Below the pieces are notes generated by a model that worked only from the letters and a program-made list of their open reading frames with translations, searched no databases and had not been told where the DNA came from. The position numbers were made by a program, and so were the translations under genes. From contig NZ_JARXYJ010000001.1 in the NCBI RefSeq assembly GCF_029894425.1, forward strand, positions 8,390,501-8,454,500: a DNA stretch of 64,000 bases, given 5' to 3'. Below, piece after piece: positions 1 to 64,000 of the stretch; position 1 is the stretch's first letter, and each line of letters begins with the position of its first letter. This stretch comes from Streptomyces sp. SAI-127 (GTDB lineage: Bacteria > Actinomycetota > Actinomycetes > Streptomycetales > Streptomycetaceae).

Positions 1-698
1 CCGACCGCGGCGCCACCATCGGCGGCGACCTGTACGAGGCCGTCGCCACGGAACACGGGGTACGGGTCGTGATGGGCGACGTCCGCGGCCACGGCCTCGC
101 CGCCATCGGTACGGCCGCCGCGGTCCTCGGCAGCTTCCGCGAGGCCGTCCACGACGAGCCCGAACTCGCCGGGGTGCTGCGCAGACTGGACCGCGCGCTC
201 GCCCGGCACCTGAGGGAGCGCGCCGAACGTGACGGCACGGTCGCCGAGGAGTTCGTCACCGTACTGCTGCTGGAGATCGGCAGGGACGGTGGGCTCAATG
301 CCCTCAACTGCGGCCACCTGTGGCCGTACCTGTTGAGTGGCACCAGGGTCGAGCCTCTGTCGTGTGCGGATCCCTTGCCGCCCCTCGGCCCTTTTCGGCT
401 GCCGTGGGACCTTCAGCCCCTGGAGTGCGGCCACCTGTTACCGGGCGAGACTTTGGTCCTGCACACGGACGGTGCGGAGGATGCGAGGGACGCTCATGGC
501 CGGTTCTTTTCCTTGCCGGAGGTACTTCGTGAGGCTGCGCGGGGTGCTCCCGATGTCGTCCTGGGTGCTGTATTCACCGCTCTCCTGAACCACACGGGCG
601 GCACCCCGACGGACGACGTCGCCCTCCTCGTGCTGAGAAACGAACGGCAACACTCAGCTACCTCGGGAACCGTGCGACCAGCCACGACGCACCTTTGA
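1..698 (+). CDS. SpoIIE-type PP2C serine phosphatase, 5' truncated by window edge
   Basis: The frame is open from base 3 to a TGA at 696-698, so only the C-terminal ~231 residues are visible and the true start lies upstream. The metal-site signatures of the SpoIIE/RsbU branch of PP2C phosphatases occur in order: GGDLYEA at bases 21-41, GDVRGHG from 75, HTDGAED from 462 and DDVALLVL from 612; their aspartates bind the catalytic Mn2+/Mg2+. In streptomycetes these domains usually follow PAS/GAF sensor or kinase modules and dephosphorylate anti-sigma-factor antagonists. The sensor half is outside the window, so no partner can be named. The next gene starts 195 bases downstream and is unlikely to be coupled. 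Confidence 0.9.
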   Translation, partial: DRGATIGGDLYEAVATEHGVRVVMGDVRGHGLAAIGTAAAVLGSFREAVHDEPELAGVLRRLDRALARHLRERAERDGTVAEEFVTVLLLEIGRDGGLNALNCGHLWPYLLSGTRVEPLSCADPLPPLGPFRLPWDLQPLECGHLLPGETLVLHTDGAEDARDAHGRFFSLPEVLREAARGAPDVVLGAVFTALLNHTGGTPTDDVALLVLRNERQHSATSGTVRPATTHL

Positions 699-829
699 AG
701 CCCACGGCCGGGCCACCGCACTGTACGAGGGGGAGCCGGCGGCCCGGCCGGCCTCTTGCGAGGTATTTCAGTCAACCGGGTGGAAACTCTCCGCGACAGT
801 GCGCACACCCTGCGGATTCGAGCACTCCG

Positions 830-846
830 TTCACACCCCGTGTGAA
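830..846. promoter_or_regulatory. Perfect palindrome upstream of the TPR regulator
   Basis: TTCACAC CCC GTGTGAA: 7-base arms around a 3-base centre, 46 bases before the ATG of the TPR regulator. A TAATCT hexamer at 858-863 could be a -10 element just downstream. Placement suits an operator, possibly autoregulatory. This is inference from position and symmetry only. Confidence 0.4.
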
Positions 847-892
847 GACGAACCCACTAATCTGACGGAACCGAGCCACCCGGGGGGCATAT

Positions 893-2233
893 ATGCAGCC
901 CAACACTCTGCTCGACGCGATCCTCGACGAAGCCGGGATCTCGCACGCGGGGCTTGCCGCACATGTGAATCAGGCCGGGAGGGCACGCGGCCTCGCGCTC
1001 AGGTACGAACACACCGCCGTGGCACGGTGGTTGAAGGGCCAGCGCCCGCGCGGTCAGGTGCCCGACCTGATCTGCGAGGTGCTCGCGGGCCGGCTCCAAC
1101 GCCCCGTCACCCTCGACGACATCGGCCTCGGCGTGCCGGGCGAACCCTCCGCCCCGCACGGCACCTCGCTGTCCGGTTTCGTCGAGCGGGCCACCGCCCT
1201 GTGGCGCTCCGACGAACAGCAGCGCCCGCACATCCTCGGTGCCCCCGCGGTCACCGGCACCCCCGCCGTCATGCCCGTGTGGGAGTGGGAGAACCCGCCC
1301 GAGGACGTCGACGTCTCCCGAGGCGGCCGGCACCGGGTCACCCACTCCGACATCGCGATGCTCCGCGCGGCCCGCACCCACTACGAGCAGATGTACCGCA
1401 AGGCCGGCGGTATAGCGACCCGCACCCGGATCGTCGGCTTCCTCAACGCCGAGGCCGCCCCGCTGCTGCGCGGCAGCTACACCGACGAGACGGGCCGTCA
1501 ACTGCACCGCGCCACCGGCGGTTTGGTCGCCGTCGCCGGGATCTGCGCCTACGACTCCGACGCCCACGGCCTCGCCCAGCGCTACTTCCACCAGGCCCTC
1601 AGGCTCGCCAAGGCCAGCGGCGACCGCGGACTCGGCGCGTATGTCATCGCGCTGCTGGTCAACCAGGCCCTGTTCATGCGGGAGTACCGCCAGGCCGTCG
1701 CCTTCGCGGAGGCCGCGCTGCGGGCCGCCGGCAAGCACATCACCCCGGCACTCGCCTGCGATCTCTACGCGATGCAGGCCAAGGCGTACGCCCACCTCGG
1801 CGACGGCACGACCGCGCTGTCCTGCATCCGGCGGGCCGAGCAGGCCGCCGAACGCATCCGGCGGGGATACGAGCCCGACGAGACCGGCTATGTCCAGCCG
1901 GGCCTCGTCAACGTCCAGGTGGCGGAGGCGCTTCTCAGCCTCGGCGAGCTCGCGGCGGCGGCCGCGCACGCCGCGGCCGCCGTCGACAACCCGGCCCACG
2001 ACCGGGGCCGGGTGCACCGCCTCGCCATGCTCAGCACGATCGAACTGCGTCAGGGCAACACCGACAAGGCGGTGGCCACCGCCGTACAGATGGCGGAACA
2101 GGCCCGGGGAATGGAGTCCCAGCGCCTGCGCGACAGACTCAGAGCGGTCCGCGAACATCTGGTCCGCAGCGGCTGCGCGGGCACCGCCGAGGCAGCCGAA
2201 CTGATCGACGGCGCACTGCGCGTACCGCTGTAG
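893..2233 (+). CDS. NsdA-like helix-turn-helix/TPR transcriptional regulator
   Basis: A 446-residue cytoplasmic protein. The first ~75 residues (MQPNTLLDAILDEAG...) look like the degenerate Xre-type helix-turn-helix found at the front of streptomycete TPR regulators; RWLKGQRPRGQ is typical. From about residue 160 onward it is a run of helical repeats with small residues at TPR spacing (for example YFHQALRLAKASGDRGLGAY). Proteins of this architecture, such as NsdA, repress development or antibiotic production; the ligand or peptide sensed by the TPR part is unknown. The ATG is preceded by a G-run (882-887). A palindrome sits upstream, and the Nudix gene follows 74 bases later on the same strand, perhaps co-transcribed. 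Confidence 0.75.
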   Translation: MQPNTLLDAILDEAGISHAGLAAHVNQAGRARGLALRYEHTAVARWLKGQRPRGQVPDLICEVLAGRLQRPVTLDDIGLGVPGEPSAPHGTSLSGFVERATALWRSDEQQRPHILGAPAVTGTPAVMPVWEWENPPEDVDVSRGGRHRVTHSDIAMLRAARTHYEQMYRKAGGIATRTRIVGFLNAEAAPLLRGSYTDETGRQLHRATGGLVAVAGICAYDSDAHGLAQRYFHQALRLAKASGDRGLGAYVIALLVNQALFMREYRQAVAFAEAALRAAGKHITPALACDLYAMQAKAYAHLGDGTTALSCIRRAEQAAERIRRGYEPDETGYVQPGLVNVQVAEALLSLGELAAAAAHAAAAVDNPAHDRGRVHRLAMLSTIELRQGNTDKAVATAVQMAEQARGMESQRLRDRLRAVREHLVRSGCAGTAEAAELIDGALRVPL

Positions 2234-2307
2234 GAGGGCACGCGTACGCCGACAGCCACAGTCCCTGCTGCGATATTGCCACTTACTCGACGGAAGGTGG
2301 CAGAACC

Positions 2308-2853
2308 GTGCAGTGGACGAAACAGAACGAACAAACTGTGTATGAAAACCGCTGGTTCAGCGTCAATCTCGCCGATGTCGAGCTGCCGGACGGCCGGCAT
2401 CTCGACCACTTCCTGATACGACTGCGTCCCGTAGCCGTCGCCACGGTGGTGAACGAGGCCAACGAGGTCCTCCTGCTGTGGCGCCACCGTTTCATCACCG
2501 ACAGCTGGGGCTGGGAGCTCGCCGCGGGTGTGGTCGAGGACGGCGAGGACATCGCCGTCGCGGCCGCCAGGGAACTCGAGGAAGAGACCGGCTGGCGACC
2601 GGGCCCGCTCCAGCACCTCATGAGCGTGGAGCCCTCCAACGGGCTCACCGACGCCCGGCACCACATCTACTGGGCCGACGAGGGCGAGTACATCGGGCAC
2701 CCCGTGGACGACTTCGAGTCGGACCGCCGGGAATGGGTCCCCCTGAAGCTCGTTCCCGACATGGTCGCCCGTGGGGAGGTCCCGGCCGCCAACATGGCGG
2801 CCGCGTTACTCCTGTTGCACCATCTGAGGCTCGGTCAGGACTCTCAGCCCTGA
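2308..2853 (+). CDS. Nudix hydrolase
   Basis: A 181-residue Nudix protein. The Nudix box is complete: G-x5-E-x7-REUxEExGU is read as GVVEDGE followed by RELEEETGW around residues 80-102, giving the metal-binding glutamates that cleave nucleoside-diphosphate-X bonds. The N-terminal half (RPVAVATVVNEANEVLLLW) is the usual Nudix sheet; the layout resembles ADP-ribose/NDP-sugar pyrophosphatases, but the substrate cannot be fixed from sequence. The frame is open far upstream (to 799), but that part is a shadow of the preceding gene. I chose the GTG at 2308 because GGAAGGTGG sits at the right distance (2292-2300) and homologous Nudix proteins begin with a short strand like QWTKQNEQTVYENRWF. Confidence 0.85.
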   Translation: MQWTKQNEQTVYENRWFSVNLADVELPDGRHLDHFLIRLRPVAVATVVNEANEVLLLWRHRFITDSWGWELAAGVVEDGEDIAVAAARELEEETGWRPGPLQHLMSVEPSNGLTDARHHIYWADEGEYIGHPVDDFESDRREWVPLKLVPDMVARGEVPAANMAAALLLLHHLRLGQDSQP

Positions 2854-2878
2854 TCCCCCACCCGAGCGTCCCGAAGCC

Positions 2879-3136
2879 TCAGTGGCCGACGGCCTGCCAG
2901 ATCGCCACGACGAGCGCGCCCACGGCGGTGATCGCCGCAACCGCGGGAAGCGGCCAGCGGGCGTGCTCCAGGGCGATGATCCGTGCGCTCAGATCGTCGA
3001 TCTCCTTGTCCGTCTCCTCCGTACGGTGACTGAGCAGAGCGAGGCCTCCCTCGACGCGTGCGTACGCGACATCGAGGCGGCGTCGTAACTCTGCGAGTTC
3101 TCCATGGATCACGGGATGCTCCGGTTCGGCGGTCAC
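2879..3136 (-). CDS. Small tail-anchored membrane protein with coiled-coil segment
   Basis: An 85-residue protein. The chosen GTG (complement of 3134-3136) has AAAGGAG 7 bases upstream; the longer frame to 3310 has no such site and crosses the terminator-like hairpin at 3264-3301. Residues ~10-55 are charged and heptad-like (ELAELRRRLDVAYARVEG, then EETDKEIDDLSARIIALEH), suggesting a short coiled coil. A single hydrophobic helix (PAVAAITAVGALVVAIW) follows at the extreme C-terminus, so it is likely anchored with its bulk in the cytoplasm. Convergent with the Nudix gene. TTGACT (complement of 3185-3190) may be its -35. I do not recognise a family; no function assigned. Confidence 0.7.
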   Translation of the reverse strand: MTAEPEHPVIHGELAELRRRLDVAYARVEGGLALLSHRTEETDKEIDDLSARIIALEHARWPLPAVAAITAVGALVVAIWQAVGH

Positions 3137-3263
3137 AAGTCCGCTCCTTTCCGTAGTCGTCACATCCCTTGCATGCGCATGAAGAGTCAACTCGCCTGGT
3201 GGGCGCGTGGGGAGAGTGTGCGACGGGCATATGCGGGCCCGGAGCGCACACGGTGTGTGAATG

Positions 3264-3301
3264 ACACGGGCCCGGCACTCGGAGGAGTGCCGGGCCCGTG
3301 T
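3264..3301 (-). terminator. Strong intrinsic hairpin
   Basis: A perfect 17-base stem (3264-3280 with 3285-3301) and 4-base loop. It lies 45 bases past the stop of the 3-hydroxyacyl-CoA dehydrogenase on the minus strand and is probably its terminator. No U-run, as is common in actinomycetes. Confidence 0.8.
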
Positions 3302-3346
3302 TCGTAGCACTGTGTCATCAGCACCCTGGAACGGACAGGGTGCGGG

Positions 3347-4222
3347 TCAGTCGTAGGTGTAGAAGCCCGAGCCGGACTTCCGGCCGAGCCGGCCCGCGTC
3401 GACCATGCGCTGGAGCAGCGGGGGAGCGGCGTACAGCGGCTCCTTGTACTCCTCGTACATCGAGAAGGCGACCGAGGCGACGGTGTCCAGCCCGATCAGG
3501 TCGGACAGCTTCAGCGGGCCCATCGGGTGGGCACAGCCCAGCTCCATGCCGTTGTCGATGTCCTCACGGCTCGCGATGCCCGACTCGAACATCCGGATAG
3601 CGGACAGGAGATACGGGATCAGCAGCGCGTTGACCACGAAACCGGAGCGGTCCTGGGCGCGGATCGCGTGCTTGCCGAGCAGCTTCTCGGCGAACTGCTG
3701 GGCGCGGGCCAGCGTGCCCTCGGACGTCGTGAGCGCCGGGATCAGCTCGACGAGCTTCTGCACCGGGGCCGGGTTGAAGAAGTGGATGCCGACGACCTGG
3801 TCGGGCCGCGAGGTGGCGACCGCCAGCCTCACCAGCGGGATGGACGAGGTGTTGGAGGCCAGGATCGCGTCCGGGCGGGTCACCACCTGGTCGAGCACCT
3901 GGAAGATCTCGGTCTTGACCTGCTCGTTCTCCACGACGGCCTCGATGACCAGGTCGCGGTCCGCGAACTCGCCGAGGTCGGTGGTGAAGCTCAGACGTGC
4001 CTGCGTCTCCGCCAGCTCGTCCGCCGTGATCTTGCCGCGTTCGGCGGCCTTGGTCAGGGAGTTGAACAGCCGGGTGCGGCCGATCTCCAGGGCCTCGCCG
4101 GTGGTCTCGGCGACCTTCACGTCCAGGCCGGCGCGGGCGCACACCTCGGCGATGCCCGCCCCCATCTGGCCGCAGCCCACCACTCCGACGCGCGCGATGT
4201 CTCCCGCCGGGAAGTCCGTCAC
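3347..4222 (-). CDS. 3-hydroxybutyryl-CoA dehydrogenase
   Basis: A 291-residue cytosolic NAD(P)-dependent dehydrogenase that interconverts 3-hydroxyacyl-CoA and acetoacetyl-CoA-type esters in fatty-acid or butyryl-CoA metabolism. The Rossmann loop is VGVVGCGQMGAG near residue 12; the catalytic-site signature HFFNPAPVQKLVEL is present; IPYLLSAIRMFESGIAS and LGRKSGSGFYTYD are typical of the C-terminal dimerisation domain. Length matches the single-domain Hbd/FadB2 family. I chose the GTG at 4222 because AAAGGGA lies 4 bases upstream; a GTG 8 codons earlier is possible. Monocistronic, divergent from the GH10-like gene, with a strong terminator downstream. Confidence 0.92.
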   Translation of the reverse strand: MTDFPAGDIARVGVVGCGQMGAGIAEVCARAGLDVKVAETTGEALEIGRTRLFNSLTKAAERGKITADELAETQARLSFTTDLGEFADRDLVIEAVVENEQVKTEIFQVLDQVVTRPDAILASNTSSIPLVRLAVATSRPDQVVGIHFFNPAPVQKLVELIPALTTSEGTLARAQQFAEKLLGKHAIRAQDRSGFVVNALLIPYLLSAIRMFESGIASREDIDNGMELGCAHPMGPLKLSDLIGLDTVASVAFSMYEEYKEPLYAAPPLLQRMVDAGRLGRKSGSGFYTYD

Positions 4223-4404
4223 TTCGTCCCTTTCGCTGATCTTCACCTGGTGGCAGGTCGGCCGTTGTCCGGTTCCTGCTCCGTTCGTGCACGTTACTCC
4301 CAAGTATCGATGATCGATCGTCGGGGTCCGACATCCGTCGGGCATTCTGGGGCGCGGAGACGATCCGTGACCGAGCGGATCCATGGTGTTGGGGGAGTGT
4401 GCAC

Positions 4405-5664
4405 ATGGGGCGTCTGTCGCGCCGGGCCTTCGCGTTGGCCGCGCTGTCGACCATGACCTCGGCCTCGGGAGCGGCGGCGGCACCGCGGCATCCGAGGCGG
4501 GCGGCGACCGGGATGCGGGGCGTGTGGCTCGCCACCGTGTCCAACCGGGACTGGCCGTCGAAGCCGGGGCTGACCGCCGCACAGCAGCGCGCGGAGCTGA
4601 TCGCCCACCTCGACCGGGCGGCGGCGGACCGCCTGAACGCGGTGATGTTCCAGGTACGGCCCACCGCCGACGCCCTGTGGCCCTCGCCGTACGAGCCCTG
4701 GTCGCAGTACCTCACCGGGACCCAGGGCAAGAACCCCGGCTGGGACCCGCTCGGCACCGCCGTGGCCGAGGCGCACCGGCGGGGCCTGCAACTGCACGCC
4801 TGGTTCAACCCGTACCGCATCGCCAACCACAGCGACCCGACCCGGCTGGCCGCCTCCCACCCCGCCCGCCGGCACCCGGACTGGGTGGTGACGTACGGCG
4901 GGAAGCTCTACTACAACCCCGGGCTTCCCGAGGTCCGCGCCTTCGTCCAGGACGCGATCCTCGACGCGGTGCACCGGTACCCGGTGGACGCGGTCCACTT
5001 CGACGACTACTTCTACCCGTACCCGGTGGCCGGCCAGACCTTCGACGACGACGCCGCCTACGACGCGTACGGCGGCGCCTTCCCGAACCGGGCCGACTGG
5101 CGGCGGGACAACATCGACAGGCTGGTCCTGGAGACCGCGGCCCGCATCAAGCGGATCCGGCCCACCGCACAGTTCGGCATCAGCCCCTTCGGGGTGTGGC
5201 GCAACGCCGCCACGGACCCGCTCGGCTCGGACACGCGCGCGGGCGTGCAGTCGTACGACGACAACTTCGCGGACACCCGCAAGTGGGTGCGCGAGGGCTG
5301 GATCGACTACCTCGTGCCGCAGCTCTACTGGAACATCGGTTTCGCCGCCGCCGACTACGCGAAGCTGGTGCCCTGGTGGGCGAAGCAGGCGCAGGGGAGC
5401 AGGACGAAGCTGTACCTGGGCGAGGCCCTCTACAAGGCGGGGGATCCGGCGCAGCCCGCCGCCTGGCAGGACCCCGCGGAACTGTCCCGGCACCTCACGC
5501 TCGCGCGCGACTGCAAGCAGGTGCGCGGACACGTCTTCTTCGCCGCGCGGGAGGTTTCCTCCGACCCGATCGGGGCGATGGCGCGGGTGGTCGCCGACCA
5601 CTACCAGGTGCCGGCGGCTTCCCCGCGCCGTGTCACCGGCCCATCTGCTGGAACCGGTGCCTGA
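4405..5664 (+). CDS. Tat-exported GH10-like glycoside hydrolase (GHL10/DUF187)
   Basis: A 419-residue predicted extracellular enzyme. The N-terminus GRLSRRAFALAALST carries a twin-arginine export motif followed by a hydrophobic stretch and an Ala-rich cleavage region. The mature part begins RGVWLATVSNRDWPS and continues with a (beta/alpha)8-like series containing FQVRPTADALWPSPYEPW, LHAWFNPYRI and VDAVHFDDYFYPYPV, the hallmark of the GHL10 family; HFDDYF may be near the active site by family analogy. Substrate unproven, probably a cell-wall-type polysaccharide. GGGGGAG is 7 bases before the ATG at 4405, so I prefer it to the GTG at 4399. The 3' end overlaps the convergent DUF1918 gene by 32 bases. 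Confidence 0.85.
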   Translation: MGRLSRRAFALAALSTMTSASGAAAAPRHPRRAATGMRGVWLATVSNRDWPSKPGLTAAQQRAELIAHLDRAAADRLNAVMFQVRPTADALWPSPYEPWSQYLTGTQGKNPGWDPLGTAVAEAHRRGLQLHAWFNPYRIANHSDPTRLAASHPARRHPDWVVTYGGKLYYNPGLPEVRAFVQDAILDAVHRYPVDAVHFDDYFYPYPVAGQTFDDDAAYDAYGGAFPNRADWRRDNIDRLVLETAARIKRIRPTAQFGISPFGVWRNAATDPLGSDTRAGVQSYDDNFADTRKWVREGWIDYLVPQLYWNIGFAAADYAKLVPWWAKQAQGSRTKLYLGEALYKAGDPAQPAAWQDPAELSRHLTLARDCKQVRGHVFFAAREVSSDPIGAMARVVADHYQVPAASPRRVTGPSAGTGA

Positions 5665-5833
5665 TCTCGGTGTCGGGGCCGGGTGAGCACACGCCCTCGT
5701 GCCCGTCCTCGAAGCGGACGCGGTACGGGGGGTTGCCCTCCTGACCCATCACTTCGACGATCTCGCCGACCTTGTCCTGCTGTCCGACCACCCTGCCGTG
5801 CTGGACAAGCTGGTCGCCCACGGTTGCACGCAT
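5633..5833 (-). CDS. DUF1918 protein
   Basis: A 66-residue protein starting MRATVGDQLVQHGRVVG. The short beta-rich sequence with EIVEVMGQEGNPPYRVRF and DGHEGVCSPGPD is characteristic of DUF1918, a small actinobacterial SH3-like fold of unknown function. The longer frame to 5854 has no better start. Its stop lies inside the 3' end of the convergent hydrolase gene. Confidence 0.85.
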   Translation of the reverse strand: MRATVGDQLVQHGRVVGQQDKVGEIVEVMGQEGNPPYRVRFEDGHEGVCSPGPDTEIRHRFQQMGR

Positions 5834-5927
5834 CGTCTGGGGCCTCCTCACCAAGTGCGGGAGCAGCGGTCCGTGGCCCCGATTTTACGGCGCGGGGACG
5901 CGGTTGGGACCGGCGCGTGCGCGCCCT

Positions 5928-6839
5928 TCAGCCCCGCGCCCGCTGGGTGACGGCGATGCACACGAGCACCGCCGCGGCCGTCAGCGGGGCGGCCACCGTC
6001 AGGTGCTCGCCGAGCAGCAGCACCGACCACACCAGTGTGAGCAGGGGCTGGGCCAACTGCAACTGGCTGGCCTTGGGGATCCCGATCGCCGCCATGCCCC
6101 GGTACCAGACCACCAGGCCGAGGAACTGCGAGCCCGCCGCCACCCACAGCAGCCCGGCGACGCTGTGCGCGGTGAGGTGCACCGGTTCGTACGACAGCGC
6201 GAGCGCCGCCGCGGGCACGCCGATCGGCAGGCACAGCACCAGCGCCCAGGCGATGACCTGCCAGCCGGGCATGACCCGGGCCAGCCGGCCGCCCTCGGTG
6301 TAGCCGGCGGCGCACACCAGGAGCGCGGCGAAGAGATACAGGTCGGCGGTGGTCAGGGCGCCTCCGCTCTGCTGCACCGTGAAGGCGACCACTGCGGGCG
6401 CGCCCACGAGGGCGGCCGTCCAGAACGTGCGCGAGGGGCGGGTGCCCATGCGCAGGGCCGACAGCAGCGCGGTCGTCAGCGGGAGCAGACCCACCACGAC
6501 GGCGGCGTGCGCGGTGGTCGACGTCTGCAGGGCCAGGGTGGTCAGCAGCGGGAAGCCGACCACCACCCCGGCGGCGACGACGGCGAGCCCCGGCCGGTCG
6601 CGGCGGCTCGGCATCGGGACGCGCAGCGCCGCCAGACAGCCCCCGGCGATGAGGGCCGCGAGGACGCTGCGCACGGCGACGAGGGACCAGGGACCGAAGC
6701 CCTCGAGGCCCCACGCAGTGGCGGGGAAGGTGAGGGAGAAGGCGGCGACGCCGAGGGCGGCCTGGAGGGTGCCGAAGCTCTTGGTGGGAGCGGGGACCGC
6801 TATCCCTGTCGGTGTGATAGCGCTACTCTGTACTCTCAT
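5928..6839 (-). CDS. EamA/DMT-family transporter
   Basis: A 303-residue integral membrane protein with about ten hydrophobic helices arranged as two EamA repeats (segment starting GVAAFSLTFPATAWGLEG, and the second half ending LLLGEHLTVAAPLTAAAVLV). DMT transporters move amino acids or small metabolites. The start ATG at 6839 shares the bases CATG with the divergent MocR gene, so the promoters must interleave with the coding starts. MocR regulators commonly control an adjacent transporter, making this its probable target. Substrate unknown. Confidence 0.88.
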   Translation of the reverse strand: MRVQSSAITPTGIAVPAPTKSFGTLQAALGVAAFSLTFPATAWGLEGFGPWSLVAVRSVLAALIAGGCLAALRVPMPSRRDRPGLAVVAAGVVVGFPLLTTLALQTSTTAHAAVVVGLLPLTTALLSALRMGTRPSRTFWTAALVGAPAVVAFTVQQSGGALTTADLYLFAALLVCAAGYTEGGRLARVMPGWQVIAWALVLCLPIGVPAAALALSYEPVHLTAHSVAGLLWVAAGSQFLGLVVWYRGMAAIGIPKASQLQLAQPLLTLVWSVLLLGEHLTVAAPLTAAAVLVCIAVTQRARG

Positions 6840-6852
6840 GCAAGAGCGTAGC
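6822..6852. promoter_or_regulatory. Candidate MocR/EamA divergent control region
   Basis: The two start codons overlap at 6837-6840. Around them are an inverted pair GCTAC (6822-6826) / GTAGC (6848-6852) and a tandem TACTCT at 6824 and 6831. The upstream TACTCT could be a -10 element for a leaderless MocR transcript. Weak evidence; listed because the genes leave no other room for control elements. Confidence 0.3.
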
Positions 6853-8301
6853 AGCGTCACCGAACTGGCAGAACAGCTGCGGAGAGAGCTTGACCGCTAC
6901 CCTCCGGGTGGAAAGCTCCCGTCGAGCCGGGCACTGGTCGACCGGTTCAGGGTCAGCCCGGTGACCGTCTCGCGTGCCCTGGCCCAGCTCGCCGCCGAGG
7001 GGCTGGTGGTCACCCGGCCGGGCGCGGGTGCCTTCCGGGCGGCGGCGCGCACCTCCGCCGCTCCGGCCGGGGACACCTCCTGGCAGGAGGTCGCGCTCAG
7101 CGCGGACGGCTCCGCCGACCTCGTACCGCGCTCGGTGGACGCGTCCGGTGTCCTGGTCTCGCTGGCCGCCCCGCCGCCCGGGGTGGTCGAGTTCAACGGC
7201 GGCTATCTGCACCCCTCCCTGCAGCCGGAGCGCGCGATGTCCGCGGCCCTGGCCCGCGCCGGCCGCCGCCCCGGAGCCTGGGGCCGACCGCCGACGGAGG
7301 GTCTGCACGAACTGCGCGAGTGGTTCGCGCGGAACATCGGCGGCGCGGTCACGGCCGCGGAGGTGCTGATCACCGCGGGCGGCCAGTCGGCGCTCACGAC
7401 GGCGTTGCGCGCGCTCGCCCCGCCCGGCGCACCCGTGCTCGTCGAGTCGCCCACCTATCCCGGCATGCTGGCGATCGCGCGCTCCGCCGGCCTTCGCCCC
7501 GTCCCCGTCCCGGTGGACGCGGACGGCGTGAAACCGGCCCTGCTCGCCGACGCCTTCCGGGCGACCGGCGCACGGGTGTTCGTCTGCCAGCCGCTGTTCC
7601 AGAATCCGACCGGCGCGGTGCTGGCCCCCGAGCGCCGGGGCGAGGTGCTGCGCATCGCCCGCGAGGCCGGCGCCTTCGTCGTCGAGGACGATTTCGTACG
7701 ACGGCTCGTGCACGAGGACGCCGGCCCGCTGCCGCGTCCGCTGGCCGCCGACGATCCCGACGGAGTCGTCGTGCATGTCGGCTCGCTGACCAAGGCGACC
7801 TCGCCCAGCTTCCGGGTGAGCGCCCTCGCCGCCCGTGGTCCGGTACTGGAGCGGCTCCGCGCGATCCAGATCGTCGACACCTTCTTCGTTCCCCGCCCGC
7901 TCCAGGAAGCGGCCCTGGAACTCGTCGGCTCCCCGGCCTGGCCCCGTCACCTGCGCACGATCTCGGCGGAGTTGAAGGCCCGCCGGGACACCATGACCGC
8001 CACCCTCCGTCTCGACCTGCCCGAACTCGCCCTCCCGCACATCCCGTCGGGCGGCTACCACCTCTGGCTCCGCCTCCCGGACGGCACGGACGAGACCGCC
8101 CTGACCTCCGCGGCCCTGCGCGCGGGCGTCGCGATCACCCCCGGCCGCCCGTACTTCAGCGCTGAACCCCCGGCGGGCCACGTCCGGTTGAGCTTTGCGG
8201 CGGTGGCCGGGGTGGGGGAGATCGCGGAAGGGGTACGGCGCCTCCGCACGGCCTGTGAGGAGGTGCTCCCGGCGAAAAGTGCTCGACTCCGGCTTCCGTG
8301 A
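6838..8301 (+). CDS. MocR-type regulator (GntR HTH fused to PLP aminotransferase fold)
   Basis: A 487-residue cytoplasmic regulator. Residues ~1-75 are a GntR winged helix (LPSSRALVDRFRVSPVTVSR). The remainder is a type-I aminotransferase fold: SPTYPGMLAIARSAG, CQPLFQNPTGAVL, and VGSLTKATSPSFRVSALA, where the lysine is the expected pyridoxal-phosphate anchor. MocR proteins use the PLP domain to sense amino-acid-like ligands rather than as an enzyme. Length is normal for the family. The frame is open to 6349, but ATG 6838 matches the family N-terminus. It is divergent from and overlaps the start of the EamA transporter it likely controls. Confidence 0.9.
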   Translation: MQERSSVTELAEQLRRELDRYPPGGKLPSSRALVDRFRVSPVTVSRALAQLAAEGLVVTRPGAGAFRAAARTSAAPAGDTSWQEVALSADGSADLVPRSVDASGVLVSLAAPPPGVVEFNGGYLHPSLQPERAMSAALARAGRRPGAWGRPPTEGLHELREWFARNIGGAVTAAEVLITAGGQSALTTALRALAPPGAPVLVESPTYPGMLAIARSAGLRPVPVPVDADGVKPALLADAFRATGARVFVCQPLFQNPTGAVLAPERRGEVLRIAREAGAFVVEDDFVRRLVHEDAGPLPRPLAADDPDGVVVHVGSLTKATSPSFRVSALAARGPVLERLRAIQIVDTFFVPRPLQEAALELVGSPAWPRHLRTISAELKARRDTMTATLRLDLPELALPHIPSGGYHLWLRLPDGTDETALTSAALRAGVAITPGRPYFSAEPPAGHVRLSFAAVAGVGEIAEGVRRLRTACEEVLPAKSARLRLP

Positions 8302-8319
8302 CCTGCCAACGTCACGCCC

Positions 8320-8760
8320 ATGACCGACACCCCGCCCCTCGCCGAGGGCTACGAGATCTCCACCGACCCCGACCGCATCGACGCCGGGCGGGTGCACCAC
8401 TGGCTGTCGACCGACGCGTACTGGGCGATCGGCCGACCGCGGGAGAAGCAGGACCGGGCGATCGCCGGGTCGCTCAACTTCGGGGTGTACTCGGTGGAAT
8501 CGGGGGATCAGGTGGCTTATGCCCGGGTGATCACCGATCTGGCCACTTTCGCCTGGCTGTGCGATGTGTACGTGGACCGGTCCGTGCGGGGCGAGGGGAT
8601 CGGTACGGCGTTGGTCGGTGCCGTGCGCGAGCACCTGCGGCCCTACGGCCTCAAACGCATTCTGCTCGCCACCCACGACGCCCAAGGGGTGTACGAGAAG
8701 CTGGGGTTCGCGCCGCTCGCCAAGCCGGATCACTGGATGGCACTCGTCTTCGGGCAGTGA
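8320..8760 (+). CDS. GNAT-family N-acetyltransferase
   Basis: A 146-residue single-domain acetyltransferase. The acetyl-CoA loop is VRGEGIGTALVG near residue 90, followed by LKRILLATHDAQGVYEKLGF, the usual beta5/alpha4 end of the fold. The acceptor substrate cannot be told from sequence. It begins only 18 bases after the MocR stop and may be co-transcribed with it. No clear ribosome-binding site precedes the ATG. Confidence 0.85.
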   Translation: MTDTPPLAEGYEISTDPDRIDAGRVHHWLSTDAYWAIGRPREKQDRAIAGSLNFGVYSVESGDQVAYARVITDLATFAWLCDVYVDRSVRGEGIGTALVGAVREHLRPYGLKRILLATHDAQGVYEKLGFAPLAKPDHWMALVFGQ

Positions 8761-8833
8761 GCCCCGGCGCACCCAGGGTAACTCCCCGGTAACGCCTCTT
8801 GACCTGCGCACTTCCGCGGCTCACGATCGCCGC

Positions 8834-9427
8834 ATGCAACTTCGGGTCACGTTCGTCGCCGCCGCGCGCAGCTCCTCGCTGCTCGCCGAGCGGTTCCAGG
8901 ACGACCGTCCGCTCGACCAGGCGGGCTGGGACGAGGTGCTGGGGGTGGCGCCCGACCTGCTGCCGCTCGCGGCGGCCGAGCTGCGGTACTGCTCGCCCAC
9001 TCCGCGCAGCCGCGCCACCGGGGACGCCCTCGGTTACTCCCCTCTGGTGCAACTCGCCCTGCGCGACTGTGACATGGGGCGCTGGCGCGGGCTGACCCTC
9101 GGCGAGGCGATGGCCCGCGAACCGGAGTCCGTGGACGCCTGGCTCGCCGACCCGCGGGCGACCCCGCACGGCGGCGAGTCACTGCTCGACTTCATCACCC
9201 GCGTCGGCGGCTGGCTCGACACCCGGCCCGTCGGCGACGGCGGCCGTATCGTCGCCGTCGCCGAACCGGCGGTGATCCGTGCCGCCCTGGTCTACGCGCT
9301 GAAGGCCCCGCCGTCGACCTACTGGAACATCGACGTGCGTCCGCTGTCGGCGACCACCGTGACCGGCAGGGCCGGCCGGTGGAACCTCCGTTTCGAGGGT
9401 GCCCCGGCTCACCCCGCGCGGGCGTAG
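8834..9427 (+). CDS. Histidine-phosphatase-fold protein lacking catalytic histidines
   Basis: A 197-residue protein that follows the phosphoglycerate-mutase/CobC plan: strand one LRVTFVAAARSSSLLAERF, then CSPTPRSRATGDALG, CDMGRWRGLTLGEAMARE, PHGGESLLDFITRVG and IVAVAEPAVIRAALVYAL. Where active members have RHG after strand one, this reads AARSS; where they have SHGxxIR near the C-terminus, it reads AEPAVIR. Both catalytic histidines are therefore missing although arginine and HGGES survive. It is probably a pseudo-enzyme or a binding protein; I cannot tell what it binds. ATG at 8834 is chosen because strand one follows immediately. Confidence 0.75.
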   Translation: MQLRVTFVAAARSSSLLAERFQDDRPLDQAGWDEVLGVAPDLLPLAAAELRYCSPTPRSRATGDALGYSPLVQLALRDCDMGRWRGLTLGEAMAREPESVDAWLADPRATPHGGESLLDFITRVGGWLDTRPVGDGGRIVAVAEPAVIRAALVYALKAPPSTYWNIDVRPLSATTVTGRAGRWNLRFEGAPAHPARA

Positions 9428-9452
9428 CCAGGGGCTTGGCGGCGTAGGCCGC

Positions 9453-9528
9453 CGGCCGTCGTGTGCGGGTGGCCGCCGGGCGGTCCCGTGCGTCGAGTCG
9501 TCGGCCGTCGTGTGCGGGTGGCCGCCGG
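9453..9528. repeat. 27-bp direct repeat, two copies
   Basis: An identical 27-base unit starts at 9453 and again at 9502, separated by 22 bases, in the gap between the phosphatase-like gene and the convergent DUF6314 gene. Function unknown; probably replication slippage. Confidence 0.7.
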
Positions 9529-9541
9529 TGAGCTTGCGCGG

Positions 9542-10039
9542 TCAGTGGTCGGGCATGCCGCCCGCGTGGCCGCCGGTGGGCTCGCGCTTGTAGTCGGTCG
9601 TCAGGACCAGGTCCTTCGCCGGGCCGCCGACCCGCCACACCGTGCGCCAGTGGTCCACGTCCAGGACGCTGAACTCGCCGCGGTAGAGGTCAGCCGCGCA
9701 GGGGTGGTCGGCGACATGGTGGCCGGTCGTCAGGTCCAGGTCGTGGAAGGGCCGCCCGTCGGAGAAGCGGACGTCGGCCGCGCCCGGTGTCCCGCCCGGC
9801 AGGTAGCGGAGTGTGCGTTCCGCGGGGCGCGGGACGCCCTGCCAGACGAAGATGCCCGACTCCTGGGACAGCAGGCCACCGTCTTCGGACAGCGGTCCGC
9901 CGTCTTCCAGTCGGCCGAAAGCGGTCGTACCGGAGAACTCCCCTTCGTCTCCGCTCGCCAGATCCCGCACGGTTCGCTCGGTCCGCCAGTTCCCGGACAG
10001 ATACGCCAGCACATCCGCCACTGGCCAGAACTCGCCCAT
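9542..10039 (-). CDS. DUF6314 family protein
   Basis: A 165-residue protein. Key stretches are VLAYLSGNWRTERTVRD near the start, SGIFVWQGVPRP, FSDGRPFHDLDLTTG, HPCAADLYRG and RVGGPAKDLVLTTDY near the end, a single-domain beta-rich layout of the DUF6314 type, whose function is unknown. The ATG at 10039 has GAGGGA just upstream; the longer frame to 10129 has no such site. Divergent from the arabinofuranosidase gene. Confidence 0.7.
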   Translation of the reverse strand: MGEFWPVADVLAYLSGNWRTERTVRDLASGDEGEFSGTTAFGRLEDGGPLSEDGGLLSQESGIFVWQGVPRPAERTLRYLPGGTPGAADVRFSDGRPFHDLDLTTGHHVADHPCAADLYRGEFSVLDVDHWRTVWRVGGPAKDLVLTTDYKREPTGGHAGGMPDH

Positions 10040-10110
10040 CCGTCCCTCACTTCCGACACTTTCGGTCCCGCGCGACCCGTTGACGCTCCCCGGCACCCTC
10101 CCTATCTTGC

Positions 10111-10147
10111 CGTTCGAAGTGCTGATCATCGTTTGGTATTTCGAACG
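10111..10147. promoter_or_regulatory. Inverted repeat upstream of the arabinofuranosidase
   Basis: CGTTCGAA (10111-10118) and TTCGAACG (10140-10147) form exact 8-base arms spaced 21 bases apart, ending 30 bases before the start codon. The position and two-turn spacing suit binding by a dimeric or paired regulator of the hydrolase gene. Confidence 0.45.
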
Positions 10148-10177
10148 TCACCTTCGACAGAGAGCCGCGGAGTATTC

Positions 10178-12655
10178 ATGTCACGCACCCGCTGGAGACT
10201 CGGTCTCGGAGCCACCGCCTTCCTGGTGGCCGCCGGTCTGGTCCCCGCCCCCGCCCATGCCGAGGACGTCACCGACTACGCGATCACCGTCGACCCGGCC
10301 GCCCGGGGCCCGAAGATCGACGACACGATGTACGGCGTCTTCTTCGAGGACATCAACCGGGCCGCCGACGGCGGTCTGTATGCCGAGCTCGTGCAGAACC
10401 GGTCCTTCGAGTACTCCACCGCCGACAACTCCTCGTACACTCCGCTGACCTCGTGGACGGTCTCCGGCGCCGGGCAGGTGGTGAACGACGACGGACGGCT
10501 GGGCGAGCGCAACCGCAACTACCTCTCCCTGGGCGCCGGTTCGTCCGTCACCAACGCCGGATACAACACCGGCATCCACGTGGACGAGGGCAAGAAGTAC
10601 GACTTCTCGGTGTGGGCCCGCGCGGACGCCGGCACGGTTCTCACGGTCTCGTTGCAGGACGCCGACGGGACGCTCGCCACCGCCCGCAAGGTGACCGTGA
10701 CGAAGGACGGCTGGGCCCAGTACAGGGCCACCTTCACCGCGACCGGGACCAGCTCCGACGGCCGCCTCACCGTGGCCTCCTCCGCCGCGGCCGCCCTCGA
10801 CATGGTGTCCCTCTTCCCGCGCGACACCTACCGCGGTGAACCCAACGGGCTGCGCAAGGACCTCGCCGAGAAGATCGCCGCCCTCCAGCCGGGCTTCGTG
10901 CGCTTCCCCGGCGGCTGTCTGGTGAACACGGGGTCCATGGAGGACTACAGCGCGGCCTCCGGCTGGCAGCGCCAGCGCTCGTACCAGTGGAAGGACACCA
11001 TCGGCCCGGTCGAGCAGCGCGCGACCAACGCCAACGTCTGGGGCTACAACCAGAGTTACGGCCTCGGCTACTACGAGTACTTCCGTCTCTCCGAGGACAT
11101 CGGCGCCATGCCGCTGCCCGTGGTCCCCGCGCTGGTGACCGGCTGCGGTCAGAACAAGGCCGTCGTCGACGAGGCACTGCTCAAGCGACACATCCAGGAC
11201 ACCCTCGACCTCATCGAGTTCGCCAACGGACCGGCGAGCTCCACATGGGGCAAGGTGCGGGCGAAGATGGGCCACCCCAAGCCCTTCCACCTCACCCACA
11301 TCGAGGTCGGCAACGAGGAGAACCTGCCGAACGAGTTCTTCGCCCGGTTCAAGGAGTTCCGCGCCGCCATCCAGGCGAAGCACCCGGACATCCAGGTCAT
11401 CTCCAACTCCGGCCCGGACGACTCGGGTACGACCTTCGACACGGCCTGGCAGCTCAACAAGGACGCCAAGGTCGACATGGTCGACGAGCACTACTACAAC
11501 AGCCCGCAGTGGTTCCTGCAGAACAACGAGCGCTACGACTCCTACGACAGGAACGGCCCGAAGGTCTTCCTCGGCGAGTACGCCTCCCAGGGCAACACCT
11601 TCAAGAACGGCCTCACCGAGGCGGCGTTCATGACCGGCCTGGAGCGCAACGCCGACGTCGTCAAACTCGCCTCCTACGCCCCGCTGTTCGCCAACGAGGA
11701 CTACGTCCAGTGGCGCCCGGACCTGATCTGGTTCAACAACCACGCCTCCTGGAACTCCGCCAACTACGAGGTCCAGAAGCTGTTCATGACCAACGTCGGC
11801 GACCGCGTGGTGCCCTCGACGGCCACCGGCACGCCCTCACTGCTCGCCCCGATCACCGGGGCCGTGGGCCTCTCGACGTGGGCGACGACGGCGGCGTACG
11901 ACGATGTCCGGGTCACCGGTGCCGACGGGAACACCCTGCTCACCGACGACTTCAGCGGTGACGCCTCGCGGTGGACCCACACCGGCGGCGGCAGCTGGAG
12001 CGTCCAGGACGGGCAGTACGTGCAGACGGACGTGAACGCCGAGAACACCATGGTCTCGGCTGGTGACCCGTCCTGGCACGACTACGACCTGAAGGTGAAG
12101 GCCACCAAGAAGGCCGGCAAGGAGGGCTTCCTCGTCGCCTTCGGCGTCAAGGACACCGGCAACTACTACTGGTGGAACATCGGCGGCTGGAACAACACCC
12201 AGTCCGCCGTCGAACAGGCCGTGGACGGCGGCAAGTCGACGCTGATCTCCAAGGCCGGGTCGGTCGAGACCGGCCGTACCTACGACATCGACGTCAAGGT
12301 GCGCGGCCGTCAGGTGACCCTCTACCTCGACGGTCAGGAGTGGGGCAGCTTCACCGACGACAAGCCGGCCGAGCCGTTCCGCCAGGTCGTGACCAAGGAC
12401 CAGAAGACCGGTGACCTGATCGTCAAGGTCGTCAACGCCCAGAACACGGCGGCCCGCACGGCGATCGACCTGGGCGGCGCCAAGGTCGCCTCCAAGGCCC
12501 GGGTGACCACGCTGGCGGCCGGCCCGGACGCCGTGAACAGTGAGACGGCGACCGCGGTCGCCCCGGTGAAGTCCACCTTCGACGGGGTCGCCGGGAAGTT
12601 CTCGTACACCTTCCCGGCGAACTCGATCACCTTCCTGAGGATCAGGCAGAGGTAG
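10178..12655 (+). CDS. Secreted GH51 alpha-L-arabinofuranosidase with inserted lectin-like domain
   Basis: An 825-residue secreted enzyme releasing arabinose from plant arabinans/arabinoxylans. A Sec signal peptide ends at AHA (residue 28). YGVFFEDINRAADGG and LYAELVQNRSFEYS mark the GH51 core, interrupted by a ~150-residue carbohydrate-binding-like module. The acid/base is predicted as Glu380 (HIEVGNEEN) and the nucleophile as Glu467 (FLGEYAS). The C-terminal GH51 domain appears split: a concanavalin-like module (DDFSGDASRWTHTGGG ... GQYVQTD ... YWWNIGGWNN) occupies residues ~587-735 before the last strands resume (GDLIVKVVNAQNTAARTAI). ATG 10178 is chosen because the signal peptide begins there. 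The 3' end overlaps the convergent gene by 14 bases. Confidence 0.92.
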   Translation: MSRTRWRLGLGATAFLVAAGLVPAPAHAEDVTDYAITVDPAARGPKIDDTMYGVFFEDINRAADGGLYAELVQNRSFEYSTADNSSYTPLTSWTVSGAGQVVNDDGRLGERNRNYLSLGAGSSVTNAGYNTGIHVDEGKKYDFSVWARADAGTVLTVSLQDADGTLATARKVTVTKDGWAQYRATFTATGTSSDGRLTVASSAAAALDMVSLFPRDTYRGEPNGLRKDLAEKIAALQPGFVRFPGGCLVNTGSMEDYSAASGWQRQRSYQWKDTIGPVEQRATNANVWGYNQSYGLGYYEYFRLSEDIGAMPLPVVPALVTGCGQNKAVVDEALLKRHIQDTLDLIEFANGPASSTWGKVRAKMGHPKPFHLTHIEVGNEENLPNEFFARFKEFRAAIQAKHPDIQVISNSGPDDSGTTFDTAWQLNKDAKVDMVDEHYYNSPQWFLQNNERYDSYDRNGPKVFLGEYASQGNTFKNGLTEAAFMTGLERNADVVKLASYAPLFANEDYVQWRPDLIWFNNHASWNSANYEVQKLFMTNVGDRVVPSTATGTPSLLAPITGAVGLSTWATTAAYDDVRVTGADGNTLLTDDFSGDASRWTHTGGGSWSVQDGQYVQTDVNAENTMVSAGDPSWHDYDLKVKATKKAGKEGFLVAFGVKDTGNYYWWNIGGWNNTQSAVEQAVDGGKSTLISKAGSVETGRTYDIDVKVRGRQVTLYLDGQEWGSFTDDKPAEPFRQVVTKDQKTGDLIVKVVNAQNTAARTAIDLGGAKVASKARVTTLAAGPDAVNSETATAVAPVKSTFDGVAGKFSYTFPANSITFLRIRQR

Positions 12656-13079
12656 CCGACGGGTCGGCGGGCTGCTGTCCGACGGGCAGCAGCCCCCGCT
12701 CGCCGAACACCTTCTTCGCCACGGCCGTGGCGTTGAGGGCCCTGGGGAAGCCGCAGTAGCCGGCCGACTGCAACAGCGCCTCGACGATCTGCTCGGGCGT
12801 GAGGCCCACGTTGAGGGCCGTGTTGATGTGCACCTCCAGCTGGGTCTCACAGCCGCCGAGCGCGGTGAGCATGCCCAGCGTGACCAACTGGCGGTCACGG
12901 GGCGCGAGTTGTGGACGGGCGTAGATCTCGCCGAACCCCCAGGCGATGACCTGGTGGCCCATCTCCGGGCTGATGTCGGCCAGTGAGTCGACGACCAGCT
13001 GTCCCACCTCGGGATTGACGCTCCCCAGCATCTCCAGGCCGCGCGCGAAACGCTCCTCGCGGGTGGTGCTCTCGCTCAT
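12642..13079 (-). CDS. Carboxymuconolactone-decarboxylase-family protein
   Basis: A 145-residue all-helical protein of the CMD/AhpD superfamily. The segment RQLVTLGMLTALGGCETQ then LEVHINTALNVGLTPEQI is the family core; here the site has one Cys and a downstream His rather than the CxxC of AhpD peroxidase-type members, so the decarboxylase-like branch is more likely. The substrate is uncertain. GGAGGGAG precedes the ATG. The gene stands alone, convergent with the arabinofuranosidase and divergent from the YfhO-like gene. Confidence 0.85.
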   Translation of the reverse strand: MSESTTREERFARGLEMLGSVNPEVGQLVVDSLADISPEMGHQVIAWGFGEIYARPQLAPRDRQLVTLGMLTALGGCETQLEVHINTALNVGLTPEQIVEALLQSAGYCGFPRALNATAVAKKVFGERGLLPVGQQPADPSATSA

Positions 13080-13244
13080 GTCAGCTCCCTCCGCCCGTAC
13101 ATCCCCCTCGGCCGCCGTTGGCTTCCGGGTCGTACGGAGTTCACTTCACCGCCATCGGCGGTCGGACAACCAACCGTATGCACCCCTCGTCTAAATCGGC
13201 GCAGCAACAACGCACGGGGTGAACGCCCCGGACGGGGGCCTGAA

Positions 13245-15845
13245 TTGACCAGCAAACAGGGCGTGCGACTGACCATCCCGCCCGAACCGAAGACCGCGGA
13301 CGACCACATAGGTGAGCGGCCTCCGCCCGGACCGGGGCAGGCCGCTCTGCTGGCGGCGACGATCACCGTCGTCGTGCTCTGCGCGGCCGACGCCGTAGCC
13401 CGCAGCTATCCCTTCGGGCCGCGCACCCGGAACGTCAACGACTTGGGAAACCAGTACGTGCCGTTCCACGCGCACCTGTGGGACCTGCTGCACGGGCGCG
13501 GCACCGGCGGGCTCCTCGTCAACTGGCAGTCGGGATTCGGCACCAGCTTCCTGCCCGACCTCGGCACCTACCTCACCAGCCCGTTCGCCCTGCTCGTGGC
13601 GGTGTTCCCGAGGGACGAGATCGACCTCGCGGTGTACGTGATCACGGTGCTGAAGATCGCGTGCGCCGGTGCCGCCATGGCCTGGCTGCTGCTGAGGCTG
13701 CGCCCCGGGCGCTGGTGGGGGGCAGGCCTGCTGGGCTCGTCCTACGCCCTGTGCGGATGGACCGTGGCGACCGCCTCGTACAACCTCATGTGGCTCGACG
13801 GGCTGATCGCCCTGCCGCTGCTGTGCCTGGTCGGCGAGTGGGTCCTGAGCGGCAGGCGCCCGCTCGTCGGGGTGCTGGTCGTGACGGCCGCCTGGATCGC
13901 CAACTTCTACACGGCGTACATGGCCACCCTCGCCGCCGCTCTCGTGTTCCTGCTGCGCCTGTGGCTGGCCGACCTGCCCCGCCGCCGCAGGCTCACCGCC
14001 GCGGGCCGGGCCGCCTCGACCTTCGCGCTCGGCATGGGCCTGGCCGCACCCCTGGTGACGGTCGTGTACTTCGGCAGCGCGCACGCCTCCGAGGGCCGCT
14101 TCACCCGGTTCGCTCCGGTGGGCGCGGAGGACCTGCTGGCGCGACTGCTGCCGACGACGTACAGCTTCGGCTCCCCGGCCCTCTTCGTCGGCACCACGGC
14201 CCTGCTGCTCGCCCTCGCCCTGCCCTTCCACCGTGCGGCACCCCGCCGGGTGCGCGCGGGGTGGACGCTGCTGGTGCTCGTCGTGACCGTGTCGATGCAG
14301 TGGGGCCCGACCCATCTGCTCTGGCACGCCTTCGCCGAACCGCAGGGCAGTTCGTACCGCCAGACCTTCGTGGTGTGCGCGCTGCTGGTGATCGCCGCCT
14401 GGCACACGCTCTCCTACGGCCCCCTCGACCGGCGGGCCCTGGGCGCGGCGGCCGGACTGCTCGCGCTGATCGCGGTCGTCGCGAGCGGGAGTCAGCTGGT
14501 CCGTTCCTTCGCCTGGCCGGTGTTCCTGATGGCGGCCCTGGGCGCGCTGCTCGGGCTGATCCTGCTGGGCCGCAAGCGACCGGTACTGCGCATGGCCCCG
14601 GCGGCGCTCGCCGCCGTACTGCTCGTCGGGGCGCAGCTGGGCGAGGCCACCGCCACCGACGCCGTGGCCACCCGGATGCGGTTCGGGCACATGGACGACT
14701 ACGCCCCCTGGGGCGCCCGGCAGCAGGACCAGGCCGACGCGGTCGCGCAGGCCGACGGCTGGCCCCACTACCGCACCGACCCTGGCCGGGAACAGACCGT
14801 CGGCAACGACCCGCTGGAGGTCGGCGGGCAGGGCGCCCAGTACTACAGCAGCCACACCTCCGCCGTGCTCAGCAGCACGCTCACCGCCCTCGGCGGCGGC
14901 TGGACCTCCGGCGGCCGCAGCCTCCAGAGCCTCGACAACGCGGTGACGGACGTCCTCTTCTCCGTCGGCGCCCGGGTGCACTCCCCGCCGGACCCGCACC
15001 AGAACTGGTTCCCGCAGGACGGCACCGGGGAGACCGTGACCCGCGAGGACGTCCCGCCCGTGGTGACGGTACGGCCGTCCGCCGCGACCGGTGCCTTCGG
15101 GCCGTCGCCGTACCGCAACCAGGAGCTGCTGCTGGGCGCCCGCGTCTACACCCTGCCCCGCATCACCGTCCTCAACGGCGCCGGGAAGCGGCCGGACCGC
15201 AGCACAGACCAGCGGCAGGGGGTGCGCATCGGCGGCAGGGCGACGATCACCGCCCGGTGCCGGGCGGGCAGCGAGGTCTACCTCTGGGCGCCGTACTTCG
15301 CGGGCACCGCGCGGCTCACCGGCCCCTTTGCCCACGGCCTGACGGGACGGTTCAGGGCCGACTACCATCCCCTCACCAAGATCGCCGCCATGCAGCGGCT
15401 CGGCACGGTCCCGGACTCCGGGCGCCTGACGATCGAGCTGTCCCCGAACCGGATGGGCGTCGTGCCGGACCAGGCGGTCGGCTGCCTGGACACCGGCCGC
15501 CTGCACACCGTCGTACGACAGCTCAAGGCCACCGGCGCCACCAAGGTGACCGTCTCCGGCTCCGGCGGCACCATCAGGGCCCAGCTCCCGGCGGGCAGCG
15601 AGGGCGTCGCCGTCGTGGCCGCGCCCCGGATCGCCGGCTGGCGCTGCGCCGCCGGTGACGCGGCCGCCGTACCCGCGCAGGAGTACCACGGGCTGATCGC
15701 CGTGCCGCTCGACGGCACCTCGTCGAGTGTCACCTGCAGTTTCCATCCGCCCGGTCTGCGGCTGGGGACGGCGGTCGGGGGCGGTGCGCTCGTCGCTCTC
15801 GCCGGGCTCGGCGCGTTCGGGGCCCTGCGTCGGCGGAGGGCGTGA
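13245..15845 (+). CDS. YfhO-family polytopic membrane protein
   Basis: An 866-residue protein. Residues ~30-470 contain about a dozen hydrophobic helices with YfhO-like loops (GNQYVPFHAHLWDLL, NWQSGFGTSFLPDLGTYL, SYNLMWLDGLIALPLL). Residues ~480-840 form a large soluble, presumably extracytoplasmic domain, and a last helix (GGGALVALAGLGAFGAL) precedes a basic tail. YfhO proteins are linked to glycosylation of lipoteichoic acid or lipids; the exact reaction here is unknown. The start is uncertain: TTG 13245 or GTG 13263 in the same frame. It ends just upstream of the argC promoter. Confidence 0.85.
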   Translation: MTSKQGVRLTIPPEPKTADDHIGERPPPGPGQAALLAATITVVVLCAADAVARSYPFGPRTRNVNDLGNQYVPFHAHLWDLLHGRGTGGLLVNWQSGFGTSFLPDLGTYLTSPFALLVAVFPRDEIDLAVYVITVLKIACAGAAMAWLLLRLRPGRWWGAGLLGSSYALCGWTVATASYNLMWLDGLIALPLLCLVGEWVLSGRRPLVGVLVVTAAWIANFYTAYMATLAAALVFLLRLWLADLPRRRRLTAAGRAASTFALGMGLAAPLVTVVYFGSAHASEGRFTRFAPVGAEDLLARLLPTTYSFGSPALFVGTTALLLALALPFHRAAPRRVRAGWTLLVLVVTVSMQWGPTHLLWHAFAEPQGSSYRQTFVVCALLVIAAWHTLSYGPLDRRALGAAAGLLALIAVVASGSQLVRSFAWPVFLMAALGALLGLILLGRKRPVLRMAPAALAAVLLVGAQLGEATATDAVATRMRFGHMDDYAPWGARQQDQADAVAQADGWPHYRTDPGREQTVGNDPLEVGGQGAQYYSSHTSAVLSSTLTALGGGWTSGGRSLQSLDNAVTDVLFSVGARVHSPPDPHQNWFPQDGTGETVTREDVPPVVTVRPSAATGAFGPSPYRNQELLLGARVYTLPRITVLNGAGKRPDRSTDQRQGVRIGGRATITARCRAGSEVYLWAPYFAGTARLTGPFAHGLTGRFRADYHPLTKIAAMQRLGTVPDSGRLTIELSPNRMGVVPDQAVGCLDTGRLHTVVRQLKATGATKVTVSGSGGTIRAQLPAGSEGVAVVAAPRIAGWRCAAGDAAAVPAQEYHGLIAVPLDGTSSSVTCSFHPPGLRLGTAVGGGALVALAGLGAFGALRRRRA

Positions 15846-15846
15846 G

Positions 15847-15857
15847 TATGCATGTGG

Positions 15858-15864
<7 letters not shown>
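15847..15864. promoter_or_regulatory. ARG box (ArgR operator) of the argCJBDR operon
   Basis: TATGCA N6 TGCATA is a perfect 18-base dyad, the form expected for streptomycete ARG boxes. It overlaps the -35 hexamer of the argC promoter, so ArgR binding would block RNA polymerase. Matching dyads precede argH. Part of the sequence just downstream (to ~15884) may be a weaker second box. Confidence 0.85.
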
Positions 15865-18083
<2,219 letters not shown>

Positions 18084-18087
<4 letters not shown>

Positions 18088-18992
18088 GCACTACTCGAAA
18101 GCACACCGCACTGCCCAAGGCCCAGATCCTCATCGAGGCGCTGCCCTGGCTGGTCCGCCACAACGGCAAGACCGTGGTCATCAAGTTCGGCGGCAACGCC
18201 ATGATCGACGAGGACCTGAAGGCCGCCTTCGCCCAGGACGTCGTCTTCCTGCACCACGCCGGGCTCAAGCCGGTCGTCGTGCACGGCGGCGGCCCGCAGA
18301 TCAGCGCCGCACTCGACAGGCACGGCATCGTCAGCGAGTTCAAGGCCGGCCTGCGGGTCACCACCGAGGACGCCATGGACGTCGTACGGATGGTGCTGGC
18401 CGGGCAGGTGCAGCGCGAGCTGGTCAATCTGCTCAACGAACACGGGCCCCTCGCCGTCGGCTTGACCGGCGAGGACGCGCACACCATCAGCGCCACCAAG
18501 CACCGGCCCGAGATCGACGGAGAGTTGGTCGACATCGGGCGGGTGGGCGAGATCACCGCGATCGACACGGGCGCCATCGAGGCACTGCTCGCCGACGGCC
18601 GTATCCCGGTCGTCTCGTCGATCGCCCGTAGCCAGGACGACGGACATGTCTACAACGTCAATGCTGATACGGCGGCTGCGGCACTCGCTGCTGCTCTTGA
18701 CGCCGAAACCCTCATGGTCCTCACGGACGTCGAGGGCCTCTACGAGGACTGGCCGCACAGCGACGAGGTGATCAGCCGCCTCACGGCTTCCCAACTGGAG
18801 AAGCTGCTGCCGGAGTTGAGCTCCGGCATGGTCCCGAAGATGGAGGGCTGTCTGCACGCCGTGCGCAACGGCGTGACCACGGCCCGGGTCATCGACGGGC
18901 GGGTCCAGCACTCGATCCTGCTGGAGATCTTCACCGACGAGGGGATCGGCACGATGGTCGTGCCGGACGCACAAGAGGGGGATGCCGTATGA
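18084..18992 (+). CDS. argB: Acetylglutamate kinase
   Basis: A 302-residue amino-acid kinase that phosphorylates N-acetylglutamate. [10 protein letters not shown] (residues ~31-40) is the ATP-phosphate lysine loop, [11 protein letters not shown] the acetylglutamate site, and [16 protein letters not shown] the nucleotide site. The N-terminal extension [18 protein letters not shown] is the helix that in arginine-inhibited enzymes mediates hexamer formation and feedback inhibition, so allosteric control by arginine is likely. ATG 18084 overlaps the argJ stop and its own stop overlaps argD. Confidence 0.98.
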
Positions 18993-20176
18993 CCGACAAT
19001 CAGGAGCTGACCCAGCGCTGGCAGGGCTCGCTCATGAACAACTACGGCACCCCGCGCCTCCCACTCGTCCGCGGTGCGGGACTCAAGGTCTGGGACGCCG
19101 AGGGCAAGCAGTACCTCGACTTCGTCGGCGGCATCGCCACCAACGCGCTGGGCCATGCCCACCCGGCGATCGTCGAGGCGGTCAGCAGGCAGATCGCCTC
19201 CCTCGGCCACATCTCCAACTTCTTCATGGCCGAGCCGACCGTCACCCTCGCCGAACGGCTGCTCCAGCTCTTCGGCCGGGAGGGCAAGGTCTTCTTCTGC
19301 AACTCCGGCGCCGAGTCCCTCGAGGCGGCCTTCAAGATCGGCCGGCTGACCGGGCGCACCCACATGGTCGCGACCGAGGGCGGCTTCCACGGCCGGACCA
19401 TGGGCGCCCTCGCGCTCACCGGCCAGCCCGCCAAGCAGACCCCCTTCCTGCCGCTGCCGGGCGACGTCACGCATGTGCCGTACGGCGACCCGCAGGCGCT
19501 GGCCGCCGCGGTCACCGAGGACACCGCGCTCGTCGTCATCGAGCCGATCCAGGGCGAGAACGGCGTCGTGGTGCCCCCGGCCGGCTACCTCAAGGCGGCC
19601 CGGGCGATCACGGCGGCCAAGGGCGCGCTGCTGGTCCTCGACGAGGTGCAGACCGGCATCGGCCGTACCGGACACTGGTTCGAGTACCAGGCCCACGAGG
19701 GCGTCCTCCCGGACGTCGTCACCCTCGCCAAGCAGCTCGGCGGCGGACTGCCGCTCGGCGCGACCGTCGCCTTCGGGCGGGCCGCGGAACTGCTGCAGCC
19801 GGGGCAGCACGGGACGACGTTCGGCGGGAACCCGGTCGCGTGTGCCGCCGGTCTCGCCGTCCTCGACACCATCGCGAGCGACGGGTTGCTGGAGAACGTC
19901 AAGCAGCAGAGCGAGAGGCTGCGGGACGGAATCGAGTCACTCGGACACCCCTTGATCTCCCATGTCCGGGGTGCGGGGCTCCTCCTGGGTATCGTGCTCA
20001 CCGAGCCGCTCGCGCCGAAGGTGCAGCAGGCGGCTCAGGAGGCCGGATTCCTGGTGAACGCGCCCGCCCCCGATGTCGTACGGCTGATGCCGCCGCTGAA
20101 CCTCGGCGACGACGAAGTGGACGCGCTTGTTCAGGCTCTCCCCGGCATCCTGGGTGTCGCCGAGGGAGACGGATGA
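18989..20176 (+). CDS. argD: Acetylornithine aminotransferase
   Basis: A 395-residue class-III aminotransferase converting N-acetylglutamate semialdehyde to N-acetylornithine with glutamate. PLP is expected on Lys248 ([15 protein letters not shown]). [32 protein letters not shown] and [17 protein letters not shown] are diagnostic. ATG 18989 overlaps the argB stop (ATGA). argR follows 19 bases later. Confidence 0.98.
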
Positions 20177-20195
20177 TCCGGAGAATGAGACGACG

Positions 20196-20741
20196 ATGAG
20201 TCATGCGCAGGATCACGAGCACAACGGCGCCGCGGGGCCTGCCGTGCCGCAGACGCGTACCGCGCGCCACCGCCGGATCGTGGACATCCTCAACCGGCAA
20301 CCGGTTCGGTCACAGAGCCAGTTGGCCAAGCTGCTGTCCGACGACGGGCTGAGCGTCACGCAGGCGACGCTCTCCCGGGACCTCGACGAGCTGAACGCGG
20401 TGAAGATCCGTAACAACGACGGGGATCTCATCTACGCGGTGCCCAGTGAGGGGGGTTTTCGGACCCCTCGGGCGCCGTTGGGGGAGTCCGCCAAGGAGGA
20501 GCGGATGCGGCGGCTCTCTCAGGAGCTGCTGATCTCCGCGGAGGCTTCGGCGAATCTCGTGGTGCTGCGGACTCCTCCGGGGGCTGCGCAGTTCCTGGCG
20601 TCGGCGATTGATCAGGCCGAGCTGCACGACATTCTGGGCACCATTGCCGGTGACGACACGTTGATGTTGATCAGCCGGAACCCTACGGGGGGTCAGGCGC
20701 TGGCTGAGCATTTGTTGCGGTTGGCTCAGAACGGGCACTGA
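20196..20741 (+). CDS. argR: Arginine repressor
   Basis: A 181-residue regulator. The N-terminal winged helix runs from [18 protein letters not shown] through [19 protein letters not shown], with SRDLDEL as the recognition-helix signature. The C-terminal core ([19 protein letters not shown] ... [12 protein letters not shown]) binds arginine and forms hexamers. It should bind the ARG boxes at 15847-15864 and 29786-29810 when arginine is abundant, repressing its own operon and argH. A basic/His-rich N-terminal tail of ~20 residues precedes the domain. The ATG at 20196 fits; an ATG at 20184 hits a stop at once. Confidence 0.97.
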
Positions 20742-20770
20742 AGGTTGTTCGTCGGGTGCGGGTGAGTGGG

Positions 20771-20800
20771 GGCTGGTCGCGCCGTTCCCCGCGCCCCTAA
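20771..20800 (-). repeat. Dispersed 3'-end repeat, short form (copy 1)
   Basis: Read on the minus strand it is TTAGGGGCGCGGGGAA followed by a GCGCGACCAGCC core, starting a few bases after the apbE stop. The same core occurs at 31265, 34588, 38009 and 53650, in each of the first three cases at a stop codon. Confidence 0.75.
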
Positions 20801-20805
20801 TAAAA

Positions 20806-21606
20806 TCACCCGAGCCTGGCTGCGAGGCCCCCGGTACACCTCACCTCATCGCCCGCCGTGATCAGCAGCGCCTCCACGTCCGGCAGGCTCTCCAGCCACG
20901 CCAGGCCCTCTCTCGAACCCATCGCGAAAGCTGCTGTTGCCCAGCAGTCCGCCCAGGTCACTGTGGGGGCCACCACCGTCACCGCCACCAGGTCGGTCAC
21001 CGCGGAGTGGCCCGTGCGGGGGTCGACTATGTGGGCGCCGCGTTCCGCCGTGCCGGAAGTCGCCACGGCCAGCTCGGCCGCGCCCGCCGCCGAGACCACT
21101 GCCGCGAGGCCCCCTGGGCGCAGGGGGTCCGAGACGCCGACGCGCCACGGGCGTTCCGGGCCCGGTACGCCCAGCAGCTGGACGTCTCCGCCGCCGTTGA
21201 CGCTCACCCCGGTCGCCCCCGCGAGAGCCATACGACGGGCCGCGCGTTCCACCGCCCAGCCCTTGACGATGCCGGTGGGGTCGAGGCGGCCCTCGTAGCG
21301 CAGGCTGAACCAGCCGTCGCTCAACCGCTCGGCCTCGGCGCCGAGTTCGAGCACCTCGGCCACGTCCGGGTCGCACTCGGCGACCGTCAGCTCGCCGCGG
21401 GCCAGGCGGGAGACCTGGCTGTCGTCGCGGTAGGTGCTGAACACCTCGTTCACGCGGTGCAGTTCCGCCACCGCCTCCCGCAGTGCCGTCTGCACGGCAA
21501 GGGGTTCCCCGCCGCGGACGTCGAAGGAGAAGACCGTCCCCATGACCTCCTCCGCGTGACGCACCGCGGCGGGAGCTTGTGCCGACTCGGCCACCGTGTC
21601 AGCCAC
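20806..21606 (-). CDS. apbE: ApbE-type FAD:protein FMN transferase
   Basis: A 266-residue flavin transferase that attaches FMN through a phosphoester bond to a threonine of exported FMN-binding domains. EEVMGTVFSFDV marks the start of the fold, GIVKGWAVERAAR and VNGGGDVQLLG the FAD site, and HIVDPRTGHS the metal/FAD signature. The likely start GTG at 21606 overlaps the stop of the FMN-binding gene (GTGGCTGA), so translation is probably coupled. No lipobox is seen; a start further inside is possible. Its natural substrates are the two FMN_bind proteins encoded just upstream in the same run. Confidence 0.93.
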   Translation of the reverse strand: MADTVAESAQAPAAVRHAEEVMGTVFSFDVRGGEPLAVQTALREAVAELHRVNEVFSTYRDDSQVSRLARGELTVAECDPDVAEVLELGAEAERLSDGWFSLRYEGRLDPTGIVKGWAVERAARRMALAGATGVSVNGGGDVQLLGVPGPERPWRVGVSDPLRPGGLAAVVSAAGAAELAVATSGTAERGAHIVDPRTGHSAVTDLVAVTVVAPTVTWADCWATAAFAMGSREGLAWLESLPDVEALLITAGDEVRCTGGLAARLG

Positions 21607-22390
21607 CGGCCTGGTCCAGCGCCGACTGCAGCGACTTCTTGTAGCCCTCGCTGGTGTAGGTGGCCCCGGAGACCGAGTCGATGTCCGCGCTGCCGGCCGC
21701 CACGGCCTCCTGGTTGAGCTTCGGAATGGACAGCGCCGTCTTCTGGTCGCTCTCCCCGCCCTTGGGCGCCTGCACCGCCTCGGCGTTGGTGATCTTGCCG
21801 CCGCTGACCGTGATCCGGACCTGGACCGGGCCGTACTGGGTCTGCGACACGGCACCGGTCACCGTCTTGGCGGCCGCCCCGGCGCTGCCGCCCGCGGTCT
21901 GGGACGGCTGAGCCGACGGCTGCGCCTGTGAGGCCGCCTCGTTCGCCTTGTCGATCGCCGACTGGAGCGCCTTCTTGTAGCCCTCGCTCGTATAGGTCGC
22001 CCCGGAGACCGTGTCGACCTGCGAGGACTGCTTGGCGAGCGTGTCCTGGGTGAGCTTCGGAATGGACAGAGCGGTCTTCGCGTCGCTCTCCCCGCCCTTG
22101 GGCGCCTGGACCGCCTCGGCCTTGGTGATCTTGTTGCCACTGACGGTGATACGGACCTGGACGGGACCGTACTGGGTCTGGACCACGTCCCCGGTGACCG
22201 CGCCGCCGGCGGCCGCCCCGGCGCCGCCCTGGGCCGACTCCTGCGCTGCCGCCGTCTGCTGCGGGATCGTTCCGCCCGCCTGGGCGGACGCCGGGTCCGA
22301 GGACGGCTTCAGCGACAGCATCAGCACGACACCGGAGACGGTGGCGGCGGTCGCGAGCACGACTCGACGGACGGGGTGAGACTTCCTCAT
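21599..22390 (-). CDS. Membrane-anchored protein with two FMN-binding domains
   Basis: A 263-residue protein. One N-terminal helix (VVLATAATVSGVVLMLSL) anchors it, leaving an extracytoplasmic tail. The tail holds two near-identical FMN_bind domains (about residues 80-155 and 185-263) joined by an Ala/Gln/Ser-rich linker. Each contains QTQYGPVQVRITVSG, then VQAPKGGESD, and ends with VSGATYTSEGYKK, whose SGAT threonine is the expected site of covalent FMN attachment by ApbE. It should therefore carry two flavins. ATG 22390 has AGGAG upstream. It lies between the haem/FAD reductase (28 bases upstream) and apbE (overlapping). Confidence 0.9.
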   Translation of the reverse strand: MRKSHPVRRVVLATAATVSGVVLMLSLKPSSDPASAQAGGTIPQQTAAAQESAQGGAGAAAGGAVTGDVVQTQYGPVQVRITVSGNKITKAEAVQAPKGGESDAKTALSIPKLTQDTLAKQSSQVDTVSGATYTSEGYKKALQSAIDKANEAASQAQPSAQPSQTAGGSAGAAAKTVTGAVSQTQYGPVQVRITVSGGKITNAEAVQAPKGGESDQKTALSIPKLNQEAVAAGSADIDSVSGATYTSEGYKKSLQSALDQAGG

Positions 22391-22418
22391 CGCTTCAACA
22401 GCTCCTGAATTACCGTCG

Positions 22419-23801
22419 TCACATCTCGAACGACTCGTGATGGATGCGGCGGGCGGGCACACCCGCGCCGCGCAGTGCTTCGTACACGGACTGCGCGAAA
22501 CCGTTCGGCCCGCACATGAACACGTCGTGCTTGTCGATGTCGGGGAGCTTGCGCTGGAGGGACTCCGCGGAGATGTCCGGGCGCTCCCCGTCCGGACTGT
22601 TGACCGCGTACATCAGCCGGGCGCCGCGCTCGTCCGCGATGGCGGCGAGCTCGTCCCACAGGGCCAGGTCCTGGGTGGTGTTGGCCCGGTACAGCAGGGT
22701 GATGTCACCGGCCGCGCCCGGCAGCGTCTCGAACAGGGCCCGCATCGGCGTGATGCCGACCCCGCCGGCCACCAGCAGCACCTTGCCCCGGCTGCGGCGC
22801 TGGGCGGTGAGCGCGCCGTACGGTCCCTCGGCCCACACCTTGGTGCCGGGCACCAGCTCGCGCAGCCGCTCGCTGTGGTCGCCGATCGCCTTCACCGTGA
22901 TCCGCAGCATGCCCGGCCGGGGCGCCGCCGACAGCGAGTACGGGTGGGAGCTGAACCGCATGCCCGGCGCGAGGAAGCGCCAGCGGAAGAACTGGCCCGC
23001 CTCCGCGCCCATCCGGTGCAGCTTGCGCCCGCCGATCAGCACGGACACGACACCCGGCGTCTCCTCGACGACCGCCTCGACATACATCCGGTGGCGCAGG
23101 TTCAGCCTGATCGGCGTGAGGATCCGGTACCAGACGACCAGCGCGGTGACCGTGCCGTACAGCGCGTACCAGACGGTCTTGGCGACCGGCTCGACCGCGA
23201 AGTCGTTGCCGGTGGTCAGCTGGTGCCAGAAGGTCAGGAAGACCGCCGCGTACGTCAGCAGGTGCACGTGGTACCAGGTGTCGTACGGGATCCTGCGGCG
23301 CACCCCGCCGATCGACATCAGGCCGATGAGGAACAGCAGACCGGTGCCGATGGCCGCCTTGCCCATGTCCGGCAGCTGGTTGATGGAGTCCATCGTCTGC
23401 TGGACGATGTCGCCGAGCCCCTTGCCCGCCTGCAGGGCGTAACCCCACATGATCAGGAAGACGTGGGCGACGACCAGGCAGAGGGTGTAGCGGCCGGTCA
23501 TCGCGTGCCAGCGGGCGACCCGGTCGGAGCCCACCCGGCGTTCCAGCGCGGGCACCCGGGCCATCTGCAGCACCACGAGCGCCATCAGATAGCCGGCCAG
23601 CAGACCGGTGATCCGGCCCGCGTTGAGGATCTTGCTGTTGTCGTCGGCGACGGACGGTGTGTTGTGCCACCACAGCCACAGCACACCAACCGCGCCCGCC
23701 CATACGGCGAGCAGCAGGACGGTCGCCGGGGAACGGCGCGGGCGGATGCGGCGCATCGTCTGGCGGCGGGCGGCGCGGCCGCCTGCGAGCGTCGTGGTCA
23801 C
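22419..23801 (-). CDS. Ferric-reductase-like transmembrane flavocytochrome (copy 2)
   Basis: A 460-residue protein. Residues ~25-235 hold about six membrane helices with haem-ligand histidines in RWHAMTGRYTLCLVVAH and YHVHLLTYAAVFLTFWH. Residues ~240-460 form a ferredoxin-reductase-type cytosolic module: HPYSLSAAP for FAD, VAGGVGITPMRALFE for NAD(P)H and FMCGPNGFAQSVYEAL at the C-terminus. It would carry electrons from NAD(P)H through FAD and two b haems to the outside, most simply to the FMN domains encoded next to it. About 50% identical by eye to the copy at 24318-25670; the pair arose by duplication together with the FMN-binding gene. Confidence 0.9.
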   Translation of the reverse strand: MTTTLAGGRAARRQTMRRIRPRRSPATVLLLAVWAGAVGVLWLWWHNTPSVADDNSKILNAGRITGLLAGYLMALVVLQMARVPALERRVGSDRVARWHAMTGRYTLCLVVAHVFLIMWGYALQAGKGLGDIVQQTMDSINQLPDMGKAAIGTGLLFLIGLMSIGGVRRRIPYDTWYHVHLLTYAAVFLTFWHQLTTGNDFAVEPVAKTVWYALYGTVTALVVWYRILTPIRLNLRHRMYVEAVVEETPGVVSVLIGGRKLHRMGAEAGQFFRWRFLAPGMRFSSHPYSLSAAPRPGMLRITVKAIGDHSERLRELVPGTKVWAEGPYGALTAQRRSRGKVLLVAGGVGITPMRALFETLPGAAGDITLLYRANTTQDLALWDELAAIADERGARLMYAVNSPDGERPDISAESLQRKLPDIDKHDVFMCGPNGFAQSVYEALRGAGVPARRIHHESFEM

Positions 23802-23878
23802 GTTTCCTCCGGGGACGGGGGCAAGGGGGGTGGGCGTGTTCCCTTGGTCCTCAGATACGTGCCGTGACGCCGGTGTGT

Positions 23879-24307
23879 TCAGCTGCCCGCGGAGTCCAGT
23901 GCGGACTGGAGTGACTGGCGGTAACCGTCGCTCGTGTAGGTGGCCCCGGAGACCGTGTCGATGTCGGCGCTCTGGGCTTGCAGCGCTTCGGTCCGCAGCC
24001 GCGGAAGCGCGTAGCTGTTGATCTCCTGGTCCCGGGGATTGTCCGTGGGATAGGCGACGGCGGTCACGTCGGTGAGCTTGCCGTTCTTCACGGTGACGCG
24101 GACCTGTACGGGACCCCAGCGGGTCTGGACGGAGTCGCCGGTGACGGTGCGGGTTCCCTTGACCGCGGGGGCCGTTGACCCGGACGTCACCGCGAGAGCG
24201 GGCGAGGTGTGCGGCTTCAGCGACAGCAGCATCACCATGCCGGAGACGGTGGCGGCGCTCGCCAGCAGGATCCGGCGCAGCGGGCGGTTCTTCTTCAACG
24301 CGTGCAC
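23879..24307 (-). CDS. Membrane-anchored single FMN-binding domain protein
   Basis: A 142-residue protein: one N-terminal helix (ILLASAATVSGMVMLLSLK) followed by a single FMN_bind domain with QTRWGPVQVRVTVKNG and VSGATYTSDGYRQSL; the SGAT threonine is the predicted flavinylation site. GTG 24307 lies 10 bases after the stop of the upstream reductase and is preceded by a GAGG-type site. The frame continues to 24352 but that part overlaps the reductase. It is the partner of reductase copy 1; no second apbE lies here, so the single apbE at 20806 probably serves both. Confidence 0.88.
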   Translation of the reverse strand: MHALKKNRPLRRILLASAATVSGMVMLLSLKPHTSPALAVTSGSTAPAVKGTRTVTGDSVQTRWGPVQVRVTVKNGKLTDVTAVAYPTDNPRDQEINSYALPRLRTEALQAQSADIDTVSGATYTSDGYRQSLQSALDSAGS

Positions 24308-24317
24308 GGGTGAGGCC

Positions 24318-25670
24318 TCACAGCTCGAAGGATTCGTGGTGGATACGGCCATCGGGAACTCCCGCGGCGCGCAGCTCCTCGTACACCTCCCGGGCGAACC
24401 CGTGCGGGCCGCAGAGGTAGACGTCGTGACCGGCCAGGCCGGGGAAGGCCGCCCGCAGCGACTCGGCGGTGATACGCGGACGTTGCCCCTCCGGCCCGTT
24501 GAGCAGGTAGTGCACCTTCGCCCCGCGCCACCGCGCCACGGCCTCCAACTCCCCGCCCAGCGCGAGGTCCTCGACCGTGCGCGCCCGGTACAGGAGGGTG
24601 ACCTCGCCCGGCAGCGTCTCGAACAGCGCCCGCAGCGGGGTGATGCCGACCCCGCCCCCGATCAGCAGAGTCCTGGACGAGGTCTGCCGCTCGGCGGTCA
24701 GTGATCCGTACGGCCCCTCCGCCCACACCCGCGTGCCCGGCCGCAGCATGGCCAGGGCCGTACTGTGGTCGCCGAGCGCCTTGACCGTGATCCGCATGCG
24801 GTCGGGCCGGGGCGGTGCCGACAGAGAGTACGGCGTCGAGGTCCACCGCAGCCCCGCGGCGAGGAACCGCCAGCGGAAGAACTGCCCCGCCCGCGCGCCG
24901 AGTCGGTCCAGCTCCCGGCCGTGTACGACGACGGACCACACGCCCCGTGCCTCCTGGTGCACGGACTCCACCCGCAGCCGGTGCCGCAGGTTCAGCCGCA
25001 CCGGCGCGAGGATCCGGAACCACAGCACCAGGGCCGCGACACCGAGGTAGAGCGCGTACCAGGCCGCCGTGGCCGCGGTGTTGCCGTTGAAGTCGTTCCC
25101 GAGGGCCAGCTGGTGGCCGAAGGCGAGGAACACGGCGGCGTAGGTGAGGAGATGGACGTAGTACCAGAACTCGTGGCCGGTACGGCGGCGCACCGCTCGC
25201 GCGGAGGTGACACCGACCGCGATCAGGATCACCGTGCCGGCGGTCGCCTTGAGCATCTCCGGATAGTCCAGGACCACCGTGACGGTCTCGTGCCACAGCG
25301 AGGCGCCGTCCTGAGCCGCGTACCCGGAGAGGATCAGCCCGATGTGCGCGAGCAGCAGGCAGACCGTGTAGCGCCCGGCCATCGCGTGCCAGCGGGCCAC
25401 CCGGTCCGAACCCACCTGCCGCTCCAGCACCGGCACCCGCGCCATCAGACCCACCAGCACCGCGCAGGCGTACCCGCACAGCAGCCCGGCGATCCGCCCG
25501 GCGCCGGTCAGCCACCCGGCCGTACCGACCACGGAACCGGTGTCCGCCCACCACAGGGCGATCACGGCCGCCGCCCCGGCCCACAGCAGGGCGAGCACGG
25601 CACCCGCGGGGGAGCGGCGCGCGGGCGGCGCCACGGCCGGTGCGGCCCGCCGCTCGTACACGGTGGTCAT
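24318..25670 (-). CDS. Ferric-reductase-like transmembrane flavocytochrome (copy 1)
   Basis: A 450-residue paralogue of the protein at 22419-23801 with the same plan: membrane haem domain (RWHAMAGRYTVCLLLAH, YYVHLLTYAAVFLAFGH), FAD motif TPYSLSAPP, NAD(P) motif IGGGVGITPLRALFE and C-terminal YLCGPHGFAREVYEEL. It is the first gene of a minus-strand run (reductase, FMN-binding protein, reductase, double FMN-binding protein, apbE) facing away from the two-component system across a 150-base gap with direct-repeat operators. Confidence 0.9.
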   Translation of the reverse strand: MTTVYERRAAPAVAPPARRSPAGAVLALLWAGAAAVIALWWADTGSVVGTAGWLTGAGRIAGLLCGYACAVLVGLMARVPVLERQVGSDRVARWHAMAGRYTVCLLLAHIGLILSGYAAQDGASLWHETVTVVLDYPEMLKATAGTVILIAVGVTSARAVRRRTGHEFWYYVHLLTYAAVFLAFGHQLALGNDFNGNTAATAAWYALYLGVAALVLWFRILAPVRLNLRHRLRVESVHQEARGVWSVVVHGRELDRLGARAGQFFRWRFLAAGLRWTSTPYSLSAPPRPDRMRITVKALGDHSTALAMLRPGTRVWAEGPYGSLTAERQTSSRTLLIGGGVGITPLRALFETLPGEVTLLYRARTVEDLALGGELEAVARWRGAKVHYLLNGPEGQRPRITAESLRAAFPGLAGHDVYLCGPHGFAREVYEELRAAGVPDGRIHHESFEL

Positions 25671-25716
25671 AGGTGCGTCCTTTCGCCTGTCCGGGACACC
25701 ACTGTGCGAGGGGAAC

Positions 25717-25772
25717 CTCTCAGGACCCTCTGAACGGGCACCCCGCAGAGCGCACTCAGAGGAAACTCAGAG
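25717..25772. promoter_or_regulatory. Paired direct-repeat operators between flavin locus and two-component system
   Basis: ACTCAGAG at 25754 and again at 25765 (11-base period), and in opposite orientation CTCTCA at 25717 and CTCTGA at 25728 (also 11 bases apart). One-turn direct repeats are the usual form of OmpR/PhoB-class binding sites, so the neighbouring response regulator probably binds here and controls both directions. Confidence 0.55.
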
Positions 25773-25820
25773 CTTCCCGGGACCCCCGCCGCCCCGGCCA
25801 GGGGTGATCCTGGAGAGGTC

Positions 25821-26561
25821 ATGAACACCGCACGCTCCGGCCGCCCCGCTCTCACCCGCCCCGACGGCACCCCGCTGCGGGTCCTCGTCGTCGACGACGA
25901 CCCGGACCTCGCCGAGGTCCTCTCCGGCGCCCTGCGCTACGAGGGCTGGCAGGTCCGCACGGCCGGCGACGGCGCCTCGGCGGTGGCCGCGGCCCGGGAG
26001 CTGCTGCCCGACGCCGTCGTCCTGGACGTGATGCTCCCGGACACCGACGGCTTCGCGGTCCTGCGCGCCCTGCACACCGTGAAGGCGGACGTGTGCGTGC
26101 TCTTCCTGACCGCCCGGGACGCGGTCGAGGACCGCATCAAGGGCATCACGGCGGGCGGCGACGACTACGTCACCAAGCCCTTCAGCCTGGAGGAGGTCGT
26201 CGCCCGGCTGCGCGGACTGCTGCGCCGCGCGGGCATGGCCCGGCAGCTCGACGAGGGCCCCCGGCTGACCGTCGGCGACCTGGTCATGGACGAGGAGGCC
26301 CGCGAGGTCACCCGCGGCGGCGAGTTGATCGAACTGTCCCCGACCGAGTTCGAGCTGCTGCGCTTCCTCATGCGCAACCCGCGCCGCGTGCTCAGCAAGG
26401 CGCAGATCCTCGACCGGGTGTGGTCCTACGACTTCGGCGGCCGCGCCCATGTCGTCGAGCTGTACATCTCGTATCTGCGCAAGAAGGTGGACGCCGGCCG
26501 CGAGCCGATGATCCACACCGTGCGCGGAGCGGGGTACGTGATCAAACCGGTGACGCCATGA
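25821..26561 (+). CDS. OmpR-family response regulator
   Basis: A 246-residue DNA-binding regulator. The receiver domain (residues ~20-135) has the acidic pair in VLVVDDDPDLAEVL, the phosphoacceptor Asp in VVLDVMLPDTDG, Thr in LTARDA and Lys in DYVTKPFSLEE. The C-terminal winged helix (ELSPTEFELLRFLMRNPRR ... VWSYDFGGRAHVVELYISY ... IHTVRGAGYVIKP) is OmpR type. Its stop overlaps the kinase start (ATGA). It is divergent from the flavin-redox run and likely controls it through the direct repeats in the gap. Confidence 0.95.
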   Translation: MNTARSGRPALTRPDGTPLRVLVVDDDPDLAEVLSGALRYEGWQVRTAGDGASAVAAARELLPDAVVLDVMLPDTDGFAVLRALHTVKADVCVLFLTARDAVEDRIKGITAGGDDYVTKPFSLEEVVARLRGLLRRAGMARQLDEGPRLTVGDLVMDEEAREVTRGGELIELSPTEFELLRFLMRNPRRVLSKAQILDRVWSYDFGGRAHVVELYISYLRKKVDAGREPMIHTVRGAGYVIKPVTP

Positions 26562-28000
26562 GAAGCCTGCGGCCGCACACGCTGCGGGCCCGGCTCACCC
26601 TCGGGCTCCTGGTGCTCCTAGCGGTGAGCTGTGCCGCCGTCGGGCTGGCCGCCGTCGTGGAGCTGAACGGCTTTCTCACCAGCAGGCTCGACGAGCAGCT
26701 GACCGAGGCCGGGAACAGGTTCGCGGTCAGCCTGGAGCATAAGGAGGAGCCGAAGAAGGACGACCACGACGGCGACGAGCACGCCGACACCCGCCGACAG
26801 GCCACGGGCACGTTCGGCGCCCGGCTGGTGGACGGCACGGTCACCAATGCCGCGGTGGTCCGCCCCACCGGCACCCTGAACGTCGCCCTGACCGCCGCCG
26901 ACCGGCAGCGGCTCGCGGCCGTCCCGGCCGACGGCCGGGGCCACAGCGTCGGCCTCTCCGCCCTGGACGACTACCGGGTGATCGCCACCCGGGGACTGGA
27001 CGGCGATGTCCTGATCACGGGGATGCCCCTGGAGCCCGTCGAGGCCGCCGTGCACCGCCTGGAGCTGGTCGCCGGGATCGTCTTCGGCGCCGCCCTCACC
27101 GCCGCCGGTGTCGCGGGCGCCCTGTGGGTGCGCTGGTCCCTGCGCCCGCTCAGCCGGGTCGCCGCCACCGCCACCCGGGTCAGCGAACTCCCGCTGGCCA
27201 GCGGGGAGGTGGCCCTTCCGCCCCGCGCCCCCGAGTCCGACCCGCGCGGCGAGGTGGGCCGGGTCGCAGGCGCCTTCAACCGCATGCTCGGCCATGTCGA
27301 GGACGCCCTCACCAAACGCCACGCCAGCGAGGAACGGCTGCGCAGCTTCGCCGCCGACGCCAGCCACGAACTGCGCACCCCGGTCGCCTCGGTGCGCGGC
27401 CACGCCGAACTCGCCCTGCTGCACCCCGGCCCGCTGCCGCCGGAGATCACCCGGGCCCTGCAACGCATCGCCGCCGAGTCGACCCGCATGGGCGCGATGG
27501 TCGACGACCTGCTCCTGCTGGCCCGTCTGGACGCGGGCCGCCCCCTGGAGAGAGCCCCCGTCGACCTCACCCGTCTGGTCCTCGACGCCCTCACGGACGC
27601 GCGGGCCACGGGTTCCGGTCATCGCTGGGAACTGGACCTCCCCGAGGACCCGGTCACGGTGACGGGCGACGCACACCGCCTCCAGCAGGTCCTGGCCAAC
27701 CTGCTGTCCAACGCCCGGCTGCACACCCCCGCCGGCACCAAGGTGACGGTGACCCTGGAGACCGACGGCACCACGGCGTCGTTGAAGGTCCACGACGACG
27801 GCCCCGGCATTCCCGAGGACATCCAGCCAGGCGTCTTCGAACGCTTCACCCGAGCCGACCGCAGCACCAAGGCGGAGACCGGCGGCGCGGGCCTGGGGCT
27901 GTCGATCGTGGCGGCGGTGGTGGAGGCGCACGGGGGTAGCGTGACGTTGGAGAGCGGGCCGGGATCGACGACGTTCACCGTCCGGATCGGTGACGCGTGA
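26558..28000 (+). CDS. Sensor histidine kinase
   Basis: A 480-residue membrane kinase. A first helix (LTLGLLVLLAVSCAAVGLAAVV) and a second near residue 170 (AGIVFGAALTAAGVAGALWV) enclose a ~125-residue extracytoplasmic sensor that includes an acidic, His-containing loop (KKDDHDGDEHADTRRQ), a possible metal or pH site. A HAMP segment, the H-box FAADASHELRTPVASVRGH, an N-box (LANLLSNARLHTPAG), G1 (HDDGPGIPED) and G2 (GGAGLGLSIV) follow. ATG 26558 overlaps the regulator stop. What it senses is unproven; redox or metal status would fit the neighbouring genes. Confidence 0.95.
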   Translation: MRSLRPHTLRARLTLGLLVLLAVSCAAVGLAAVVELNGFLTSRLDEQLTEAGNRFAVSLEHKEEPKKDDHDGDEHADTRRQATGTFGARLVDGTVTNAAVVRPTGTLNVALTAADRQRLAAVPADGRGHSVGLSALDDYRVIATRGLDGDVLITGMPLEPVEAAVHRLELVAGIVFGAALTAAGVAGALWVRWSLRPLSRVAATATRVSELPLASGEVALPPRAPESDPRGEVGRVAGAFNRMLGHVEDALTKRHASEERLRSFAADASHELRTPVASVRGHAELALLHPGPLPPEITRALQRIAAESTRMGAMVDDLLLLARLDAGRPLERAPVDLTRLVLDALTDARATGSGHRWELDLPEDPVTVTGDAHRLQQVLANLLSNARLHTPAGTKVTVTLETDGTTASLKVHDDGPGIPEDIQPGVFERFTRADRSTKAETGGAGLGLSIVAAVVEAHGGSVTLESGPGSTTFTVRIGDA

Positions 28001-28588
28001 TCAGATCGTGGACGGCGGCAACGGCAACGGCAGCCCCGGCAGGCCGTCCAGGCTCGTGGCGATGTGCTCCTTCTTGCTGAAGTACTCGCTGAGCGAGGCG
28101 TCGTCCTCGCGCGCGAACCGCTTGCCGTGCAGCTCGCGGTCGCCCTCGTACGCCATGTACGGCACCGCGTAACCGCAGGAGTCGCGGACCAGTTCGGCCG
28201 TCACGACGACGATCGCCCGCAGACCGTGCGCCGTCGGGTCGATGTCCGGGAAGTGGGAGAGCAGTTCCTCGAAGCGCGGGTCGTCCCGGAAGACCGGCTC
28301 ACCGCGCCCGTGCACCCGGACGATGTTCGGCGGCCCCTGGAACGCGCACCACATGAGGGTGATCCGGCCGTTCTCCCGCAGATGCGCGACCGTCTCGGCG
28401 TTGGAGCCCGCGAAGTCGAGGTAGGCCACGGTGAGTTCGTCGAGGATCGCGAAGGAGCCGCGCAGTCCCTTGGGGGAGAGGTTGACCGTGCCGTCGCCGG
28501 ACAGGGGCGCGGTCGCGGTGAAGAAGAGGGGCTGCGCCTCGATGAACGAGCGGAGCCGGCCGTCTATGCGCTCATAGGTCTTTCCCAT
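28001..28588 (-). CDS. Pyridoxamine-5'-phosphate-oxidase-like flavin/F420-binding protein
   Basis: A 195-residue split-barrel protein: FFTATAPLSGDGTVNLSPKG is the usual first sheet, and GRITLMWCAFQGPPNIVRVHGRGEPV the second. Such proteins bind FMN or F420 and reduce small molecules; the substrate is unknown. The C-terminus EYFSKKEHIATSLDG is typical of a common streptomycete subgroup. The start is ATG 28588 (or GTG 28594); neither has a clear ribosome-binding site. Its stop directly abuts the stop of the convergent kinase. Confidence 0.85.
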   Translation of the reverse strand: MGKTYERIDGRLRSFIEAQPLFFTATAPLSGDGTVNLSPKGLRGSFAILDELTVAYLDFAGSNAETVAHLRENGRITLMWCAFQGPPNIVRVHGRGEPVFRDDPRFEELLSHFPDIDPTAHGLRAIVVVTAELVRDSCGYAVPYMAYEGDRELHGKRFAREDDASLSEYFSKKEHIATSLDGLPGLPLPLPPSTI

Positions 28589-28660
28589 GTCCACGCATTA
28601 TGGGCGCAGATCTTTCGCCTGTCTAAGGAATTCGGGCGTTCCCCTCGCGGGAGGACGCCC

Positions 28661-28697
28661 GTGGCCGCCCCGGCCGGCGCTCACGCGGGGCGGCCAC
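28661..28697 (-). terminator. Hairpin terminator
   Basis: A 12-base G/C stem (28661-28672 with 28686-28697) and 13-base loop, 14 bases past the stop of the duplicated secreted protein. A second, weaker hairpin lies at ~28633-28660. Confidence 0.7.
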
Positions 28698-28710
28698 AGC
28701 GCCTGTCACC

Positions 28711-29646
28711 TCACTGGGTGAGCGTGCAGGCGGCCAGGGAGCCGAGGCCCTGCGGCTTCTCCGCGGTACGGCCGATGGAGATCGCGATGCGGTCGATGGT
28801 CGAGTTCCGCTTGTCGGCCAGCGGGCCGAGGATCGCGTTCTGGACGAAGTTCGGACCGCCCTGGCCGACGGTGTCGACGAGCCGCTTGTTCGCCTCGGCG
28901 AGCTGCGTGTCGAGCAGCGCCAGGTTGCGGTCCACCTCGGCCTGCGCGGTGGCGGGGATCGCGGGAAGCTGCGAGGCCACGTCCGGGCAGGAGATGGCGC
29001 CCGCGCCGGCGGCCTCACCCGCGTCGCCCGCACCCTCCGCGTTCCCGGTGTCCTCGGCGCCGCCTGCCGCCTCCGAGGCCGCCTCGCTCGGCGTGGCCTC
29101 CGCCTCCGCGCCGGCCCCGGCCTCCGCACCCGCGCCCGCCTCCGCGCCGGCCCCGGCCTCCGCACCCGCGCCCGCCTCCTCACCCGCGCCGGCGGCACCG
29201 CCGCCGTTGAGGGCGCAGGGAGCCAGGGCGTCGAGGCCCTGCGGCTTGTCGGCCGTACGGCCGATGGCGGTGGCGATGCGGTTGACCGTGGCGATCCGCT
29301 TGTCCTCCAGCGGGCCGAGGATGGCGTTCTGGACGAAGTTGGGTCCGCCCTGGCCGACGGTGTCGACGAGCCGCTTGTTGGCCTCGTCGATCTGGGTCTG
29401 GAGCAGGGTCAGGTTGCGGTCGACCTCGGCCTGCGCGGTGGCCGGGATCTCCGGCAGCTGGGAGGCCACGTCCGGGCACGTGATGCTGCCGGCGTCGGCC
29501 AGCGTGCGGGCGGTGGCGGTGCCGCTCTTGGAGGTCTCCCCGGCGAGGGCGGAACCGGCGACGATCGCCCCGGTCAGTGCCACGGCGGCGGCGCCGCCAA
29601 TGATCGCCACGCGGCGCTTGTTGTACTTAGGAAGAGCCCTGGACAT
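28711..29646 (-). CDS. Secreted protein of two duplicated ~85-residue domains with Ala/Gly/Glu linker
   Basis: A 311-residue exported protein. A basic start (PKYNKRRVAIIGG) and hydrophobic stretch (AAVALTGAIVAGSALAG) form the signal peptide. Two nearly identical domains follow (residues ~54-140 and ~225-311), each beginning with TCPDVASQLP or SCPDVASQLP, then IPATAQAEVDRNL, RLVDTVGQGGPNFVQN and AILGPL, and ending with a second cysteine (CAL or CTL). One disulphide per domain is likely. The linker is a low-complexity run of AGAGAE units, acidic and flexible. I do not recognise the domain from an experimentally known family. Possibly monocistronic, next to but divergent from argH. Confidence 0.8.
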   Translation of the reverse strand: MSRALPKYNKRRVAIIGGAAAVALTGAIVAGSALAGETSKSGTATARTLADAGSITCPDVASQLPEIPATAQAEVDRNLTLLQTQIDEANKRLVDTVGQGGPNFVQNAILGPLEDKRIATVNRIATAIGRTADKPQGLDALAPCALNGGGAAGAGEEAGAGAEAGAGAEAGAGAEAGAGAEAEATPSEAASEAAGGAEDTGNAEGAGDAGEAAGAGAISCPDVASQLPAIPATAQAEVDRNLALLDTQLAEANKRLVDTVGQGGPNFVQNAILGPLADKRNSTIDRIAISIGRTAEKPQGLGSLAACTLTQ

Positions 29647-29775
29647 GCGGATGCCTCACTCGGGGTCGGGGTGGTCTTCGTTGACAAACGCGGCGCCTGC
29701 GTTCGGCGGGAAGTACGGGCAAGCGGTTTCCCGTGTTCAAAGGGAGCGCAAATTCCTCGCCGACCGGACCTCGGA

Positions 29776-29804
29776 TTGACGAATCATGCAGGACTCTGCA
29801 TAAT
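29776..29804 (+). promoter_or_regulatory. Sigma-70-type promoter of argH
   Basis: TTGACG (29776-29781), a 17-base spacer and CATAAT (29799-29804), close to consensus. The ARG boxes cover the spacer, the -10 and the start site. The gap between 29647 and the promoter holds the upstream region of the divergent secreted protein. Confidence 0.8.
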
Positions 29805-29810
29805 CATGCA
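29786..29810. promoter_or_regulatory. Two overlapping ARG boxes of argH
   Basis: ATGCA N6 TGCAT (29786-29801) and TGCAT AATC ATGCA (29797-29810) share one half-site. They match the argC box (TATGCA N6 TGCATA) and lie on the argH promoter, so ArgR should control both loci. Confidence 0.8.
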
Positions 29811-29831
29811 TAACGTTGAGTGCAGCCGTGA

Positions 29832-31327
<1,496 letters not shown>

Positions 31328-31449
31328 ACCCGCGCCCGCCCACAAGCCGGTACCCACCGAGCTCTTGGGCGCGCGGTTCCGTCACCGAAGGTCATCGCGG
31401 GTTACGTTGGTCGGACAGCCGTACCGGACCCGACCGAACGGAGCCCGCG

Positions 31450-32421
31450 ATGCCCTTCGCCCGACTGGCCGCAGCGACAACCCCCACCTGCCACATCGGA
31501 CTCGGCCTCGCCGCCGTCGGACGCCCCGGCTACATCAACCTCGGCCGGGACGAAGACCTCGGAGACGACCGCAGCGTGGAGACCCTCCGCACCCGCACCC
31601 ACGAACTCCTCGACGCCGCCTACTTCCAGGGCGTCCGCTACTTCGACGTGGCCCGCTCCTACGGCCGCTCCGAGGAGTTCCTCGCGGACTGGCTCGACAA
31701 GAACCCCGGCATCGACGACGTGGTCGTCGGCAGCAAGTGGGGCTACACCTACACCGCCGACTGGACCACCGACGCCGAACACCACGAGGTCAAGGACCAC
31801 AGCGTCCAGACCTACGACCGCCAGCGCGCCGAATCCGCCGAACTGCTCGGCGACCGCCTCGACCTCTACCAGATCCACTCGGTGACCCCGGACAGCCCGG
31901 CCCTCACCGACAAGGAACTCCACGCGAGGCTCGCCGAGACGGCCGCCCAGGGCATCTCGATCGGCTTCTCCACCAGCGGCCCCGCCCAGGCGGACACGAT
32001 CCGCGCCGCCCTCGCCGTGACGGTCGACGGCGAGCCGCTCTTCCGTACCGTCCAGTCGACCTACAACGCCCTGGAGACCTCGGCCGCCCCCGCCCTCGCC
32101 GAAGCCCACGACGCGGGCCTCACGGTGATCGTCAAGGAGGGCATGGCCAACGGCAGGCTCGCCGAGCCGCACGCCCCGGACGCCCTGAAGGCCGTAGCGG
32201 CGGAAACCTCCCTGGGCTGCGACGCCGTGGCCCTCGCGCTCGTCCTCCGTCAGCCCTGGGCCGGAGTCGTCCTCTCGGGGGCCGCCACCACCGTCCAGCT
32301 CGCGTCCAACCTGCACGCGGCCGTCGTGGACCTCGACGACGAGCAGCTGTCCCGGCTGGCGGGGCTGGCGGAGGAGCCGGGCGCGTACTGGGAGCGCCGC
32401 CGCGGGCTGCCCTGGCACTGA
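31450..32421 (+). CDS. Aldo/keto reductase
   Basis: A 323-residue NADPH-type reductase with a TIM-barrel plan: GVRYFDVARSYGRSEEFL carries the Asp/Tyr of the catalytic tetrad, VVVGSKWGYTY the lysine strand, LDLYQIHSVTP the histidine, and GVVLSGAATTVQLASNL the cofactor end. The substrate is unknown. It stands alone between the argH repeat and the TetR operator. The ATG fits the start of the barrel (LGLAAVGRPGYINLGR). Confidence 0.9.
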   Translation: MPFARLAAATTPTCHIGLGLAAVGRPGYINLGRDEDLGDDRSVETLRTRTHELLDAAYFQGVRYFDVARSYGRSEEFLADWLDKNPGIDDVVVGSKWGYTYTADWTTDAEHHEVKDHSVQTYDRQRAESAELLGDRLDLYQIHSVTPDSPALTDKELHARLAETAAQGISIGFSTSGPAQADTIRAALAVTVDGEPLFRTVQSTYNALETSAAPALAEAHDAGLTVIVKEGMANGRLAEPHAPDALKAVAAETSLGCDAVALALVLRQPWAGVVLSGAATTVQLASNLHAAVVDLDDEQLSRLAGLAEEPGAYWERRRGLPWH

Positions 32422-32447
32422 CGAGACCTCTGATCAGCGGTCGCGCA

Positions 32448-32505
32448 TGAGACAGCCGTGCCCGTGGTGAGACATCAATGTCTCATATGGGTTATGGTTG
32501 TCTCA
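32448..32505. promoter_or_regulatory. TetR-type operator cluster and leaderless promoter of the TetR/MFS pair
   Basis: TGAGACAT CA ATGTCTCA (32468-32485) is a perfect 18-base palindrome. Extra half-sites occur at 32448 (TGAGAC) and 32500 (GTCTCA), the last touching the ATG. TATGGT at 32493-32498 is a plausible -10 seven bases before the start codon, which would make the transcript leaderless. A dimer on the palindrome would cover the promoter, giving autorepression. Confidence 0.65.
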
Positions 32506-33071
32506 TGGCTGTCGACCGTGACCACGTGCTGCGCAGTGCCGCGGCCCTGCTGACGCGCCGATCCACCGCGACCATGGACGAGGTCGCCAAGTCCGCCGGG
32601 ATCAGCCGGGCCACGCTGCACCGCCACTTCGCCGGACGCGACGCGCTCGTACGGGCACTGGAATCGCTCGGCATCGAGGAGTGCGAGAAAGCGCTCGACG
32701 CCGCGCGCCTGGACGAGGGGCCGGCGAGCGAAGCCGTACGGCGCCTGGTCCGCGAGGCCGAACCCGCGGCCGGACTTCTCGCCTTCCTCTACACGGAGAA
32801 CCAGCTCTTCGAGGGCGAGGAGCAGCACGACGGCTGGGCCCGGATCGACGCCCGCATCTCCGCCCTGTTCCGGCGCGGCCAGCAGAGCGGCGAGTTCCGG
32901 ATCGACCTCACGCCCGTCTGGCTCACCGAGGCCCTGTTCGGCCTGCTCGCCTCCGCCGTCTGGCTGCTCCAGAGCGGCAAGGGCGCCCCCAAGGACTTCC
33001 ACCACATGACCGTCGAGCTGCTGCTCGGTGGCGCACTACGTCATTCCGCACGACCGATAGAGGAATCATGA
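32505..33071 (+). CDS. TetR-family repressor
   Basis: A 188-residue repressor. The helix-turn-helix is in the first 50 residues: TMDEVAKSAGISRATLHRHF. The rest is the helical ligand-binding domain. The frame also reads from 32478, but that would start inside the palindromic operator; ATG 32505 gives the family-typical N-terminus (MAVDRDHVLRSAAALL). It overlaps the MFS pump start by four bases, so the pair is an operon, and the repressor very probably controls itself and the pump. The inducer is presumably a substrate of the pump. Confidence 0.92.
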   Translation: MAVDRDHVLRSAAALLTRRSTATMDEVAKSAGISRATLHRHFAGRDALVRALESLGIEECEKALDAARLDEGPASEAVRRLVREAEPAAGLLAFLYTENQLFEGEEQHDGWARIDARISALFRRGQQSGEFRIDLTPVWLTEALFGLLASAVWLLQSGKGAPKDFHHMTVELLLGGALRHSARPIEES

Positions 33072-34591
33072 CCAGCACCCTGCAGCCGGCGACCGCGACC
33101 GAGGCGGTGAAGCGTCCCGGCCGTTGGCTCGCGCTGTCCGTCCTGGTGCTCGCCGTGCTGCTGGTGGCCGTCGACGCGACCGTCCTCGGCCTCGCGACCC
33201 CGTACATCAGCGAGGACCTCGAGCCCACCGGCACCCAGCTCCTGTGGATCGGTGACGTCTACTCCTTCGTCATCGCGGGCCTGCTGGTGTCGATGGGCAG
33301 CCTCGGCGACCGCATCGGCCGCAAGCGGATCCTGCTGCTGGGCGCGACGGCGTTCGGCGCGATATCGGTCCTCAACGCCTATGCGACGACACCGGAGTTG
33401 CTGATCCTGGCGCGGGCGCTGCTCGGCGTCGCCGGCGCGACCCTGATGCCCGCGACCCTGGCCCTGATCCGCAACCTCTTCCACGACCCGCGCGAACGCA
33501 GCCTCGCCGTCGGCATCTGGGGCGCGGCCGCCTCCGCCGGTACGGCGATCGGCCCCATCGTCGGCGGCTTCCTCCTCGAGCACTTCTGGTGGGGCTCGGT
33601 CTTCCTGATCAACCTGCCCGTGATGGCGGTCCTGGTCGTCGTCGGCATCAGGTTCCTGCCCGAGTCCCGCGACCCGAACCCGGGCCCCTGGGACATGGCC
33701 GGCGTCGCGCTGTCCCTGGTCGGCATGATCGGAGTGGTCTACGCCGTCAAGGAGACCGCCGCGCACGGCATCACGTGGGAGCCGGTCGCCGCCGGAGCCC
33801 TCGGAGCGGCGGCCCTGTACGCCTTCGTCCGCCGCCAGCTCACCCTCCCCGCGCCCCTGCTGGACATGCGCCTCTTCCGCAACCACGGCTTCAGCGGCGC
33901 CGTCCTGGCCGACCTCCTGACCATCCTCGGCCTCTCCGGGCTGGTCTTCTTCCTCTCCCAGTACCTGCAACTCGTCCAGGGCAGAGGCCCGTTGGAGGCG
34001 GGGCTGGCCGAACTCCCCGCAGCGGTGGGCGCGGTGGCGGCGGGCCTGGTCGCGGGCACGGTGGCGCGCCGCTACTCGGTACGCGCGGTGGTCGCGGGCG
34101 GCCTCGCGGCCATCGGTCTGGCCCTGGCGTCACTGACCCTGCTCGACCAGTCCACGGGCTACCCCATGCTGGGCGCCGCCCTGCTGGTGGTCGGCGTGGG
34201 CGCGGGCTTCTCGTTCACGGTGACGGCGGACGTCATCCTGTCGAGCGTCCCGAAGGAACAGGCGGGAGCGGCGTCGGCGGTCTCGGAGACGGCGTACGAA
34301 CTGGGCGCGGCCCTGGGCATCGCGGTACTGGGCTCGATCGTGACGGGCGTGTACCGGGAGTTCGCGTCTCCGGCAGGCACACCGGAAGGCGCACACGAGT
34401 CACTCGGCGGCGCCGTGGAGGCAGCGTCCGGCATGCCGGCGAACTCGGCTCAGGACCTTCTGGCGTCGGCCCGAGAGGCTTTCGTCGACGGCCTCGCCCT
34501 CGCCGCCGGCGCCGGAGCAGCGGTCCTGCTCGCGACGGCAGTGGCCGCGTGGTTCATGCTGAAGGACCAACGGCTCGACAGCCGCCCTTAG
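33068..34591 (+). CDS. DHA2-type MFS drug-efflux transporter
   Basis: A 507-residue, probably 14-helix proton-coupled exporter. Motif A is in GSLGDRIGRKRILLLG; LLVAVDATVLGLATPYISED is the DHA2 motif-D1 region in helix 1; GIWGAAASAGTAIGPIVGG is motif C of antiporters. It resembles QacA/SmvA-like multidrug pumps for cationic compounds; the real substrate is unknown. Translationally coupled to the TetR gene. Its TAG stop is the first part of a dispersed repeat. Confidence 0.93.
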   Translation: MTSTLQPATATEAVKRPGRWLALSVLVLAVLLVAVDATVLGLATPYISEDLEPTGTQLLWIGDVYSFVIAGLLVSMGSLGDRIGRKRILLLGATAFGAISVLNAYATTPELLILARALLGVAGATLMPATLALIRNLFHDPRERSLAVGIWGAAASAGTAIGPIVGGFLLEHFWWGSVFLINLPVMAVLVVVGIRFLPESRDPNPGPWDMAGVALSLVGMIGVVYAVKETAAHGITWEPVAAGALGAAALYAFVRRQLTLPAPLLDMRLFRNHGFSGAVLADLLTILGLSGLVFFLSQYLQLVQGRGPLEAGLAELPAAVGAVAAGLVAGTVARRYSVRAVVAGGLAAIGLALASLTLLDQSTGYPMLGAALLVVGVGAGFSFTVTADVILSSVPKEQAGAASAVSETAYELGAALGIAVLGSIVTGVYREFASPAGTPEGAHESLGGAVEAASGMPANSAQDLLASAREAFVDGLALAAGAGAAVLLATAVAAWFMLKDQRLDSRP

Positions 34592-34649
34592 GGGCGCGGG
34601 GCTGTATCGATCTGCGGCTCCGCCGCGTGAGCGCGACCAGCCCCGACGG
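34588..34649 (+). repeat. Dispersed 3'-end repeat, long form (copy 3)
   Basis: It starts at the MFS stop codon with TTAGGGGCGCGGGG, then CTGTATCGATCTGCGGCTCC and GCGCGACCAGCC. It differs from copy 2 at only a few positions and lies between the convergent MFS and acyltransferase genes. Confidence 0.8.
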
Positions 34650-34671
34650 CGCCGCACCCGGCAACGAACCC

Positions 34672-35343
34672 TTACGCGGCCTTCGCCTTGGTGGCGTACA
34701 TGTCCACGTACTCCTGCCCGGACAACCGCATGACCTCGGTCATCACGGAGTCCGTCACGGCCCGCAGCACATACCGGTCCCGGTCCATGCCGTCGTAGCG
34801 CGAGAACTCCATCGCCTCACCGAAGCGGACCGTGACCCGCCCCGGGCGGGGCATCCCCGCACCCCCCGGCTGCAACTTGTCCGTGCCGATCATCGCGAAG
34901 GGAACCACCGGTGCCCCCGTCATGAGCGTCAGACGGGCGATACCGGTGCGCCCCCGGTAGAGCCGGCCGTCGGGCGACCGCGTTCCCTCGGGGTAGATCC
35001 CGAAGACCTTCCCCTCCTCCAGCACCCGCCGGCCGGTCATCAGCGCGGCGACTCCGCCGCGACCGCCGTCGCGGTCCACCGGGATCATGCCGACGCCGGT
35101 GAAGAACCAGGCCATGAGCCGGCCCTTGAGGGTCTTGCCGGTGACGTACTCGTCCTTGCCGATGAAGAACACCTGCCGGTCGCACACCAGCGGAAGGATC
35201 ATCGAGTCGATGAAGGTGAGGTGGTTGCCGGCCAGGATGACGGGACCGTCGCCCGGGATGTGCTCCACGCCCTCCACCTGTGGGCGGAACATCAGGCGCA
35301 TGATCGGTCCGAGCACTGCCTTGATGAGCGCGAAGCGGGACAA
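34672..35343 (-). CDS. 1-acyl-sn-glycerol-3-phosphate acyltransferase family protein
   Basis: A 223-residue PlsC-type acyltransferase of phospholipid synthesis. The catalytic HxxxxD is in AGNHLTFIDSM, and the phosphate-binding block is FGIYPEGTRSPDG; VPVDRDGGRGG and APVVPFAMIGTD are further family blocks. I chose the TTG at 35343 because GGAGGGCCCG lies just upstream and homologues begin LSRFALIKAVLGP; the frame runs back to 35406. The conserved tail GQEYVDMYATKAKAA is present. Divergent from the glycerophosphodiesterase gene, a pairing consistent with lipid turnover. Confidence 0.9.
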   Translation of the reverse strand: MSRFALIKAVLGPIMRLMFRPQVEGVEHIPGDGPVILAGNHLTFIDSMILPLVCDRQVFFIGKDEYVTGKTLKGRLMAWFFTGVGMIPVDRDGGRGGVAALMTGRRVLEEGKVFGIYPEGTRSPDGRLYRGRTGIARLTLMTGAPVVPFAMIGTDKLQPGGAGMPRPGRVTVRFGEAMEFSRYDGMDRDRYVLRAVTDSVMTEVMRLSGQEYVDMYATKAKAA

Positions 35344-35446
35344 CGGGCCCTCCGGTGTCAAGAGAACGGCCAGGGAAACTGTATGAGTCTGTGCAGGTGA
35401 GGACATTACTCGCGGCTCGGGGGATCGCGCACATCGACCGCCCGCG

Positions 35447-35490
35447 GTTCACCGATGTCTTACGCACTGTTGACACTCGTTTACCTGCGG
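35447..35490 (+). promoter_or_regulatory. PHO box (PhoP operator) in the 371-base gap before the glycerophosphodiesterase
   Basis: Four consecutive 11-base units begin GTTCACC, TCTTACG, GTTGACA and TTTACCT at 35447, 35458, 35469 and 35480. Direct 11-base units resembling GTTCACC are the known PhoP target in Streptomyces. This predicts induction of the downstream gene under phosphate starvation. The rest of the gap 35344-35714 shows no gene; the frame of the downstream gene is open through it but lacks start context. Confidence 0.8.
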
Positions 35491-35714
35491 ATGGACCCCG
35501 TTGCCTCCCGGAAACCAGGGCGGAACGATGTGACGGAGGTCGCCCCGATCGACGCGTACCCCGCCGTCCGGTCCCGAAGCCGACGAATCGTCAGACATCT
35601 GTTCCCATGCGACATCCCGCGTCACCCGCGTGTTCCGCCGGAGGTCTCCCGTCCGTCATGGACACGCACCTACGATCGGCCCGCATCGAAGAGGCGACGG
35701 CAGGAGGGGTCCAC

Positions 35715-36881
35715 ATGGGATCGCAGGACGAGCACACGGACGGCACCGGACGGCGGGCACTTCTCGGGGCCGCGATGTTCGGCGCCGGGGGAGCGGTCCT
35801 GGGCCTGTCCGGTACGGCGAGAGCCGCCGGAGCCGGGTCCACGGGGCACGCCGGCGGGTTGAAGAGCCTGCCCGTGCCGACGGTCATAGGCCACCGGGGC
35901 GCCAGCGGCTACCGCCCCGAGCACACCTTCGGCTCCTACCAGCTGGCCCTCGACCTGGGCGCCGACATCGTCGAGGCCGGCGACCTCGTCCCCACCAGGG
36001 ACGGGCACCTGGTCTGCCGCCACGAGCCGGAGATCGGCGGCACCACGAACGTCGCCGACCACCCCGAGTTCGCCGGCCGCAGGACCACCAAGGTCCTCGA
36101 CGGCGTCTCCACGACGGGCTGGTTCACCGAGGACTTCACGCTCGCCGAGCTCAAGACGCTCCGCGCGATCGAGCGCATCCCGGCCAACCGCCCGCACAAC
36201 ACGCTCTACAACGGCCGCTGGTCCATCCCCACCTTCGAGGAAGTCCTGAAGTGGCAGGACGAGCAGACCCGCAAGCGCGGCAAGCAGGTCTGGATCTACC
36301 CCGAGACCAAGCACCCCACCTACTTCCGGGGCCTCGGCCTAGGGCTCGAGGAGCGGGTCGCGAAGCTCCTGCACCAGCACGGCAAGGACAAGCGGAACTC
36401 CCCGGTCATCCTGCAGTCCTTCGAGCCGACCAGCATCCAGCGCCTGAACAAGCTGGTCGACAACCCCCTCGTCGTGCTCCTGTCCGCCGCGACCACCCGC
36501 CCCTGGGACTTCGTCGCGACGGGCGACCCGCGCACCGTCGCCGACCTGATCACCCCCAAGGGCCTCAGGGAGATCGCGGGCTACGCCCAGGGCATCGGCC
36601 CGACCCTCGACCTGGTCATCACGAAGAAGGCGGACGGCAGTCTCGACAAGGAGACGACCCTCGTGGCCGACGCCCACAAGGTCGGACTGATCCTGCACCC
36701 CTACACCATGCGCAACGAGAACCCCTTCCTGCCGGCGGAGTACCGCAGGGGCACGGACGCGGACGCCTACGGAGACGCCTTCGGCGCCTTCAAGAGGTAC
36801 TTCGCCACCGGCATCGACGGCGTCTTCACCGACAACGCGGACACGGGCGTCCTCGCCCGCGCGGACTTCGTCAACGGCTGA
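35715..36881 (+). CDS. glpQ1: Secreted glycerophosphodiester phosphodiesterase
   Basis: A 388-residue exported enzyme that hydrolyses glycerophosphodiesters to glycerol-3-phosphate and an alcohol, scavenging phosphate. The N-terminus GTGRRALLGAAMFGAGG is a twin-arginine signal. The catalytic block is IGHRGASGYRPEHTFGSY, with metal ligands in EAGDLVPTRDGHLVCRHEP; ILQSFEPTSIQRL and GIDGVFTDNADTG are late family blocks. ATG 35715 follows GGAGGGG at a good distance. The PHO box upstream makes it the likely orthologue of the PhoP-controlled S. coelicolor glpQ1 (by memory). Confidence 0.9.
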   Translation: MGSQDEHTDGTGRRALLGAAMFGAGGAVLGLSGTARAAGAGSTGHAGGLKSLPVPTVIGHRGASGYRPEHTFGSYQLALDLGADIVEAGDLVPTRDGHLVCRHEPEIGGTTNVADHPEFAGRRTTKVLDGVSTTGWFTEDFTLAELKTLRAIERIPANRPHNTLYNGRWSIPTFEEVLKWQDEQTRKRGKQVWIYPETKHPTYFRGLGLGLEERVAKLLHQHGKDKRNSPVILQSFEPTSIQRLNKLVDNPLVVLLSAATTRPWDFVATGDPRTVADLITPKGLREIAGYAQGIGPTLDLVITKKADGSLDKETTLVADAHKVGLILHPYTMRNENPFLPAEYRRGTDADAYGDAFGAFKRYFATGIDGVFTDNADTGVLARADFVNG

Positions 36882-36912
36882 GCCACCGTGCCCCGATCGG
36901 GGTGACTTACCG

Positions 36913-36939
36913 CCGCCCGGGCAACCCCGGCCCGGGCGG
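36913..36939 (+). terminator. Hairpin terminator after the glycerophosphodiesterase
   Basis: CCGCCCGGG (36913-36921) pairs with CCCGGGCGG (36931-36939) around a 9-base loop, 31 bases after the stop. Confidence 0.65.
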
Positions 36940-36955
36940 CCGGGTCGTACCGCAT

Positions 36956-37462
36956 ATGACGCACGACTTGGTCACGACCCTGCGCCCGCTGCTGACCGCC
37001 GAGGCCTCCGCGGAGGCACATGCCACCGGTACGGAACCGGCCGACCTGGAGCAGGCGGTGTGGCTCCGCCTCCTGGAGCATCTGGAGACCCAGGGCCCGC
37101 CCCTCGACCCGCCCGGCTGGCTCCGCCGCGCCGTCCGTTCCGAGTCCCGCCGCAGCCGTCGTACGACCCGCCTGGAACGGCCGTACGACACCGAACCCGT
37201 GGCCGACGACGAGCGCACCCCCGAACAGCTCACCCTCGCGGCGGCCCGCCGCAGGGCCCTGCACGACGCGGTGCGCCGACTGCCCGGCCGCTGCCCCTCG
37301 CTCATGGCGGCCCTCCTCTCCCCGCGGGACCTCACTTACCGGGAGATCGCGGGGGAGTTGGGTATCTCACAGGGCAGTCTTGGTCCGGAACGTTCCAGAT
37401 GCCTGGGATGTCTTCGCAGATTGCTCACACCGGAGGTTGCGACACGCCGGGGGCGGGGATAG
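36956..37462 (+). CDS. Short ECF-like RNA polymerase sigma factor
   Basis: A 168-residue protein. ADLEQAVWLRLLEHLETQG resembles region 2.1-2.2 of ECF sigma factors and PPGWLRRAVRSESRRSRR the region 2.3-2.4 end; LTYREIAGELGISQGSLGP is the region-4 helix-turn-helix, followed by RSRCLGCLRRLL. It is at the short end of the family, and no anti-sigma gene is adjacent. The frame is open through the preceding gene, but ATG 36956 is the first start after that gene's terminator. Target promoters unknown. Confidence 0.8.
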   Translation: MTHDLVTTLRPLLTAEASAEAHATGTEPADLEQAVWLRLLEHLETQGPPLDPPGWLRRAVRSESRRSRRTTRLERPYDTEPVADDERTPEQLTLAAARRRALHDAVRRLPGRCPSLMAALLSPRDLTYREIAGELGISQGSLGPERSRCLGCLRRLLTPEVATRRGRG

Positions 37463-37507
37463 GAGTGGGGGACGACAGGCGATCAGGTGAGCGGGAGGCG
37501 TGCGCAC

Positions 37508-38005
37508 ATGGGCATGAGCGTGACCATCTCTGCGGCGGCCGAGCAGGACGCGGAGCAGATCTTCAGGCTGCAGTACCTGTGCTTCCAGAGTGAGGCGGCG
37601 CTGTACGGCAACTACCGCATCGATCCGCTGGTCCAGAGCCTGGACTCGGTCCGCGCGGAGGTGGCCGCGGACTGCGTCTTCGTGGCCCGCCTGGGCGATG
37701 AGGTGGTCGGCTCGGTCCGCGGCCGCGTCACCGAGGACGGCTCGGCCGCCATCGGCAAACTCTGCGTCCACCCCCGCCTCCAGGGCCACGGCATCGGCGC
37801 CCGCCTTCTCCGGGCGGCCGAATCCGCCCTGGCGGAGGAGCGCGGCGCCACCAGCTTCCGCCTCTTCACGGGCCACCGCAGCGAGGGCAACCTCCGCCTC
37901 TACCGCAAGGTCGGCTACCAGACGGTGGGCACGTCGGAGGGCGCGGACGGGGTCCCGATGATCGTCCTGGAGAAACCCGCAGGCACATATGCAGCAACTG
38001 CATAG
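37508..38005 (+). CDS. GNAT-family acetyltransferase
   Basis: A 165-residue acetyltransferase. The acetyl-CoA site is HPRLQGHGIGARLLRAAE, and FRLFTGHRSEGNLRLYRKVGY is the end of the fold. ATG 37508 has GGGAGG 9 bases upstream and is preferred to the GTG at 37487. The last codons and the stop lie in a TATGCA/TGCATA dyad resembling an ARG box. The substrate is unknown; an N-acetylglutamate synthase role is conceivable given the arginine loci nearby but is not supported by motifs I can see. Confidence 0.85.
   Translation: MGMSVTISAAAEQDAEQIFRLQYLCFQSEAALYGNYRIDPLVQSLDSVRAEVAADCVFVARLGDEVVGSVRGRVTEDGSAAIGKLCVHPRLQGHGIGARLLRAAESALAEERGATSFRLFTGHRSEGNLRLYRKVGYQTVGTSEGADGVPMIVLEKPAGTYAATA
37988..38004. 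promoter_or_regulatory. ARG-box-like dyad at the 3' end of the GNAT gene
   Basis: TATGCA N5 TGCATA, the same half-sites as the argC box but with 5 rather than 6 central bases, overlapping the stop codon. It is next to a dispersed repeat and may be a terminator stem rather than an ArgR site. Confidence 0.3.
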
Positions 38006-38008
38006 TTT

Positions 38009-38038
38009 TTAGGGGCGCGGGGAACTGCGCGACCAGCC
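38009..38038 (+). repeat. Dispersed 3'-end repeat, short form (copy 4)
   Basis: TTAGGGGCGCGGGGAA, then CTGCGCGACCAGCC, four bases after the GNAT stop. It is in the short form, like copy 1, without the CTGTATCGAT insert. Confidence 0.8.
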
Positions 38039-38066
38039 ACGGCTGACCGGATGCCGCCCGAAGACC

Positions 38067-38474
38067 TCAGGCGGCATCCCCCTTGGGCGCAGCCTTCCGC
38101 AACCAGTAAATGGCGGAAAGCGGCAAGAGCACGGGGATGAACAGATACCCGATCCCGAAGTCCGACCACACGGTCGCATCCGGAAACGCAGACGGCTCCA
38201 CCAACGTCCAGGTGCCCACGGTCAGCACCCCCAGCAGCTCCACGACACAGCACACCAGCGCCGCCTTACGGGCAGTCTCACCGCCGCGCACCAGTGAGTA
38301 CGTGATGAAGCCGTAGACGACACCCGCCACCGCGGACAGCGAATACGCCAGCGGCGCCCGGTCGAACTCCGTGGAGATCTGCACGGCGGACCGAGACACC
38401 GCCCCGACGACCATCACCCCGTACAGCCAGACGAGCAGCGTCCCCGGCCCACTCGTCAGCCGTCGCCGACTCAC
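38067..38474 (-). CDS. Four-helix integral membrane protein
   Basis: A 135-residue membrane protein with four hydrophobic helices (GTLLVWLYGVMVVGAVS, AYSLSAVAGVVYGFITYSL, AALVCCVVELLGVLTVGTW, IGYLFIPVLLPLSAIYW) and a basic C-terminus. GTG 38474 is chosen because GGGGAGG lies 5 bases upstream; the longer frame overlaps the neighbouring gene. It follows the upstream membrane-protein gene by one base, so the two are surely co-expressed and may form a complex. Family not recognised beyond a conserved streptomycete membrane protein. Confidence 0.75.
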   Translation of the reverse strand: MSRRRLTSGPGTLLVWLYGVMVVGAVSRSAVQISTEFDRAPLAYSLSAVAGVVYGFITYSLVRGGETARKAALVCCVVELLGVLTVGTWTLVEPSAFPDATVWSDFGIGYLFIPVLLPLSAIYWLRKAAPKGDAA

Positions 38475-38475
38475 G

Positions 38476-38835
38476 TCAGCCTCCCCAGATGTCATAGAGC
38501 CGCACCTCCAGAACGGCCAGCACCACACCGCCGGCGGCAACCGTCACCGATCCCCACCGCGTCCGCTCCGTGAGCGACATGATCCCCGCTGCCGGCACAC
38601 ACGCGAACGCCCCCAGCAGATAGGCGACGAAGATCGTCGTCCCCTGCTCCGGCTTCTCGCCCCGCGCGAGCTGCACGATCCCGATCACCAGCTGGACCAG
38701 CGCCAGCACCGACACCACGGCCATCCCGATGAAGTGCCAGTCCTTGGTCGGCTGATCACGGTACGCGGCCCAGCCGCACCAGGCGGCCAGCAGCAGCGCG
38801 GCGACGCCGGTCACCAGCGTCAGGGCATCAAACAT
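38476..38835 (-). CDS. Four-helix integral membrane protein
   Basis: A 119-residue membrane protein: helices in LTLVTGVAALLLAAWCGWA, HFIGMAVVSVLALVQLVIG, TTIFVAYLLGAFACVPAAG and TVAAGGVVLAVLEVRLY. It is the first gene of a two-gene minus-strand operon with the protein at 38067-38474. No enzyme motif is visible and no function assigned. Divergent from the HAD phosphatase gene. Confidence 0.75.
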   Translation of the reverse strand: MFDALTLVTGVAALLLAAWCGWAAYRDQPTKDWHFIGMAVVSVLALVQLVIGIVQLARGEKPEQGTTIFVAYLLGAFACVPAAGIMSLTERTRWGSVTVAAGGVVLAVLEVRLYDIWGG

Positions 38836-38904
38836 GCGGCGAGCCTATTACGGTCCAAAAGGCCTGATGCGGCCGCCCCCGCACGGCACCGTAGGGTCGA
38901 CGGC

Positions 38905-39555
38905 ATGAAGATCCATGCCGAAGCCCTCCTGTTCGACAACGACGGAACCCTCGTCTCCTCCCTGGAATCGGTCCACCGCTGCTGGACGCGCTGGGCCGAG
39001 GAGTTCGGCATCACCGCCGAGGAGTTCGCCCGTGTCGAACTGCATGGACGGCCGGCCGTCGAGATAGCCGCCGACCTGCTCCCCGCCGACGTCGTGCCGC
39101 AGGCCCTCGCGCGGATCGAACAGCTGGAGGTGGAGGACGTACCCAACGGCGGTGTCCATCTGCTCCCCGGCACCAGGGTCTTCCTCGACGCCCTGCCCGC
39201 CGACCGCTGGGCCGTCGTCACCTCCGCCACCCGCCGGCTCGCCGAGGCCCGTCTCGAAGCGGTCGGCATCCTCCCCAAGACACTGGTCGCCGCCGACGAC
39301 GTCACCCGCGGCAAGCCGGACCCCGAGCCCTATCTGCTCGCCGCGCGTGACCTCGGCGTCGACCCGGCCCGTTGTGTCGTCTTCGAGGACGCCCCCGCGG
39401 GCCTGCGCGCCGGCCGGGCCGCCGGAATGACCACCGTGGCCTTGACCACAACTCATCAGGCCCATGAGCTCGATGCCGACTTGGTGGTCGAGAATCTGTC
39501 GGCCTTGTCGGCACTGGTCACCGGCGGAAGCGTGGAGATCTCCGTCCTGTCCTGA
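38905..39555 (+). CDS. HAD-superfamily phosphatase (beta-phosphoglucomutase-like)
   Basis: A 216-residue HAD hydrolase. Motif I is ALLFDNDGTLVSS, where the second residue after the nucleophile Asp is also Asp in the DNDGT form; motif II is WAVVTSAT; motif III/IV is GKPDPEPYLLAARDLG followed by CVVFEDAPAGLRAGRAAGM. The cap is inserted between motifs I and II, as in sugar-phosphatases of the PGMB group, so a phosphosugar substrate is likely. ATG 38905 begins at the first strand (MKIHAEALLF). Confidence 0.9.
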   Translation: MKIHAEALLFDNDGTLVSSLESVHRCWTRWAEEFGITAEEFARVELHGRPAVEIAADLLPADVVPQALARIEQLEVEDVPNGGVHLLPGTRVFLDALPADRWAVVTSATRRLAEARLEAVGILPKTLVAADDVTRGKPDPEPYLLAARDLGVDPARCVVFEDAPAGLRAGRAAGMTTVALTTTHQAHELDADLVVENLSALSALVTGGSVEISVLS

Positions 39556-39568
39556 AACGTGTCCACCG

Positions 39569-39587
39569 TTGTCCGTCATTCGGACAA
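39569..39587. terminator. Short inverted repeat after the HAD gene
   Basis: TTGTCCG TCATT CGGACAA: 7-base arms and 5-base loop, 14 bases after the HAD stop and 8 bases before the candidate promoter of the met leader. It could terminate the HAD transcript or be an operator for the met operon. Confidence 0.4.
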
Positions 39588-39594
39588 GGGGTTC

Positions 39595-39622
39595 TTGGTC
39601 GCTCCCATACGTCTGCTTTACT
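39595..39622 (+). promoter_or_regulatory. Candidate promoter of the metNIQ leader
   Basis: TTGGTC (39595-39600), 16-base spacer, TTTACT (39617-39622). The expected start site coincides with the ATG of the leader peptide at 39629, so the leader would be translated from a leaderless mRNA. Confidence 0.45.
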
Positions 39623-39628
39623 GATCGC

Positions 39629-39715
39629 ATGACCACGACGAGCTGCCGCACCCTTGCGACCGAGGCGACCATGACGCCCGGTGCTCGTTGTATGTGTCGA
39701 ATGTGCGCCTGTTAG
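39629..39715 (+). CDS. Cys/Met-rich leader peptide upstream of metNIQ
   Basis: A 28-codon reading frame from ATG 39629 to TAG 39713-39715. The peptide begins MTTTSCRTLATEATMTPG and ends CMCRMCAC, so the last eight residues contain four cysteines and two methionines directly before the stop. It precedes a methionine importer operon by 145 bases. Actinobacteria are known to use cysteine-rich leader peptides as attenuators or coupled uORFs upstream of sulphur genes; this fits that type with methionine codons added. The following gap holds a GCTCGC/GCGAGC hairpin (39739-39758) and a GTACG-rich dyad that could switch structure with ribosome position. Expression itself is not shown. Confidence 0.65.
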   Translation: MTTTSCRTLATEATMTPGARCMCRMCAC

Positions 39716-39860
39716 AGGGCCCCCGCACCACCCCCTGAGCTCGCGCCCCGAAGCGAGCCGCCCCGGCACGTCCGTACGCCGTGAACGCCGTACGTGACCC
39801 ATGTGCCCGCGCACGACTTCTCTCCCGTACCGGGGCACACCCACGCCCGCGTACTCGACA

Positions 39861-40907
39861 GTGACGGAAACCCCAGTGATCACGACAACAGGCCTCACGA
39901 AGGTCTACCGCTCACGCGGGCGAGAGATCACCGCCCTCGACGGCGTCGATCTCCATGTCCGCGAAGGCGAGGTGTACGGCGTCATCGGCCAGTCCGGCGC
40001 CGGCAAGTCCTCGCTCATCCGCTGCGTCAACCTGCTGGAGCGCCCCACCGCCGGCACGGTGACCGTCGCCGGACAGGACCTCACCGCCCTCGCGGGCCGC
40101 GGACCCCGTGCCGGCAGGGAGCTGCGGCAGGCGCGCAGCCGTATCGGCATGGTCTTCCAGCACTTCAACCTGCTGTCCACCCGGACGGTCCAGGACAACG
40201 TCGAGCTGCCGCTGGAGATCCTCGGCAAGTCCGGCAAGGAGCGCTCCCGCAAGGCACTTGAGCTGCTGGACCTCGTCGGACTCGCCGACAGGGCGGGCGC
40301 CTACCCGGCCCAGCTCTCCGGCGGCCAGAAGCAGCGCGTAGGCATCGCCCGTGCCCTGGCCGGCGATCCCAAGGTGCTTCTGTCCGACGAGGCCACCAGC
40401 GCCCTCGACCCGGAGACCACCCGCTCGATCCTCCAGCTGCTGCGCGACCTGAACCGGCAGTTGGGCCTCACCGTCCTGCTCATCACCCACGAGATGGACG
40501 TCGTGAAGTCGGTCTGCGACTCGGCCGCCCTGATGGAGAACGGCCGCATCGTCGAGTCCGGCACGGTCGGCGAGTTGCTCGCGACCCCCGGCTCCGAGCT
40601 GGCCTCCGCGCTCTTCCCCGTCGGCGGCGAGGCCACCGGCGAGGACCGGACCGTCATCGACGTCACCTTCCATGGCGAGGCCGCCACCCAGCCGGTCATC
40701 TCCCAGCTCTCCCGCACCTACAACATCGACATATCGATCCTCGGCGCCGCCATCGACACCGTCGGCGGCCTCCAGGTCGGCCGGATGCGGATCGAACTGC
40801 CCGGCCGCTACGAGGACAACGTCGTGCCGGTCGGCTTCCTGCGCGAACAGGGACTTCAGATCGACGTCGTCGGCGCGCCCCAGCTGGTGAAGGAAGGTGT
40901 CGAGTGA
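39861..40907 (+). CDS. metN: Methionine ABC transporter ATP-binding protein
   Basis: A 348-residue ATPase of the MetNIQ importer. Walker A is GQSGAGKSS, the Q-loop is in GMVFQHFNLL, the ABC signature is LSGGQKQRV, Walker B is VLLSDEATSALDPE and the switch histidine is in LLITHEMD. The C-terminal ~90 residues (VTFHGEAATQPVISQLS ... VGGLQVGRMRIELPG) are a NIL regulatory domain, where methionine binding inhibits transport. The start is uncertain: GTG 39861 or GTG 39876, neither with a strong ribosome-binding site, as expected if translation depends on the leader. Its stop overlaps metI (GTGA). Confidence 0.93.
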   Translation: MTETPVITTTGLTKVYRSRGREITALDGVDLHVREGEVYGVIGQSGAGKSSLIRCVNLLERPTAGTVTVAGQDLTALAGRGPRAGRELRQARSRIGMVFQHFNLLSTRTVQDNVELPLEILGKSGKERSRKALELLDLVGLADRAGAYPAQLSGGQKQRVGIARALAGDPKVLLSDEATSALDPETTRSILQLLRDLNRQLGLTVLLITHEMDVVKSVCDSAALMENGRIVESGTVGELLATPGSELASALFPVGGEATGEDRTVIDVTFHGEAATQPVISQLSRTYNIDISILGAAIDTVGGLQVGRMRIELPGRYEDNVVPVGFLREQGLQIDVVGAPQLVKEGVE

Positions 40908-41629
40908 CCTGGTCCGAGATGCAGCCCCTGCTGGAGCAGGCGTGTTGGGACACCCTCTACATGGTCGGCTGGTCCACGCTCATCGCCGTCGTGGGCGGCC
41001 TTCCGCTCGGTGTCCTCCTCGTCCTCACCGACCGCGGCGGACTCCTCCAGAACGTCGTCGCGAACAAGGTCATCGGGCAGGTCGTGAACGTCGCCCGCTC
41101 GATGCCGTTCATCATCCTGATGGTCGCGCTGATGGGCTTCACCCGCTCGATCACCGGGACGACCATCGGCCGCGAGGCAGCCATCGTGCCGCTCGCCATC
41201 GGAGCGATCCCCTTCTTCGCGCGCCTCGTCGAGACGGCTGTCCGCGAAGTGGACGGCGGGCTCGTGGAGGCCGTGCAGTCGATGGGCGGCAACACCTGGA
41301 CGATCGTCCGCAAGGTCCTCGTACCAGAGGCGCTGCCCTCGCTGATCGCCAGCACCACGACCACGGTCGTCGCCCTGATCGGCTACTCCGCGATGGCCGG
41401 CACGGTCGGTGCCGGCGGCCTCGGCGACATCGCCATCCGCTACGGCTACCAGCGCTTCGAGACCCAGCTCATGTGGATCACCGTCGCGATCCTCGCCGTC
41501 GTCATCTCGCTCATCCAGTTCGCCGGCGACTACGCCGCCCGCTCGCTGCACAGTCGCGGCGGACGCTCCGGCCCGGCGCCGAAGCTGCGGCTGCTGAAGG
41601 CCTCCACGGCGGACACCAAGACCGTCTGA
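40904..41629 (+). CDS. metI: Methionine ABC transporter permease
   Basis: A 241-residue permease with about five helices. The EAA coupling loop is VEAVQSMGGNTWTIVRKVLVPEALPS, which contacts MetN; TLYMVGWSTLIAVVGGLPLG and YSAMAGTVGAGGLGDIAIRYGY are typical of MetI. Its GTG overlaps the metN stop. MetQ follows after 67 bases. Confidence 0.95.
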   Translation: MTWSEMQPLLEQACWDTLYMVGWSTLIAVVGGLPLGVLLVLTDRGGLLQNVVANKVIGQVVNVARSMPFIILMVALMGFTRSITGTTIGREAAIVPLAIGAIPFFARLVETAVREVDGGLVEAVQSMGGNTWTIVRKVLVPEALPSLIASTTTTVVALIGYSAMAGTVGAGGLGDIAIRYGYQRFETQLMWITVAILAVVISLIQFAGDYAARSLHSRGGRSGPAPKLRLLKASTADTKTV

Positions 41630-41696
41630 GACACCCCCGATTTCCCCGTGCACCCGTACGCGGGGTTCGCTGCACCCAAAAGGAAAGGCACTTTTC

Positions 41697-42527
41697 GTGC
41701 GTAACGCCACAAAGCTCTCCACCGCCGTCCTCGCCGCCGGAGCCCTCACCTTCGGGCTCAGCGCCTGCGGTTCGTCCGGTGCGGACTCCGCCTCCGACAC
41801 CAGCGGACCGCTGGTCGTCGCCGCGAGCCCCACCCCGCACGCCGAGATCCTGAACTACGTCAAGGAGAACCTGGCGAAGAAGGCGGGCCTCGACCTCGAG
41901 GTCAAGGAGTTCACGGACTACGTGACCCCGAACACGGCGACGGAGGACGGCTCGGTCGGCGCCAACTACTTCCAGAACCAGCCGTACCTCGACGACTTCA
42001 ACAAGAAGCGCGGCACCCACATCGTGCCCGTCGTCACGGTCCACCTGGAGCCGCTCGGCCTCTACTCCCACAAGGTCAAGAGCGCCGACGCCCTGAAGAG
42101 CGGTGCGACGATCGCCGTCCCCAACGACAGCGTGAACGAGGCCCGTGCCCTCAAGCTGCTCGACGCCAACGGGATCATCACGCTCAAGGACGGCGTCGGC
42201 AACGAGGCGACCCCCTCCGACATCGCGAAGAACCCGAAGAACCTCACGTTCAAGGAGCTGGAGGCGGCCCAGACCCCGCGCTCCCTGGACGACGTCGACG
42301 CGGCCGTCGTCAACGGCAACTACGCCATCGAGGCCGACCTCAAGCCCGCATCGGACGCCCTCGTGCTGGAGTCCGCCAAGGAGAATCCGTACGGCAACTT
42401 CCTCGCGGTGAAGGACGGCAACGAGGACGACCCGCGCGTGAAGAAGCTCGCCGAGCTGCTCACCTCCGCCGAGGTCAAGAAGTTCATCGAGGACAAGTAC
42501 GCCGGTTCCGTCCTCGCCTCCTTCTGA
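41697..42527 (+). CDS. metQ: Methionine-binding lipoprotein
   Basis: A 276-residue substrate-binding lipoprotein (NlpA family). The lipobox is LSAC with cysteine near residue 24; residues after it are Ser/Asp-rich. VVAASPTPHAEILNYVKENL and VKEFTDYVTPNTATEDGSV, YFQNQPYLDDFN and VPNDSVNEARALKLL are standard MetQ blocks. GTG 41697 has AAAGGAAAGG upstream. Third gene of the operon; a hairpin follows at 42558. Confidence 0.95.
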   Translation: MRNATKLSTAVLAAGALTFGLSACGSSGADSASDTSGPLVVAASPTPHAEILNYVKENLAKKAGLDLEVKEFTDYVTPNTATEDGSVGANYFQNQPYLDDFNKKRGTHIVPVVTVHLEPLGLYSHKVKSADALKSGATIAVPNDSVNEARALKLLDANGIITLKDGVGNEATPSDIAKNPKNLTFKELEAAQTPRSLDDVDAAVVNGNYAIEADLKPASDALVLESAKENPYGNFLAVKDGNEDDPRVKKLAELLTSAEVKKFIEDKYAGSVLASF

Positions 42528-42557
42528 TCACCGGCGCGTATACGACGTATCGCCACG

Positions 42558-42594
42558 CACGGGGTCCACTCCGTCACCAGGTGTGGGCCCCGTG
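42558..42594 (+). terminator. Terminator of metNIQ
   Basis: A 12-base stem (42558-42569 with 42583-42594, one G-U pair) around a 13-base loop, 31 bases after the metQ stop. Confidence 0.65.
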
Positions 42595-42673
42595 ATGCGG
42601 TTCGGTGCTTTCATGCTGCATGCTGGGCAGTTCAGCAGGCCCTGCAGGTTTTCCGACGGTTACGGAGTGGCGC

Positions 42674-43312
42674 ATGACTGGCACCTTCCCCAACATCTCC
42701 ATCAGCACGGAGCGGTTGGTGCTGCGCCCTCTCGACGAGGACGACGTGCCCGCACTGGCCGAGATGATGAACGACGAGCAGGTCGGAGCCTGGACCGACG
42801 TGCCCCAGCCCTACAGCGAGGAACAGGCGCGCGGCTGGATCACGCAGTACGCGCCGTCCGAGCGGGAGGCCGGCCGCGGACTCGACTTCGCCGTCACCGA
42901 ATTCCTCACCCAGCGCCTGGTCGGCATCGTCCAGCTCGCCAAGACCAACTGGCACGTGCGCTCCACGGAGTTGTCGTACATCATCGCCCCGTGGGCCCGC
43001 GGCGAGGGCTACGCCTCCGAGGCCGCGCTCGCCACCGCCCACTGGCTGTTCACCGACCAGAAGTTCGAGCGGATCGAGCTGCGCACGGCGGCCGACAACA
43101 CCGCCTCCCAGCAGGTCGCCCAGAAGATCGGCTGTATCAGCGAGGGCGTCCTGAGAAACGCCTGCATAGCGCACGTCCGCGCCGAGGACGGCACCTGGAG
43201 CGACGTCCGCACCGACTTCATCGTGTGGAGCCTGCTGCCCGAGGACCTCGACGGAGCGGGCGATCAGCTGGCCGACTCGGACGGCTTCACGACGTACTCC
43301 GACTGGAACTGA
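42674..43312 (+). CDS. RimJ/RimL-type GNAT acetyltransferase
   Basis: A 212-residue acetyltransferase of the RimJ/RimL branch: ISTERLVLRPLDEDDVPAL at the start, SYIIAPWARGEGYASEAAL for acetyl-CoA and IELRTAADNTASQQVAQKI near the end. These enzymes acetylate protein N-termini or small amines; the target here is unknown. The frame begins at 42605, but ATG 42674 with GGAG upstream matches the family start. Located between met and cobalamin genes without obvious link. Confidence 0.88.
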   Translation: MTGTFPNISISTERLVLRPLDEDDVPALAEMMNDEQVGAWTDVPQPYSEEQARGWITQYAPSEREAGRGLDFAVTEFLTQRLVGIVQLAKTNWHVRSTELSYIIAPWARGEGYASEAALATAHWLFTDQKFERIELRTAADNTASQQVAQKIGCISEGVLRNACIAHVRAEDGTWSDVRTDFIVWSLLPEDLDGAGDQLADSDGFTTYSDWN

Positions 43313-43432
43313 CCGGATTCGCGCTCAGGCCGGCGAAAGCGCTTCCGAGGCGCAGCGGGTACCCTCACGGAGCAGCCCGCGGGCTGCCCACCGACGACGG
43401 CCTGCGCACACCCCCCTGGAGACTGAGAGACG

Positions 43433-44644
43433 ATGGCCGACCGGGTCACGGTGATCGGCTGGGACGGCTCGCCGCTGACCGCCGCGGCACGCTCCGCCCT
43501 CGGCGCCGCCACGCTGGTCGCGGGTGCCGCCCACCATCTGGCACTTCCCGAGGTGCCGCCCGCCGCCGAGCGCATCCGCCTCGGCAGCGTCGCCCTCGCC
43601 GCCCGCCGCATCACCGGCCACCGCGGCACCGCGGTCGTGCTCGCCGACGGCGATCCCGGGTTCTTCGGAGTCGTACGGACGCTGCGCGCACCCGAGTTCG
43701 GCCTGGAGGTCGAGGTCGTCCCCGGCGTCTCCTCGGTCGCCGCCGCCTTCGCGCGAGCCGGTATGCCCTGGGACGACGCCCAGGTGGTCGTCGCCCACCG
43801 GCGCACCCTGCGACGCGCGGTGAACGTGTGCCGAGCCCACACCAAGGTCGCCGTCCTCACCTCGCCCGGCGCCGGACCCGCCGAGCTCGGCCTGCTGATG
43901 GAGGGCGTCCACCGCACCTTCGTCATCTGCGAGGAGCTCGGCACCGACCGCGAACAGGTCACCGTCGTCACCTCCGACAAGGCCGCCGACCACACCTGGC
44001 GCGACCCCAACCTCGTCATCGTCATCGGCGGCACGGCCGCCGTGACGGAAGGCGGCGGATGGATCGCAGGGCGCGACCCGTCCGCCGCGCCGCGCGGCTG
44101 GACCCTGCCCGCCGAGTCCTACGGCGGCCTCATGGGCGAAGGCGAACTGGAGCCGCTCCGCGCGGCCCAACTCGCCCGGCTGGGACCGCGCGTCGGCGAC
44201 CTCGTGTGGGACATCGGCTGCGGCAGCGGCGCCTTCGCCATCGAGGCGGCCCGGGCCGGGGCGGCCGTCATCGCCGTCGACCGCGATCTCAGGGCCTGCG
44301 AGCGCACCGAGGCCAACGCCCGCGCCTTCGGACTCCAGGTCCAGATCGTCCCCGGCACCGCCCCGCACGTCCTGGAGAACCTGCCCGAACCGGACGTCGT
44401 CCGCGTCGGTGGCGGGGGAGTGGCCGTGGTCTCCGCGGTCGCCGACCGGCGCCCGCAGCGCATCGTCGCCCACGCGGCCACCCGTGACGAGGCCGAACTC
44501 GTCGGCCGGGACCTCACCGAACACGGCTACCGCGTCGAGTGCGCCCTCCTCCAGTCCGTCGAACTCGACACCCGGGCCTGGACGGAGACGGAACGGAGTG
44601 TCGCGTTCCTGCTCAGCGGGGTTCTCCCGGACCGTACGGCCTGA
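43433..44644 (+). CDS. cobL: Precorrin-6Y C5,15-methyltransferase (decarboxylating), CbiE-CbiT fusion
   Basis: A 403-residue bifunctional enzyme of cobalamin synthesis. Residues 1-~205 are the CbiE-type tetrapyrrole methylase (VTVIGWDGSPLTAAAR, VLADGDPGFFGVVRTLR, EVVPGVSSVAAAFARAG) that methylates C5. Residues ~210-403 are the CbiT-type SAM methyltransferase (WDIGCGSGAFAIEAARAG, IAVDRDLRACERTEANA) that methylates C15 and decarboxylates the C12 acetate. The fused layout is that of the aerobic pathway CobL. GGAGA lies upstream of ATG 43433. Next in line is the BluB-CobT fusion. Confidence 0.93.
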   Translation: MADRVTVIGWDGSPLTAAARSALGAATLVAGAAHHLALPEVPPAAERIRLGSVALAARRITGHRGTAVVLADGDPGFFGVVRTLRAPEFGLEVEVVPGVSSVAAAFARAGMPWDDAQVVVAHRRTLRRAVNVCRAHTKVAVLTSPGAGPAELGLLMEGVHRTFVICEELGTDREQVTVVTSDKAADHTWRDPNLVIVIGGTAAVTEGGGWIAGRDPSAAPRGWTLPAESYGGLMGEGELEPLRAAQLARLGPRVGDLVWDIGCGSGAFAIEAARAGAAVIAVDRDLRACERTEANARAFGLQVQIVPGTAPHVLENLPEPDVVRVGGGGVAVVSAVADRRPQRIVAHAATRDEAELVGRDLTEHGYRVECALLQSVELDTRAWTETERSVAFLLSGVLPDRTA

Positions 44645-45021
44645 CGCCGCCGGTCGTTGCTTCGCCGTCCCCGTGATCCGGTTGTCGTACTGCGCGCGGT
44701 AGGCTGGCCGACTGTTGTACCGCTCCTGGCCGACCGGCATTCGTTCGTCAATGTCCGGAAAGCGCGCCCGTTTTGGGGTGGGTGTGGTACGGCAGAACCG
44801 GAGGACGCGCAACGTGGCGCAGTCCACAGCGGGCTGTCGCGGATCAACCTGTCGCGACGGAGGAACGGCCGGGACAATGCCAGTTAATGGCTTTGTCGTC
44901 TTTCTCGGCGGGCCGTTCGTGCCGCTGGGCACGCACGCTCGTTCTTCACTGCGGGGGCGGTCGGTGCGCCGTCCCCGGCGAGCTGGTCGTAGAAGCACTA
45001 ACCGATGGGCGAGGGGTACGC
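44645..45021 (+). other. 377-base leader region before bluB-cobT
   Basis: No gene is clearly supported. I looked for a cobalamin riboswitch and cannot recognise its B12-box core. GTCGCG repeats around 44835-44865 can pair locally. A frame starting at ATG 44878 (MPVNGFVVFLGGPFVPLG) runs into the downstream gene in another frame and could be a uORF, but I do not claim it. Confidence 0.5.
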
Positions 45022-48000
45022 ATGACCGACACCGGCCAGGTCCCGGGCGACGGGCTGGCGGAGAACGCAGGCACGGTGGAACAGCCGGGCGTCCCTGGTG
45101 CGTACACCTACCTCTCCGAGACCACCGCCGAGGACGAAGACCTGTTGTTGCTGCCGGGCGCCCAGAGCCCGTGGGGCAACGAGGTCGCCCCGCCCGCTCC
45201 GGAGCCGGTCGTCGAGACCGTCCACGAGCCGGGCCCGCACGAGATGTCCGGCCGCGACAGCGGAGCGCACGATCTGAGTGCCGTCCGCACGCCCCAGCAG
45301 CAGGCTCCCTCGACGCCGATCCCGCCCATCACGCCCCGTCGGCCGCTGCACCTCGGTCCGCCGATCCCCGACGCCTCCGCGAGCCCGGTCCGCTCCCTCG
45401 CCGACCGCGGCCCCGCGGGCGCACCGGTACGGCAGCCGGCCGCGGCCATGCCCGGCCCCGAGTACTTCGACGTGCCGCAGCCGCAGGGCGCGGTCCCGTG
45501 GGGCGCCCCGGCCCAGGCCGCCGTCCAGACGCCGGTGAGCACGGTGGCCCCGGCTGCCGAAACGGTTGTTCCGGCCCAGGAGCCGGTGGGCTCCGCCCAG
45601 GCCGCGGTGCCCCCTCTTGCTTCCGAGGCGGAGGCCGTGGGGTACGAGGTTCCCGAGACCCCGGCGCCGGATGCCGTGGAGGCCCCTGAGGCCCCTGAGG
45701 CCGTGTACGCGCCGGAGCCCGTGCAGACCCCGGTCGCCGAGGCGGGTCAGGTCCTGGCCGACGGTTCCGGTGCTGACGGAGTTCAGCCCGACGGGGGCGA
45801 GGGGCAGCTGCCGGCAGACGGCTCTCTGCCTGACGGCGTTCAGCTCGCTCCTGCCAGTGCGGAGATGCCCGCGGAACAGGTCCTGGCCGACGGGCCGGTG
45901 GCCGAGGCGGTCCAGGATGCCGGTGCCGAGGCCGAGCAGGCGCTGGCCAATGGCCTCGTCGTCGGTGCCACGGAGGACGCGGTGGCCGTGGCGGACGCGG
46001 TCGACGCCGCTGAAGCCGAGCCGGTGCCCGTGCCCGTGCCTGTCGTGGAGGCGTCCGCTGCTGCGGCTGACGCCGACGCCACCACGCCGGTCGCCGAGGA
46101 AGTAGTGGCCGAGCCGGAGGCCGTCGCCGTTCAGGAAGCGGTCGCTTCGGAAGCGGTGACTGCCGAGGACGCCGAAACCGGCACGGCTCAGGAGGCGGAC
46201 GCTTCCCAGGAAGCTGTCGTAGCTCCGGAAGTCGAGGCCGTACTGGAGGAAGCCGCACCCCTCGTCGGTGAAGACGTAGTGCTCCAGGCACCCGTGGAGG
46301 CCGAGCAGGTCCCGCAGCCGATGGATGCCGTCACCGCACCCGACGAAGTCCCCTCCCCGCCCGCGGAGGACGACCCCGCGGCCGAGATTCCCGAGCCGCT
46401 CGCCGTCGAGGAGGCGGCGCCCGCCGAACAGGCGGCACCGGCGCCGGAGTGGACCCAGGAACCCGTCCCGGCCGCTCTGCCCGCCGAGGTCCCGCAGGCT
46501 CCTCACCTCGTCCCGGCCCCGGACCCCGTCCAGCCCGCCCCGCAGGGCCCCGTCGGAGGGCCGGCCGACACCTCCGCCCAGGAAGCGCCGGAGCCCCTCG
46601 CGGCGGACGTGGCCGACATCGACGTACAGGCGATGGAGCCGGCGGCTCCGGCCGACGAGCTCCAGCCGTCGGACCCGGTCGCGCAGGAGGGCTTCCCGGC
46701 CGCCCCGGACCAGGCGCCGCAGGGCCCGCAGACGCCGGCAGCCCAGCCGCTCGCGGCGGAACTCGCCGATGCGCAGACCCAGTTCGCGTACCCCGCCGCT
46801 GCCGAGGCCCCCGCCGTGCTGCCCGCCCAAGTCCCCTTGGAGCCCCGAACGGGCGAGCCCTTGGGCGAGTTCGTGCCGGTGGACGGTTCGGTGCCGACCA
46901 CCCCGCACCTCGCGCCGACCCCGCCGCACCCCCTGTCGCTCCCCACGGACGACGCACAGCAACCCGTGGTCCCGGCCCCGCGTGAGGCGGTCGGCGACCC
47001 CGAACCCGCACAGCAGGCGGACGACCTGGACACCCGGGCGGCCGATCAGGAAGACCACGAAGTCCAGGAAGTCCAGGAAGAAGTGAGCACGGCCGCCGTG
47101 GAAGAAGTTCGACAGTCCACGGGCCCCGCCGCCCCCGCCTACGACGACGCCGAGCGCGAGGCCGTCCTCAAGGTCATGCGTGAGCGCCGCGACATCCGCA
47201 ACGGCTTCCGCGGCGACCCCATCCCGCACGAGGTGCTGCTCCGAGTCCTGGAGGCCGCCCACACCGCGCCCTCCGTCGGCCACTCGCAGCCCTGGGACTT
47301 CGTCGTCATCCGCTCCGCCGAGACGCGCGCCGCGATGCAGGACCTGGCCCAGCGCCAGCGTGACGCGTACGCCAAGTCGCTGCCCAAGGGCCGGGCCAAG
47401 CAGTTCAAGGAACTGAAGATCGAGGCCATCCTCGAGACCCCGGTGAACATCGTCGTCACCGCCGACCCGACCCGCGGCGGCCGCCACACCCTCGGCCGGC
47501 ACACCCAGCCGCAGATGGCCCCGTACTCCGCCGCGCTCGCCGTGGAGAACCTCTGGCTCGCGGCCCGCGCCGAGGGCCTCGGCGTCGGCTGGGTCAGCTT
47601 CTTCGACGAGCGCGAGATGGTCCGAGCGCTGGGGCTCCCCGAGCACCTGGAGGTCATCGCCTACCTGTGCGTCGGGTACGTCGACGAGTTCCCGGACGAG
47701 CCCGAGCTGATGCAGGCCGGCTGGTCCAAGCGCCGCCCGCTGTCGTGGGTCGTGCACGAGGAGACGTACGGCCGCCGCGCCCTGCCCGGCGAGGAGCCGC
47801 ACGACCTGCTCGGCGAGACCGTCGCCCAGATCCGCCCGCTGGACGCCAAGGCGCTCGGCGAGGCCTGGGAGCGGCAGAAGCGGATGACCAAGCCGGCCGG
47901 CGCGCTCGGCATGCTGGAGATCATCTCCGCCCAGCTGTCCGGGCTTTCGCGGCAGTGCCCGCCGCCCATTCCGGAGCCCGCGGCTGTCGCGATCTTCGCC

Positions 48001-48855
48001 GGTGACCACGGCGTGCACGCCCAGGGCGTCACCCCCTGGCCGCAGGAGGTGACGGCCCAGATGGTCGCCAACTTCCTCGGTGGCGGCGCGGTCTGCAACG
48101 CCTTCGCCGCTCAGGTGGGCGCCGAGGTGTGTGTGGTGGACGTCGGCGTGGCGTCCGAACTCCCGGCCACGCCAGGCCTGTTGCCCCGCAAGGTCCGTGC
48201 CGGCACGTCCGACATGACCACCGGCCTTGCGATGACCCGCGAGGAGGCCAAGCAGGCCATCGAGGTCGGCATCGAGACCGCGCGTGACCTGGTGGCCGCC
48301 GGCAACAAGGCCCTCCTCACGGGCGAGATGGGCATCGCGAACACCACCGCGTCCGCCGCCCTGATCTCGGTCTTCACGGGAACCGACCCCGCCGACGTGA
48401 CCGGTCGCGGCACCGGCATCAACGACGAGACCCTGGCCCGCAAGACCGAGGTCGTCCGCCGCGCGATCGAACTCCACCAGCCGGACCCCGCGGACCCGAT
48501 CGGCGTCCTGGCGGCCATCGGCGGCTTCGAACACGCGGCCATGGTGGGCCTGCTGCTGGGCGGCGCCTCCCTCCGCACGCCGGTCATCCTGGACGGCGTC
48601 AGTGCGGGCGCCGCCGCCCTGGTGGCCCGCGCGATCGCCCCGGAGGTCCTCGCGGCCTGCATCGCGGGCCACCGCAGCGCGGAACCCGGCCACGTGGCCG
48701 CCCTGAACAAGCTCGGCCTGCGCCCCCTGGTCGACCTCGACCTCCGCCTCGGCGAGGGCACGGGCGCCCTGCTGGCCCTCCCCCTGGTCCAGAGCACGGC
48801 GCGGGCGATGCATGAGGTGGCGACCTTCGATTCCGCAGGGGTGACCGAGAAGTAG
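45022..48855 (+). CDS. cobT: BluB-CobT fusion (DMB synthase / nicotinate-nucleotide-DMB phosphoribosyltransferase) with long disordered N-terminus
   Basis: A 1277-residue protein. Residues 1-~710 are low-complexity Ala/Pro/Glu/Val sequence (for example EAVASEAVTAEDAETGTAQ) without a recognisable fold. Residues ~711-915 are a BluB-type nitroreductase (VMRERRDIRNGFRGDPIP, AAHTAPSVGHSQPWDFVVI, VENLWLAARAEGLGVGWVS) that makes 5,6-dimethylbenzimidazole from FMN. Residues ~925-1277 are CobT (FAGDHGVHAQGVTPWPQEVT, GEMGIANTTASAALISV, catalytic Glu1245 in GEGTGALLALPLV) that activates the base to alpha-ribazole phosphate. Fusion couples successive steps of the lower-ligand pathway. GAGGGG precedes the ATG at 45022. 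A 19-base-arm hairpin follows the stop. Confidence 0.92.
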   Translation: MTDTGQVPGDGLAENAGTVEQPGVPGAYTYLSETTAEDEDLLLLPGAQSPWGNEVAPPAPEPVVETVHEPGPHEMSGRDSGAHDLSAVRTPQQQAPSTPIPPITPRRPLHLGPPIPDASASPVRSLADRGPAGAPVRQPAAAMPGPEYFDVPQPQGAVPWGAPAQAAVQTPVSTVAPAAETVVPAQEPVGSAQAAVPPLASEAEAVGYEVPETPAPDAVEAPEAPEAVYAPEPVQTPVAEAGQVLADGSGADGVQPDGGEGQLPADGSLPDGVQLAPASAEMPAEQVLADGPVAEAVQDAGAEAEQALANGLVVGATEDAVAVADAVDAAEAEPVPVPVPVVEASAAAADADATTPVAEEVVAEPEAVAVQEAVASEAVTAEDAETGTAQEADASQEAVVAPEVEAVLEEAAPLVGEDVVLQAPVEAEQVPQPMDAVTAPDEVPSPPAEDDPAAEIPEPLAVEEAAPAEQAAPAPEWTQEPVPAALPAEVPQAPHLVPAPDPVQPAPQGPVGGPADTSAQEAPEPLAADVADIDVQAMEPAAPADELQPSDPVAQEGFPAAPDQAPQGPQTPAAQPLAAELADAQTQFAYPAAAEAPAVLPAQVPLEPRTGEPLGEFVPVDGSVPTTPHLAPTPPHPLSLPTDDAQQPVVPAPREAVGDPEPAQQADDLDTRAADQEDHEVQEVQEEVSTAAVEEVRQSTGPAAPAYDDAEREAVLKVMRERRDIRNGFRGDPIPHEVLLRVLEAAHTAPSVGHSQPWDFVVIRSAETRAAMQDLAQRQRDAYAKSLPKGRAKQFKELKIEAILETPVNIVVTADPTRGGRHTLGRHTQPQMAPYSAALAVENLWLAARAEGLGVGWVSFFDEREMVRALGLPEHLEVIAYLCVGYVDEFPDEPELMQAGWSKRRPLSWVVHEETYGRRALPGEEPHDLLGETVAQIRPLDAKALGEAWERQKRMTKPAGALGMLEIISAQLSGLSRQCPPPIPEPAAVAIFAGDHGVHAQGVTPWPQEVTAQMVANFLGGGAVCNAFAAQVGAEVCVVDVGVASELPATPGLLPRKVRAGTSDMTTGLAMTREEAKQAIEVGIETARDLVAAGNKALLTGEMGIANTTASAALISVFTGTDPADVTGRGTGINDETLARKTEVVRRAIELHQPDPADPIGVLAAIGGFEHAAMVGLLLGGASLRTPVILDGVSAGAAALVARAIAPEVLAACIAGHRSAEPGHVAALNKLGLRPLVDLDLRLGEGTGALLALPLVQSTARAMHEVATFDSAGVTEK

Positions 48856-48861
48856 GCGCTG

Positions 48862-48900
48862 CGAGGGGGACCCGGGGACCAGGTCCCCGGGTCCCCCTCG
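48862..48900 (+). terminator. Very strong terminator hairpin
   Basis: Perfect 19-base arms (48862-48880 and 48882-48900) around a single A, 7 bases after the cobT stop. Confidence 0.85.
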
Positions 48901-49022
48901 CACGTGGGTCCGCGCCCGGCAACGACGCCCAGCCAACGGACACCTGAGCCGCCCGCCCCGCGCACCCCGTAAAATCCGCACGTCAGGGCCACTGCACCGC
49001 CGTAAAGAGGAGCCGCACCCTC

Positions 49023-50264
49023 ATGGCCGAAAACCCCGCCTACCCCGTAGGCCTCCGCCTCACCGGCCGCAAGGTCGTCGTCCTCGGCGGCGGCCAGGTG
49101 GCCCAGCGCCGCCTCCCGGCCCTGATCGCAGCGGGCGCGGACATCCTCCTGGTATCCCCCTCGGCGACCCCCTCCGTAGAGGCGATGGCGGACGCGGGCG
49201 AGATCACCTGGGCCCGGCGGCCTTACCAGGAAGGCGACCTGGAAGACGCCTGGTACGCCCTGATCGCCACCGGCGACACGGAAGCGAACGCGCGGGCCTC
49301 AGCCGAAGCGGAGCGCCACCGCGTCTGGTGCGTCCGTTCCGACGACGCCGACGCCGCCACCGCCTGGACCCCGGCGACGGGCCACAGCGAGGGCGTCACG
49401 GTCGCCGTGCTCACGACGAACGCCAAGGGCCGGGACCCCCGCCACACCGCGGCCATCCGGGACGCGGTGGTCGAGGGCCTCCGCGACGGCACCCTCGTCG
49501 CCCCGCACCACCGCACCCGCACCCCCGGCGTCGCCCTCGTCGGCGGCGGTCCCGGCGACCCGGACCTGATCACGGTCCGGGGCCGCCGCCTCCTCGCCGA
49601 GGCCGACGTCGTCATCGCCGACCGCCTAGGCCCCCGCGACCTCCTCGCCGAGCTCCCGCCGCACGTGGAGGTCATCGACGCGGCGAAGATCCCGTACGGC
49701 CGTTTCATGGCCCAGGAGGCCATCAACAACGCCCTGATCGAGCACGCCAAGCAGGGCAGGTCGGTCGTACGGCTGAAGGGCGGGGACCCCTATGTCTTCG
49801 GCCGGGGCATGGAGGAACTGCACGCCCTCGCCGAGGCCGGCATCCCCTGCACCGTCGTCCCCGGCATCTCCAGCTCGATCTCGGTCCCGGGCGCGGCCGG
49901 CATCCCGGTCACCCACCGCGGGGTCGCCCACGAGTTCACCGTGGTCAGCGGCCATGTCGCCCCCGACGACGAGCGATCCCTCGTCGACTGGGCGTCCCTC
50001 GCCAAGCTCACCGGCACCCTCGTGATCCTCATGGGCGTCGACAAGATCGGCCGGATCGCCGAGACCCTGGTGGCCCACGGCAAGTCGCCGGACACCCCGG
50101 TCGCCCTGGTCCAGGAGGGCACGACGGCCGCCCAGCGCCGGGTCGACGCCACCCTGGCGACGGTCGGTGAGGTGGTGGTCGCCGAGGACGTGAAGCCTCC
50201 GGCCGTCATCGTCGTAGGCGAGGTCGTCGCCGTGGGACCGCGGATGTCGGAGCCCTCGGAGTAA
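49023..50264 (+). CDS. cobA: Uroporphyrinogen-III C-methyltransferase fused to precorrin-2 dehydrogenase domain
   Basis: A 413-residue CysG-like protein. Residues 1-~155 are an NAD-binding domain (KVVVLGGGQVAQRRLPALI) like the precorrin-2 dehydrogenase/ferrochelatase part of CysG. Residues ~165-413 are the SAM-dependent uroporphyrinogen methylase (GVALVGGGPGDPDLITVRG, VVRLKGGDPYVFGRG, VVPGISSSISVPGAAGIPVT). It makes precorrin-2, the branch point to cobalamin and sirohaem. Shorter than CysG of E. coli (457), mainly by reduction of the N-terminal half, so dehydrogenase activity is not certain. It stands near but is separate from cobT, with its own start after a terminator. Confidence 0.93.
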   Translation: MAENPAYPVGLRLTGRKVVVLGGGQVAQRRLPALIAAGADILLVSPSATPSVEAMADAGEITWARRPYQEGDLEDAWYALIATGDTEANARASAEAERHRVWCVRSDDADAATAWTPATGHSEGVTVAVLTTNAKGRDPRHTAAIRDAVVEGLRDGTLVAPHHRTRTPGVALVGGGPGDPDLITVRGRRLLAEADVVIADRLGPRDLLAELPPHVEVIDAAKIPYGRFMAQEAINNALIEHAKQGRSVVRLKGGDPYVFGRGMEELHALAEAGIPCTVVPGISSSISVPGAAGIPVTHRGVAHEFTVVSGHVAPDDERSLVDWASLAKLTGTLVILMGVDKIGRIAETLVAHGKSPDTPVALVQEGTTAAQRRVDATLATVGEVVVAEDVKPPAVIVVGEVVAVGPRMSEPSE

Positions 50265-50328
50265 CCCGGGGTAACACAACCTGTTCCCAGCCGTTGGCAC
50301 CGCTCCCCGGACAAGGCAGTATCACCCT

Positions 50329-51147
50329 GTGGCCGATCTCATCACCGTCGAGGACCCCGACGACCCGCGCCTGCACGACTACACGGGCCTGACCGACGTC
50401 GAACTGCGGCGCAAACGCGAGCCGGCCGAGGGCCTGTTCATCGCCGAGGGCGAGAAGGTCATCCGCCGGGCGAAGGACGCGGGCTACGAGATGCGCTCCA
50501 TGCTGCTCTCCGCGAAGTGGGTCGATGTCATGCGTGACGTCATCGACGAACTCCCGGCCCCGGTCTACGCCGTCAGCCCGGAGCTCGCCGAACAGGTCAC
50601 CGGCTACCACGTGCACCGCGGCGCGCTCGCCTCCATGCAGCGCAAACCCCTGCCCACGGCGGCCGAGTTGCTCCAGACCGCCCGCCGGGTGGTGGTCATG
50701 GAGTCGGTCAACGACCACACCAACATCGGCGCGATCTTCCGCTCGGCGGCGGCACTGGGCATGGACGCGGTCTTGCTGTCGCCCGACTGCGCCGACCCTC
50801 TGTACCGCCGCAGCGTCAAGGTCTCGATGGGCGCGGTCTTCTCCGTCCCCTACGCCCGCCTCGACTCCTGGCCCAAGGGCCTGGAGTCGGTCCGCGAGGC
50901 CGGCTTCACCCTCCTCGCCCTCACCCCGGACGCCAAGGCCAAGACCCTGGACGAGGCCGCCCCGCACAGGATGGACCGGGTCGCGCTGATGCTCGGCGCC
51001 GAGGGCGACGGACTGACCACCCAGGCCCTGGTCGCCGCCGACGAATGGGTCCGCATCCCGATGGCCCACGGCGTCGACTCCCTCAACGTGGGCGCGGCGG
51101 CCGCGGTCGCCTTCTACGCCGTGGCCACGGGGCGCCCACAGGGCTGA
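50329..51147 (+). CDS. TrmH/SpoU-family RNA 2'-O-methyltransferase
   Basis: A 272-residue SPOUT methyltransferase. The N-terminal substrate domain has GLFIAEGEKVIRRAKDAG. The knotted catalytic domain shows motif 1 VNDHTNIGAIFRSAAALG, motif 2 VALMLGAEGDGLTTQAL and motif 3 IPMAHGVDSLNVGAAAAVAF. It methylates a ribose of rRNA or tRNA with SAM; the target base is not predictable. The GTG start at 50329 matches homologues (ADLITVEDPDDPRLHDY). Convergent with the kinase gene. Confidence 0.92.
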   Translation: MADLITVEDPDDPRLHDYTGLTDVELRRKREPAEGLFIAEGEKVIRRAKDAGYEMRSMLLSAKWVDVMRDVIDELPAPVYAVSPELAEQVTGYHVHRGALASMQRKPLPTAAELLQTARRVVVMESVNDHTNIGAIFRSAAALGMDAVLLSPDCADPLYRRSVKVSMGAVFSVPYARLDSWPKGLESVREAGFTLLALTPDAKAKTLDEAAPHRMDRVALMLGAEGDGLTTQALVAADEWVRIPMAHGVDSLNVGAAAAVAFYAVATGRPQG

Positions 51148-51208
51148 GCGGCAGCTCGGGCCGGCTCCGCCCGGGGTGCTTTCCCGTGACGGCGATCCCG
51201 GCGAAGAC

Positions 51209-52618
51209 TCAGTCCGTCCCGTCACCGGCCGACCGCAGCGGCGGTTCCTGGGCCGGCGGCGTGTGCACCTGTCCCTGCCGCTGTTCCCGTACGACACCGC
51301 TGTCGCCGCCGAGTCCGCGCGGCGGCCCCTGGCAGCCCTGAGCCGCGGCGATGCCCAGGGCCACGAGCAGCGTCACGACGACGAACACGAACAGCCGCTG
51401 ACGCAGGAGACGCGGGTTCGCGGGGCGCAGTCCCGTCTTGCTGTTCCTGGGAGAGGGCCGACCGGTACCGTTGCGCGGCGCGGGGCGGCTTCCGCTGCCG
51501 GACCGGGTGGTGTTCCGCGAGGAGGCAGGGGTGGACCGGGGGCCCGGGCGGGAGGAGGGCACGCCGTTGCCGCGCGGGGTGCTGCCGCCGCGTGACGGGA
51601 CCCCTCCGCGCGCGGGGGCCTGGCCCCGGGCCTGCCCGGAACCGCGGGCCGGAGGGGTGCCCTGGGAGCTGGGACTGCCCGGCTGACCCTGGGGGCGACG
51701 TTGGGCGGCCCGCTCCGGGTAGGTGTCGGCGATGCGTCCGGTGGGCCGGTCCGCCTCGCCCGCGCGCGGGGCGGGCGGCCGCAGATCCGGCAGGCCCTGT
51801 CCCTCGCGGGCCGCGATCTCCTTGAGCCGCAGCGACAGTTGGAGGGTGCTCGGCCGCTCCTCGGGGTCCTTCGCCAGACAGGCGCGGATGAGAGGGGCCA
51901 CCGCGTCGGGCACGCCGTGCAGCTGCGCCTCCTCGTGCACCACGCGGTACAGCATCACCTCGGAACTGCCGTGCCCGAAGGGCGAGTCGCCCATCGAGGC
52001 GTACGCCAGGGTCGCGCCCAGGGAGAACACGTCCGTGGCCGGCGTCACCGCGGCGCCGCGCACCTGCTCGGGCGCGAGGAAGCCGGGGGAGCCGACGGCG
52101 GTGCCGACATGGGTGAGGGTGGAGGCCCCGGTCGCCCAGGCGATACCGAAGTCGATGATCCGCGGGCCCTTGGGGGACAGGAGGATGTTCGACGGCTTGA
52201 GGTCACGGTGCACCACCCCCGCCTCGTGCACGGCGACGAGCCCCTCCGAGAGGGCGGCCCCGATGGCGGCGACCTCGGCCGCGCCCAGGGACCCCTCGTC
52301 GGCGACCTTGTCGTGGAGGGAGGGGCCGGGGACGTACTGGGTGGCGAACCACGGACGGTCCGCTTCCAGGTCCGCCGCCACGAGCCGGGCGGTGCAGCCG
52401 CCGCGGATCCGTCGCGCGGCGGAGACCTCGCGCGCGAAGCGCGACCGGAACTCCTGGTCCTCCGCGAGATCGGGCCGGATGACCTTCAGTGCGACCCGCT
52501 GCCCCTTGCGGTCGGAGCCCAGGTAGACGACGCCCATTCCGCCCGCGCCGAGCCGTCTGTGAAGCTTGAACGAGCCGACGACGCGCGGGTCCTCGCGCCT
52601 CAGGCGCATCATCGCCAT
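51209..52618 (-). CDS. Membrane-anchored Ser/Thr protein kinase
   Basis: A 469-residue Hanks-type kinase. Residues ~10-275 form the kinase domain: P-loop LGAGGMGVVYLG, ATP lysine in VALKVI, catalytic VVHRDLKPSN, DFGIA and SPGFLAPEQV. A ~130-residue linker rich in Pro/Gly/Ser/Arg follows, then one membrane helix (LFVFVVVTLLVALGIAAAQ) and a short outside tail without PASTA or other known sensor. The start is one of three ATGs (52618, 52624, 52654); I chose 52618 for homology and an upstream GGGG. Substrates unknown. Confidence 0.92.
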   Translation of the reverse strand: MAMMRLRREDPRVVGSFKLHRRLGAGGMGVVYLGSDRKGQRVALKVIRPDLAEDQEFRSRFAREVSAARRIRGGCTARLVAADLEADRPWFATQYVPGPSLHDKVADEGSLGAAEVAAIGAALSEGLVAVHEAGVVHRDLKPSNILLSPKGPRIIDFGIAWATGASTLTHVGTAVGSPGFLAPEQVRGAAVTPATDVFSLGATLAYASMGDSPFGHGSSEVMLYRVVHEEAQLHGVPDAVAPLIRACLAKDPEERPSTLQLSLRLKEIAAREGQGLPDLRPPAPRAGEADRPTGRIADTYPERAAQRRPQGQPGSPSSQGTPPARGSGQARGQAPARGGVPSRGGSTPRGNGVPSSRPGPRSTPASSRNTTRSGSGSRPAPRNGTGRPSPRNSKTGLRPANPRLLRQRLFVFVVVTLLVALGIAAAQGCQGPPRGLGGDSGVVREQRQGQVHTPPAQEPPLRSAGDGTD

Positions 52619-52820
52619 GTTCATCCCCGCTGCCCGGTCCGTGTGACGAGCCACAGCTTACGTTTCCGCGGGCCGCCGCGCGCAGAGGCCGCGCCCTCTC
52701 GTCCCGATGGATTGTCAGTGCCGGGTGGGAGACTTGAGGGGTGGTCAGGGAGCCGGAGGACGGGCGGACTTCGGTGGCAGTGTGATCCCAACCACCTGTC
52801 GCAGAAGGGGGATTGAACCC

Positions 52821-53096
52821 GTGAAGGGTGATCGCGTGGAGATAGTCGTGGACGCAGGGGACACGACGCGCACATACGAGGTGGTGGCGAGCAGGGCAGG
52901 CCGCCGGGTGGAGACGGCGGTCCGACGAGGCGTCGTGGAAGTGAGCGAAGTCACGAGGAACGGATCGGTGGTGCGGACGGCCCGGTTCATGGCGACCCGG
53001 GTGCTCGCTCTCGTGGAGCAGCCGGTGCCGCGTGAGGACAGCTCGGAGAAAGCCGGGCAGACCGGACGACCCCTCCGGGAAGACCCGGAGACCTAG
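52821..53096 (+). CDS. Small conserved hypothetical protein
   Basis: A 91-residue soluble protein starting at GTG 52821 (VKGDRVEIVVDAGDTTRTY), with GGGGG upstream. The sequence is strongly beta-like and basic in the middle (SRAGRRVETAVRRGVVEVSE), with an acidic tail. I know no function. The frame is open to 52707, but this start has the better context. Divergent from the kinase gene. Confidence 0.6.
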   Translation: MKGDRVEIVVDAGDTTRTYEVVASRAGRRVETAVRRGVVEVSEVTRNGSVVRTARFMATRVLALVEQPVPREDSSEKAGQTGRPLREDPET

Positions 53097-53292
53097 GTCC
53101 CCGTCTCCACCCACGGGAGTACTCCGCTGGTCACGGCTCATCCTCGGGGAGGCCCGGCAATCGGTACGAGGGCATGACGTGCGGAGAGCCCCTGACGCCT
53201 AGATTTGAGGTCAAGCGGCGGGTGCAGCACTCGTCCCCCGAGGTCAGACACCCGCCGCTGCCAACGACAACAGAACGGTCAGGAGAGGGACC

Positions 53293-53475
53293 ATGGCTCT
53301 TACGGCACCGCGGACACTGTCCCGCACATCCAAACCCCGCCGTACGGGCCGCCGTCACCCGCTGGTGGCGACGCTCATGGCCCTTCCTCTGGCGGTCCTG
53401 CTCCTCGTCGTCTTCGACGGCTGGGAGACAGTGGCCACACAGGCGTCGTCCGTGGGAGTGATGCTGGGGCGCTGA
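53293..53475 (+). CDS. Small single-helix membrane protein
   Basis: A 60-residue protein preceded by AGGAGAGG. A basic N-terminus (TSKPRRTGRRHP) is followed by one hydrophobic helix (LVATLMALPLAVLLLVVF) and a short tail. This is a typical small membrane protein with a cytoplasmic start; function unknown. A strong terminator follows. Confidence 0.65.
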   Translation: MALTAPRTLSRTSKPRRTGRRHPLVATLMALPLAVLLLVVFDGWETVATQASSVGVMLGR

Positions 53476-53561
53476 GCGGCGACCCCAGGCCCGGAAGAGC
53501 GGTCCGGGCGGGGACATCAACCCATGAAACCCCGTGGGGACGGGGGTGCGGCGGACGGCAA

Positions 53562-53595
53562 AATGCCGGCGCAGCTGGGGAGCTGCGCCGGCATT
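53562..53595. terminator. Strong hairpin terminator
   Basis: A perfect 15-base stem (53562-53576 with 53581-53595), GGGG loop and a T-containing tail, 86 bases after the small membrane protein. It marks the end of coding sequence before the repeat array. Confidence 0.8.
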
Positions 53596-53649
53596 GCTTT
53601 GCCCGGCGGCCGGGGTGGCGAACGGCCCGTCTTGACGTGGATGACTGCA

Positions 53650-54225
53650 ACTCCCCAGGGGCGCGGGCAACTGCGCGACCAGCCCCCACCGGCCTGCACT
53701 TGCGCAAGGACCCGGCGTGGCACTCCCGTAGGCGCCCGGTCCAAGCCCAGTGCAGCTGCCCGCGGGGGATTGCGTGACCAGCCCGCACCGGCCTGTACCC
53801 GCGTAGGGACCCGGCGTGGCACTCCCGTAGGCGCCCGGTCCAAGCTCAGTGCAGCTGCTCGCGGGGGATTGCGTGACCAGCCCGCACCGGCCTGTACCCG
53901 CGTAGGGACCCGGCGTGGCACTCCCGTAGGCGCCCGGTCCAAGCTCAGTGCAGCTGCTCGCGGGGGATTGCGTGACCAGCCCGCACCGGCCTGTACCCGC
54001 GTAGGGACCCGGCGTGGCACTCCCGTAGGCGCCCGGTCCAAGCCCAGTGCAGCTGCCCGCGGGGAATTGCGCGACCAGCTCCCACCGGCATGCACCCGCG
54101 CAAGAACCCGGCGTGGCACCCCCGCAGGCGCCCCGCCCAAGCCCAGCGCAGCTGCCCGCACCCGCCCAAGGACCCAGCGAGGCACCCCCGTAGGCGCCCA
54201 GCTCAAGCCCAGCGCAGCGGCTACG
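53650..54225. repeat. 99-bp tandem repeat array, about 5.5 copies
   Basis: The marker CACTCCCGTAGGCGCC recurs at 53721, 53820, 53919 and 54018, and as CACCCCCG(C/T)AGGCGCC at 54117 and 54183: the period is exactly 99 bases, except for the last unit, which has lost 33. The middle units (53820, 53919) are virtually identical; the outer ones have diverged, as expected of an array growing by slippage or recombination. Each unit includes TTGCG(T/C)GACCAGC, related to the dispersed 3'-end repeat found at 20771, 31265, 34588 and 38009; the first copy at 53650 still reads AGGGGCGCGGGCAACTGCG. The period is a multiple of three, so frames stay open on both strands, but I see no start context and a terminator precedes it. 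It fills most of the 785-base gap 53476-54260. Confidence 0.85.
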
Positions 54226-54260
54226 CTCGCGAACAGACCACCCGCCGCCCAGGGAGCCCC

Positions 54261-55199
54261 GTGACCACCCACCCCCTGCTCACCGAGTTGACCCTCAGGG
54301 CCAGGACCGAGGCTCACTCCCGCGAGCAGTCGGCGTGCCCCTGCGGAGCGGTAACCCTCGCCGACCGCCCCGACGCCACAGTCGTCCGGCACGCGGACAC
54401 CGTCGCGAAGGCCCACGCCCCCGACACCGCCCCCGCCGACCTGACCCCCCGCCTCGCCACAGCCGCCCATCTCCCCGGCATACTCCTGCCCCCACTCGGC
54501 AGGACCCCCGTCGACCTGCACGGCAGACTCGTCACCTTCTGGCCGTACGGCGAACCCGTGGACCCCGAGAACCCCGACGCCGCCCCCTGGGAGTCCGCCG
54601 CCACCCTCCTCGCCCAGCTCCACCGGACCCCCGCCCCACCCGGCCTGCCCCCCATGCGCGGCCCCGCCAAAGCCGCCCTCGCTGTCGCCCGCCTCCTCGC
54701 CGCCCCCCACCGAAGGCACACCGTCCCCGTCCTCCGCGCCTGGCGCACCCTCCCGGCCTGGGCCCGCGCCGAGACCCCCATGTCCGACACGACGACCCTC
54801 TGCCACGGTGACCTCCACCTCGGTCAACTCGTCCGCCACCCCGCCCCCGACGGCCCCTGGCACCTCATCGACGTCGACGATCTCGGTGTAGGGGAACCCG
54901 CCTGGGACCTCGCCCGCCCCGCCGCCTGGTACGCCTGCGGCCTGCTGTCGCCCGACGACTGGTCCCGCTTCCTCGGCGCCTACCGAGCGGCAGGCGGCCC
55001 CGCCGTCCCCGCCGACGGCGACCCGTGGCCGGCCCTGGACGTCGCCGCCCGTGCCCTCACCGTGCAGACGGCGGCCCGGGCGATCGCCAAGGCGGCCCAG
55101 GCGGACCGTGCGCTGGACGACGTGGAGCAGGCGGTCGTCGACGCCTGTGACCGAATGGGTTCTGCCCCGCCGCAGTTGGCGGGCGGTGTCGCGAAGTAG
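54261..55199 (+). CDS. Aminoglycoside-phosphotransferase-like kinase
   Basis: A 312-residue APH/choline-kinase-fold protein. The catalytic loop is LCHGDLHLGQLVRH (the usual HGDxHxxN with Q in place of N) and the metal-binding segment is WHLIDVDDLGVGEPAWDLA. The glycine loop region (PCGAVTLADRPDATVVRHA) is weak, and the lysine normally needed for ATP is not obvious. It may phosphorylate a small metabolite rather than give drug resistance. GTG 54261 follows AGGGAG; the frame extends into the repeat array but without start signals. Codon use is unusually C-rich. Confidence 0.8.
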   Translation: MTTHPLLTELTLRARTEAHSREQSACPCGAVTLADRPDATVVRHADTVAKAHAPDTAPADLTPRLATAAHLPGILLPPLGRTPVDLHGRLVTFWPYGEPVDPENPDAAPWESAATLLAQLHRTPAPPGLPPMRGPAKAALAVARLLAAPHRRHTVPVLRAWRTLPAWARAETPMSDTTTLCHGDLHLGQLVRHPAPDGPWHLIDVDDLGVGEPAWDLARPAAWYACGLLSPDDWSRFLGAYRAAGGPAVPADGDPWPALDVAARALTVQTAARAIAKAAQADRALDDVEQAVVDACDRMGSAPPQLAGGVAK

Positions 55200-55279
55200 G
55201 GTGCAACCGACCAGGGCCGGACGGAGTCTGTCCTGGCGTAACGCGAAGCAGGACCAACGGGCGAGGAGTTGAGCCGACG

Positions 55280-55588
55280 ATGCAGTGTCCGAAGTGTCAC
55301 GCACCGATGCACACCTACAACCGCAACGGTGTCCAGATCGAGCAGTGCAGCGGTTGCCGCGGGATCTTTCTCGACTACGGCGAGCTGGAGGCGCTGACCC
55401 GTCTGGAGGGCCAGTGGGGCGGCGGCCCCGCCGTTCCGCCACCGCCGGCCGCTCCGCAGTACCCGGCCCAGCCCGGCGCACCGGCCTGGGGCGCGCCGCA
55501 GCACGGAGGCGGTCACTACGGCGGCCACGGTGGGCATCACGGCGGCCACCGCAACCGCGGCTTCGGCCACATGCTGTTCTCCAGCTGA
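55280..55588 (+). CDS. TFIIB-type zinc-ribbon protein
   Basis: A 102-residue protein. Residues 1-45 are a zinc ribbon: CPKC near the start and CSGC at ~29-32, with FLDYGELEAL after it, as in zf-TFIIB proteins. The rest is Pro/Ala-rich, then Gly/His-rich (HGGGHYGGHGGHHGGH), a possible extra metal-binding tail. Function unknown. GAGGAG precedes the ATG; a 13-base hairpin terminator follows. Confidence 0.85.
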   Translation: MQCPKCHAPMHTYNRNGVQIEQCSGCRGIFLDYGELEALTRLEGQWGGGPAVPPPPAAPQYPAQPGAPAWGAPQHGGGHYGGHGGHHGGHRNRGFGHMLFSS

Positions 55589-55600
55589 CCGAGCAACGAG

Positions 55601-55630
55601 GAAGCCCCCGGCCGCAGGGCCGGGGGCTTC
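55601..55630. terminator. Hairpin between zinc-ribbon gene and tRNA cluster
   Basis: A 13-base stem (55601-55613 with 55618-55630) and 4-base loop; it can serve both the plus-strand gene and the minus-strand tRNA transcript. Confidence 0.8.
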
Positions 55631-55636
55631 GGTGTG

Positions 55637-55708
55637 TGCGCGATACTGGGATTGAACCAGTGACCTCTTCCGTGTCAGGGAAGCGCTCTCCCGCTGAGCT
55701 AATCGCGC
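55637..55708 (-). tRNA. tRNA-Val (GAC)
   Basis: A full cloverleaf on the minus strand: acceptor GCGCGAT/ATCGCGC, D arm GCTC/GAGC, anticodon stem CTTCC/GGAAG with loop CTGACAC (anticodon GAC), T arm ACTGG/CCAGT, discriminator A. CCA is not encoded. Identical to the copy at 55740. Confidence 0.95.
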
Positions 55709-55739
55709 GGGAACCACGATCAAGATCGTGAACACTGCG

Positions 55740-55811
55740 TGCGCGATACTGGGATTGAACCAGTGACCTCTTCCGTGTCAGGGAAGCGCTCTCCCGCTGA
55801 GCTAATCGCGC
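55740..55811 (-). tRNA. tRNA-Val (GAC), second identical copy
   Basis: The same 72 bases as the gene at 55637, 31 bases upstream of it on the minus strand. Anticodon GAC; CCA not encoded. Confidence 0.95.
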
Positions 55812-55845
55812 GGGTCAGACCTTCGATGATCTGCCGAAGATCCAG

Positions 55846-55917
55846 TGGACGATACTGGGATTGAACCAGTGACCTCTTCCGTGTCAGGGAAGCGCTCTCC
55901 CGCTGAGCTAATCGTCC
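55846..55917 (-). tRNA. tRNA-Val (GAC), variant acceptor stem
   Basis: The body is identical to the other two Val genes, but the acceptor is GGACGAT/ATCGTCC. Anticodon GAC, discriminator A; CCA not encoded. Confidence 0.95.
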
Positions 55918-55918
55918 T

Positions 55919-55992
55919 TGGAGGTGGAGACGGGATTTGAACCCGTGTAGACGGCTTTGCAGGCCGTTGCCTCGCCTCTCGGCCACTCCACC
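55919..55992 (-). tRNA. tRNA-Cys (GCA)
   Basis: Acceptor GGTGGAG/CTCCACC, anticodon stem ACGGC/GCCGT with loop CTGCAAA (anticodon GCA), discriminator U73 as in Cys tRNAs. The 3' CCA is encoded (55919-55921), unlike its neighbours. It starts the run next to the Val genes. Confidence 0.95.
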
Positions 55993-56031
55993 AGGAGTGC
56001 AGGGGCTCGGGAAGATCCCCTGTTTCCATCG

Positions 56032-56104
56032 AGCGGACGACGAGGCTCGAACTCGCGACCTCAACCTTGGCAAGGTTGCGCTCTACCAACTGAGCTACGT
56101 CCGC
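56032..56104 (-). tRNA. tRNA-Gly (GCC)
   Basis: Acceptor GCGGACG/CGTCCGC, anticodon stem CAACC/GGTTG with loop TTGCCAA (anticodon GCC), discriminator U. CCA not encoded. First gene of the five-tRNA minus-strand cluster. Confidence 0.95.
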
Positions 56105-56282
56105 TTGTCGTTTCGTTCCGCTCTCGCGGCCCGGCGACGAGTTGAACTCTAGCGGATTCCGGGGCCAGTACAAAAACGCGTTTGCGCAGCGTGCTGCGGT
56201 GCGCATGTCGACGTACCTGGTCAGGGTGGTCTGAGGGACACGGCCGGGTCACCCGCAGGACACCCGCCATAGACTCGACACC

Positions 56283-57326
56283 GTGCTCGACCTCGCTCCT
56301 CTCGCCCGTTTCGGTGACCGCGTCGCCACCGGTCTCCTCGATGTCACCAGCGATCCCGCCGCTCTGGACTCCACAGGCTTCTGGGCCGTCGCCGCGGACT
56401 TCGAGGGCGGTCTGACCTGCGCCCGCTTCGCCGACGTACGCCTGGAGCCGGTGCCCGCGCCGCGGACCGGAGCGTGGCCGGGGCCCCTGGCCGGTGACTG
56501 GACGTCATCGCTGGACCGCACGGCGTACATGGAGGGTGTCCGGCGGATCCGCGCGCACATCGCCACCGGCGAGGTCTACCAGGCCAACCTCTGCCGTGTA
56601 CTGACCGCGCCCCTCGCACCCGGCGCCGACGTGGACGCGCTGACCGCGCTGCTGGCCCGCGGCAACCCGGCGCCCTATGCAGGAACGATCCGGCTGCCCG
56701 GACACGGGGTCGAGATCGCCACCGCCTCCCCCGAGCTGTTCCTGCGCCGGGAGGGCCGGATCGTGGAGTCGGGGCCGATCAAGGGGACCGGGCGGACCGA
56801 GGACGACCTGCTGGCCAAGGACTACGCCGAGAACGTGATGATCGTGGACCTGGTCCGCAATGATCTGGGGCGGGTGTGCGCCACGGGCAGCGTCACCGTT
56901 CCCGACCTGTGCGCCGTGGAGAAGCACCCCGGTCTCGTCCACCTCGTGTCGACCGTGCGGGGCGAGCTGCGCGAGGGCGCCGGCTGGGCCGAACTCCTCG
57001 ACGCCGCCTTCCCGCCCGGCTCGGTCACCGGCGCACCCAAGTCCAGCGCCCTGCGGATCATCGACGCCCTGGAGACCGCGCCCAGGGGGCCGTACTGCGG
57101 AGGCGTCGGCTGGGTCGACGCCGACCGGGGTACCGGGGAGCTGGCCGTCGGCATCCGTACCTTCTGGATCGACCGTGCCGAAGGAGTGCTGCGCTTCGGT
57201 ACCGGCGCCGGTATCACCTGGGGGTCCGACCCCGAGGGGGAGTGGCGGGAGACCGAGCTGAAGGCGTCCCGGCTGCTCACGGTAGCGTCGGGGACGTACG
57301 AGGTGAGTGGAGGGACCTTTACGTGA
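56283..57326 (+). CDS. Chorismate-binding aminodeoxychorismate synthase component I-like protein
   Basis: A 347-residue PabB-type enzyme that aminates chorismate in folate p-aminobenzoate synthesis. IATGEVYQANLCR, ASPELFLRREGRIVESGPIKGTGRT, YAENVMIVDLVRNDLGRV and FPPGSVTGAPKSSALRIID are the chorismate-binding blocks; the lysine in PIKGT is typical of PabB rather than TrpE. It is shorter than full PabB (~450), mainly at the N-terminus, and no glutaminase is fused. GTG 56283. Its stop overlaps the lyase gene (GTGA), linking it to PabC-type activity. Confidence 0.88.
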   Translation: MLDLAPLARFGDRVATGLLDVTSDPAALDSTGFWAVAADFEGGLTCARFADVRLEPVPAPRTGAWPGPLAGDWTSSLDRTAYMEGVRRIRAHIATGEVYQANLCRVLTAPLAPGADVDALTALLARGNPAPYAGTIRLPGHGVEIATASPELFLRREGRIVESGPIKGTGRTEDDLLAKDYAENVMIVDLVRNDLGRVCATGSVTVPDLCAVEKHPGLVHLVSTVRGELREGAGWAELLDAAFPPGSVTGAPKSSALRIIDALETAPRGPYCGGVGWVDADRGTGELAVGIRTFWIDRAEGVLRFGTGAGITWGSDPEGEWRETELKASRLLTVASGTYEVSGGTFT

Positions 57327-58144
57327 AGATCTGGCTCGACGGCGGACTGCAGGACACCGAGACCGCCCGCGTCTCCGTCTTCGATCACGGGCTGACCGTG
57401 GGCGACGGCATCTTCGAGACGCTGAAGGCGGTGGACGGCCGTCCCTTCGCCCTCACCCGGCATCTCGACCGGCTGACGCTGTCGGCGCGGGGCCTGGGGC
57501 TGCCCGACCCCGATCACGACGAAGTCCGCCGCGCCTGTGCCGCCGTACTCGAAGCGAATCCCATGCCGCTCGGGCGGCTGCGCATCACCTACACCGGTGG
57601 CTATGGACCACTTGGCTCCGACCGGGGAGAGCACGGGCCGACCCTCGTGGTCGCCCTCGGCGAGTCCGCCCGGCGACCCGACTCCACCGCCGTGATCACC
57701 GTCCCGTGGACCCGTAACGAGCGCGGCGCTCTCACCGGACTCAAGACCACCTCGTACGCCGAGAACGTGGTCGCACTCGCACGCGCGCGTGCGGACGGCG
57801 CTTCCGAGGCGCTGTTCGCCAACACGGTCGGACAGCTGTGCGAAGGCACCGGGTCGAACGTCTTCGTCGTGCTCGACGGCGAGATCCACACCCCGCCGCT
57901 CGCCTCCGGCTGTCTCGCGGGCATCACGCGCGCGTTGACCGTGCAATGGACCGGAGCCAAGGAGACCGAGCTGCCGCTCGACGTCCTGGAGCGGGCCGAC
58001 GAGGTCTTCCTCACCTCGACTCTGCGGGACGTCCAGGCCGTCCATCGCGTAGATGGGCGCGAACTGCCGGGTGCGCCCGGTCCGGTGACCGCGAAGGCCC
58101 TGCGGATCTTCGAGGAGCGGGCCGGGGACGACCTCGATCCGTAA
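57323..58144 (+). CDS. Aminotransferase class IV (aminodeoxychorismate lyase-like)
   Basis: A 273-residue PLP enzyme, the natural next step after PabB: release of p-aminobenzoate from aminodeoxychorismate. VFDHGLTVGDGIFETLKAV and the PLP lysine in GLKTTSYAENVVALARA, plus GSNVFVVLDGEIHTPPL and GCLAGITRALTVQ, are class IV blocks. D-amino-acid or branched-chain transaminase activity cannot be excluded, but coupling with the PabB-like gene favours PabC. GTG 57323 overlaps the upstream stop; the frame extends upstream only as a shadow. Confidence 0.88.
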   Translation: MKIWLDGGLQDTETARVSVFDHGLTVGDGIFETLKAVDGRPFALTRHLDRLTLSARGLGLPDPDHDEVRRACAAVLEANPMPLGRLRITYTGGYGPLGSDRGEHGPTLVVALGESARRPDSTAVITVPWTRNERGALTGLKTTSYAENVVALARARADGASEALFANTVGQLCEGTGSNVFVVLDGEIHTPPLASGCLAGITRALTVQWTGAKETELPLDVLERADEVFLTSTLRDVQAVHRVDGRELPGAPGPVTAKALRIFEERAGDDLDP

Positions 58145-58196
58145 AGCCCGGGATATTGAGCTGACCTGGCGCGCTGCAGCGGGTAGAACTCCGGTG

Positions 58197-59021
58197 ATGA
58201 CCACCACCCTGCGGCCGGTCGAGCCGCTCCAGCGCGGCTCCGACGGGGCGCTGTCCCGCCACTACACGGTGTGCGTGAACAGCCGTCCCGTCGGGGCGAT
58301 ACACCTCGCGACCCATCCGTCCTTCGGGCCGGCCGTGGCCCAGATCCGCGATCTGCGGATCGAGGAACCGGACCGCCGGCGCGGCCGGGGCACGGTCGCC
58401 GCGCTCGCCGCCGAGGAGGTGGCGCGGGGCTGGGGCTGCGGGCAGCTGGAGATCAGGGTCCCCGCCGACGCCGAGCCCGCGCTGCGGCTCGCCACCATGC
58501 TCGGGTACGTCCATCGCAACCGCGGCATGGAGAAGCGGCTCGGCGCCACCGCGCCCGAACTGCCCGCGGGCAGTCGCGGCAGACCCATGACGGAGGCCGA
58601 GTTCGGGCTGTGGGCGGAGCGCGGCATCGCGGAGTACACCCGGGACTGGGCCGACCGCGGGGTGCCCGAGACCGAGGCGAGGGCGCGGTCGGAGAGGGAC
58701 AACGAACGGTTGACGGAGCGCGGCCTCGCCACCGAGAACGCGCTGTTCAGCGTGCTGGAGCACGACGGGGTCCGGGTCGGCGTCCTGTGGGTGGAGTTCA
58801 TCGGCGACAAGGCGTTCGTCTACGACGTCGAGACCGAGGAGGCCTTCCGCGGCCGTGGGCACGGCCGTTCGCTGATGCTGCTGGCCGAGGCCCAGGCGAT
58901 CGCCTCCGGCAGAACGGTCCTGGCCCTCAACGTCTTCGCGGGCAACACACCGGCAGAGGGGCTGTACGAGTCGCTGGGCTACGAGACGGTGGGTTACTCG
59001 ATGTACAAGAGCCTGCTCTGA
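58197..59021 (+). CDS. Tandem GNAT acetyltransferase
   Basis: A 274-residue protein with two acetyltransferase folds. The first (residues ~20-115) has EEPDRRRGRGTVAALAAEEV; the second (~155-274) has TEEAFRGRGHGRSLMLLAEA and NVFAGNTPAEGLYESLGYE, close to standard. Tandem GNATs such as MshD occur in actinobacteria, but I see no specific mycothiol signature here. It starts 52 bases after the lyase gene, so an operon is possible. ATG 58197 (or GTG 58194). Convergent with the DsbA-like gene. Confidence 0.85.
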   Translation: MTTTLRPVEPLQRGSDGALSRHYTVCVNSRPVGAIHLATHPSFGPAVAQIRDLRIEEPDRRRGRGTVAALAAEEVARGWGCGQLEIRVPADAEPALRLATMLGYVHRNRGMEKRLGATAPELPAGSRGRPMTEAEFGLWAERGIAEYTRDWADRGVPETEARARSERDNERLTERGLATENALFSVLEHDGVRVGVLWVEFIGDKAFVYDVETEEAFRGRGHGRSLMLLAEAQAIASGRTVLALNVFAGNTPAEGLYESLGYETVGYSMYKSLL

Positions 59022-59028
59022 GGCCGGC

Positions 59029-59550
59029 TCACTCCTGCCCGGCGAGCAGCCGGTCCACGATCTGTTCGATCCGCTCGCGCAGCCCGTCCTGGCTCTTGCC
59101 GCCGTCGAGACGCTCGCCGTCGATGACGTACGTCGGGGTCCCGCTCACGCCGATCGCCTTGCCCTCGGCCTGGTCGGCGTCCACGATCAGGATGTGCCGG
59201 CCGTCGATCAGCGCGGTGTCGAACTCCTCGGCGTCGAGCCCCAGTTCACGGGCGACCTCGACCAGGAAGGGTTCTCCCGCACGGTCCAGCTCCGCCACCC
59301 GCCCCAGCACGGCCTCGACGAACTCCCAGCCCCTGCCCTGCTCCAGCGCCTCCTCGGCGGCCTGCGCGGCGGCGAAGGAGTGCTTGTGCTTCTCCAGCGG
59401 GAAGTGCCGCAGCCGCAGCTCCAGCCGGTCGCCGTAACGGGCACGCAGGGCCCGGACATCGTCCAGCGCGCCACGGCAGTCCGGGCACTGCAGCTCGCAC
59501 CAGACATCGAGAACGGGCACGGCGGGACGGGCGGGGGAGGGGTCGCTCAT
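59029..59550 (-). CDS. DsbA/FrnE-like thioredoxin-fold protein, cytosolic
   Basis: A 173-residue thioredoxin-fold protein with CPDC as active-site motif (WCELQCPDCRGALDD) near residue 22 and the cis-proline loop VSGTPTYVIDG. A helical insertion (HSFAAAQAAEEALEQGRG) is as in DsbA. No signal peptide or membrane helix, so it probably acts in the cytosol, as FrnE-type oxidoreductases do. ATG 59550 with GGGGAGGGG upstream. Confidence 0.88.
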   Translation of the reverse strand: MSDPSPARPAVPVLDVWCELQCPDCRGALDDVRALRARYGDRLELRLRHFPLEKHKHSFAAAQAAEEALEQGRGWEFVEAVLGRVAELDRAGEPFLVEVARELGLDAEEFDTALIDGRHILIVDADQAEGKAIGVSGTPTYVIDGERLDGGKSQDGLRERIEQIVDRLLAGQE

Positions 59551-59775
59551 GGGCACCAGTCTCCCAGCTCCGGGCCACCCTTCCGAATCGGCCCCGGTCG
59601 TCCACGACGGCGTCCGCCTGCTTCGTCGGTACGACCTTGACCGGCACCTCGGGAGGAGGTGACCCGGAGATGTCCCTGATGTCCTGCCGGAGCATGGCCC
59701 GGCGGGGGTCGGGAGGTGCAGGATGGATAGGGACGAAGCGGCACGTTGCCGATCGAGCACCGCCTGGAGGACCGG

Positions 59776-60225
59776 ATGATTGCCGAGACCGTCTGTTCCG
59801 CCGTCGCCGCGGCCGGCCTGGGCATCGCGGCGGTCACCGCGTACCGGAAGCGTTTCCTCGCGGCCACCCGTATCGCCGCCTACTCGCTACTCCCGCTCGG
59901 CCTGGTCATGACCGGCGTCGTCGACTGGCTCGCGGACACCGCCTTCAGCCCGACGGCCTGGGCGGGCTTCGGCGTGCTCGGCCTGTCATGGGTGCTGTTC
60001 TCGACCACGCGTGCGGTGGAGCGCCGCCGCGGCGGCACCCGCAAGGAGCGCAAGGCGGCCCGCGGCGCCCAGCAGGAGGCGGTGGCTCCCGCGGCCTCGG
60101 CACCCTCGCTCGGCCCGGCCGTCCGCACCCCGGCGACCCGCCCCGCGGACAAGCCCCGGGCCACCGGGTCCGCCGCGGACGACTTCAGTGACATCGAGGC
60201 CATCCTGAAGAAGCACGGCATATGA
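59776..60225 (+). CDS. Small membrane protein with conserved DIEAILKKHGI tail
   Basis: A 149-residue protein. Two or three membrane helices (ETVCSAVAAAGLGIAAVTAY, AAYSLLPLGLVMTGVVDWL, GFGVLGLSWVLFSTT) are followed by a cytoplasmic part: a basic stretch (ERRRGGTRKERKAARG), an Ala/Pro linker and the charged end DDFSDIEAILKKHGI. The sharp, conserved-looking tail after a disordered linker suggests a docking peptide. Partner unknown. GGAGG precedes ATG 59776 by five bases. Confidence 0.75.
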   Translation: MIAETVCSAVAAAGLGIAAVTAYRKRFLAATRIAAYSLLPLGLVMTGVVDWLADTAFSPTAWAGFGVLGLSWVLFSTTRAVERRRGGTRKERKAARGAQQEAVAPAASAPSLGPAVRTPATRPADKPRATGSAADDFSDIEAILKKHGI

Positions 60226-60381
60226 CGGTCGCGTGGTGAACTGAAACGTTCGCAGTGGGATCCGTACCCGTCCGTAAGCGATCACGACTCGAAACGGACA
60301 TCACGGAATCCGGCGAACTCCCGCCCATTCCGGGCGTGTTGATCGCGCCGGAGGCGTCGACTGCGCCATCATCGCCGCGAG

Positions 60382-60534
60382 ATGCTGGACACCGAACAGA
60401 GCGACACCGCGCCGCCTCAGGACGAGCCGCGTGGATGCCTTTTCGCCCTCTCCCAGCCACCGCTGATGATCTTCCTTGCGGTGATCGGGTGTCTGCTGCT
60501 CATGGCTGCGCTGCACGACCTGCTGCTGCTCTGA
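60382..60534 (+). CDS. 50-residue single-helix membrane protein
   Basis: The ATG at 60382 opens a 50-codon frame ending TGA 60532-60534: an acidic, Pro-containing start (MLDTEQSDTAPPQDEPRG), then CLFALSQPPLMIFLAVIG and a hydrophobic Leu-rich end. Hydrophobic only at the C-terminus, it would be tail-anchored. Codon use (G/C third position) fits a real gene, and a terminator hairpin follows at 60547. No function known. Confidence 0.6.
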   Translation: MLDTEQSDTAPPQDEPRGCLFALSQPPLMIFLAVIGCLLLMAALHDLLLL

Positions 60535-60546
60535 GCCGTACCCGTG

Positions 60547-60573
60547 GGTCCCCGGCGCCACCCGCCGGGGACC
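60547..60573. terminator. Bidirectional hairpin terminator
   Basis: An 11-base perfect stem (60547-60557 with 60563-60573) and 5-base loop, between the small membrane protein and the convergent CGNR gene. Confidence 0.75.
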
Positions 60574-60616
60574 ACGTCGACCACCCCGCCAGGGCGCCGG
60601 CCCCGCCGCCGGGACC

Positions 60617-61177
60617 TCAGCCCGCGGCCTCCTTGCGGCGCGCCCGGTACGCGGCCACATGCAGACGGTTCCCGCAGGTCCGGCTGTCGCAGTAGCGCCG
60701 CGAGCGGTTGCGGGACAGGTCGACGAAGGCCCGTCGGCAGTCGGGCGCCTCACAGCGCCGGAGCCGCTCCTGCTCGCCGGCCACCACGAAGAACGCCAGT
60801 GCCATCCCGCAGTCGGCCGCCAGATGGTCGGCGACGGAGGCGCCCGGCGCGAAGTAGTGCACATGCCAGTCGTAGCCGTCGTGATCCGTGAGCTGGGGAG
60901 TGGTGCCCGCGGCGGCGACCAGATCGTTGATCAGCGCGGCGGCGGCCCGGGCGTCCGGGGCGGCGAAGACCGAGGCGAACCGGCCGCGGATCTTGCGCAC
61001 GGCGGACAGATCGAACTCCGAGAGCACCCCGACATCACTGATCTCGTGGTTTTGTACGAAATCCTCGAGCGCCGCGACATCCGGCAGTCCGTCCGGCGCC
61101 GCGTCGTCCTCCGGTGCGGTGTTCACCAGATCGACCACGGTGTCGAGGGCGCACCGGGTGTCGTGGGTGATCAGCAC
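60617..61177 (-). CDS. CGNR zinc-finger (ABATE-domain) protein
   Basis: A 186-residue protein. Residues ~1-125 are the ABATE stress-type domain (DTVVDLVNTAPEDDAAPDG, YFAPGASVADHLAADCGMAL); the C-terminal ~40 residues form the CGNR zinc ribbon (RRCEAPDCRRAFVD, RYCDSRTCGNRLHVAAYR), which probably binds DNA. Function is unknown; such proteins are thought to be regulators. The GTG start at 61177 has GGGAG 6 bases upstream; the longer frame to 61306 runs into the palindrome. Confidence 0.88.
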   Translation of the reverse strand: MLITHDTRCALDTVVDLVNTAPEDDAAPDGLPDVAALEDFVQNHEISDVGVLSEFDLSAVRKIRGRFASVFAAPDARAAAALINDLVAAAGTTPQLTDHDGYDWHVHYFAPGASVADHLAADCGMALAFFVVAGEQERLRRCEAPDCRRAFVDLSRNRSRRYCDSRTCGNRLHVAAYRARRKEAAG

Positions 61178-61263
61178 GATTCGCTCCCTGGCCTGGGGGT
61201 CGGGCGAACGCCCGCCGATGCTGGCCGATGGTAGTGGCTCGCCGGGCCTCGGTGACGGGTAGC

Positions 61264-61313
61264 ACGACAGGTGCCGTGGCTGCGGAGCGCTCCGCAGCCA
61301 CGGCACCTGTCGT
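61264..61313. terminator. 50-base perfect palindrome
   Basis: A perfect dyad centred at 61288/61289, ACGACAGGTGCCGTGGCTGC on the left side reading into the AGCGCT centre. It follows the ssgB stop by 74 bases on the minus strand and precedes the CGNR gene, so it should act as a terminator for ssgB. Confidence 0.75.
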
Positions 61314-61387
61314 TCCCTATGCGGTTGTACCTGCCCGAGCCGTCTCCCCGAGTGGACGGCGCCGGGCGGCTCTGTGGGGCCTCACCC

Positions 61388-61801
61388 CTAGCTTTCCGCC
61401 AGGATGTGCGAGAGCTCCTGATCCAGGTCGAAGTGGCGGTGTTCCGTGCCGGGGGGCACGGCGGCGTCCGTTCGCTTCAGGAACGACTCCAGGGCCCGCG
61501 CCGGGGCCTCGAGCAATGCCTCGCCCTCAGGGGAGCTCAGGGCGATGCAGACGACGCCCTGACCGTGACTGCGCGACGGCCAGACTCGGACGTCGCCGGT
61601 TCCGGTGGGCCGGTGGAGGCCCTCCGCGAGAAGATCGCGGGCGAACACCCACTCGACGGTTTCCTCGGCTCCGGTGTGGAAGGTGGCGTGCACGGCGTAG
61701 GGGTCGGCCGTGTCGTACCGCAGGCCTGCGGGGACAGGCAGGGAGGACTCGCTCGACACAACGAGGCGCAGGTGCAGCTCGCAGCTGACCGTGGTGTTCA
61801 T
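61388..61801 (-). CDS. ssgB: Sporulation cell-division activator SsgB
   Basis: A 137-residue SALP protein. MNTTVSCELHLRLVVSSE, YDTADPYAVHATFHTGAEET and RTDAAVPPGTEHRHFDLDQE match SsgB, which marks future septum sites in aerial hyphae and, with SsgA, recruits FtsZ. It is among the most conserved developmental proteins in streptomycetes, which supports the host assignment. ATG 61801; the longer frame to 61867 has no start context. On its promoter side (to 61992) GTAAAC/GTTTAC arms (61881-61886, 61908-61913) flank a possible regulatory site. Confidence 0.96.
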   Translation of the reverse strand: MNTTVSCELHLRLVVSSESSLPVPAGLRYDTADPYAVHATFHTGAEETVEWVFARDLLAEGLHRPTGTGDVRVWPSRSHGQGVVCIALSSPEGEALLEAPARALESFLKRTDAAVPPGTEHRHFDLDQELSHILAES

Positions 61802-61992
61802 AAGCGCCAGGGCCTTTCGCTCAGTGTGCGCTCGGGGATTCGCACGTCGGCGAAATCGACATGCCACCTACGGTGCCGTTGTAAACCCCTCTGAGTGTTT
61901 TGCGTGCGTTTACGTAACTCTTCCGGCCGAGCGCCTCTTCGAGAGGTACGACCATTCCGGTGACTGGTTTCTCTCGGGTAGGGTTTGGCTGT

Positions 61993-62454
61993 ATGAATAC
62001 GGGGAGTGACGAGCCGGGCGAGGTTGCCGTGTCAGCGGACAAGGAGACCGGCGAGAAGACGGACGAGACGAAGGACGGGCAGGGGCTCGGCTCGCGGGCG
62101 CCGGATTTCATCAAGGCGCGTCGCCTGTTGCATCTGAGCTGGCAGGTCCTGATCTTCGTCATCGGCCTGGCGGTCGTGGTGGCGGGCATCATCATGCTGC
62201 CGCTGCCCGGACCCGGGTGGGTCGTGATCTTCGGCGGTATGGCGATCTGGGCGACCGAGTTCGTCTGGGCCCAGCTCGTGCTCCGCTGGACCAAGCGCAA
62301 GGTGACCGAGGCGGCGCAGCGCGCCCTCGATCCCAAGGTGCGGCGGCGCAACATCATCCTGACGGTGATCGGCCTCGTGATCGTGGCCGCGATCCTCGGG
62401 GTCTACCTCTGGAAGTTCGGCCTCGAGATGCCCTGGAACATCAAGAACCAGTGA
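61993..62454 (+). CDS. PGPGW-family (TIGR02611) membrane protein
   Basis: A 153-residue membrane protein. An acidic N-terminus (~45 residues) is followed by two helices around MLPLPGPGWVVIFGGMAIW, the PGPGW signature, and a third helix (NIILTVIGLVIVAAILGVY). Function unknown. A TAGGGT at 61979-61984 is eight bases before the ATG, so a leaderless transcript is possible. Divergent from ssgB. Confidence 0.85.
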   Translation: MNTGSDEPGEVAVSADKETGEKTDETKDGQGLGSRAPDFIKARRLLHLSWQVLIFVIGLAVVVAGIIMLPLPGPGWVVIFGGMAIWATEFVWAQLVLRWTKRKVTEAAQRALDPKVRRRNIILTVIGLVIVAAILGVYLWKFGLEMPWNIKNQ

Positions 62455-62464
62455 GCCGCGCGGC

Positions 62465-62498
62465 GGTGCCCGGGCTGTCACCGCTGGTCACGGGCACC
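62465..62498 (+). terminator. Hairpin terminator
   Basis: GGTGCCCG (62465-62472) pairs with CGGGCACC (62491-62498), 10 bases after the PGPGW gene. Confidence 0.6.
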
Positions 62499-62530
62499 CC
62501 CTGACATGGGGTAATCTTCTTCCTGCGTCC

Positions 62531-62602
62531 GGGCGATTAGCTCAGTGGGAGAGCGCTTCGTTCACACCGAAGAGGTCACTGGTTCGAACCCAGTATCGCC
62601 CA
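62531..62602 (+). tRNA. tRNA-Val (CAC)
   Basis: Acceptor GGGCGAT/ATCGCCC, D arm GCTC/GAGC, anticodon stem CTTCG/CGAAG with loop TTCACAC (anticodon CAC), T arm ACTGG/CCAGT, discriminator A; CCA not encoded. It reads GUG, the most used valine codon in such genomes with GUC. Confidence 0.95.
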
Positions 62603-62610
62603 CCCGGACC

Positions 62611-62644
62611 GACGGCCCGTCTGTGAGAGCGCAGACGGGCCGTC
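62611..62644 (+). terminator. tRNA-Val terminator
   Basis: A 13-base stem (62611-62623 with 62632-62644), 8 bases after the tRNA. Between here and 62889 I see no gene or clear signal. Confidence 0.8.
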
Positions 62645-62889
62645 GGCGTGTGCGGGGACCGATGTGAAGGCCGGGGTCGCCGGCTCGCCCGCGTGACCGT
62701 CCGCAGCGACGCCTCCCCGCCGCCCGTACTTTTTCGGCCGCCCGACGATCCCGTACGGCAGCCTGCGTTCCGTTCGACGGGTCGATCCCATGTCTCTCAC
62801 CTGGGCAGTCGTCAGTTCCCTGGCGCCGCCCGGCTGTTGGAGGCGCGCCGACGTCTCACCAGACTCAGAAGAAATTCCTGTCCGAATCA

Positions 62890-62918
62890 TTGACGCATTC
62901 CCGGGCCCTCCGTAGCTT
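62890..62918 (+). promoter_or_regulatory. Promoter of the sugar-binding lipoprotein gene
   Basis: TTGACG (62890-62895), 17-base spacer, TAGCTT (62913-62918). Transcription should start near 62925, at the operator-like dyads. Confidence 0.65.
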
Positions 62919-62926
62919 GTGCCAGC

Positions 62927-62949
62927 AAGCGCTTACTTGAAACGATTCA
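62927..62949. promoter_or_regulatory. LacI-family-like operator
   Basis: AAGCGCTT (62927-62934) and TGAAACGATTCA (62938-62949) lie directly after the promoter. Both resemble LacI/GalR-type half-sites with a central CG. A carbohydrate repressor is the likely binder; none is encoded in the window. Confidence 0.5.
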
Positions 62950-62983
62950 TGCAGGCGGCGACGCTGCGGGGAGGGGCTCGACT

Positions 62984-64000
62984 GTGGGAACCAGCAGGAA
63001 TGTTGAGAGGCGAACGATCCTGAAGGCGGCCGGGGCTACGGCGGCGACGCTGGGGCTGGCCGCGACGACCGGGTGCGGAGGTGACAGCGGCAGTTCCGGA
63101 GACGGAACGGTGACACTGCGTTATGCGTGGTGGGGTGGCGAGCCGCGCACCATCGCCATCAAGAAGACCATCGCGCTCTTCGAGAAGAAGTATCCGAAGA
63201 TCAAGATCAAGCCTGAATTCACCGACTACGAAGCGTTCTGGGAGAAGTTCCAGACCCAGGCCTCCGGTGGAAATCCGCCGGACGTTTTCCAGAACGCGGT
63301 CGGTTTCCTCCGCAAGTACGACAAGCGCGGTGTTCTGCTCGATCTCAAGTCGCAGGCGGACTCCGGGAATCTGAGCCTGGACAACTTCCGCAACGGCGTT
63401 CTGGCGAACGGTCAGGTCGACGGCAAGCAGCTCGGCATCCCCGTCGGCGCCAACACCATGGCACTCGTCATCGACCTCAAGGCCTTCGAGAAGGCCGGCG
63501 TAGAGGCGAAAATGGGCTGGACCTGGGACGAGTACTTCGCCGCGCTCCAGACCATCCAGGACAAGCTGAAGATCGCCGGCGACACCGGCTATTTCGGCAT
63601 CATGTACCTCTACGACCTGTATCTGCGCCAGAACGGCAAGGCATTCTTCACCGACTCCGACCTCGGCTTCACCGAGGACGACCTGACGCAGTGGTGGACG
63701 GACGGCTACAAGCGCGTGAAGTCCGGGCTGGTCGCCGACCCGAAGAAGATCGAGCAGGTCAAGCCCAAGTCGGGTCTCTCGGCGGGCCTCGCCGCGTCCG
63801 AGTTCACCTGGGACAACTTCTCCATCCGCTACGAGGGCGAGGGCGAGTCGGACTACGGGCTCGCGCCGATCCCCACCACGGACGGCAAGGACACCGGCCA
63901 GTACCTCGGTTCGCTGATGCTCAGCGCCTTCGCCGGGACCAAGCACCCCAAGGAGGCGGCGCAGTTCATCTCCTTCATGGTCCACGACCCCGAGGTCGGC
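62984..64000 (+). CDS. Sugar ABC transporter substrate-binding lipoprotein, 3' truncated by window edge
   Basis: The frame opens at GTG 62984 (GAGGGG upstream) and runs out of the window without a stop (339 codons seen). The start VERRTILKAAGATAAT is a twin-arginine signal, and the cysteine in ATTGCGGD is the likely lipidation site. LRYAWWGGEPRTIAIKKTI begins a family-1 extracellular solute-binding fold; LGIPVGANTMALVIDLKAF and GWTWDEYFAALQTIQDKL are typical of carbohydrate binders. Permease genes presumably follow outside. The specific sugar is unknown. Confidence 0.9.
   Translation, partial: MGTSRNVERRTILKAAGATAATLGLAATTGCGGDSGSSGDGTVTLRYAWWGGEPRTIAIKKTIALFEKKYPKIKIKPEFTDYEAFWEKFQTQASGGNPPDVFQNAVGFLRKYDKRGVLLDLKSQADSGNLSLDNFRNGVLANGQVDGKQLGIPVGANTMALVIDLKAFEKAGVEAKMGWTWDEYFAALQTIQDKLKIAGDTGYFGIMYLYDLYLRQNGKAFFTDSDLGFTEDDLTQWWTDGYKRVKSGLVADPKKIEQVKPKSGLSAGLAASEFTWDNFSIRYEGEGESDYGLAPIPTTDGKDTGQYLGSLMLSAFAGTKHPKEAAQFISFMVHDPEVG

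Follow-up and report, generated by a model that had tools for sequence, protein, structure and literature searches.

Mycobacteria carry polycysteine leaderless short open reading frames (ORFs), which were reportedly described by Canestrari et al. in 2020 (doi 10.1111/mmi.14498). According to papers citing that work, such ORFs tune downstream genes to cysteine, a process termed attenuation of translation (PMC9031893, PMC9094748, PMC13236596). In the LEU element of leuA from Actinobacteria, a leader codon run has been proposed to pair with the Shine-Dalgarno (SD) region of the first gene (PMC1262725). A leader ahead of metNIQ, finally, was published in 2021 from Streptomyces lividans TK24 as the attenuator metL (SLIV_29928; PMC8079986, table 4); its description there mentions several methionines and threonines and a leaderless start determined by RNA-seq, and leaves the termination unclear, a typical terminator being absent.

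A leader of this type precedes metNIQ in the 64,000-nucleotide stretch of Streptomyces sp. SAI-127 DNA analysed here (the window; table 1). It shares the position and the leaderless character of metL, whose peptide ends in RCMCRRMCAF and is encoded exactly by two of our loci (L087 and L099). The paper on metL is the only study of this leader found in our literature searches, and its passages on metL do not mention cysteine, comparative conservation, an RNA fold, the SL2 hairpin or the metN box, all of which are added here. The leader is already in print as metL; what is new is the comparative and RNA evidence, together with a second mini-ORF (ORF2) found in relatives. Going by the published accounts, the window leader resembles the mycobacterial polycysteine ORFs in being leaderless and short, in bearing cysteine codons and in lying ahead of the regulated genes, but it differs from them in that methionine alternates with cysteine, the target is a methionine importer, and a conserved RNA fold seems to occupy two thirds of the ORF. 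Contiguous cysteine codons are not found in the Streptomyces set, where Cys alternates with Met or Arg; CC is present in the Kitasatospora-type and Actinomadura leaders. With the LEU element, as described, it shares the proposed pairing of a codon run with an SD region and the lack of an obvious terminator, whereas the amino acid and the sequence are different and the candidate pairing, which has at best moderate support, is located upstream of a weak SD.

The leader encodes the peptide MTTTSCRTLATEATMTPGARCMCRMCAC, immediately followed by the stop codon, and its region is flanked by an ORF ending at 39555 on the 5' side and by metN on the 3' side. A first-pass annotation of the window, made from the sequence alone, had described a 28-codon frame with CMCRMCAC directly before its stop and had judged this end to be far beyond chance; the frame and its end were reproduced, and the composition is, indeed, exceptional. 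Among 675 ORFs of at least 10 codons in the window, the leader alone has more than three Cys and Met in its final eight residues (six), six such residues per eight codons occur in only one of the 127,954 eight-codon stretches in the six frames of the window, namely the leader end, and the pattern TGYATGTGYMGNATG has a single occurrence in the 10.7 Mb genome. The likely leaderless promoter of the same annotation is likewise supported: TTTACT or TTAACT precedes the ATG in all 109 relatives extracted, at a spacing of 6 nt (71) or 7 nt (38), the start in S. lividans is leaderless (PMC8079986), and the transcript would begin at or beside the AUG of the 28-codon ORF. An inverted repeat, TTGTCCG-N5-CGGACAA (39569-39587), lies 5' of the promoter, and similar GTCC..GGAC dyads occupy the same place in many aligned relatives; it could be connected with the end of the upstream gene or with the binding of a regulator.

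Table 1. Features of the metNIQ leader region (window coordinates) and ORF2 loci of other genomes.
Feature	Position	Strand	Remarks
-10-like promoter element TTTACT	39617..39622	+	6 nt upstream of leader ATG
Leader ORF, metL type	39629..39715	+	start ATG 39629; 28 codons plus TAG (39713-39715)
Predicted P1, 5' strand ACGACGAGC	39635..39643	+	partner 39683-39691
Predicted P2 hairpin CGCA-NNNN-UGCG	39647..39658	+	
Predicted P3 hairpin ACCGaGGCG / CGCCCGGU	39659..39682	+	all pairs in 108/108 of the Streptomyces set, invariant there
Predicted P1, 3' strand GCUCGUUGU	39683..39691	+	extends into first Cys codon of leader end
Putative sensor codons CMCRMCAC	39689..39712	+	sequence
Candidate long-range strand PS, UGUCGA-AU-GUGCGC	39695..39708	+	within leader end
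Conserved GAGGGCC motif	39715..39721	+	overlaps stop codon
SL2 hairpin CTCGC-GCCCCGAA-GCGAG	39740..39757	+	also in Actinomadura
Conserved box GCGTACTCGACA	39849..39860	+	5' of metN; candidate partner of 39695-39708
metN	39876..40907	+	start GTG 39876; open frame extends from 39801
Putative metI-like permease ORF	40904..41629	+	by eye and published operon name
Putative metQ-like substrate-binding lipoprotein ORF	41697..42527	+	assigned by eye
ORF2 loci outside the window	L353, L253, L263, L271, L402-L409, L412, L413, L415-L417		ends LRRLSHLPF(P/H)PGTR, HLLSHAPYPPGxx or RCRLAHDPQPPGxx(x)
ORF2 loci outside the window, rest	L422-L425, L427, L428, L433, L434, L439		as above

A DNA search detected the leader in 23 of 41 relatives, with every match within the genus of the window, and in 234 of 246 genomes of that genus. 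A covariance model built from 52 leaders extended it to 83 of 150 genomes of the family (13 of 17 genera), and a pattern combining the stop-proximal motif with the hairpin to at least nine Actinomadura records (eight named species and one sp.) among the 80 matches listed of 118; leaders of Actinomadura end, for example, in CCRRMCDR before the stop, and the printed DNA of L253, L263 and L271 includes the start of metN. A looser pattern run on a class-wide sample matched in 45 of 394 genomes (7 of 137 genera). Of its six matches outside the genus, five are without the hairpin stem and are probably fortuitous; the sixth (genome G715) is real. The Kitasatospora-type leaders (L193-L202) read MTATTTCTPTGTxPAGxxxMCCRMCHC, with the Cys/Met end kept; their possible stem (CCGGC/GCCGG) is another one, as is their box upstream of metN. 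Four further loci (L363, L366, L372 and L374), from genera without the first leader type, have other short ORFs 5' of metN, whose last residues, H(R/W)(S/P)A(G/D)G(C/R)C(L/R)M, likewise include Cys plus Met.

Altogether 162 leaders were extracted, 109 of them forming the Streptomyces set and 53 coming in addition, with seven starts re-anchored by hand or pattern. The frame, scored as a distance from the ATG to the CG(A/C)ATG codons that is a multiple of three, is kept in all 162, with parsimony placing about 35 changes of length on the tree built from 158 of the sequences. The ORFs range from 26 to 38 codons and stop with TGA (91) or TAG (71). The gap from the stop to metN follows no multiple-of-three rule (residues 0:1:2 at 62:47:51 of 160). 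As in attenuator leaders, a short ORF with codons for the regulated amino acids near its end lies ahead of a gene of the matching pathway, here metN; that it is translated we infer from the conservation of its frame.

The first-pass annotation had proposed to look for conservation of the peptide end in other Streptomyces genomes, and this end is indeed rich in Cys and Met in both sets: over the last ten positions the two residues together reach 48% in one set (73 distinct peptides) and 42% in the other (47), against 6% and 8% elsewhere, and every distinct peptide of both sets contains at least one of each. On these grounds, the published reading as Met/Thr needs to be revised to Cys/Met. Could the end instead be a nascent-chain arrest peptide recognized by its sequence rather than a sensor of codon starvation? 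R-M is found within the last eight residues in all distinct peptides (73/73 and 47/47) and CGA ATG is invariant (109/109), as such a peptide would have it; however, the Cys/Met stretch tolerates inserts as long as about ten codons, as well as substitutions of Cys by Arg and of Met by Leu, Thr or Ser, and the N-terminal part lacks conservation at the protein level. An arrest peptide is thus the less likely of the two, and we consider it improbable.

The remainder of the ORF presents a different picture. Absence of a conserved frame, with no enrichment of synonymous substitutions, had been named beforehand as evidence against a translated leader; the frame is conserved throughout, but codons 2-20 show no excess of synonymous changes, the counts at the three codon positions being 31:63:35, compared with 56:27:311 in metN (tree of 81 metN sequences). 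Codons 2-20 look as if they evolve like a folded RNA and not as coding sequence. Their variation fits a predicted three-way junction of the stems P1, P2 and P3, with a mean of 0.57 changes at predicted stem positions and 6.2 at unpaired ones (Mann-Whitney P 1.5e-7, the stems having been chosen from the same sequences), and codons that are rare in metN are fixed here, for example GGT (108 of 109 leaders), GCT (108) and CGA (109). Mean fold probabilities are 0.98 for each of P1, P2 and P3 and 0.93 for SL2, calculated over those of the 109 sequences that have the exact strands (91, 57, 109 and 101, respectively). The GC-rich dyad announced by the first-pass annotation downstream of the leader stop corresponds to SL2, the exact 14-base core of which is present in 100 of 109 relatives. 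GAGGGCC plus an SL2 hairpin with the conserved loop is common to relatives as far as Actinomadura.

In a tree-aware covariation test, no structural pair reached significance. The best one, P1 14-56, which changes from G-C to A-U in 26 of 48 family-set sequences, has an E of about 17, and the only two column pairs with E<1, adjacent at the stop codon, were put down to an alignment artefact, the shift between TAG and TGA. Most pairs are nearly invariant across the Streptomyces set; changes on both sides were counted for SL2 113-128 (four events) and P1 14-56 (two events), and single pairs are broken by up to 10 events (P1 7-63). What supports the structure is thus the way in which its sites vary, together with some changes that are compensatory. 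A pseudoknot between GAGGGC and the SL2 loop and a pairing of P1 with SL2, both judged by eye only, were dropped.

Genes for methionine are classical riboswitch targets, and the RNA-like behaviour of codons 2-20 invites the idea that the 5' three-way junction is a ligand-binding riboswitch, with the ORF being secondary. The variation is, however, concentrated in the loops and the junction, unlike in an aptamer core, the frame is kept in every leader, and the Kitasatospora-type leaders differ N-terminally yet retain the Cys/Met codons. Rfam gave no relevant match at E<=1 for positions 36000-45000 of the window, the only hit being MIR439 at 36882-36970, below the gathering score. We thus regard a riboswitch as quite unlikely. 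Conservation at the RNA level would also account for many invariant sites if the ORF were a by-product inside a conserved RNA and no regulation took place, but a by-product would hardly survive the length changes with its frame intact, nor would Cys and Met be enriched in lineages with unrelated N-terminal parts as well; this explanation appears very improbable.

A leader that precedes metN, maintains its frame and carries Cys/Met codons is most simply read as a sensor of codon starvation, and ribosome-sensed Cys/Met control of metNIQ is, judging from the comparative data, probable. The stalling-based reading of the first-pass annotation stands in so far as frame and Cys/Met codons are conserved, but codons 2-20 do not show the coding-type conservation it implied. 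We infer that a shortage of charged Cys-tRNA or Met-tRNA would make the ribosome stall on the C-M-C-R-M-C codons, that with plenty of both it would arrive at the leader stop and depart, and that stalling would most likely switch metN on at the level of translation: a stalled ribosome would keep open the sensor codons, which would otherwise be free to pair just upstream of the metN start. This start is most likely GTG 39876, 160 nt past the leader stop and preceded by the weak ribosome-binding site (RBS) ACGGAA, in agreement with the earlier remark that metN has no good one. The gap of 145 bases given previously relied on GTG 39861 and has to be corrected, as that codon shares the metN frame in only 53 of the 109 relatives; in 40 it lies in another frame, and in 16 it was not found. 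A metN start pattern is found downstream of the leader throughout the Streptomyces set (109/109) and in 160 of 162 cases overall, one of them (L196) doubtful.

Control of translation is favoured because the conserved box sits right at the metN start. Stalling might instead govern Rho-dependent, or other non-intrinsic, termination between leader and metN. The conserved hairpin has no U-run, and no hairpin with one was seen 3' of the leader (by inspection); the untranslated region (UTR) is long and variable, with leader-to-metN spacings of 156-255 nt; the S. lividans authors, too, left the termination unclear (PMC8079986), and for the Cys leaders of mycobacteria an involvement of Rho has been suggested (PMC1262725). 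Stalling of a ribosome further upstream would not, however, by itself shield the downstream RNA, and with the position of the box also speaking for translation, such termination seems unlikely, if not negligibly so.

As regards the translational effector, the leader-end strand UGUCGA-AU-GUGCGC is complementary to GCGYACUCGACA immediately upstream of metN, with 12 predicted pairs plus a 2-nt bulge, each pair being formed in 84-108 of 108 Streptomyces-set sequences. Among sliding windows of the UTR, the one that pairs best with the metN start region begins 27 nt (73) or 30 nt (2) 5' of the leader stop in 75 of 109 relatives, and the segment chosen in advance (-21 to +3 relative to the stop) ranks first in none of the 109, at a median shuffle z of -2.1. 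An equally strong pairing arises by chance for 2.5% of window segments, 1.6% of GC-matched ones and 0.6% in the case of the consensus. In the family set, the leader end beats its shuffles at P<=0.05 in only 9 of 51 cases, the remainder being matched by shuffled ends. Ensemble folding gives an expectation of at least six of the pairs in 36 of 109 sequences and of less than one in 30. A simulated ribosome on the Cys codons opens positions -28..-4 by more than 0.1 in 41 of 109 sequences (masks farther downstream in 1 and 0), the corresponding numbers are 43 for a ribosome placed on the stop and 22 for an early one, and the SD window is opened by masking in only 20; masking as modelled has a modest effect and does not separate stalling from termination. 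The TCGACA box is present in 106 of 109 members of the Streptomyces set and 21 of 50 of the family set, and it has degenerated in genomes of the Kitasatospora type and in some of the Actinacidiphila type, most of whose leaders keep UGUCGA; the pairing, itself weakly supported, is lost in some relatives. It is in view of these chance levels, the folding, the masking and the loss of TCGACA that we hold the sensor function to be probable, whereas the idea that it acts through RBS pairing, and not through Rho or in some other way, is tenable but somewhat doubtful.

In some relatives, ORF2 lies between the leader and metN, and its peptides (for example MNCPADTLVLRRLSHLPFHPGTR) have, close to the stop, ends of the types LRRLSHLPF(P/H)PGTR, HLLSHAPYPPG and RCRLAHDPQPPG. 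The first occurs, directly before the stop, in other genera of the family of G715, and the second in Actinomadura and G715 itself, whereas 12 family-set loci have RCR(L/I)AH(D/H)(P/A)QPPG. The motif pattern was matched in 34 of 120 genomes of G715's family (6 of 120 for the reversed control); among the 30 loci extracted there, the motif lies 77-147 nt 5' of the metN start in 18 and does not in 12, and in three of the 18 (L391-L393) the frame continues about 18 codons beyond it. For the family of the window, 22 of 150 genomes matched (reversed control 7 of 150), and the 26 loci include 11 short ORFs 5' of metN and 14 mostly long unrelated frames, with L416 a twelfth short ORF before a metN missed by the search expression. 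Within peptide classes, pairwise comparison of 38 distinct motif DNAs yields 717 synonymous to 257 nonsynonymous differences, and 177:130:859 by codon position (the pairs being non-independent in both counts). These ratios indicate that selection on ORF2, unlike that on the first part of the leader ORF (ORF1), acts at the level of the peptide.

ORF2 peptides vary at the N-terminus and are fixed over a dozen C-terminal residues, which end in PG a little ahead of the stop. Arrest peptides look like this, and by this analogy ORF2 resembles them. NCBIfam at E<=10 contained no family for three leader peptides and four ORF2 peptides (of types other than LSHLPF), and in a literature search with peptide strings no ORF2 string was among the matches listed, all of which concerned an unrelated use of MCRMC. 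No ORF2 motif occurs in any of the three frames between leader stop and metN at the 109 Streptomyces-set loci, where other short ORFs in this gap differ between species. A speculative scenario, possible rather than probable, is that actinobacterial metNIQ operons have a two-stage leader, in which ORF1 would sense the shortage of charged Cys- or Met-tRNA, and ORF2 would represent a new arrest-peptide family sensing methionine, S-adenosylmethionine (SAM) or the state of translation. Streptomyces would then have lost ORF2 and kept ORF1, a coding sequence doubling as a three-way-junction RNA, with sensor codons that bind the metN start region.

The published metL attenuator thus gains a broad evolutionary basis, and its likely signal moves from Met/Thr to Cys/Met. 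The leader provides a case of a coding sequence of which two thirds is apparently constrained as RNA. ORF2, of which we found no description, is a conserved peptide leader ahead of metNIQ in related actinobacteria and, as a candidate arrest peptide, the most interesting lead of the analysis.
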